Shown here: positions 1 through 27,974 of the stretch, in pieces | Numbering within the stretch: position 1 is the first letter of the stretch | How the letters are laid out: each line of letters begins with the position of its first letter | IMG/VR virus record: IMGVR_UViG_3300017963_003027 | Coordinates: 1-27,974 of that record | Direction: 5' to 3' (one strand) | DNA: 27,974 nt | Source: a virus | Translations under genes and position numbers: made by a program | Notes under the pieces: model-generated | The model's database searches: none | What the model was told of the DNA's origin: nothing | What the model saw: the letters and a program-made list of their open reading frames with translations, nothing else

Positions 1-58
1 GAAACATCCGAAAATTGAAAGACGCGGGCCATACTGGGATGGAAAGTACCAGGGATAG
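1..58 (+). CDS. 3' end of an unidentified upstream gene
   Basis: Reading from base 2, the frame is open from the window edge to a TAG at 56-58. It gives 18 residues ending in PYWDGKYQG, rich in charged and aromatic residues like a genuine C-terminus. The next gene's ATG at 39 overlaps it, which matches the compact overlaps elsewhere in the window. Too little is visible to assign a family. By position, upstream of a possible origin and replication-type protein, it may belong to an early operon. Confidence 0.45.
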   Translation, partial: KHPKIERRGPYWDGKYQG

Positions 59-524
59 AAAACGAAGTAGAGTTGCGAACGAGATTGGGGGGGGGGTAGA
101 CAAAAATATCCGGGGGGGGGTAGACAAAAATGTCCAGCCCCCCTCGACAGAATTGTCTATGGGGATGGACAAAAATGTCCACCATAATACTAAAGCTAAT
201 AATATTAATTTAACTCTTAGTCAAAGATTTCAAAAAAGTGACTTAGCTTTAGAAACACATAAGGCGAGTATCGATTTTGCCGATGCGGTTGAAAAAATAT
301 GCGAAGGGAACCTTTTTTTGCCGGCGGAAACGACTACGTTTTATTTTTATCGCAGACATCTTTCCGAGAGGGGTCCGGAATGGCTGAGAAAAGCAACCAA
401 AAAGCTGCGATCCCTGACTACGTGGCGTGATTCGAAGCCGGGTAGGGGAACAACGGATATTAAAAAGGCGTTCGGCGCATGGATGGTCCGTGTGGCGGGG
501 TATAAAAAAAAGGAGATAAAATGA
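39..524 (+). CDS. Unknown early protein with DKN repeats over iteron-like DNA
   Basis: I start this 161-aa protein at ATG 39; an upstream TTG at 15 is also in frame. Residues 20-47 hold three repeats of the form V/M-D-K-N-V/I separated by glycine or proline-rich linkers, encoded by palindromic DNA (see the repeat feature). The linker lies between a basic N-terminus and a C-terminal part rich in aromatic and basic residues (FYFYRRHLSERGPEWLRK, then KKAFGAWMVRV). Similar DKN-type linkers occur in replication initiator or replisome-organiser proteins of phages of Gram-positive bacteria, and lambda O likewise carries its origin inside the gene. On that basis I infer a DNA-binding or replication role. 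No catalytic motif is visible and the family is not certain. It ends in an ATGA overlap with the next gene. Confidence 0.6.
   Translation: MESTRDRKRSRVANEIGGGVDKNIRGGVDKNVQPPSTELSMGMDKNVHHNTKANNINLTLSQRFQKSDLALETHKASIDFADAVEKICEGNLFLPAETTTFYFYRRHLSERGPEWLRKATKKLRSLTTWRDSKPGRGTTDIKKAFGAWMVRVAGYKKKEIK
87..180 (+). repeat. Iteron-like cluster of GACA-N4-TGTC palindromes
   Basis: Four copies of a short inverted repeat sit at 99-111 (imperfect right arm, TATC), 123-135, 146-157 and 168-180. Core arms are GACA and TGTC around AAAA or GAAT. The starts are 24, 23 and 22 bp apart, about two helical turns, so all would face one side of the helix. Runs of 10 G (87-96) and 9 G (112-120) flank the first two copies. 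The pattern fits binding sites for an initiator or repressor dimer. That role is inferred. Confidence 0.6.
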
Positions 525-829
525 GTTGTGAAATCGAATTTTTAGGTGCGGATTATGAACCTGCGAAGAATGTTAATCTTTGCAATTACAGGACGGTAAC
601 CGGGGTGCAGAGAGACAGGGCATGGTGGATATTTTTTCGGGGGGAAAAAAATAAGCAATGGAATTTCTATGACTGGGAGATAGTGCCGGCCGGTGACGGT
701 AAGGAGGCGGCATTAAACACCCTTGAAAAAACGGCGGATCAGATAGGGATAACAAAGATACAAATAATGGTGATGACCAGCCCGAAGATGCGGGCAGGGT
801 TAAGGCGGTGGCGTTCAAATAAATCTTAA
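521..829 (+). CDS. Unknown 102-aa protein
   Basis: This gene begins at ATG 521, overlapping the previous stop (ATGA), with GGAG 7 bases upstream, so it is probably translationally coupled. The protein is mixed alpha/beta in appearance, with a tryptophan and aromatic-rich middle (RAWWIFFRGEKNKQWNFYDWEI) and a basic C-terminus (KMRAGLRRWRSNK). There is no signal peptide, membrane segment or cysteine motif. I do not recognise a family. Its position just after a putative replication protein suggests an early phage function, but nothing in the sequence names it. Confidence 0.65.
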   Translation: MSCEIEFLGADYEPAKNVNLCNYRTVTGVQRDRAWWIFFRGEKNKQWNFYDWEIVPAGDGKEAALNTLEKTADQIGITKIQIMVMTSPKMRAGLRRWRSNKS

Positions 830-857
830 AAACAATTAAAACAAAAGGAGAATCAAG

Positions 858-1025
858 ATGGACTGGAGATTAATTTTGGCTGAGTTTCTGGCGACCCTTA
901 TAGCACGCGTGGCACCGGTGCTTGTCGAGATGATCGCCGATTGGCTGGAGTCGATGTCGGCCAATGACAAGGTTGCCCTGTTAGATGGCGTTGCGGAGTG
1001 CCTCCGCGAGAAAAAGGCAGCTTAA
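858..1025 (+). CDS. Small helical protein, 55 aa
   Basis: ATG 858 follows an AAAAGGAG ribosome site with a 7-base spacer, one of the best in this region, which supports a real gene despite its size. The 55 residues are mainly helix formers: an N-terminal hydrophobic stretch (RLILAEFLATLIARVAPVLV) followed by an acidic helix and a basic tail ending EKKAA. The hydrophobic part could be a short amphipathic or membrane-associated helix. It lies 3 bases before the next gene's GTG. Function unknown. A peripheral membrane or protein-interaction role is only a guess. Confidence 0.6.
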   Translation: MDWRLILAEFLATLIARVAPVLVEMIADWLESMSANDKVALLDGVAECLREKKAA

Positions 1026-1028
1026 ACC

Positions 1029-1841
1029 GTGCAGAAAGATACACACTACTATTTGACTTACGCACTTGCCAGGACGGCCGGTATCGAAACACCGACTGCG
1101 CTCAAAATTGCCTGGGCGAATCAATTTACCGATGAGTGTACCGATGCCGGCCGTCTCGGCATGCAGACGCAGGTCAGGTTCGGTCCGTTTTCCAACTGGT
1201 CGGATGTGCATGTCCAAAATACAGTTTTGGTGCCGTTTCATTTTATACCCGGCCGGGACAGCCAACAAGAATCGCAATGGCAGGTAACCGAGGCATCCGA
1301 CCTGGCCGACCAGCTCGCAAAAGCGGCGGTTCGCAGCAAAAATCCGTTCCGGTTCGGTATCGCCCTTCACACCTGGCAGGATACGTTCAGCCACGCCGGG
1401 TTCACTGGCCGGCGGGAAAAAATAAACAACCGATTCAGCTGGTACAACCCTACCGCTGCGATAATGCCGGATGTCGGCCATGCCGATCTGGGTCCGAGGC
1501 CGGATATTATATTTGATCCGAACAACCAAATAGACAACCGCACCGGTGCGCTTCGGTGCGCAGCGACCACTCTTGTCTGGATGAACCGGTTTGCCGGCAA
1601 CGGCGCAACTGTGGCCGATTCGCTGGCACTGGAGTCGGCGCTGGAGAGGGCTTTTTCGTACGCCGATTACGATGAGCGAAAAAAAGCCATAGCGGCGGTC
1701 GGCAAAAGCGAGATGACAGGCGATTCGTTTCGATTCGGCCGGGTAAATAAAGGTGTCGCGGCGGAATGGCGCGGCGAATTTGTTTCGGCTGCGCGGATTC
1801 ACCTCGGTCTGGTAATGGCCGGGTTAAATGATCTGTTATAA
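1029..1841 (+). CDS. DUF6765-like protein
   Basis: This 270-aa protein starts at GTG 1029; its first residues (MQKDTHYYLTYALARTAGI) match how the DUF6765 family usually begins, which decides the start. It is rich in histidine and aspartate: an HY pair near 6, a TDE at 34-36, an HF pair at 71-72, and an ALHTWQDTFSHAGF segment with H114, D118 and H122. That last segment resembles the metal-binding helix of zinc-dependent phospholipase C-like folds, so a metal-dependent hydrolase is possible but unproven. No signal peptide is seen. A large antisense open frame (981-1802) is a shadow. Such proteins are usually chromosomal, so its presence among small phage genes suggests acquired cargo. The family call is from memory of its motifs. 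Confidence 0.6.
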   Translation: MQKDTHYYLTYALARTAGIETPTALKIAWANQFTDECTDAGRLGMQTQVRFGPFSNWSDVHVQNTVLVPFHFIPGRDSQQESQWQVTEASDLADQLAKAAVRSKNPFRFGIALHTWQDTFSHAGFTGRREKINNRFSWYNPTAAIMPDVGHADLGPRPDIIFDPNNQIDNRTGALRCAATTLVWMNRFAGNGATVADSLALESALERAFSYADYDERKKAIAAVGKSEMTGDSFRFGRVNKGVAAEWRGEFVSAARIHLGLVMAGLNDLL

Positions 1842-1852
1842 AGGGTTTGCGG

Positions 1853-2140
1853 ATGATTGATTTATTTGGATGGACGGCGACTGTTTTGGCCGTGTCCGGC
1901 GTGGTGCTGAACAACCGGAAGTTTATTATGTGTTTTTGGTTGTGGATGGTAAGTAACCTGCTTTGTGCGCACCTGCACGCACACGTTGGGTTATGGAGCC
2001 AGTACTGGCGGGATGTGGCGTTTTTTGTTTTGTCGGTTGAAGGATTTTATAAATGGCGAAAGCAGACCGATAGTCCAAAAAAGAAACGAAAGGCGGGTCA
2101 TTTCTTGGGGCAGTTAAGACGAAAGAAAGGCGGTGAATAA
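1853..2140 (+). CDS. Small membrane protein, PnuC/SWEET-like fold possible
   Basis: I choose ATG 1853, with AGGG 7 bases upstream, over a TTG at 1847. The 95-aa product has an N-terminal membrane helix (GWTATVLAVSGVVLN), a second tryptophan-rich helix (FWLWMVSNLLCAHL), a third hydrophobic stretch (AFFVLSVEGFY) and a very basic cytoplasmic tail. The order of a conserved asparagine, W-x-x-x-N-L and a final YKW resembles single-domain PnuC-like phage membrane proteins. A holin-like protein is the alternative. The C-terminus KKGGE is encoded by DNA that also supplies the SD for the next gene, whose ATG overlaps this stop (TAATG). Function is not assigned. Confidence 0.6.
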   Translation: MIDLFGWTATVLAVSGVVLNNRKFIMCFWLWMVSNLLCAHLHAHVGLWSQYWRDVAFFVLSVEGFYKWRKQTDSPKKKRKAGHFLGQLRRKKGGE

Positions 2141-2667
2141 TGGATAGGCGCTTAAAAATGAATTGGAATTGGCGAAGATGGAGCGTGGGGTTTAGTTTTG
2201 CAATAAGCTATAGCGAACCGAGGGCCTATGCGTTCGGTGTTTCAATTGGGCCATTCTTAATAAAAGCTATGACTCACCCTAAACGATTTTCTTATGTAAC
2301 AGATAAACTTAAAGCTGAGAACGCCAGGTACAGGAAAGCATTGCACGAAATAGTAGAAGAAGCGGGTGATATAAGCGAACCCCCTGCGCACCTGCAAATG
2401 TGTCAATCTATAGCTCGGCGGGCACTGAAAGGCGGTGAATAAATGGACAAAGACAAAATGCCGTTCCTTGAACCCTTTAGTACTGATTGCGAGCCGTGTC
2501 ATGCACCAGATTGCCCGCACACAAAGCAGTGCATAATAAGACTACGAGGCGAGAACAAAGACCTGAAAGAGCGTATTGAAATGGCGGTTAGCTACCTGCC
2601 AGAAAGCCCAGATAAGGCAAAAGGATTTTTAATACCTGTGCTGGTGAATAAAAGAAAGGGCGGTGAG
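2127..2667 (+). repeat. Repeated gene-junction sequence AAAGGCGGTGAATAA
   Basis: The sequence recurs at the ends of consecutive small genes, at about 2127-2140 and 2428-2442. A related copy, AAAGGGCGGTGAG, lies at 2655-2667 without the stop. Each copy encodes K-G-G-E and also contains the SD for a following start, so the junction couples stop and restart. It looks like a shared cassette boundary rather than chance. Confidence 0.5.
2140..2442 (+). CDS. Unknown 100-aa protein
   Basis: It starts in the TAATG overlap with the preceding stop and uses the SD (AAAGGCGG) located in that gene's last codons. The N-terminal half is aromatic and may form beta strands (WNWRRWSVGFSFAISY, AYAFGVSIGPF). The C-terminal half is helical and charged (DKLKAENARYRKALHEIVEEAGD), like short coiled-coil proteins common in phages. 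It ends in KGGE, the same as its left neighbour, through the same repeated junction sequence. I do not recognise a family. Confidence 0.6.
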   Translation: MDRRLKMNWNWRRWSVGFSFAISYSEPRAYAFGVSIGPFLIKAMTHPKRFSYVTDKLKAENARYRKALHEIVEEAGDISEPPAHLQMCQSIARRALKGGE

Positions 2668-2706
2668 CCACAATCCAGCCGAGTGCCCGGAAGAATTAAG
2701 GATTAG
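2443..2706 (+). CDS. Small Cys/His protein
   Basis: ATG 2443 directly follows the previous TAA, with an AAAGGCGG SD in the preceding gene's end. The 87-aa protein has a cysteine cluster near residues 16-30 (CEPCHAPDCPHTKQC) that could hold a zinc ion, followed by a helical segment (RLRGENKDLKERIEMAV). A KGGE motif appears near residue 73 where the two upstream genes stop, after which this protein continues for 14 more residues. It may therefore be a cassette whose original stop was lost. Function unknown; a small zinc-dependent DNA or protein-binding role is possible. Confidence 0.55.
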   Translation: MDKDKMPFLEPFSTDCEPCHAPDCPHTKQCIIRLRGENKDLKERIEMAVSYLPESPDKAKGFLIPVLVNKRKGGEPQSSRVPGRIKD

Positions 2707-2717
2707 GAGGGTGGGGC

Positions 2718-3418
2718 TATTTTGACTGACCAGATAATACAGGGCGACTGCTTGGAAGTTATGAAAGATATTCCAGATAACTCTGTGGATTTGGTTTTGA
2801 CTGACCCGCCGTATGGGATAAATTACAACAATGAAAGGCTTAATCGGCCAAGTGGTAACAAATTTCAAGATATACAAAATGATGATATGGTTATGGATTT
2901 TAGTTTTTTGCTTAATCGAACAGGAACAACAGTTGTTTTTGGTGCAAATAACTTTGTTGACCAACTGCCTTTTTCTGGACGGTGGATAGTGTGGGACAAA
3001 AGAGTAAATCTAAAAGCCGATTTTGTCCTGGGTAGTCCGGTGGAATTGGCGTGGGTTAATAAAAAACAAGGGTACTTAAAGTTGTACAGGGTCGCACACT
3101 ATGGATTTGTAAATGCAGACCGTAGTGAGAGCAAAAAAAGATTCCATCCAACACAAAAACCCGTGGACTTAATGAAACTTATAATACGGGATTACAGCAA
3201 ACCCAATGACCTAATCCTCGACCCCTTCTGTGGTTCAGGCACAACCTGTGTAGCTGCAAAGATGTTAGGTCGTCATTACATAGGCATAGACATATCTGAA
3301 AAATACTGTGAAATTGCCCGCAAGCGATTAGAGGCGACAGAAAAAGGTATCACGGTCAAGGAGTTAGAGCAAGGTCAAGGGGTGTTATTTTGACTGACCA
3401 GATAATACAAGGCGACTG
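2718..3418 (+). repeat. 33-bp direct repeat at the 5' ends of the two methyltransferase genes
   Basis: Bases 2718-2750 and 3386-3418 are identical except at one position (2742 G, 3410 A), with an offset of 668 bp. Each copy includes the last bases before the TTG start and encodes the first nine residues (MTDQIIQGD). Similarity declines sharply afterwards, so the pair is either a recombination junction or a partly conserved duplication. Confidence 0.8.
2722..3393 (+). CDS. DNA adenine methyltransferase (N6/N4 class, beta order)
   Basis: This 223-aa protein transfers methyl groups from S-adenosylmethionine to DNA. The catalytic motif IV DPPY is at 28-31. FHPTQKP is at 141-147, and the SAM-binding motif I (DPFCGSGTT) is at 167-175, followed by YIGIDISEKYCEIA. 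This IV-before-I order is the beta class, and DPPY usually goes with N6-adenine. The target-recognition part is short, as in many phage orphan enzymes. The start is TTG 2722, with GGAGG upstream; the identical TTG start and first nine residues of the next gene support it. The stop overlaps the next TTG. No restriction endonuclease gene is nearby, so it probably protects phage DNA or alters regulation. Confidence 0.93.
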   Translation: MTDQIIQGDCLEVMKDIPDNSVDLVLTDPPYGINYNNERLNRPSGNKFQDIQNDDMVMDFSFLLNRTGTTVVFGANNFVDQLPFSGRWIVWDKRVNLKADFVLGSPVELAWVNKKQGYLKLYRVAHYGFVNADRSESKKRFHPTQKPVDLMKLIIRDYSKPNDLILDPFCGSGTTCVAAKMLGRHYIGIDISEKYCEIARKRLEATEKGITVKELEQGQGVLF

Positions 3419-4814
3419 GATAAAAGTTATGAAGAGCTTGCCTGATAAGTCTGTGCACTGTTGCGTAACCAGCCCGCCATATTGGGGCCAACGCAATTAC
3501 GGTGTTGACGGTCAGTTGGGATTAGAAAAAACACCAGAAGAACACATTGAAAACTTAGTCGCCGGTTTTCGCCAGGTTCGCCGGATATTGCGGGACGATG
3601 GTGTTCTTTGGCTGAATTATGGTGATAAATACAATTCAAGCTCTCAGCACAACACGCACGAGGGGCTTAGGCCCGCTGATAGATATACCGAGAAGCATGA
3701 CGAGGAATGGCCGGGGCATCGCAAGTTGTTGGCAAATCTTCAGCCCGGCAATCTTATCGGCCTTGCCTGGCGTTTGGCCTTGGCCTTGCAGGCCGATGGT
3801 TGGATACTTCGTTCCGATATAATCTGGGCAAAAGCGGTAAGTTTCTGTGAAACTTATTGCGGCTCGTGTATGCCTGAAAGTGTATCAGGTTGGTATTGGC
3901 AACAGCACAAGGTTGCTAAGTGCCCGGAGTGCGGGGCCTTGTCATCGTTTAAGAAAAGGGTTTGCAAGGAATGTGGCTGGACCAAACCAAAGACGCGGAC
4001 CGCAGCGGGCGAGATAGAGGGCTTTAGGGAACATAGCGGATACAAAATCAAAGAGGAGGTTGAATGGGTCGATTGTCCCGGCTGTCCCAAATGCACACCA
4101 AACGGCGGTTTAGTCCTGCGAAAAGGCTCCTGGAGGCCGACCCGGGCGCACGAATATTTATTTCTTTTGACAAAGACGAATAATTACTTTTCAGATATGG
4201 ATGCAGTGAGGGAGGCTCATGCAGGGCCAGAACGAAGTGGAAAACACGAAAGCAACAATCCCCACTCAGGACGACTTGATGATGAAAACAAACAGCAGGC
4301 TGCCTTTGTAGTCGCAGAAAGAAATTACAATCCTTCCGGTCGCAATCTCCGCGGCGTATGGACAATAGGTACACAGGCATTTCCAGAGGCTCATTATGCC
4401 ACGTTCCCAGAGAAGCTGATAGAACCCATAGTCAAGGTATCTACAAGCGAAAAGGGTTGCTGCCCTGACTGTGGGGCACAATGGGCGCGGGTGGTGGAGA
4501 AGGAGCAAGTTAAACGAGAAAGACCGGCGGACAAAACAGACCGGCACAACCAGGGCGAAGGCGTCAATTCTTGTGGCAATACTGTGGCTGGTGCCAATTC
4601 CACCACCATCGGCTGGCGTCCCACCTGCAACTGTGGCAAAGAACCTGTACCTTGCACGGTTTTTGACCCGTTTATGGGGGCTGGAACGGTAGGGTTGGTA
4701 ACTTATAAACTTAACCGTTATTATCTCGGCGCGGAATTGAGCGAAGAATATATGCAGATAATCAAAAACCGTATCGGTGAAGAAAAAGACAAATACGCTT
4801 TGCTTGAACAGTAA
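3390..4814 (+). CDS. DNA methyltransferase with inserted zinc ribbons (N4/N6 class)
   Basis: This is a second, longer methyltransferase (474 aa) starting at TTG 3390, overlapping the first. Motif IV is TSPPYW at 27-32, typical of N4-cytosine and some N6-adenine enzymes. Motif I is DPFMGAGT at 426-433, followed by YYLGAELSEEYMQII. Between them lie several CxxC pairs (CGSC, CPEC, CKEC, CPGCPKC, CPDC, CNC), forming probable zinc ribbons within a long target-recognition region, and RAHEYLFLLTKTNNYFSD, a common segment in this family. The first nine residues equal those of the upstream methyltransferase except for coding differences after residue 9. The two probably have different DNA targets. Confidence 0.93.
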   Translation: MTDQIIQGDWIKVMKSLPDKSVHCCVTSPPYWGQRNYGVDGQLGLEKTPEEHIENLVAGFRQVRRILRDDGVLWLNYGDKYNSSSQHNTHEGLRPADRYTEKHDEEWPGHRKLLANLQPGNLIGLAWRLALALQADGWILRSDIIWAKAVSFCETYCGSCMPESVSGWYWQQHKVAKCPECGALSSFKKRVCKECGWTKPKTRTAAGEIEGFREHSGYKIKEEVEWVDCPGCPKCTPNGGLVLRKGSWRPTRAHEYLFLLTKTNNYFSDMDAVREAHAGPERSGKHESNNPHSGRLDDENKQQAAFVVAERNYNPSGRNLRGVWTIGTQAFPEAHYATFPEKLIEPIVKVSTSEKGCCPDCGAQWARVVEKEQVKRERPADKTDRHNQGEGVNSCGNTVAGANSTTIGWRPTCNCGKEPVPCTVFDPFMGAGTVGLVTYKLNRYYLGAELSEEYMQIIKNRIGEEKDKYALLEQ

Positions 4815-4850
4815 AGTTTTCCTTAATAGTTTTATTAAAGAATATGTTTT

Positions 4851-5117
4851 ATGGCGACAGAAAAAAAAAGGTTGAAAACAAATGTGGCTAAGGCGACGGC
4901 CAAGAAGCACTGCCCGGACTGCGGCGGCGAGCACGAATTTTACCAGACAGAGTGCCCGCTGAAAAGCCGGTTTGTAAAACTGCAACAGCGATGCGACCGG
5001 CTGCAAAACAGGTGCGATAAATTTACGACGGTAGTGAGCCTGTTGGCAAATACCGAACGAATAGAAAAAATATTGGAATTAGTCAAAAAGTTTGAGAAAG
5101 AAGCGGGTGTTAAATGA
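4851..5117 (+). CDS. Zn-knuckle and coiled-coil protein
   Basis: The 88-aa product starts at ATG 4851 after a weak AAAG site and ends in an ATGA overlap with the tyrosine recombinase gene. After a lysine-rich N-terminus it has a CPDCGGEHEFYQTECP segment (residues 20-35, with C, C, H and C ligands), which could form a zinc knuckle. A long helical region with heptad-like spacing follows (RFVKLQQRCDRLQNRCDKF and IEKILELVKKFEKEAG). Tight coupling to the recombinase suggests the two work together, for instance as an accessory DNA-binding or directionality factor. That is inference from context only. Confidence 0.65.
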   Translation: MATEKKRLKTNVAKATAKKHCPDCGGEHEFYQTECPLKSRFVKLQQRCDRLQNRCDKFTTVVSLLANTERIEKILELVKKFEKEAGVK

Positions 5118-5779
5118 AACGGCATAAACAATGGGGTGGATTGAAGCCAAACAGGTGGTTAAGTCCCGAACAGTATAAAAAGCTGCTCGGTTATACCCGG
5201 CAGCGGGCCTCCAGGGGCGTCAAGAGGTGGGCGACCAACGAGATTATTATATTGATTCTTTTGTGCGCCGGGCTCAGGGCCGAGGAATTGTTATCGCTTA
5301 CAGTTGAAGATACACCGGCGGTACACGGCAAGGATGAATTGTGGGTTAGTAACGGCAAGGGTGATATATCCCGAACGGTTGATATTGGGGCTGGGTTGAG
5401 CAGGTGGATTAAGCGATATATAAAGTTGTACCGCAGGGGCGCCAAGCCAAGGTCACCGCTGATAGCAAGGGAGGGGGGGGGCAGACGGATGAAGTGGAAG
5501 GGGTGTTGGGTGTATAGTCCAAGACTTAGTTATAGGTCGCTGCTGGACAGAGTTAAGAGAACTGGCGAGGCGGCGGGTATTGAGGGTTTGACTCCGCACA
5601 AACTTAGACATACGTTTGCGATGAATTTGTACAGAGTGGCTAAAGATTTAAGGAATGTGCAGGACCAACTCGGGCACTCGACCAGCAAGACGACCGAGAT
5701 TTATGCCAGGACCGACAACGCCGAGAGAAGGCACCAGATTGAGTTGATGACAGGGCCGTTATTTGCTGATTATGGCTAA
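5114..5779 (+). CDS. Tyrosine recombinase, catalytic domain only
   Basis: The protein is 221 aa and carries the full active-site set: R55 in AGLRAEEL, the beta-hairpin lysine K82 in NGKGDISRTV, H162 and R165 in LTPHKLRHTFAMNLY, H188 in LGHSTSKTTEIYAR, and the nucleophile Y197. It would cut and rejoin DNA through a 3'-phosphotyrosine. Typical phage integrases are 300-400 aa and have N-terminal arm-binding and SAM-like core-binding domains; here only about 45 residues precede the catalytic domain. It may need the upstream Zn/coiled-coil protein, or may act as a resolvase rather than an integrase. A run of 9 G lies at 5473-5481. No att site can be identified from this window alone. Confidence 0.9.
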   Translation: MKRHKQWGGLKPNRWLSPEQYKKLLGYTRQRASRGVKRWATNEIIILILLCAGLRAEELLSLTVEDTPAVHGKDELWVSNGKGDISRTVDIGAGLSRWIKRYIKLYRRGAKPRSPLIAREGGGRRMKWKGCWVYSPRLSYRSLLDRVKRTGEAAGIEGLTPHKLRHTFAMNLYRVAKDLRNVQDQLGHSTSKTTEIYARTDNAERRHQIELMTGPLFADYG

Positions 5780-6204
5780 AACCCCGCAGAGTATGTAAGG
5801 CGAAGTGTGTGTTAAATATAAAGGGTTTTGTAACTCAATAAAAAACAAAGGGATACGGTCAAAAATGCGGAATATCAAAAATGACAAAAAACAGGGAAAA
5901 CAGGCGGCGGAAGTAAAAAAACAAGACATAGGCGTTTTTGGGCTGTTATTAAGGGTGGCGGAAGGTCGTTCCGGAAGGCTTCCGCTTGGTTAGAACGTAA
6001 ATAAAGGACTTATGAGCGATTAATTCAAGACCTGTTATGTCCAGAATTCATCAAAATTATGTGGGGGATCGGTAGAATGTTGGGCATGGGTCCTTCCTGG
6101 GAAATGGTGTAGTTCGGTTCTCAAGATGGCGAAAAATCGAAAATTTTTTAGGGGAAAAAGGGACTTCCGGTTCCATAAGTGTTTGAGTTTTGTTGAGGTG
6201 AGTT
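5780..6204. other. Sparse 425-bp region after the recombinase, with a hairpin
   Basis: Apart from the doubtful 42-aa frame, I see no gene on either strand. The main structure is an inverted repeat GCGGAAG (5958-5964) and CTTCCGC (5979-5985) with a 14-base loop, which contains the 8-bp palindrome TTCCGGAA (5969-5976). There is no T-run after it, so it is not an ordinary intrinsic terminator. Its position beside a tyrosine recombinase makes the region a reasonable place to look for attP or a recombination site. Confidence 0.4.
5865..5993 (+). CDS. Possible tiny basic protein, 42 aa
   Basis: An open frame from ATG 5865 to TAG 5993 would give a lysine-rich N-terminal half and a hydrophobic turn (IGVFGLLLRVAEG). 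An AAAGGG lies about 13 bases upstream, rather far for an SD. Its last codons form a perfect GCGGAAG/CTTCCGC hairpin. Coding is doubtful; I list it because nothing else explains this stretch. Confidence 0.25.
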   Translation: MRNIKNDKKQGKQAAEVKKQDIGVFGLLLRVAEGRSGRLPLG

Positions 6205-6441
6205 ATGGTAAAACTTTTGGCCAAAATAAAATTAAAGGTTGAGGGATTTTGGGTGTCGGGGATCGACTTTCGGGTGATAACAAAATCGCGGTTAAACAGA
6301 AAATTTGCAAAACAGTATGAGGACGGTCGGGCACATGAAAGGAGGATAACAAACAGGCAGATGTCAAAGATTTTGTATAACAATCATTTACTTCGTTTGG
6401 AGAACTACAGTCTGCGACACAAGTTTAAAAAAAGAAGGTGA
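6205..6441 (+). CDS. Unknown basic 78-aa protein
   Basis: ATG 6205 follows GAGGTGAG with a short spacer, a good ribosome site. The protein is strongly basic, with an N-terminal beta-like part (KLLAKIKLKVEGFWVSGIDF) and arginine/lysine-rich helices ending KFKKRR. There is no cysteine or membrane segment. The charge suggests nucleic-acid binding. It precedes another small gene by 4 bases and the sliding clamp gene by about 200, so an early DNA-metabolism role is plausible but unproven. Confidence 0.55.
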   Translation: MVKLLAKIKLKVEGFWVSGIDFRVITKSRLNRKFAKQYEDGRAHERRITNRQMSKILYNNHLLRLENYSLRHKFKKRR

Positions 6442-6445
6442 AAAA

Positions 6446-6622
6446 ATGAGTGAACAAAAAAGGGCCAGGGCGCACCTGGACGACCTATTATCGGTTGATA
6501 GAGGGTTGACAGGCAGGGAGATATGGTGGATTGAAACTATCAACAAATATTGGAAAGCAAAGGGCTGCTTTAGAAAAAAACATATAAAAATAATTTATGA
6601 TATTTATGACAGAAGGTGCTAA
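6446..6622 (+). CDS. Unknown 58-aa protein
   Basis: ATG 6446 lies 4 bases after the preceding stop, with GAAGGTG upstream. The product is helical and basic, with the segment LTGREIWWIETINKYWKAKGCF and a C-terminal RKKHIKIIYDIYDRRC. The tryptophans and the helix-turn-helix-like spacing are suggestive but too short to classify. The same size, charge and gene spacing as its neighbours support a real small phage gene. Confidence 0.5.
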   Translation: MSEQKRARAHLDDLLSVDRGLTGREIWWIETINKYWKAKGCFRKKHIKIIYDIYDRRC

Positions 6623-6640
6623 AACAGAAAGGAATGGACT

Positions 6641-7783
6641 ATGAGTAAAAAAACAAAAAAAGAAAACAATAACGAAGTGAGGTTCGAGAGAGTTGAATTG
6701 TTAAATGCTTTGAAATTGGCACAGATGGTGGCGGCAAAAAATTCACCAAAACAGACAACGGAATGTGCGCTCCTGGCAATAAGGGGGAATGAATGTAGTG
6801 TGCGAGCAACAGATTTGGAGGTTGCAATCGAAAAAAAAATTGCCTGCCGGTCTGAAATAAACGAAAAACTTTTTGAGGCTGCGCTGCCGTGCGCCGAGTT
6901 ATACAGGGCGGTGTCGCAGGCCGACGATGATGAGATTGTAATTAGGCACATGAAAGAACACAACGAAATAATCACAATGGACGGGGTTTATCGGTTTAAT
7001 GCGATTGACCCCGCCTTGTTCCCTGACGGTATGTTTGGTTTTAACGTGGACGGTGGGATAGAAATGAAAATCGCCGAGCTGCAGGAGGCAGCCGGTAAAG
7101 TGGTTTGTGCGCTTGATGCCTCGGCTTCAAGCAGATACGCTCTAAATGGTGTGCTGTGGGACAAAGGTATAAGTATGGTAGCGACAAACGGCAGGCATTT
7201 GGCGAAAACCGTATTAAAAAAAGAAACATCAAAGGTGCAAACAAACAAAAGACAAATAATCAGCAAACGAACGGTAGTATTATTATCCCATATTGAGGCG
7301 GATGAAGATGAAGTGTGCAAGGTGGAGTTGGGGGAAAATGGCATATTTATCAAAACAGACAAATTGTATATAACTGGGCCTTTGATAGATGGTAATTTTC
7401 CAAAATATGAAGAGGTGATTCCTGCAGGGTGTGAGCACAGTGTATATTTTGACGCTGAAAGAGTAATTCGCCAGGTTCGGCGGGCGAAGATATTGGAGGG
7501 CGACTATGAAAACGAAAAAAATATTATTATCAGCAGTGAGACTGGCTGTGTAATATTCGATTCCGAGAACCAAAAGTTGGGAACCGCCTCCATGAAAATT
7601 CCCATCGAAAGCGACACAAAGAACGGGGCGGACGATTTTGAAATAGCTGTCAAGAGCAAGCATTTTTTGGCTGCGCTAAAAACATTGGAAAAATTCCGGC
7701 TGGAGGTTACAGATTCAGATAAACCGCTGGTATTAACAGATGATGAGACAACGCATGTTATTATGCCGGTGTCCGGAATATAA
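6641..7783 (+). CDS. dnaN: DNA polymerase III beta subunit (sliding clamp)
   Basis: The 380-aa protein has the length and internal order of a bacterial beta clamp, a ring-shaped dimer that tethers the replicative polymerase to DNA. Recognisable landmarks are SSRYALNGVLWD and MVATNGRHLA in the middle domain, LIDGNFPKYEEVIP (bacterial clamps usually have LIDGxFPDYxxVIP) and the C-terminal VIMPV in place of the usual VMPM. Overall divergence from chromosomal clamps is high, and the N-terminus has about 12 extra lysine-rich residues. ATG 6641 has AAAGGA upstream. A phage-specific clamp would bind the host clamp loader or polymerase, or a phage polymerase encoded outside this window. Confidence 0.9.
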   Translation: MSKKTKKENNNEVRFERVELLNALKLAQMVAAKNSPKQTTECALLAIRGNECSVRATDLEVAIEKKIACRSEINEKLFEAALPCAELYRAVSQADDDEIVIRHMKEHNEIITMDGVYRFNAIDPALFPDGMFGFNVDGGIEMKIAELQEAAGKVVCALDASASSRYALNGVLWDKGISMVATNGRHLAKTVLKKETSKVQTNKRQIISKRTVVLLSHIEADEDEVCKVELGENGIFIKTDKLYITGPLIDGNFPKYEEVIPAGCEHSVYFDAERVIRQVRRAKILEGDYENEKNIIISSETGCVIFDSENQKLGTASMKIPIESDTKNGADDFEIAVKSKHFLAALKTLEKFRLEVTDSDKPLVLTDDETTHVIMPVSGI

Positions 7784-7825
7784 CCATAGATACAGAGGAC
7801 TTAGAGACAAAAGGAGCGCATGAGA

Positions 7826-8587
7826 ATGAGTGTAATTTATGAGCCAAAGGGAAGGGCAAAAGAATATTCGCTGTTGGCGGCCAACCTGTATACCGGCTGT
7901 GCGCATGGTTGCAAATACTGCTGGGCGCCGGGCGTATTGAGAAAAAACGCCGATACGTTTCGCACGGTCATTACCCCGAGAAAAGACTTGCTGGGGCTTG
8001 TCATAGCCGATGCAGCCCGCCTGGCTTGCACCAATAAGCGGGTGCTGCTTTGTTTTACGTGCGACCCGTACCAGCCGCTTGACGATACGCTGCAATTGAC
8101 GCGCAGGGTGATACTAATCCTAAAAAAGCACTCGATACCGATACAGGTCTTGACAAAAGGCGGTATGCGTGCGGCGCGAGATTTTGACCTGTACGATAAA
8201 TACGATGCGTTTGCAACTACGATGACTTTTTTGGACCCGGCCCTTTCGGCCGAGTGGGAGCCGGGGGCGGCCCTGCCCGCCGAGCGCATCGATGCGATAA
8301 AGACGGCGAAGGAAAAGGGCCTGCAAACTTGGGTGTCGCTGGAGCCGGTGATCGACTCGGCGCAGTCGTTAGAGATTATCAAACAGACGCATGAGTTTGT
8401 GGACCACTATAAAATCGGCAAGTGGAACCACGATGCGCGGGCCAAAAAAATCGATTGGCGGGCGTTCGGCAAGATGGCAATTTCCTTATGTGAAGAATAC
8501 GGGAAAACTTACTACGTAAAAAGAGACTTGGCGAGGTATCTTAATAATTGGCCGTTTACGAATACTGATACGAGGATAATTAAATGA
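7826..8587 (+). CDS. Radical SAM protein, SPL/Rv2578c-like
   Basis: Starting at ATG 7826 (AAAGGAG 9 bases upstream; ATG 7820 is too close to that SD), the 253-aa protein has a radical SAM cluster motif, TGCAHGCKYCW, of the form Cx3Cx2C, which binds a 4Fe-4S cluster and SAM. Downstream segments fit the COG1533/spore-photoproduct-lyase group: LLCFTCDPYQPLD, IQVLTKGGMRAARD, TTMTFLD, a WEPGAALPAERIDAIKTA helix, and WVSLEPVID. Proteins of this group include DNA photoproduct repair enzymes, but most members, including phage ones, have no proven substrate. The stop overlaps the terminase small subunit start (ATGA), so it is cotranscribed with packaging genes. Confidence 0.88.
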   Translation: MSVIYEPKGRAKEYSLLAANLYTGCAHGCKYCWAPGVLRKNADTFRTVITPRKDLLGLVIADAARLACTNKRVLLCFTCDPYQPLDDTLQLTRRVILILKKHSIPIQVLTKGGMRAARDFDLYDKYDAFATTMTFLDPALSAEWEPGAALPAERIDAIKTAKEKGLQTWVSLEPVIDSAQSLEIIKQTHEFVDHYKIGKWNHDARAKKIDWRAFGKMAISLCEEYGKTYYVKRDLARYLNNWPFTNTDTRIIK

Positions 8588-9150
8588 AAGATAAGTTCAT
8601 AGAGAGTAAAGTTGACCAAAAAAAGACTACAAAGAAAAAACAAAATAAAAATCAGAAAGTTCAAAATGATAAACCTTTTGTAACGCAGGCTGATTTTAAC
8701 AGCCAGGCCGAGGCGGCCAGGTATGCCGACGTCAGTACCCGGACTATAAGGGCGTGGAAGTCGCGGGGGATGCCGGTTATTGATTTGGGCGGCGGCAAGG
8801 TAGGTTATAACAAACAAATGCTCGACAAGTTTAAGCGGATGAACGAGGGTGATGAACTAAATAAACAATTAAAGACACAAGAGATTGGGTTTAAGGATGT
8901 CAAAAGGCAGTTGGCCCTGATACAGTTGAAGGAAAAGCAGGGCTTATTAGTGCCGGTTGAGCAGGTTGAGACCCAGCAGGTTGAAAGGATACTGGCGGTC
9001 AAACGAGCGATGCTTGGAATGGTTCGGAAATTGCCGCCGAGACTGAAGGGGCGCTCGATACAGCAGATGAGTAAGGTTATTCGAGATGAGGTATATTATA
9101 TATTAAATACATTTGCCGGGAAAGAAATAAAAACTAAAAGAAAAAACTAA
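8584..9150 (+). CDS. Terminase small subunit (Nu1-like)
   Basis: The 188-aa protein has a lysine-rich N-terminus and a helix-turn-helix at 40-65 (SQAEAARYADVSTRTIRAW, then GMPV), the winged DNA-binding fold of lambda Nu1. Helical segments follow (LALIQLKEKQGLLVPVEQVE), typical of this family, which recognises the phage cos/pac site and guides the large subunit. It lies immediately before the GpA-like large subunit. Its TAA stop at 9148-9150 is in the same frame as the large-subunit reading frame. The start is the ATGA overlap with the radical SAM gene. Confidence 0.87.
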   Translation: MKDKFIESKVDQKKTTKKKQNKNQKVQNDKPFVTQADFNSQAEAARYADVSTRTIRAWKSRGMPVIDLGGGKVGYNKQMLDKFKRMNEGDELNKQLKTQEIGFKDVKRQLALIQLKEKQGLLVPVEQVETQQVERILAVKRAMLGMVRKLPPRLKGRSIQQMSKVIRDEVYYILNTFAGKEIKTKRKN

Positions 9151-9240
9151 ACTATCGTTGTCGCACAAAAAAAATCATGGAAAAAATTCAAGTGGAAGCC
9201 GCTTGAGCGGTCGGCGTGGGAGCCGCCACCCGATATTACG

Positions 9241-11094
9241 GTGTCTGGATGGGCGGACGCCAACCGCCGCGTGGTAACGGGCGCAGAGCAGGGGCCGTGG
9301 CGGACGGACAGGGTACCGTACCTGAAAGATGTTATGGATGCTTATATCGACCCGGAGGTCGAGGAAATAACCATTACAGGGCCGGCCCAGTGCGCGAAAA
9401 CCGAGGCGGTGATTAATATGATGCTTTACAGTATCGATTGTGACCCGGTGCCGTGCCTGTATATTACCGATACCGATGCAAACAGTAATTATATATCAGA
9501 CGACAGATTAGAACCGACCATACTCGGTACGCCGGCAACGGCAAGGCACGTTACCGGCAGGCCGTGGGATATGAGTTCAAAGGAAAAGCGGCTTAACAGA
9601 ATGAGTATCTATTTCGGCTCGTCGCAAAGTGTTTCGAGCCTGGTGTCAAAGGCGATAGGCCGGTTGTTTGTCGATGAAACGGACAAATATAAATACACGG
9701 TCGGCCGGGAGGGCAACCCCATCCGGATGGCGATGCGAAGGGGCCAGACCTTCCAGGCGGCCGGCTATTTTAAGGTGGTGTATTTGTGTACGCCTACGAC
9801 GGAAGACGGTTTTATTAACCAATCTTACGAAAAGTCAAACAAGCTCCAGTATTTTACACCCTGCCCGAGGTGCGGTGAATTTATCAGGATGGAATTTGGC
9901 CAGTTGAAAGTAGAGCCGGCGAAGATGCGGGATGCGGATATTATCAGAAAAAAAGAATGTGTTTATTATGAATGCCGGTTATGCGGCGGCAGAATCGAAC
10001 AATATGAGCGGTTTGATATGACAGACGCCGGTGTGTGGGTGCCGGAAGGGCTTAAAATAGATGCCGGCGGCGATTATATTTTATTTGACGCGAAGGGTCG
10101 GCGGGTGATGGCGAGCGGAAGGCCGAAACGAGGGCGGCGGCATGTCGGTTTCTGGATAGGCGAGATGATAAGCCCGTGGATACCGTGGCATGAGATGACG
10201 GCGGAATGGTTCGAGAAGAATACACCGGAGGGAATAGCGCTCGGCGAACTTCGGGAGTTCAAAAACCAAGTGCTGGCGCAGGTATGGACCGAGGAGGCAA
10301 TTGACATTGAGCGGCATAAACTCGCCGAGCACATCGGGGACTTCAGCAAAGCGACCGTGCCTTCCGATTGCAAGGTATTAATCGGCTCGGCCGATTATCA
10401 CAAAGGCCACGCCGGCAATATTACTATTGTTTACGAGGTCCGCGGTTTCGGTTACGAGGGCCGAAACTGGGTCGTATCGAGCGGCAGCCTGACGAGTTGG
10501 GAGGCGTTTGAGAACGTGGTGCTAAACGCCCCCTGGGAATGGAGCGACCCGGATAAGACCGACAAGAACCTGACTGTTCGTATCGTCTTTGTCGATGCAA
10601 GTTTTGGTTCGCCGGATGTGTTCGATTTCTGCCTGCGGCACCCGGGCAGGTGCTGCCCTGTCCGCGGCAAACAATATCAAAGATCGCCTGTGATTGCAAC
10701 CGGTCTTGAAAAAACTGCGCACAAAAGATTTCAGAACCGAGGACTGATTTTGTATTGGGTGGACACCACTTTTTTCAAAAACCAGGTTACCGGCTGGGCC
10801 GCCGCCGAGCCGGGCGACAAGAGACAGACCGAATATTACGCCGAGATACCGGACACGTATTTCACTGAATTTACGAACGAGCACCGCGTAAAAGAGCGCG
10901 ACAAAAAGACGGGGCAGGTCAAGTTTGTATGGCGACCGGTCGTTGGTGGCCGCCCGACTCACCACCTCGACACGGCGGTTTATGCCGCGGCGGCGGCGTT
11001 CCATCTGGGCGTTTACCGGATGAGACCGCCAAGGCCAACGACAAAAGGTCCGCAAAAACCAAAAACCAAACGGAAGATAAGAACTAAGTATTAG
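9241..11094 (+). CDS. Terminase large subunit (GpA-like)
   Basis: Using GTG 9241, the first canonical start, the protein is 617 aa. Walker A is GPAQCAKTE (47-55), a variant of the GpA motif; Walker B is LFVDET (142-147). Paired cysteines at 208/211 and 245/248 form a zinc ribbon. The C-terminal nuclease has aspartates D385 (SADYHKGH), D452 (VFVDASFG) and D577 (HHLDTAVYA). It packages DNA into the capsid with ATP and cuts it. The GTG has no SD, and the frame is open upstream to the small-subunit stop. That upstream stretch would encode protein-like sequence (WKPLERSAWEPPPDIT), so the true N-terminus is probably longer. Confidence 0.95.
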   Translation: MSGWADANRRVVTGAEQGPWRTDRVPYLKDVMDAYIDPEVEEITITGPAQCAKTEAVINMMLYSIDCDPVPCLYITDTDANSNYISDDRLEPTILGTPATARHVTGRPWDMSSKEKRLNRMSIYFGSSQSVSSLVSKAIGRLFVDETDKYKYTVGREGNPIRMAMRRGQTFQAAGYFKVVYLCTPTTEDGFINQSYEKSNKLQYFTPCPRCGEFIRMEFGQLKVEPAKMRDADIIRKKECVYYECRLCGGRIEQYERFDMTDAGVWVPEGLKIDAGGDYILFDAKGRRVMASGRPKRGRRHVGFWIGEMISPWIPWHEMTAEWFEKNTPEGIALGELREFKNQVLAQVWTEEAIDIERHKLAEHIGDFSKATVPSDCKVLIGSADYHKGHAGNITIVYEVRGFGYEGRNWVVSSGSLTSWEAFENVVLNAPWEWSDPDKTDKNLTVRIVFVDASFGSPDVFDFCLRHPGRCCPVRGKQYQRSPVIATGLEKTAHKRFQNRGLILYWVDTTFFKNQVTGWAAAEPGDKRQTEYYAEIPDTYFTEFTNEHRVKERDKKTGQVKFVWRPVVGGRPTHHLDTAVYAAAAAFHLGVYRMRPPRPTTKGPQKPKTKRKIRTKY

Positions 11095-11106
11095 AAAGGA
11101 TTGAAG

Positions 11107-11334
11107 ATGTCAAAAAAACAAAAGACAGAAATCAAAAAACAGAAAACAAATATTGAAACTCAGGAACCGGCAAAGAAAAAAAAAGATGTGTATTCATTTC
11201 CGACAAAGAGTCGGTGCCCACGATGCGGCAGCACAGACACGCTGGCACTGAGCACGAATGGCGACAGACAATATCGCCGGTGTCAAATGGCTGTTTGTAA
11301 ATGGCGGTATGCCGTTCGGGGCAAAAAGATTTAG
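11107..11334 (+). CDS. Zinc-ribbon protein
   Basis: ATG 11107 follows AAAGGA with a proper spacer; an in-frame TTG at 11101 is less likely. The 75-aa product has a lysine-rich N-terminal half and a zinc ribbon of the form CPRCGSTDT...RRCQMAVCKWRY, giving C-x2-C and C-x5-C pairs. Small zinc-ribbon genes are common next to terminase genes in lambda-like phages and may regulate late transcription or bind DNA. It precedes a 199-bp noncoding gap holding repeats, a promoter-like sequence and a terminator. Confidence 0.75.
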   Translation: MSKKQKTEIKKQKTNIETQEPAKKKKDVYSFPTKSRCPRCGSTDTLALSTNGDRQYRRCQMAVCKWRYAVRGKKI

Positions 11335-11337
11335 ATC

Positions 11338-11386
11338 CCGATTTTTACAGATATGTAAAAATTTTATACCGATTTTTACAGATATG
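11338..11386 (+). repeat. 18-bp direct repeat and palindrome upstream of a promoter-like site
   Basis: CCGATTTTTACAGATATG occurs at 11338-11355 and again at 11369-11386, 31 bp apart (about three helical turns). The first copy overlaps a perfect inverted repeat ATTTTTAC (11341-11348) and GTAAAAAT (11355-11362). This arrangement resembles an operator or activator site for the promoter-like sequence that follows. Confidence 0.6.
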
Positions 11387-11417
11387 GAAAGATTTTCGGA
11401 AAAACCCAAGATTTTTA

Positions 11418-11444
11418 TTGAAAAGACTCTGATTATGCTATGAT
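11418..11444 (+). promoter_or_regulatory. Sigma70-type promoter candidate with extended -10
   Basis: TTGAAA (11418-11423) and TATGAT (11439-11444) are separated by 15 bases. A TG dinucleotide one base before the -10 makes it TGCTATGAT, an extended -10 that can offset the short spacer. It lies in the gap before the gpW-position gene, and a terminator starts 32 bases downstream. Confidence 0.5.
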
Positions 11445-11449
11445 AGAGT

Positions 11450-11520
11450 TGTAACGTTTACAGGTAAAAGATATTTGGCCGGCTGTGCGGAGCCGCTCCT
11501 CTCACAGCTCGGCCTTTTTT
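11450..11520 (+). ncRNA. Candidate small RNA of about 70 nt
   Basis: A promoter-like TTGAAA/TGCTATGAT pair and the intrinsic terminator would together produce an RNA of about 70 nt ending in the long hairpin. No open reading frame with a ribosome site lies within it. It could be a true sRNA, or the leader of late mRNA with an attenuator or antitermination site. The evidence is the layout alone. Confidence 0.35.
11477..11520 (+). terminator. Strong intrinsic terminator ahead of the gpW-position gene
   Basis: The left arm GGCCGGCTGTG (11477-11487) pairs with CACAGCTCGGCC (11503-11514), leaving one bulged base. The loop can itself pair GGAG with CTCC. Six T follow at 11515-11520. The next gene's ATG is only 14 bases later, so transcription from upstream must pass this site or restart downstream. 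Confidence 0.85.
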
Positions 11521-11533
11521 ATTGGTTGAAATT

Positions 11534-11806
11534 ATGGCAATTACAAGTTCGTCAACTCGCGCAGAGGTACTGGCGCAGTATAACAACAATCTCGCGTGGG
11601 ACGGCAATCCGGCAAAGGCTGCACTTGCACTGGAGGCGATTCGATGGCTTTTAGTAAATCGGCCGCAGAGTATTTCAATGGGCGATAAAGGTCAGATAGA
11701 TTATGAATCGCTGGACAAACAGGCCAACGAGCTTAAAAAATTTATCAACACCAATGGTAGTGCGGTAAACCGTGTTTCGTTTGTTAAGGGCAGGGCCTTG
11801 GCATGA
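11534..11806 (+). CDS. gpW-position head-tail joining-like protein
   Basis: The 90-aa protein lies between the terminase and portal genes, where lambda has gpW. It is helical at both ends (STRAEVLAQYNNNL, KAALALEAIRWLL) with a short turn region (SISMGDKGQIDYESLDK) before ANELKKFI. That fits the gpW pattern of helices around a small beta hairpin, although it is longer than lambda gpW (68 aa). ATG 11534 has no clear SD and sits 14 bases after a terminator. It ends in an ATGA overlap with the portal gene. If it is not gpW, it is an uncharacterised conserved neighbour of portal genes. Confidence 0.7.
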   Translation: MAITSSSTRAEVLAQYNNNLAWDGNPAKAALALEAIRWLLVNRPQSISMGDKGQIDYESLDKQANELKKFINTNGSAVNRVSFVKGRALA

Positions 11807-13293
11807 GAGACAAGACCATCAGAATTGATGATGTAAGACGGGGCACATATACGGCCCTGGGGTACAGGTCCGCCCGGGTTGCATCGGAGGAGGGGAGGGC
11901 GTATTCGGCCGGTTCGGGGGCGGCACACGCAGAGTACGACCGGGCAAAACTCATCAACCAATCCCGCAGTTTTATAAGGGACAACGCTATTTATAAGGGC
12001 ATGATTGAACGGGCTGTGAATTATATAATCGGCAACGGCTTTACGCTGCAAATGGGCAGTAAAAGCAAAAAGTATAATGAAAAAGCCGAATCGCTCTGGC
12101 GCCAGGCACACCGCCGGCCGGAAAAAAGACAACTCTTAACCGGCAGGAAAGTAGATCGCATGGTGTGCCGTGAGCCGTTGGTTTGCGGCGACACCGGCGT
12201 CATAAAGGTAAGGGGGGGGCTTATACAACTGATAGAGGCCGAGCAGATAGCGGGTAAGCGAAGCGAGGCGCCGGATGGCGTCAAAAAAGACCAATATGGA
12301 AAGCCGATGGAATTTTATGTTTCTGCCTATAATAATCGCGGCAGATTGCAAACCAACGCACCAACAGCATACAGTCCGGTAGATTTCCTTTTTATCACGG
12401 ACCCCGACAGGCCATCAGCAACGAGGGGTGTACCCCCCTGCCAATCGGTTTTCCCGATGTTGCATCGGATAAACGACGTTTGCGATTCGGAGGCGATAGC
12501 CTGGCAACTGCTCGCACACATGGCGATTGCCATCACCCGCGAGGAAGGTCCGGAAAAGGCTTGGGGCGAAAGCAAGGCGGACCCGAACAAAGAAGGAACC
12601 GACACATCCGGCGAACTTACAACTCGATTGACGGAGTTGGATTACGCTTTGGTATTTCATGCCAGACCCGGCGAAACGGTTTCTGGTATCGACAGAAACA
12701 TCCCAGGCAGAAATTTTTCGGAAAGCCTTCGGATTTTTCTCCGGCTGCTCGGCCTGCCCTTGGGTTTGCCGCTCGAATTGATTTTGCTTGACTGGACCAA
12801 AAGCAATTATTCGCAGAGTCGAGCGGTATTGGAACAGGCATATCAATCATTTATTGGCTGGCAGCAGTCGCTTGATGACGAGTATTACAGGCCTCTCTTA
12901 GAATGGCGTATAAATCTGTGGCAAAAGGCCGGTTTAATTGAGAAGCGATCTGACGGAAAGAAGCACGGGTGGATCAAGCCGACTTTCCCGTGGATAGATC
13001 AATTAAAAGAAGTACAGGCGTATTCCGCTAAGGTTGAAAGGGGATTCTCTACTCATACCCAAGTTTGTAAATCTCTCAATGCTGACCGCGAAGACATAGT
13101 AACCGTTAGAGATGCCGAGATTCGGGATGCGATTAAGAGAACCCAAAAAATAGAGACCGACACCGGCGTCAAGGTGCCGTGGCAGATATTTTGCGGACTA
13201 GAAGCAAGCGTGGCCCCGAAAAAATCAAAAGACAAAGAAGATGCCGGGGCCGATGAAGATGACCGGAAAAAAGAGGATGACAAAAATGAATAA
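11803..13293 (+). CDS. Portal protein (lambda gpB family)
   Basis: The 496-aa length and position fit a lambda-type portal, the dodecameric ring through which DNA enters the head. The N-terminal segment (RSFIRDNAIYKGMIERAVNYIIGNGF) is the classic start of this family, in which residues arrived at before DNA injection form the first clip. Further family signs are PPCQSVFPMLHRINDVCDSEAIAWQLLA, LGLPLGLPLELILLDWTKSNYSQSRAVLEQAYQSF (the conserved SNYSxxR stretch) and EYYRPLLEWRINLW. The C-terminus is highly charged (KKSKDKEDAGADEDDRKKEDDK). It begins at the ATGA overlap and its end overlaps the protease start. A run of 8 G lies at 12212-12219. Confidence 0.95.
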   Translation: MRDKTIRIDDVRRGTYTALGYRSARVASEEGRAYSAGSGAAHAEYDRAKLINQSRSFIRDNAIYKGMIERAVNYIIGNGFTLQMGSKSKKYNEKAESLWRQAHRRPEKRQLLTGRKVDRMVCREPLVCGDTGVIKVRGGLIQLIEAEQIAGKRSEAPDGVKKDQYGKPMEFYVSAYNNRGRLQTNAPTAYSPVDFLFITDPDRPSATRGVPPCQSVFPMLHRINDVCDSEAIAWQLLAHMAIAITREEGPEKAWGESKADPNKEGTDTSGELTTRLTELDYALVFHARPGETVSGIDRNIPGRNFSESLRIFLRLLGLPLGLPLELILLDWTKSNYSQSRAVLEQAYQSFIGWQQSLDDEYYRPLLEWRINLWQKAGLIEKRSDGKKHGWIKPTFPWIDQLKEVQAYSAKVERGFSTHTQVCKSLNADREDIVTVRDAEIRDAIKRTQKIETDTGVKVPWQIFCGLEASVAPKKSKDKEDAGADEDDRKKEDDKNE

Positions 13294-14608
13294 TGCGGTT
13301 TTAGCACAGTTTCAAAAGCAGGCATGGGCAATGGAGCCGAGCGCTCTCAGCGCCCTTGTGTTGCGACTGGCCGAAATATCGCAATCGCCGCTGGTTTCGG
13401 TTAACGTAGGCAAAACAGAAGCAACGCTGCGCGTAGAAAACGGCGTCGCGGTGATACCGATAAAAGGTGTATTGATGAATGAGGTGCCGTCGTTTTTCAG
13501 GTGGTTCGGAATCGAAGCAACCTCTTATAACGACATCAGAAACCAGGTAAACAAAGCCGTCGGCGAGAAAAAGATAAGGTCTATATTGCTCGACGTTGAT
13601 TCGCCTGGCGGCGAGGTCGGCGGCGTGCTTGAAACGGCCGATGTGATTGTAAATGCACGCGAAAAAAAGAAGGTAACAGCACAGGTCGGCGACATCGGAT
13701 TTTCCGGTGCTTATTGGTTGTTGAGCCAGGCGAAACAAATAATAACGGGAGCCAACAGCGGGGTCGGCTCGATAGGTGTTTACACGGTTTTTGCGGACTT
13801 TTCAAAAAACGCCGAAAGCGCCGGGGTAAAGGTACACGTTATTCGCTCGGGAGATTTGAAGGGTATGGGCGTTTTAGGCGCCGAGATCAGCGCCGGGCAA
13901 ATAGACAATATGCAAAAGTACATAAACGGCCTGGCCGAAAATTTTATTAAGTCAGTTGCAAACGGCCGGGGCAAGCCGGTCGGGGAAGTAAGGGAATGGG
14001 CGACCGGCCAGATATGGATAGCCAAGGAAGCAAAATTGTTGGGGCTTGTCGATAAGATTCGAAATGCAAGCTCGTTGACGAATAAAAACACTACAAAATC
14101 AGAAGGAGTAAATACCATGGATAATGAACGAACAGGGGCCGGGCAAGACGCAGCCGCAGGTAAGGAAACCACAACTGATTTGGTTTTGGCTTCGCAGCCG
14201 ACTGCGACAAATGAGCGAGAAAGGTTCGCGGCCTTAAAGTCGGCCTTCCCGGACGATTTGGAGTTTGCGGTAGCCCAGTATGAGTCCGGCGCGACTGTTG
14301 AGCAGGCGAAGGCGGCTTACGCCGAAGTGTTACGGCAACGATTAGCCGAAAGCAAAGAAGAAAATCTGGCGCTGAAATCCAAACTCGACAGTCAGGCAAA
14401 AGCTTCGACCGAAGATGAAGGCGCCGACGCCGTTAAACATAACGAGGCGGCGACCGGCGATGGTGCGGACTTCATGGGTGTAGCAAAGGCCCTGGCTAAA
14501 GACGAAAAAATCAGCATGACCGAGGCCATGAAAAAGGTTGCAAAAGAGCAACCTGAGTTGCACGATAAATGGAAGGCAAGTATCCGACCTATCCGGCAAA
14601 AGCGCTGA
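13286..14608 (+). CDS. S49-family capsid protease with C-terminal scaffold (lambda C-like)
   Basis: ATG 13286, inside the portal's last codons and preceded by GAGG, gives 440 aa. The N-terminal domain is an S49 (SppA/ClpP-like) peptidase: GVAVIPIKGVL, DSPGGEVGG, the nucleophile S140 in GFSGAYW and the general-base lysine K192 in SGDLKGMG, with the 52-residue separation known for this Ser-Lys dyad. It would process head proteins during maturation. From residue 278 the protein is acidic, alanine-rich and helical, typical of scaffold. An internal ATG with a strong SD marks a nested scaffold product, as in lambda C/Nu3. The segment AEVLRQRLAESKEENLALKSKL looks like a coiled coil. Confidence 0.93.
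   Translation: MNNAVLAQFQKQAWAMEPSALSALVLRLAEISQSPLVSVNVGKTEATLRVENGVAVIPIKGVLMNEVPSFFRWFGIEATSYNDIRNQVNKAVGEKKIRSILLDVDSPGGEVGGVLETADVIVNAREKKKVTAQVGDIGFSGAYWLLSQAKQIITGANSGVGSIGVYTVFADFSKNAESAGVKVHVIRSGDLKGMGVLGAEISAGQIDNMQKYINGLAENFIKSVANGRGKPVGEVREWATGQIWIAKEAKLLGLVDKIRNASSLTNKNTTKSEGVNTMDNERTGAGQDAAAGKETTTDLVLASQPTATNERERFAALKSAFPDDLEFAVAQYESGATVEQAKAAYAEVLRQRLAESKEENLALKSKLDSQAKASTEDEGADAVKHNEAATGDGADFMGVAKALAKDEKISMTEAMKKVAKEQPELHDKWKASIRPIRQKR
14117..14608 (+). CDS. Nested scaffold protein (Nu3-like)
   Basis: An AGAAGGAG ribosome site at 14101-14108 lies 8 bases before an in-frame ATG at 14117, near the end of the protease domain. Translation from it gives 163 aa: acidic, rich in alanine, glutamate and lysine, predicted to be helical, and ending in a basic tail (ASIRPIRQKR). 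In lambda, Nu3 is made in this way from the 3' part of C and guides capsid assembly before being degraded. The position, composition and SD make the same arrangement likely here. Confidence 0.75.
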   Translation: MDNERTGAGQDAAAGKETTTDLVLASQPTATNERERFAALKSAFPDDLEFAVAQYESGATVEQAKAAYAEVLRQRLAESKEENLALKSKLDSQAKASTEDEGADAVKHNEAATGDGADFMGVAKALAKDEKISMTEAMKKVAKEQPELHDKWKASIRPIRQKR

Positions 14609-14683
14609 AAGCACCGAAAAAGTTAGGTTATACCTGTAAACAGAAACCAAAAGAAAAGTTAAAAAAACAGAAGGAGCAAAATT

Positions 14684-15397
14684 ATGAGCCAAGCATGTGA
14701 TTCTCCAAAATCTTTTACTGCCGGCGAAGCCTTGGCGGATTTTCGGCGGGTGAAGTTTAATTCGTCATCAGCGGTCGTTTATGCCGATGCCGGAGAGATA
14801 GGAATCGGGGCAACACTCCAGGACGTGGCAAACGCAGCACATGCAGCCATCCAACTGGATAACGCCGGCGGCACGATGAAGGTAACGGCGGCGGGTGCAA
14901 TCGCGGCCGGTGCGAGGTGTTTCCCGGCGGCGGACGGCAAGGTTTCGGCCGTACCCTCCGGGGCAAGCGTTGGTATTGCAATGGAGGCGTCAACGGCGGA
15001 CGGTGACATTATCGAAATGATGCCGGTACAGGAACACCTGGATTGGCAGGGTCTGACATTTGAGGAAATCGACGACGACAAGACCCTGGACGCCCAGGAT
15101 GCCGGTAAGGCCTTTTATGTTACGGCCGACGCAAAGACCATCACGCTGCCGGCGACGGACGTCAATCTCGGCCCCATCATTATCATCAACGGTGTGGCAG
15201 ACGGCGGAGCCGCCGTGAATATCAGCCCGAACGCAAACGACCTCATTAAAGGCCCGGACTTCGACGGCACCGACAACAAGGACCATATCAACACGAAGGC
15301 AACAGCCGTTCTGCACGATTTCGTCAAAATTCGCGCCGATGGCGCCGAGGGATGGTGGGTCGAAGAAACCCGCGGAACGTGGGCCACCGAAGGTTAA
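14684..15397 (+). CDS. Capsid decoration protein (DUF2190-type) with C-terminal extension
   Basis: ATG 14684 has AGAAGGAG upstream. Residues 20-110 match the DUF2190 capsid-cement pattern: VVYADAGEIGIGATLQDVANA, GAIAAGARCFPAADGKVSA, and SVGIAMEASTADGDIIEMMPVQ. This is the lambda gpD position, where trimers stabilise the expanded head. The rest (115-237) is an additional beta-rich domain (AFYVTADAKTITLPATDVNLG, AAVNISPNANDLI, GWWVEE) similar to beta-sandwich domains attached to phage surface proteins, perhaps for outward display. The protein is followed by a strong terminator hairpin before the capsid gene. Confidence 0.8.
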   Translation: MSQACDSPKSFTAGEALADFRRVKFNSSSAVVYADAGEIGIGATLQDVANAAHAAIQLDNAGGTMKVTAAGAIAAGARCFPAADGKVSAVPSGASVGIAMEASTADGDIIEMMPVQEHLDWQGLTFEEIDDDKTLDAQDAGKAFYVTADAKTITLPATDVNLGPIIIINGVADGGAAVNISPNANDLIKGPDFDGTDNKDHINTKATAVLHDFVKIRADGAEGWWVEETRGTWATEG

Positions 15398-15481
15398 AAA
15401 AAGTAAAGGCTATTTGCAAAAGTGAATAGTGGGTTTGATTTTATCGCAGGCCAGCGGTAAAACCGACGAAAGAACAAATCA

Positions 15482-15522
15482 AGCGGCAATTGGGTGCCCA
15501 GTCACCCGGTTGTCGCTTTTTT
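15482..15522 (+). terminator. Intrinsic terminator between decoration and capsid genes
   Basis: AGCGGCAATTGGGTG (15482-15496) pairs over 15 positions, three of them G-U, with CACCCGGTTGTCGCT (15503-15517), leaving a 6-base loop. Six T lie at 15517-15522. The capsid ATG is 39 bases later. It either limits read-through in the late operon unless antiterminated, or sets the 5' end of capsid mRNA. Confidence 0.85.
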
Positions 15523-15560
15523 GTTGCCCACGCAAAACTTTTTTAAGAAGGAGTAAAATT

Positions 15561-16508
15561 ATGATTCAGCAAACGACTTACGCAGTGCCGAGAGAGGATT
15601 TAGGCGAGGCCCTGCACGAGTACAACCCGGCATCGGACGGTTTTATCGCACAAGAGATACTGCCGGTCCGAGTGGTGAAGAAAAAGGCGGCGACGGTAAG
15701 CGTCGTAATTCGTGAAAATCTCAAGCGGGCCGATGCAATTCACGCCAACGGTTCGGCCTTTCATCGGATTACCATGACAACCGAGGACCTGGCTTACGCT
15801 TGCAAGGATTACGGACTCGAAGGCCCGCTCACCGATGATGACAGGGAAAACTTCGACAATGACTTTGATGCGGAACTCGAAACGACGATGCACGTCGAAA
15901 GGAGTCTGCTGATTGAACAAGAGATTCGAGTCGCAGCCAAAGTTTTCAACACTACAACCTTTACCGGTGCCGCCCTCTATACCGACGTCAGCAGCGCCCC
16001 CTGGGACGCCGCGGGAAGTGGGGCAATCGGCCATGTCGCGGATGCGCGGGAAAAGGTTAGGAAAAACACTGGATACGCAGCCGACTCGATGGTAATCGGT
16101 CCGGTTACCCTGAACAATTTGCTCAAAAACACAGCAATATTGGGCAAGTTTCCCGGCGCAACCATCATCACAGAGGCGATGCTCAGGGCAAATCTGGCTG
16201 GTATTCTCGGCATACAGAACCTTTTTGTCGGCAACGAAATCTACGACTCAGCGATTGAAGGCCAATCGTTCAGCGGGGCGGATATTTGGTCCGATGACTA
16301 TGCCCTGATATTCAAGAGGCAGGAAGGCCCGGTATCGAGTGGCGGTCTGGGGCGAACGATCCTCTGGGGTCGCATGAGTCCGAACAACATCACGGTTGCT
16401 TCATACCGCGAGGAACAAACCGAAAGCGACATTTATCGCGTTCGTCATTACCTTGACGAAAAAATATTCGACCCGTATTTCGGACATCTTCTGAAAATTG
16501 ATGCTTAA
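15561..16508 (+). CDS. Major capsid protein (HK97 fold)
   Basis: ATG 15561 has AAGAAGGAG 9 bases upstream, the strongest SD in the window, as expected for the most abundant virion protein; an upstream in-frame start at 15429 would run through the terminator. The 315-aa product has features of the lambda E-like capsid group: ASDGFIAQEILPVRVVKK near the N-terminus, a DDRENFDNDFDAELETTMHVERSLLIEQEIRVA helix, ADSMVIGPVTLNNLLKN, and the C-terminal SDIYRVRHYLDEKIFDPYFGHLL. It forms the head shell. It follows the decoration gene as in lambda D-E. Confidence 0.9.
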   Translation: MIQQTTYAVPREDLGEALHEYNPASDGFIAQEILPVRVVKKKAATVSVVIRENLKRADAIHANGSAFHRITMTTEDLAYACKDYGLEGPLTDDDRENFDNDFDAELETTMHVERSLLIEQEIRVAAKVFNTTTFTGAALYTDVSSAPWDAAGSGAIGHVADAREKVRKNTGYAADSMVIGPVTLNNLLKNTAILGKFPGATIITEAMLRANLAGILGIQNLFVGNEIYDSAIEGQSFSGADIWSDDYALIFKRQEGPVSSGGLGRTILWGRMSPNNITVASYREEQTESDIYRVRHYLDEKIFDPYFGHLLKIDA

Positions 16509-16588
16509 TCGCATATCAGGGCGTACCAGTTAACCAACACCTGATTGCAAATCATAACCTTTGGTTTGGCAGGTTTGATGATATAGGT

Positions 16589-16619
16589 GGCGGGGCCGGG
16601 CAACCGGCCCGGCGCCGCC
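16589..16619 (+). other. GC-rich stem-loop after the capsid gene
   Basis: GGCGG (16589-16593) and GCCGGGC (16595-16601) pair with GCCCGGC (16607-16613) and CCGCC (16615-16619) around a single G-G mismatch and a 5-base loop. There is no T-run, so it is more likely an mRNA stabiliser or processing hairpin than a terminator. The gap 16509-16642 holds no gene. Confidence 0.6.
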
Positions 16620-16642
16620 GGAATCAACGGAAAGGACTTGCA

Positions 16643-16864
16643 ATGGACTCTCTGAGCGAGCAGGACAAGGAATGGATTCGGTTGACCGCGCGAGAGTTGG
16701 CGTTTCAGGCGATAAAAGAGACGCTCAGCGTACATATTCAAAGCTGCCCGCACGGACTGGCGATCATGAAGGCCAAGTGGCTGATTATCGGTGTTTCGAT
16801 CGGCCCGATGCTGGTCGGCGGCGGCGCCGGATACGCCCTGGCAAAACTGTTTGCGACAATGTGA
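16643..16864 (+). CDS. Small protein with one C-terminal membrane segment
   Basis: ATG 16643 has AAAGGA 8 bases upstream. The 73-aa product begins with a charged helix (LSEQDKEWIRLTARELAFQAI), passes HIQSCPHG near residue 32, and has one hydrophobic segment (WLIIGVSIGPMLVGGGAGYALA, about 46-67) near the C-terminus. This layout is seen in small phage membrane proteins of the XhlA/holin-accessory type, but no family is certain. It opens the accessory block between the head and tail genes. Confidence 0.6.
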   Translation: MDSLSEQDKEWIRLTARELAFQAIKETLSVHIQSCPHGLAIMKAKWLIIGVSIGPMLVGGGAGYALAKLFATM

Positions 16865-16892
16865 TCTTGAAAGGTTAAAGGAAACCTGCGCG

Positions 16893-17057
16893 ATGGAGTT
16901 TCCGGCAAAAGAATTTTACGAAATTAATCGCGTTCTGTTCCTGGCGTCCGGCGAGTGCAAAACCGAAGAGCAAACATCCGCCTGCCAAAAGGCAAACGAA
17001 GCTGTTGCGGCGGCGGCGGAAAAAATAAAAGAGTTTTTTGAAATATTGAATAGTTAA
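16893..17057 (+). CDS. Small helical protein, 54 aa
   Basis: ATG 16893 follows TAAAGGA with a slightly long spacer. The protein is 54 aa, with a helical, alanine and lysine-rich C-terminal half (ACQKANEAVAAAAEKIKEFF) that may form a coiled coil. Two cysteines flank the middle. It is 14 bases before the phosphoesterase gene. I do not recognise it. Confidence 0.5.
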   Translation: MEFPAKEFYEINRVLFLASGECKTEEQTSACQKANEAVAAAAEKIKEFFEILNS

Positions 17058-17071
17058 GGGAAATTTGTGCG

Positions 17072-18019
17072 ATGGCTTTTCCAACAATAGCGACAATTGC
17101 TTCAGATTTACATGGGAGCACGGAATCATCCGGGTCAGGTCCGGGCGATAGGTCAGGATTTATTCGGCACTATGGGTCAAGAGACCGCAGGCTCGGCGAA
17201 ATCGTATCAGTCGCAAATAGCAGCAGTTCGGATTTATTGGTTCTTGCCGGCGATAACGTGGATAGTGATTGTGCGGACGGCAGCAAGTTGTCGAATTTTA
17301 CAAGTATGATTAATTACTTGGATGCAAATTTGAATTGTGATTTTATAACCACCATCGGAAATCATATTTGGACACCCACATCTCCGCCGTGGGATGGTGA
17401 AGGAGACGCTCCTTCCATGTCGGATTATTTTGACGCCCTTGACGCTTCAACGAGCGAGGGGGCAAAGGCAAACTATTACGGGCCGGATTCCGAGGCTTAC
17501 TCTTTTTCTTACACGGACATCAACGGTATGTTATGGGTAGTGGTGTTATGCCCCGTGCATACATTTTTTGAGCAGGATGACCCGTATGATTATCTCGATT
17601 GGCTTGACACAAGATTGCAGGCAGCGGCTTCTGCCGGAACACCCTGTTGCGTAGTGACTCATGTTCATCTTTGGCAGAACTCGAACAACTCGAATCCGAA
17701 CACTCTGCGGATTAGCGACACGGCGTGGTCGTCCTTACAAACCATATTTGACGATGCAGATACGTTGCAGTGTGTATTTGGCGGGCACCAGCATGCGGGG
17801 GGAGCTTGGATGAAAAGGAAAGGGGTGTGGTTTATCGATGTTGAGGGTTCGGTTTCGATGCCACCGAACCAGACAGATACAGCCAACGCGTATATGGTAG
17901 TAACCATAAATCCTCAACAAATTTGGACTCCAAACGGAATGAAAGCTCAGGTTAGGGTTGTACCTTATGGGTTGTGCAGGGTCAATAAACCAGAATACGA
18001 CAAGTTCATTGTATGCTAA
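17072..18019 (+). CDS. Calcineurin-like metallophosphoesterase
   Basis: The 315-aa protein has the full metal-binding set of the calcineurin-like phosphoesterase fold: D12-x-H14 (SDLHGS), G60-D61 (LAGDNVD), G96-N97-H98 (TIGNH), H197 in VVTHVH, and G238-H239-Q-H241 (GGHQHAG). It would use two metal ions to cut a phosphoester, but the substrate cannot be told from the sequence. There is no signal peptide. Phosphoesterases of this type occur in phage tail regions, where targets may be host surface polymers, and also as soluble enzymes acting on nucleotides. ATG 17072 has AAGGGA upstream with a long spacer. The Cys-rich gene overlaps its 3' end. Confidence 0.9.
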   Translation: MAFPTIATIASDLHGSTESSGSGPGDRSGFIRHYGSRDRRLGEIVSVANSSSSDLLVLAGDNVDSDCADGSKLSNFTSMINYLDANLNCDFITTIGNHIWTPTSPPWDGEGDAPSMSDYFDALDASTSEGAKANYYGPDSEAYSFSYTDINGMLWVVVLCPVHTFFEQDDPYDYLDWLDTRLQAAASAGTPCCVVTHVHLWQNSNNSNPNTLRISDTAWSSLQTIFDDADTLQCVFGGHQHAGGAWMKRKGVWFIDVEGSVSMPPNQTDTANAYMVVTINPQQIWTPNGMKAQVRVVPYGLCRVNKPEYDKFIVC

Positions 18020-18263
18020 TTTGATTAACCTTGGATGGCGGCGAGATATAAGCCATTCAAAATATTCAAAGGAGCTACATGAGTTTTTGATAGATAACTG
18101 TATTTGCCGCATGGACTGTCCGCCGACCGGCCCATGCTGCCCTAAAAATTGCAAACATCTTGGGCCGAATGGTTGCAAATTAGAAAGAAAAGACCGCCCC
18201 TATGTATGCTTGCACGCAATGTGTTCATATTCGTTCAGGAGATTATTAAATGATACAACTTAA
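17967..18263 (+). CDS. Cysteine-rich small protein
   Basis: I start at ATG 17967, preceded by TTAGGG with a 9-base spacer, which overlaps the phosphoesterase's last 53 bases in another frame; a TTG at 18021 is the alternative. The C-terminal half is a dense cysteine cluster (CICRMDCPPTGPCC, CKHLGPNGCKL, RPYVCLHAMC) holding about ten cysteines, with a C-C pair and a final C-x3-C. This resembles zinc or iron-sulfur binding cores such as the YkgJ-type pattern, without clear identity. It may act with the adjoining phosphoesterase, or may be an independent small metalloprotein. Confidence 0.6.
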   Translation: MGCAGSINQNTTSSLYANLINLGWRRDISHSKYSKELHEFLIDNCICRMDCPPTGPCCPKNCKHLGPNGCKLERKDRPYVCLHAMCSYSFRRLLNDTT

Positions 18264-19005
18264 TACAGCATCGTCAGCAAAGGATTATGACTGTACGTCA
18301 GAAGTTGAATTAAGGGTTGATGATACAACCACTAACTTCCAAAACACGACCGGCAGGGCTATCCAGCCGGTGATAGAACTGGAAGTTACAGCTGTAAAGA
18401 CGGACTATCGATTTACAAGCGGTGCAGTCGTTAAGTTCAGACTGTATATCAGCGATGACGGCTTAAAATCCAACGGCAATAAGGTAGTCTTTAATCAAGG
18501 AAACACAATCGCTGAATATATAGAATATACTGTCGGTGCCGACTTCAGCCCATTGATTATGCTGCAATTTGGCGATTTTGTATTCGGAACCTCCAAATAC
18601 ATGTTTATCACGGTCGAAAGCGACAATGTAAATGATGATGATGTACAGATTGGCAACTTGAAAATATACGACCGCACCTGTGCCACTGAGTACTCATCAA
18701 CTGGCGGGCTACCGAGAGTTGACACCAAGACCGTACTTGACGACACGCCATCTGGGGATAGCGACTTTCAAGCCGCCTGTGATTTGGCTATAAAAGCATT
18801 AGAGCTTGACCATTTGATGAGTGCCGCATGTGTTTCTGACGACATAACAACTAATGTGGTTGATAATTCTGTTATAGCTAAAATACTCGCTGTTGGTGGG
18901 GACATTAGCGATTTTACAAACAGCCTACACTCGCTCGAAGGCATTATAAACTATTTGCAGTCAGACGAATTTGCTCGAAAAATCGCAAAAAAAATCCCAA
19001 GATGA
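18250..19005 (+). CDS. Phage structural protein, beta-rich with helical tail
   Basis: ATG 18250 overlaps the Cys-rich gene by 14 bases and has AGGAG 8 bases upstream. The first about 160 residues look like a jelly-roll or carbohydrate-binding type beta sandwich (VELRVDDTTTNFQNTTGRAI, FGTSKYMFITVESDNVNDDDV). The C-terminal helical part contains ALELDHLMSAACVSDDIT and a VVDNSVIAKILAVGGDISDF pattern, followed by SLHSLEGII. That LDHL / DNSVIA / SLE pattern recurs in tail or fibre proteins of environmental phages. A role as a virion surface component is inferred from that pattern and from the next gene. Confidence 0.6.
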   Translation: MIQLNTASSAKDYDCTSEVELRVDDTTTNFQNTTGRAIQPVIELEVTAVKTDYRFTSGAVVKFRLYISDDGLKSNGNKVVFNQGNTIAEYIEYTVGADFSPLIMLQFGDFVFGTSKYMFITVESDNVNDDDVQIGNLKIYDRTCATEYSSTGGLPRVDTKTVLDDTPSGDSDFQAACDLAIKALELDHLMSAACVSDDITTNVVDNSVIAKILAVGGDISDFTNSLHSLEGIINYLQSDEFARKIAKKIPR

Positions 19006-19017
19006 TAGGGGTCGAAA

Positions 19018-21759
19018 ATGAAAAAGCTAATTATAACTATAGTTTGTTGTTTACTGGCGGCTCAGGTATTAGCGTCAAATGAAATCCGGATGCCAAACTT
19101 CCCATCTGGCGAAACGCTCTACGCCATAATCCGCAACGCAGCCGGCCAGGCGTGGGACCCTTCGGATCAGGCCTTTGAAAACTGGCCGGACCGTACCGAC
19201 GATGGCGACAGCGCAAAACAATACGATATTTCTATGACAGATAAATCCGCCGATATGTACGTCGGCGACTTCGATTCCAACATATCGGCGGGTAGATACT
19301 ATATCCAGATATGGTTACAAGACAGCACCGACCCGAATGAGGTCGATGATGACCTTGTCGGGCTGCGTGAAATCGTATGGAACGGCTCTGCCGAGGAATA
19401 TGTAATTGATTCGAGCGGACGGGTCGATGTCGGCGCAGTGGGCGGAACCGCACAGACGGCCAACGACAACGGCGCGGATATTAACGCAATCCTGGCCGAT
19501 ACCGCAGCGGTCGATACCACAGCCGAGATGCGTACCTTTTTGACCGGCGGCGACACGGCGGTCAGCACGGTTACAACCGCCGAGGTCAACGCCGAAGTTG
19601 ACAATGCACTTAATACAGCAGTGCTTGGTTCGCCCACCAACAATTCTATTAATGAACGCATAAAATCAATTGATGATAAACTGCCGGGTAAATCCTTTCT
19701 GGCTGGTTCGGCGGACGCCGACGGCGGTTGGGACCAGGATTATTCTGACATGTGTAAGGGCGCGATTTGGGACGCTGAAACCAGTCAATGTCTGCAATCA
19801 GGAAGTATGGGCAAGCGGTTGACGGACATATTTAACGATACCGCCGAGATAGGCGCCGCAGGTGCCGGGCTTACCGACCTTGGCGGCATGAGCACAACGA
19901 TGAAAGGGCAGGTAAACGCTGAGGCCGACACTGCAATCAGCGATGCGGCCCTTGCAACGGCGGCGGCCATTGCCACAATCGATACAAACGTCGATGCTGT
20001 GCTTTACGATACAGGCACTACTTTGAATGACAAGATAGACGTAATCGACACGAATGTCGATGACATCGAGACCGACACGGGCACTACTTTACCGGCGACA
20101 CTTTCCACAATGAGCACAAACATCGATGACATCGAGACCGACACGGGCACTACTTTACCGGCGACACTGGCAACAATTGACGATAACGTTGATGATGTTC
20201 TGGTCGACACGGGCACCACTTTACCGGCGGCAATTTCCGGAGTTGAGGGAAAGGTTGATACGGTTGACGGTGTGGTCGATTCAATTCTCACCGACACCGC
20301 CGAGATAGGCGCTGCCGGCGCCGGTCTTACCGACCTTGGCGGCATGAGCACAACGAGGAAAGGGAAGGTCCACGCTGAGGCCGATACGGCGATCAGCGAT
20401 GCAGCCCTTGCCACGGCAGCCAACCTTGCAACGGCCAGCACAAATATCGATGCCGTGCTGGTTGACACCGCCGAGATAGGCGCTGCCGGCGCCGGTCTTA
20501 CCGACCTGGGCGGCATGAGCACAACGATGAAGGGGCAGGTAAACACCGAGGCCGATACGGCGATCAGCGATGCGGCCCTTGCAACGGCGGCCAACCTTGC
20601 GACTGTCGATGGAAATGTTGATGATATTGAATCGGCGGTAGGATCGCCGGTTGCCCTCGACTCCGGTGCGGCAACACTGGCCGGTATGCTTACAAAAATT
20701 GCCGACGACAACGGTGGCGCCGATTTTGATGCGACAAACGATTCGCTTAAGGGCCTTCGGGCCTGGGGCGATGTCAACTGGGGAGCTGGAGCTGGGACTT
20801 ACCTGTTAAGCACAGACGTTGCGACCGGCGATACGACAACATCATTTACAATGACTGACGGCGTGGCCGCCGACGATGCCTACAACAACGGTATCATCGC
20901 CGTTCAGGATGCCGGTGACAGCCATTGGGAGGCTCGCAGGATAAGCGATTATACTTCCGGCAAAGTTATCACCGTTGATACGGCATTCAGTTTCCCACCC
21001 GCAGAGTCCGACACCGTCAGGATTATTTACGGCATGGCGATGAGCGGCTCGGGTACTACACCGGCGGCGGTGTGGGCGTACGGGACAAGGGTGCTCACCG
21101 GCGCCGATAACATTGCCGCTCCGATTGCCGATGCGGTGTTTGACGAGACCGCAACCGGGCACACCGATGCGGGCAAGGCCGGAGCCCAGATATGGACCGA
21201 CATTGATGCAATACTGACTGATACCGCAACCACCCTGCCGGCTTCACTTGCAGCCATCGACAGCGACACCGGTGATATACTTGTTGATACAGGAACTTCA
21301 CTGCCCGCTTTGCTTGCAGTAATCGGCACGAATGTCGATGACATTGAAACGGACACGAGCACCACTTTGCCGGCGACACTTTCGTCAATGGATACGAACA
21401 TCGACGCGGTACTGGTCGACACGGGTACCACGCTTCACGGTTTTATTGATACCGAAATCGCTGCGATCAAGGCGGTGACGGACCTGTTCAGCTTTACCGG
21501 CAACGATGTCAAGGCCACCCTGGACGGGGAAACAACCGCGTTAAGTTCGACCGGCCTGAATAATATCCCGATAACCGACCCGGCGGGCATCGCCGATACC
21601 TGGCCGGAAATGTCTGTGCAACTTTGGAGAAGGTTCTTCAAAAAAATTGATCGCACCACGACACAAATCCGCACCTACGACGACTCCGGCTCAAACGTGA
21701 GGACGACACAGACGGTTTCGGACGATGGGACGACAACGATTGTAGGAGCGGCTCAATAA
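19018..21759 (+). CDS. Repeat-rich tail fibre-like protein with signal peptide
   Basis: The 913-aa protein begins with a Sec signal peptide (KK then LIITIVCCLLAAQVLA, likely cut before SNE). Residues 22-130 form an Ig-like domain (TLYAIIRNAAGQAWDPSD, GRYYIQIWLQD). The middle holds three copies of a 57-residue unit (AEIGAAGAGLTDLGGMSTT) and many 22-residue units (DDIETDTGTTLPATL) with I/V/L spacing that suggests a trimeric stalk. A beta domain near 590-680 ends with IIYG, then VWAYGTRVLTG, more 22-residue units, and a C-terminal strand-rich tail (TQIRTYDDSGSNVRTT). Such units are typical of environmental phage fibres. The signal peptide is unusual for a virion protein. The stop overlaps the next ATG (TAATG). 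Confidence 0.75.
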   Translation: MKKLIITIVCCLLAAQVLASNEIRMPNFPSGETLYAIIRNAAGQAWDPSDQAFENWPDRTDDGDSAKQYDISMTDKSADMYVGDFDSNISAGRYYIQIWLQDSTDPNEVDDDLVGLREIVWNGSAEEYVIDSSGRVDVGAVGGTAQTANDNGADINAILADTAAVDTTAEMRTFLTGGDTAVSTVTTAEVNAEVDNALNTAVLGSPTNNSINERIKSIDDKLPGKSFLAGSADADGGWDQDYSDMCKGAIWDAETSQCLQSGSMGKRLTDIFNDTAEIGAAGAGLTDLGGMSTTMKGQVNAEADTAISDAALATAAAIATIDTNVDAVLYDTGTTLNDKIDVIDTNVDDIETDTGTTLPATLSTMSTNIDDIETDTGTTLPATLATIDDNVDDVLVDTGTTLPAAISGVEGKVDTVDGVVDSILTDTAEIGAAGAGLTDLGGMSTTRKGKVHAEADTAISDAALATAANLATASTNIDAVLVDTAEIGAAGAGLTDLGGMSTTMKGQVNTEADTAISDAALATAANLATVDGNVDDIESAVGSPVALDSGAATLAGMLTKIADDNGGADFDATNDSLKGLRAWGDVNWGAGAGTYLLSTDVATGDTTTSFTMTDGVAADDAYNNGIIAVQDAGDSHWEARRISDYTSGKVITVDTAFSFPPAESDTVRIIYGMAMSGSGTTPAAVWAYGTRVLTGADNIAAPIADAVFDETATGHTDAGKAGAQIWTDIDAILTDTATTLPASLAAIDSDTGDILVDTGTSLPALLAVIGTNVDDIETDTSTTLPATLSSMDTNIDAVLVDTGTTLHGFIDTEIAAIKAVTDLFSFTGNDVKATLDGETTALSSTGLNNIPITDPAGIADTWPEMSVQLWRRFFKKIDRTTTQIRTYDDSGSNVRTTQTVSDDGTTTIVGAAQ
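19840..20640 (+). repeat. Tandem coding repeats inside the fibre gene
   Basis: The long unit beginning ACCGCCGAGATAGG starts at 19840, 20296 and 20467. The last two are 171 bp (57 codons) apart and the first is 456 bp earlier. A shorter unit of 66 bp (22 codons) includes a perfect 46-bp direct repeat, 20057-20102 and 20123-20168. Near-identical DNA, not only protein, indicates recent duplication or ongoing homogenisation. More distant units continue at 21180-21440. Confidence 0.9.
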
Positions 21760-22211
21760 TGGCAGGAACCGACAGGATTGACATTGCCGATATTGACGAA
21801 ATAGCACCACCGTTCGATCTGGACGGCGGCGAATCGCCCGCCGCTGTTACGCCGACTATCGAGGCAGAAAGTGAGTTCGACCAATTGTGTGTCGCCTCGA
21901 TTGACGACTTCGAGCCGTTCTTCGAGACGGTTACGATTTACCCCGCCTCCGGCGGCAGCCGCGAAATTACAAGGGCGATCGTACACAACCGCCTGTTGCC
22001 TCAGAAACTTGCCGGCGTGCCTGGCGCCTCGGCCCCTTTGATTATTGTAGAGGTGCCAAACGATGCGACTACCGGATATGCAAGTTACGAACTTAACGAT
22101 GGCAGAGATGAAATTGAACTGCCCGTCCGTCTGGGCCAGACGGCCCAGCGCCGCAGGATATTGAGATTGTTAAGTCACGATTACGCGTGGTGTAAATTAG
22201 AGGTGAGGTAA
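21759..22211 (+). CDS. Head-tail attachment protein, gpFII-like
   Basis: The 150-aa protein starts in the TAATG overlap and ends by overlapping the next ATG by one base. Its middle (DDFEPFFETVTIYPASGGSREITRAIVHNR) has the pattern of FII-type stopper proteins, in which a beta barrel contacts the portal side of the tail. The N-terminal about 45 residues are acidic and probably flexible. The position directly before the Z-like gene matches lambda FII-Z-U-V. Sequence similarity is limited, so the call leans on the pattern and context. Confidence 0.65.
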   Translation: MAGTDRIDIADIDEIAPPFDLDGGESPAAVTPTIEAESEFDQLCVASIDDFEPFFETVTIYPASGGSREITRAIVHNRLLPQKLAGVPGASAPLIIVEVPNDATTGYASYELNDGRDEIELPVRLGQTAQRRRILRLLSHDYAWCKLEVR

Positions 22212-22843
22212 TGGCAACCGATCCCGTGGTTGAGGTAAAGTTTGAAGAGCAAAAGTTAAAGGCAGTCGCCCGCCTGCTTCGCGGCATACCGAACGGGATG
22301 AACCTCGTAATCCCGCCGGCAATCAACCTTACCGCCACAACCGCCCGCGCCTGCCTGGCCCGAGACCTTAAGGAAGACGTGAACCTTAAAATATCCGCTA
22401 TCAAAAAACGTATTATATTGCATAGGGCGAATAAAAAAAACTGGAGGGCCAGACTTCGACCAAGCAGAAAAGGGATACCTTTGATACTTTACGGTGCACG
22501 GCAAACAAAAAAAGGCGTCACTTATAAGGATGTAGAAGAACAAAGAGTTCTTATGGAAGGCGCATTTATACAGACGATGCCGATAACCGGGGCAAAACAA
22601 AAAAAGGGTCACAAGGGGGTATTTGAACGCGACCCAGATGATCTTTTTAGTACGGGTCGCGACACAAAGGGAAGGGTTCGAAAGGGCCGTTTGCCTATAA
22701 AAGAGTTGTATGGTGTTTCGCTGGCATGGTCTTTTGAAAATATTGGACAAATTAGAAATAAAACAATGGCCGAAACAGGGGAAATACTTGAAAAAAATAT
22801 CGACAGCAAGGTTGCCTGGCTTTTATCAAGGAGGGCAAGCTGA
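22211..22843 (+). CDS. Minor tail protein Z-like (tail completion)
   Basis: The 210-aa protein has the layout of the GPZ family: an N-terminal helical segment with basic residues (RLLRGIPNGMNLVIPPAINLTATTARACLARDL), the LKISAIKKRIILHRANKKNW run, IPLILYGARQTKKGVTY and a C-terminal RLPIKELYGVSLAWSFENIGQI, which recalls the family's LPI-x-E/K-L-x-G-P/V-S motif. It is needed to finish or stabilise the tail end before joining. The start overlaps the preceding stop and the stop overlaps the next ATG (TGATG). Confidence 0.8.
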   Translation: MATDPVVEVKFEEQKLKAVARLLRGIPNGMNLVIPPAINLTATTARACLARDLKEDVNLKISAIKKRIILHRANKKNWRARLRPSRKGIPLILYGARQTKKGVTYKDVEEQRVLMEGAFIQTMPITGAKQKKGHKGVFERDPDDLFSTGRDTKGRVRKGRLPIKELYGVSLAWSFENIGQIRNKTMAETGEILEKNIDSKVAWLLSRRAS

Positions 22844-23322
22844 TGGCAGAGCCGATAGCAGAACTGATTGCACAGAATATCAAGGCAGCAATCGAGTCGG
22901 TCAACGCCGGCGAAGTTGTCGAGGGCAACGCGTATCACTACACGCTTAAGCCGCTCCGTCCGCTTCGCGTTGATTATGAAAATGTTAAATGGAACAATCA
23001 CGATGTGATAATCCGCCAGATGGATTCCGGGCCGTCCGCGGCGGCCCAACTTAGAGTACGGCGGGTACTCAACTTTGCGCTTTCGGCGATTTGCATCGAC
23101 TCGATCGACTCGTCAACCACCATCGACACCCACCAAAACCGCGTTGCCGCCGATATCGAAAAGGCGCTGCAGGTCGATACCACACGCGGCGGTTACGCCT
23201 TGTTCACCGAGGTAGGCGATGCGGTTCCGTTTGAAAGCGACGAACTCGAACTGACGGGGATACTCATCGATGTTGCCGTCCATTACTCGATAATGGAAAA
23301 AGACCCTTACACAAACGGTTAA
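22843..23322 (+). CDS. Tail terminator-like protein (gpU position)
   Basis: The 159-aa product starts at ATG 22843 in a TGATG overlap with an AAGGAGG upstream. A helical N-terminus (LIAQNIKAAIESVNAGEVV) is followed by alternating strands (HYTLKPLRPLRVDYENV, RVRRVLNFALSAICID), a helix (HQNRVAADIEKALQVD) and final strands (ELTGILIDVAVHYSIMEKDPY). This is the alpha/beta arrangement of gpU-type tail terminators, which stop tail-tube growth at the head-proximal end. Its place between Z and the tail-tube gene supports this. Confidence 0.7.
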   Translation: MAEPIAELIAQNIKAAIESVNAGEVVEGNAYHYTLKPLRPLRVDYENVKWNNHDVIIRQMDSGPSAAAQLRVRRVLNFALSAICIDSIDSSTTIDTHQNRVAADIEKALQVDTTRGGYALFTEVGDAVPFESDELELTGILIDVAVHYSIMEKDPYTNG

Positions 23323-23344
23323 AAATTAAAAAGGAGTATAAAAA

Positions 23345-24253
23345 ATGCTTACACGCAAAAGAGTCGCAAAGGTGGCCCTTGAAAATACGATGGGTACAAA
23401 GGTGGCCGGCACCCAGGCGGTCAATATTTACGACATGGACGGGCCGGTATCCACCGCCGAATATCTAAGGCGGGCCGGGACAGGTCTTTATACGGGCAAT
23501 ACTGTTACCGGCGTTCACGGCGCAGAGACCGGACGGGCTTCGGGCAGGATACCGCTCATCGGGACGGGTTCCAGCGGTATGGGCCTGGCGGCGCTGATAT
23601 TTTTACAGGCCGGCTGGCTGGTCAAATCTTCCGAGACTTATCAGGTATCGAGCAACGCGGCGAATTGGAAGGCGTTAAGTTTCGATGCCTGGCTGGACGG
23701 CAAGAAAAAGAGCCTGTTCGGCGCTATGTGCAATCTGGTGCTAAATTGGGAGCGGGGCCGTCCGGAGGGTGCAATGCTGGATTTTGAGTTACAAGGTATA
23801 TTCTCATCGGTTACGGACGAGGCCCTGCCAGCGTTCAGCCCGGAGGACCGCCCGCCGATGCGGATGACGGCCTTTACTATTAATTCGGTTGCTAAAAAGA
23901 TTCACTCGCTGAGCCTTGACATGCAAAGCGAAGTAGTTCCGCGAAGCGACCCTAACGCCACGCAGGATGAGACCTTGCAGTACATCATAACCGACAACAG
24001 TCCGCAAATAACCATCGACCCGGAGGACGAACTTGTTGCAAGCTACGACTTTGACGGGATTCGGCAGGGCCGTACCGAGCACGCGATTGTCGCCACGTTC
24101 AGCGATGGGACCGACACTGTTACGGTAACGCTGCCAAAGGTACAACTCACCGAGTGTCCCGAAGGCGAACGCGAAGGGTTGAGCACCATCCAATATGTCG
24201 GCCAGTGCAATCATTCTTCGGGCGACGATGCAGTACAGATAGCAGTTACATGA
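23345..24253 (+). CDS. Major tail tube protein (gpV position)
   Basis: ATG 23345 is preceded by AAAAAGGAGTATAAAAA, which nearly matches the site before the gene at 27433. The 302-aa protein is beta-rich and consistent with a tail tube subunit: LTRKRVAKVALENTMGTKVAG at the start, LDFELQGIFSSVTDEALPAF (a common tail-tube stretch), and HSLSLDMQSEVVPRSDPNAT. The C-terminal part (ITIDPEDELVASYDFDGIRQGRTEHAI) looks like the second beta layer. It would stack as rings around the tape measure. Its size is somewhat above lambda gpV (246 aa) and there is no separate Ig domain. Confidence 0.82.
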   Translation: MLTRKRVAKVALENTMGTKVAGTQAVNIYDMDGPVSTAEYLRRAGTGLYTGNTVTGVHGAETGRASGRIPLIGTGSSGMGLAALIFLQAGWLVKSSETYQVSSNAANWKALSFDAWLDGKKKSLFGAMCNLVLNWERGRPEGAMLDFELQGIFSSVTDEALPAFSPEDRPPMRMTAFTINSVAKKIHSLSLDMQSEVVPRSDPNATQDETLQYIITDNSPQITIDPEDELVASYDFDGIRQGRTEHAIVATFSDGTDTVTVTLPKVQLTECPEGEREGLSTIQYVGQCNHSSGDDAVQIAVT

Positions 24254-24264
24254 CAGGTGCAAAA

Positions 24265-24450
24265 ATGGCAAAAAAGAAAAGCAAAAATTTACTGGACCCG
24301 AAAATCAAACAAATGGTTTGTGCCAATCATGGCGGCATGGACAATGCCTCCGATGCGGCGATATTAAATTTGTGGAACCGCCTCGGCCCAGACGTTCAAA
24401 AAAGGTACGCCGAAAAACAGAAAGGGGCCCACGATGCCGATAGCGATTGA
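24265..24450 (+). CDS. Small basic protein between tail tube and G
   Basis: I choose ATG 24265 with AGGTG 5 bases upstream; ATG 24250 overlaps the preceding stop and is also possible. The 61-aa product has a lysine-rich start (MAKKKSKNLLDPKIKQM), then CANHGGMDNASDAAILNLWNRLGPDVQKRYAEKQ. It looks helical and soluble. No family is clear. It overlaps the G-like gene by 17 bases. Confidence 0.55.
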   Translation: MAKKKSKNLLDPKIKQMVCANHGGMDNASDAAILNLWNRLGPDVQKRYAEKQKGAHDADSD

Positions 24451-24862
24451 CCCGGAAGCGACATTTCCGCTTATTTTACCCGGCGACGTCGACAAGCCAA
24501 TCGCCGAACAGCCACGATTTATATACCGAAATCTGACGGCCCGGCAGTGGTTGGCCGTCTGCAACTCACTCGATAAGATGGATGAGTGCAAAACAAACGA
24601 AGATTTGATTACGCTGATATTCGACGGCTGCCGTACAGGGCTTGTCGGCTGGGAAAACATGGGCAGAAAATTTAACCCGAACGAACTTGAAGATGTGCTG
24701 ACATTTATAGAGGCGACACAATTATTGGTCGCGTTGAAGGCGTCAAGCCTGCCGAGTCTGGAAAAAAAAACGCCTTCCGAATCGCTATCGGAATCAGATA
24801 CGGCGCAATCTGTCAAAATTGCCCCGGACCCGACAGGTGCCGGGACAAACCAACAAAATTAG
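24434..24862 (+). CDS. Tail assembly chaperone G-like
   Basis: ATG 24434 follows AAAGGGG with a 7-base spacer. The 142-aa protein has the typical phage tail chaperone pattern FIYRNLTARQWLAVCNSLDKM, then LITLIFDGCRTGLVGWENM and a helix (NELEDVLTFIEATQLLVAL). It would coat the tape measure protein during tail assembly and not enter the virion. A run of 9 A at 24762-24770, in the frame GAA-AAA-AAA-ACG, allows a -1 frameshift to make a longer G-T product. The normal tail is serine and proline-rich. Confidence 0.82.
   Translation: MPIAIDPEATFPLILPGDVDKPIAEQPRFIYRNLTARQWLAVCNSLDKMDECKTNEDLITLIFDGCRTGLVGWENMGRKFNPNELEDVLTFIEATQLLVALKASSLPSLEKKTPSESLSESDTAQSVKIAPDPTGAGTNQQN
24763..24769 (+). promoter_or_regulatory. 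Slippery A-run for -1 frameshift (G to T)
   Basis: The heptamer A-AAA-AAA (24763-24769) is read in the G frame as the last base of GAA, then AAA, AAA. A shift of -1 continues as AAC-GCC-TTC and the frame stays open without a stop to 25116. The next T-frame ATG at 24874 has no SD. Lambda G/GT uses a comparable signal. Confidence 0.8.
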
Positions 24863-25116
24863 AACCGATAGAGATGGATTGTTCGTGCGGTTCAAGGTGT
24901 GATTTGTGTGAAAACGGCAAAATAAAAATAACACAATGCCCCTTAAATTTGATTACGCCGGATGTTGGTCAGGCGATTATGCACGCGGAATTATTTGAAA
25001 AAGGTATGCCGGTTGTTGCCGGCGGTCAACTCGACCAGACGCAGTGGTTTTTATGCGTTTATTATTTTGTGATGAATGAAAAGGCTTTTTGGAAAAAGAA
25101 ATTCGGTATTTTTTAG
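24769..25116 (+). CDS. T extension of tail chaperone, made by -1 frameshift
   Basis: Entered from G by the -1 slip, this frame adds 115 residues and gives a G-T product of about 227 aa. The extension starts NAFRIAIGIRYG, then has cysteine-rich segments (ICQNCPGPDRCRD, CSCGSRCDLC and CPLN) that suggest a zinc-binding part, and ends in an aromatic stretch (WFLCVYYFVMNEKAFWKKKFGIF). The cysteine-bearing part lies both before and after ATG 24874, which favours frameshift expression over a separate gene. The T domain usually recruits the tail tube and tape measure. Confidence 0.75.
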   Translation, partial: NAFRIAIGIRYGAICQNCPGPDRCRDKPTKLEPIEMDCSCGSRCDLCENGKIKITQCPLNLITPDVGQAIMHAELFEKGMPVVAGGQLDQTQWFLCVYYFVMNEKAFWKKKFGIF

Positions 25117-26403
25117 ATGGCTCGGCATAACGTAGAAATTGCGATAAAGGCACGCGACCAGGCAAGCAAAAAACTCGGCCTCATCGGCCGCACTGCCAAT
25201 GCTCTCGGTAAGAACCTTCGCAATCTGGCCTACGGACTCGGCGTATATTTCGGGGGCAGGGCGATTTTTGGTCTGATGAAATCATCGATTGAACTGGCGG
25301 CCCAACAGGAGGAGGCAAACGCACTCTTAATTCAGTCGTTGAAAAATATCGGTGCGAAGTATCAGGTTGTTTTTCCAAGGCTCACGAGATTTTCGGCTGA
25401 AATTCAAAGGCAAACAAGACTCGGCGATGAGGAGGTCGAACAACTCTTACAACTCGGCCTTAATCTTGGCCTGACGACCGACAAGATAGAGGAGGCTACA
25501 AAGGGAGCTATCGGGCTTCGGTCGATAATGGCCGGCAGGCTCGGCATAACCGAGGCGATGAAATATATGGCACTGGCTTACCAGGGCGAATTTACCATGC
25601 TTCGCCGTTATATACCGGAATTAAGAAAGACGACCGATGCACAGGAGCAGTTAAACATCGTCCGCCGAAAAGGAATTGAAGGTTTCCGACTGGAGGCCGA
25701 GGCGGCCCGGCGAGGTTTGGGGCCTATGATTCAGCTTCGTAACACAATCGGCGATATAAAAGAGATTCTCGGGTCAGCCTTTTTACCGTCTGTTCAGAAC
25801 GATGCCGACAAACTGAAAAGTTGGGCACAGGATTTTGCAATTACTATGCAGAGCGTAGCCTTCGACATCCGCAACATGGACCTTGCCTGGGATACGGCAA
25901 TGACGGCTATGACGTTGTCGGCGACGCAGGCGGCCGAAAAAATATGGAAGGTTTTGAAATTTTTGCCGCCAATAGCGATAGGCAATCTTGCAAAAAAAGT
26001 GATAACTGGAAAATGGGTAGGAGATGAGCTTCCCGACACCAAGTTGCTGCAGAATCATTTGACGCAGCTAATTGCCCAAAGAGATCGAAAATTTCATGCT
26101 GAACTGAGGGGTATGGGCGCAGCAGGTATAGGCGGTGTAGGCGTTGCGGGGGCGGGTGCACCAACACCGCCCCAGGCAATTGCGGCGGCGGTGCGGGGTT
26201 CACTTTCGCCGGTTACCGGCAGGCTTTTGACCTTTGCGCCCGGCCAGGCGGCGGGAGAGGACCCAGCTGTTCGTGTGGCGCGGCAGCAGCTTGCGGTACA
26301 GAAAAAATCACAGGATCTGCTCGCACAAATCGCCCAGGCACTGGCGCCGGCGGGTATGCCGCAGCCTGCGACCGTGATGCAGGCGGCCAACTTTGATTAT
26401 TAA
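25117..26403 (+). CDS. Tape measure protein, short
   Basis: It begins directly after the T-frame stop. The 428-aa protein has a basic N-terminus (ARHNVEIAIKARDQASKKLGLIGRTANALG), a Gly/aromatic patch (LAYGLGVYFGGRAIFGLM), long helices (QQEEANALLIQSLKNIGAKY, IQRQTRLGDEEVEQLLQLGL, ALAYQGEFTMLRRYIPELRK), a hydrophobic stretch (WKVLKFLPPIAIGNLAKKV), then a glycine/alanine-rich linker and a helical C-terminus. Following the chaperones, this is where tape measure genes lie. At about 0.15 nm per residue, an extended helix would give a tail of roughly 60-65 nm, short for a siphovirus. The estimate is mine and rests on full-length use. Confidence 0.8.
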   Translation: MARHNVEIAIKARDQASKKLGLIGRTANALGKNLRNLAYGLGVYFGGRAIFGLMKSSIELAAQQEEANALLIQSLKNIGAKYQVVFPRLTRFSAEIQRQTRLGDEEVEQLLQLGLNLGLTTDKIEEATKGAIGLRSIMAGRLGITEAMKYMALAYQGEFTMLRRYIPELRKTTDAQEQLNIVRRKGIEGFRLEAEAARRGLGPMIQLRNTIGDIKEILGSAFLPSVQNDADKLKSWAQDFAITMQSVAFDIRNMDLAWDTAMTAMTLSATQAAEKIWKVLKFLPPIAIGNLAKKVITGKWVGDELPDTKLLQNHLTQLIAQRDRKFHAELRGMGAAGIGGVGVAGAGAPTPPQAIAAAVRGSLSPVTGRLLTFAPGQAAGEDPAVRVARQQLAVQKKSQDLLAQIAQALAPAGMPQPATVMQAANFDY

Positions 26404-26411
26404 GGACAGTT

Positions 26412-27413
26412 ATGTCGGTTATTTCGGTTAAAGAAGATTACAGAAGTTCGGGACCGTCGAGCACGCGGCTCGATTTGATTACGCTTCGGGCGAGCAAAGA
26501 CGATGCAAGGGTGTTTGATGTATTATTTTCGCAAGGCGAGACGGCGGCCGAAAGAAGGGTACTCGCCAAGACGGCGGTTGACCCCTTTTCCGGCGAAAAG
26601 ATTCCTCAGTACTGGGAGCAGCACCCGGCCGATCCGTGGCTGTTTGTAACTTCAATTACATCGAGCCAGGGCACCGGGCCTTTTCATTATAAAGTTGCTG
26701 TCAATTACGTATCGGTGGGTAACCCGCTTGAGCAGCCGATGGAGATTGAATGGTTGCACAACATAACGAACGAACTGGTTGACCGCGAGGCGACCGGCAA
26801 GGCGATTACCAACTCGGCTAACGAATCGTTTGACCCGCCCATCACAAAAGAAGTGTACGATTTGGTGCTTAGACTCAAAAGGAACGAGGAATTATTTAAC
26901 CCGATAAATGCGGTCAAATACACGGGCGCAATAAACAATGACAATTTTGTCTGCCCCGCCGATTATTCGGGTACTACCGTTCAATACCCCCCCGGCGTAG
27001 TTAAGTGTACACTACTTAAAGGAATCCCTAAACGGGCGGCGACATTGTATTATCACGAGGTGCATTATGAATTTCAGTTTCGACTCGGCGAAATAGAAGA
27101 AACCGAGCCGGGTACATGGGAGGTATTGGGCCTTGGCTGGAAAAAAAGAATCCTTGACCAGGGATTTCGTACATTAAAAAAAGAAGACGGCGAATGGACG
27201 GGTGAGTATGAGCCGATTCTGGACGCCGAGGGCAACCCCGTCCGTGAGCCGCAGCTTTTGGACGGCAAGGGCGAACAACTTAAAGAGCCCACAGAAGACG
27301 GCGACGGCATTGACGCCGACGGGACACCAGGCCAGTTTAACAGGTTTAAGGGAGTTTTTCTGACATTTGATGTAAATAAAAAATTACCGTTTAGTGATTT
27401 GATGCTGGCATAA
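26412..27413 (+). CDS. Distal tail/baseplate-type protein, unassigned
   Basis: ATG 26412 has AAGGA 6 bases upstream. The 333-aa protein is beta-rich with helical parts: ARVFDVLFSQGETAAERR, PWLFVTSITSSQGTG, a conserved-looking VAVNYVSVGNPLEQPMEIEWL, and YYHEVHYEFQFRLGEIE. The C-terminal part is acidic and low-complexity (DAEGNPVREPQLLDGKGEQ, TEDGDGIDADG) before FKGVFLTFDVNKKLPFSDLML. Its place after the tape measure fits a tail-tip protein in the region where lambda has M and L, but I see no M, L or distal-tail motif. No cysteine-rich L-like motif is present. Confidence 0.65.
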   Translation: MSVISVKEDYRSSGPSSTRLDLITLRASKDDARVFDVLFSQGETAAERRVLAKTAVDPFSGEKIPQYWEQHPADPWLFVTSITSSQGTGPFHYKVAVNYVSVGNPLEQPMEIEWLHNITNELVDREATGKAITNSANESFDPPITKEVYDLVLRLKRNEELFNPINAVKYTGAINNDNFVCPADYSGTTVQYPPGVVKCTLLKGIPKRAATLYYHEVHYEFQFRLGEIEETEPGTWEVLGLGWKKRILDQGFRTLKKEDGEWTGEYEPILDAEGNPVREPQLLDGKGEQLKEPTEDGDGIDADGTPGQFNRFKGVFLTFDVNKKLPFSDLMLA

Positions 27414-27432
27414 AAAAAGGAGTATAAAAAAA

Positions 27433-27974
27433 ATGCGAAAAATATTATTAATTGGTTTGTTTTTAATTTTGGCGGCCGCCTCACCAGCTGCCACCGTCCG
27501 CTGGCTTGGCAACGCGACCGCCGTGGCGCAGGTAGAAAGATACGATGCCGGAACGGTGGAGGTGGGCGATATATTTACGCTGACCGTAACCGGACTGGAC
27601 GGTGTTACAAAGGCAATCAGCTTTACCGCCACGGCCGCGACCGCCGACAACGTGGAAGACGGCCTGGCTGCCGCATGGAACGCCTCGACAAATTCCAATT
27701 GCACCCCTGTTACAGCCGACCCGAACTATCATATTGTAATGACCGCCGATACGGCGGGCAATGCCTTTTCAATTACCGCCTCGACCACAGACGGCGGAGG
27801 AAACGACACGCAAACGCTGTCAAAAACGACAATTACAGCCAACGCCGGGCCGCAGGACTGGAGCAGCACCGACAACTGGTCGGGCGGCGCCCTACCCGGC
27901 GGCGCCGCAAGCCAGGATGTTTATATCAACGGAGCTACAATCCTGTACGGACTTGACCAGTCCGGAATATCAAA
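27433..27974 (+). CDS. Secreted-looking surface protein, 5' part only
   Basis: ATG 27433 follows AAAGGAG with a 10-base spacer. The visible 180 residues begin with a Sec signal peptide (RKILLIGLFLILAAASPAA), then a beta-rich domain (RWLGNATAVAQVERYDAGTV, GDIFTLTVTGLDG, SFTATAATADNVEDGLAAAW) and a DWSSTDNWSGGALPGGAASQ segment. That last segment is like the W-S-x-x-x-N-W motif near the start of autotransporter or PEP-CTERM type surface repeats. The gene is cut by the window end. A fibre or adhesin is likely; phage versus host origin cannot be settled here. Confidence 0.75.
   Translation, partial: MRKILLIGLFLILAAASPAATVRWLGNATAVAQVERYDAGTVEVGDIFTLTVTGLDGVTKAISFTATAATADNVEDGLAAAWNASTNSNCTPVTADPNYHIVMTADTAGNAFSITASTTDGGGNDTQTLSKTTITANAGPQDWSSTDNWSGGALPGGAASQDVYINGATILYGLDQSGIS

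Follow-up and report, generated by a model that had tools for sequence, protein, structure and literature searches.

The stretch of DNA analysed, hereafter called the window, is a virus record of 27,974 bases (IMG/VR virus record IMGVR_UViG_3300017963_003027). Its genes are arranged in the order terminase, portal, head maturation protease, decoration/scaffold-like protein, capsid, block, FII-, Z-, U- and V-like genes and tape measure. The block consists of six tightly packed genes, which lie behind a leader of 134 bp and fill the slot between the end of the capsid gene and the start of the FII-like gene (Table 1). A preliminary description of this DNA had listed a membrane protein, a phosphoesterase, a Cys-rich protein, a structural protein and a fibre with a signal peptide. 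All these open reading frames were present as described, but a further gene, encoding a 54-aa protein, had been missed. We refer to the first and last genes as the 5' and 3' bookends and to the genes between them as the cargo.

Table 1. Position of the block, its leader and the flanking genes in the window
Feature	Position	Strand	Evidence
Decoration/scaffold-like protein	14684..15397	+	PHROG phrog_673, 4e-13
Major capsid protein, left slot border	15558..16508	+	PHROG phrog_1005 major head protein, 2.3e-36
Leader following the capsid gene, with strong GC-rich hairpin	16509..16642	+	MFE -54.3, z about -3.3 to -3.8
73-aa protein, single transmembrane segment at the C-terminus, 5' bookend	16643..16864	+	ORF
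54-aa protein	16893..17057	+	ORF; start and Shine-Dalgarno-like sequence read
Calcineurin-like metallophosphoesterase	17072..18019	+	Pfam PF00149, 3.6e-8; motifs
Cys-rich protein, about 98 aa	17967..18263	+	ORF
251-aa beta-rich protein	18250..19005	+	ORF
913-aa repeat fibre with predicted Sec signal peptide, 3' bookend	19018..21759	+	ORF; L024 homologue
FII-like head-tail attachment protein, right slot border	21759..22211	+	Homologues in L024, L034, L057 and L003
Neck and tail-tube genes resembling Z, U and V, linked to the block	22211..24253	+	PHROG phrog_27, phrog_4204; synteny with L024, L055 and L058

The phosphoesterase scored 34.5 bits against PF00149 (Metallophos; cut-off 21.5), and its homologue in the related phage L024 scored 43.3 bits. 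The DxH, GDxxD, GNH, H and GHxH metal-binding motifs are all present and intact (D12xH14, GDNVD 60-64, GNH 96-98, H197 and GHQH 238-241), and the D, N and H residues that bind metal are the same in both proteins. A model of the enzyme was matched by Foldseek to SMPDL3A, GpdQ and Rv0805; because this model is of low confidence (mean pLDDT 47), the ranking supports the superfamily only, not a substrate. The enzyme has no signal peptide, and searches of phage databases returned no match to it. The 54-aa protein is homologous to the product of positions 7210-7341 of L024 (43% identity over 44 aa, E 5e-7). The Cys-rich gene starts at an ATG inside the phosphoesterase gene and its product, which matched no family in PHROG, Pfam and NCBIfam searches, contains a Cys cluster that is possibly metal-binding. 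The C-terminal tail of the 251-aa protein resembles a repeat of the L024 fibre, with a marginal BLASTP match (E 0.058). Among viral contigs, the sole direct relative of the phosphoesterase and of the 251-aa protein was the same phage from another sample, and a search for the source of the cargo DNA did not find one.

The fibre belongs to no PHROG family, had only sub-threshold and unrelated matches in Pfam and NCBIfam, and had no tblastn match in 50,697 phage records; these searches thus linked it to no known head fibre or decoration family. Its structural model (mean pLDDT 37) was too poor for a fold search. The same phage from the other sample, L030, differs from the window at 8 positions in 18,957 bases. 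Five of these are in the fibre gene, and three of the five copy a neighbouring repeat, which could reflect gene conversion or misassembly of the repeats.

The genes of the block are separated by gaps of 22 bp at most or overlap, most of them are preceded by a Shine-Dalgarno-like sequence, and the stop of the fibre gene overlaps the start of the FII-like gene. On the + strand, the leader contains no T-run and no match in a consensus promoter scan (host promoters may differ from the consensus), and a scan for terminators found no such site at the left border. Because of this tight packing and the lack of promoter or terminator signals at the left border, the block is most simply viewed as part of the late operon. 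The leader hairpin (about 16585-16622) was ruled out as a block-specific terminator or junction mark, as equally strong hairpins follow the capsid gene at empty sites and it has no T-run.

The genes on both sides had been described as following the lambda order, and this is backed by Pfam and PHROG for the FII- and Z-like genes. The product of 22211-22843 matched the PHROG Neck1/tail completion family (3.5e-26) and, weakly, Pfam Minor_tail_Z, while the product of 22843-23322 showed a weak tail terminator match in a profile search. The FII-like protein itself did not match Pfam Phage_attach (PF05354). It was assigned through its homologues, since the protein in the same position in L003 passes the curated cut-off of Phage_attach (lambda FII) and the window protein shares 37% identity with its counterpart in L034, 39% with that in L057 and 56% with that in L024.

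To place the block among related phages, we gathered capsid relatives from viral contigs and bacterial genomes. The slot was found empty in about 27 of them (FII directly behind the capsid, or U within 1.0-1.5 kb, or V within 2.0 kb), a count that overstates independence because many of these relatives come from Omnitrophota, form one clade and are related to each other. In L003, the closest relative (capsid 69% identical), the capsid gene is followed directly by FII, and in L034, found in a Phycisphaerae genome (capsid 50% identical), FII starts 76 bp behind it; about 25 further sites were judged empty by the distance to U or V. The capsid-to-U distance is 6.3 kb in the window, compared with 1.0-1.5 kb in nearly all capsid relatives. 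The block was also absent from the more distant V relatives L060, L061, L062, L063 and L064. The slot being empty in most capsid relatives, the view of the block as an insertion holds. A fixed core without insertion variants was looked for among the relatives and not found. L016 (capsid 48% identical) has a lipoprotein, a small membrane protein, a 782-aa protein and a 674-aa repeat fibre in the slot.

Three phages that share the neck-tail genes of the window, L024, L055 and L058, also have a filled slot; the last two were found through the C-terminus of the fibre and through V. In L055 the slot contains a small membrane protein, a LamG protein with an export signal (Pfam 2e-15), a beta-helix protein (2e-10) and a short fibre with a signal. 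In L058 it contains a small membrane protein, four other genes, most with an export signal and one LamG-like (9e-7), and a fibre. The capsids of L055 and L058 are 88% identical and their V proteins 65% identical, whereas the cargo differs; DNA similarity between them ends at the end of the capsid gene and returns at V. The layout is the same throughout: a small membrane protein comes first, a fibre with a conserved C-terminus comes last, and variable cargo of low GC3 stands in between. Both the N- and C-terminal regions of the fibre are kept in L055, and the C-terminus in L058. The first small membrane proteins of L024, L055 and L058 are unrelated to that of the window. Different gene sets thus occupy exactly the same position (L055 compared with L058; the window compared with L003 and L016; another set in L024), as expected of the swap locus that had been proposed. 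The content does swap, but not as a single unit, as the outer genes stay constant in kind while the inner cargo changes.

Further evidence on the linkage of the block came from L024, which shares the order of the block and neck-tail genes with the window. Its block starts with a membrane protein, followed by the 54-aa homologue, a phosphoesterase (25-28% identical), a 225-aa protein where the window has the 251-aa one, and a fibre (58% identical); it lacks the Cys-rich gene. Its neck-tail proteins are 56% (FII), 45% (Z), 56% (U) and 58% (V) identical to those of the window. The portals, however, are barely related (21%), and the capsid of the window is replaced by an unrelated protein of 720 aa, which we read as a putative protease-capsid fusion. 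Of the genes on the head side, the two phages share no more than the terminase and, in the decoration-like protein, the C-terminal domain (aa 121-237; 49% identity over 117 aa). As the same block stands beside an unrelated capsid, the capsid was exchanged next to the block, which stayed with the neck-tail module. By this comparison of gene orders, the partners of the block are the neck-tail genes, not the capsid.

The base composition of the block changes at its edges, as anticipated in the preliminary description. The GC3 of the cargo is on average 0.14 below that of core genes on the same contig (12 cargo and 36 core genes from four phages, p 9e-5). Each of the four mapped phages shows this drop relative to the core, only one of the 12 genes departing from it. 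The outer genes lie nearer to core values, apart from the membrane protein of L058 and the fibre of L055. This pattern fits recent gain of the cargo better than recent gain of the fibre. That the capsid-U distance exceeds that of the relatives and that the inner genes differ in GC3 indicates that the block is not due to chance.

The surprising part is the export signal of the fibre. In the window, L024, L055 and L058, rule-based scoring predicted a Sec signal peptide with n-, h- and c-regions on the fibre, with cleavage in the window protein predicted after MKKLIITIVCCLLAAQVLA and before S. The signal peptides of the window and L024 fibres are 31% identical and the mature regions that follow 82%, as expected if selection keeps hydrophobicity alone in the leader. 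Using a simple rule-based scorer, we found signal-peptide-like N-termini in 8 of 21 slot genes and in 8 of 182 other ORFs (p 3e-5), several of the latter 8 being probable false positives. The tail-associated solenoid protein of the window and L024 carries a signal, that of L055 does not, and fibre-like genes near the slot in L016 and L080 encode no signal peptide. Because of this patchiness, the signal may be a lineage-specific addition to proteins that are normal components of the virion in other phages.

We also looked for clues to the host. L024 is a prophage, and one end of its contig carries host genes, read as proA and proB. This ProA shares 73% identity with its counterpart in the Phycisphaerae metagenome-assembled genome containing L034 and at most 48% with full-length Omnitrophota ProA, ruling out Omnitrophota as the host of L024. 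From the flanking genes, its host is placed, by sequence comparison, among Phycisphaerae-like planctomycetes. V homologues were found in 5 of 294 sampled genomes of the planctomycete phylum. Judging from its relatives, the window phage probably infects Phycisphaerae-like planctomycetes as well. A phage of a cultured Phycisphaerae strain has been described (PMC10945688).

We consider it fairly probable that the block is a variable contact cassette, carried at a permissive site between the head and neck-tail genes. Host contact is the most likely role, which we infer, like a role in decoration, from the position of the block, the repeat architecture of the fibre and the protein families present in the cargo (LamG, beta-helix and phosphoesterase). 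The block genes would be expressed late, on a single transcript with those for head and tail. The conserved C-terminal domain of the fibre would serve as its anchor, probably where head and tail meet, with the N-terminal domain and repeats facing outward, and the cargo (the phosphoesterase here, LamG and beta-helix proteins elsewhere) would bind or modify the host envelope or extracellular matrix. Against this, a Sec signal would normally take the fibre out of the cytoplasm, contrary to the assembly of virions there. That the phosphoesterase has no signal peptide and that the fibre-like genes of L016 and L080 lack one also argues against it.

These signals could instead mean that the fibre and the other exported products are not parts of the virion, but act on or outside the infected or lysogenic cell, for instance by coating its surface, by preventing superinfection or by loosening the matrix to allow release. 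We regard this as doubtful, though it accommodates the retention of predicted Sec signals on the fibres of four phages, the diverged yet hydrophobic leader ahead of a conserved mature part, the export signals on nearly all cargo of L058, the frequency of LamG and beta-helix folds in extracellular proteins and the prophage state of L024. It is harder to reconcile with the translational coupling of the fibre gene to FII and with the conservation of the fibre C-terminus along with the neck genes. Moreover, the signal-free fibre-like genes near the slot in L016 and L080, and a solenoid signal that the window and L024 have and L055 lacks, suggest that the signal may be an add-on to virion proteins. 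A role in lysis, with the small membrane protein acting like a holin and the cargo helping to breach an unusual envelope, appears improbable: every block begins with or contains a small protein with one or two transmembrane segments, and the L016 lipoprotein has a sub-threshold XhlA-like stretch, but no endolysin was recognised in the block and the membrane proteins are not homologous to each other and match no holin family. That the slot is merely a head/tail recombination point without selected function, its cargo being transient passenger DNA, is very improbable despite the capsid swap adjoining the block in L024 and the low GC3 of the cargo, as the phosphoesterase retains its catalytic residues at an overall identity of 28%, no reading frame is broken, the genes are closely packed, and the bookend types recur in several phages.

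Taken as a contact cassette, the block looks like an evolving module, not a fixed core of the virus. The slot would then mark where phages of a little-studied group alter their contact machinery and retain their neck and tail genes, capsid and contact functions recombining separately. The block could also serve as a marker for finding phages of Phycisphaerae-like planctomycetes, few of which have been described. Export is the more novel of the two readings. If the signal peptides work, Sec-routed fibres of tailed phages would break the assumption that virion fibres are assembled in the cytoplasm; in the literature searched we found no description of such a route. We propose only tentatively, and think it rather unlikely, that planctomycete tailed phages encode in their head operon exchangeable Sec-exported fibres, lectin-like proteins and enzymes acting outside the cytoplasm. 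Such activity would include action on the host surface, or uptake by virions after export.

A literature search on exported fibres or hypervariable sites at this position found nothing directly comparable, but several known systems share part of the picture. Head fibres and decoration proteins such as T4 Hoc, phi29 gp8.5 and N4 gp17 are accessory, often Ig-like or coiled-coil, and are believed to help in attachment to the host (PMC7602432, a review that nowhere uses the term "signal peptide"). The block of the window is likewise accessory, and the contact role considered most likely for it resembles the one reviewed for these proteins, but they show no sequence match to the window fibre. The phosphoesterase shares its motifs and a low-confidence fold match with SMPDL3A, GpdQ and Rv0805, but is only 11-15% identical to them and sits in a phage head operon. 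The cultured Synechococcus phage S-LBS1 has a V homologue (25% identical) and an annotated tail fibre gene between its capsid and neck genes, yet this fibre and the accompanying small genes do not match the window block. Lambda itself carries a gene, FI, between E and FII. The flanking order of the window is that of the lambda-type arrangement E - FI - FII - Z - U - V; however, while FI stands alone in lambda, the window has 5.2 kb with an enzyme and a fibre predicted to be exported. Finally, morons and other phage accessory genes resemble the block in being additions that lie among conserved structural genes and differ from them in base composition. Morons have their own promoter and terminator, neither of which was recognised on the coding strand of the window block, and, unlike morons, the cargo of the window is embedded in the late operon and flanked by outer genes that stay the same in kind.

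We compared the window with L030, which is the same phage from a different sample, and found eight differences over 18,957 aligned bases, five of them inside the fibre gene. Three of the changes in this gene (codons 447, 450, and 452) converted one repeat copy to the sequence of the neighbouring repeats, a pattern that would be expected from gene conversion or from misassembly of the repeats. In another phage (L004), a repeat fibre was observed one gene further on, 3' of the FII-like gene rather than 5'.

The decoration-like proteins of the window and of L024 and L055, two phages that share its neck-tail genes, had a common C-terminal domain and different N-terminal domains. The C-terminal domain was kept across these phages, whose capsids are unrelated. 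The swap in the decoration-like proteins is at the level of domains and affects the part that is probably exposed. The intergenic regions of L024 and L055 contained short DNA repeats close to gene starts, translating as NVEHRT.. and EYRVSSIEYR...

The tail-associated solenoid protein had a signal peptide in two of three phages and none in the third. Two V (tail tube) genes stood in tandem in L057, which has an FII-like gene related to that of the window, and three virion proteins of L034, a Phycisphaerae phage or prophage, ended in poly-serine tails.

Coordinates of the virion-associated features
Feature	Source	Position
Decoration-like protein	window	14684-15397
Decoration-like protein	L024	5961-6689
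Decoration-like protein	L055	2044-2838
Fibre gene	window	19018-21759
Repeat fibre	L004	9416-10303
Tail-associated solenoid protein	window	27433-27974
Tail-associated solenoid protein	L031	19356-20621
Tail-associated solenoid protein	L059	14082-14963
V (tail tube) genes	L057	2450-3379; 3405-4337
Proteins with poly-serine tails	L034	9251-9709; 11943-12434; 12471-12896

In the complete Candidatus Velamenicoccus archaeovorus genome, the window-type capsid occurred at two loci (L039 and L041) with about 49 kb between them, and at both the slot between the capsid and FII-like genes was empty. These loci are probably two prophages.
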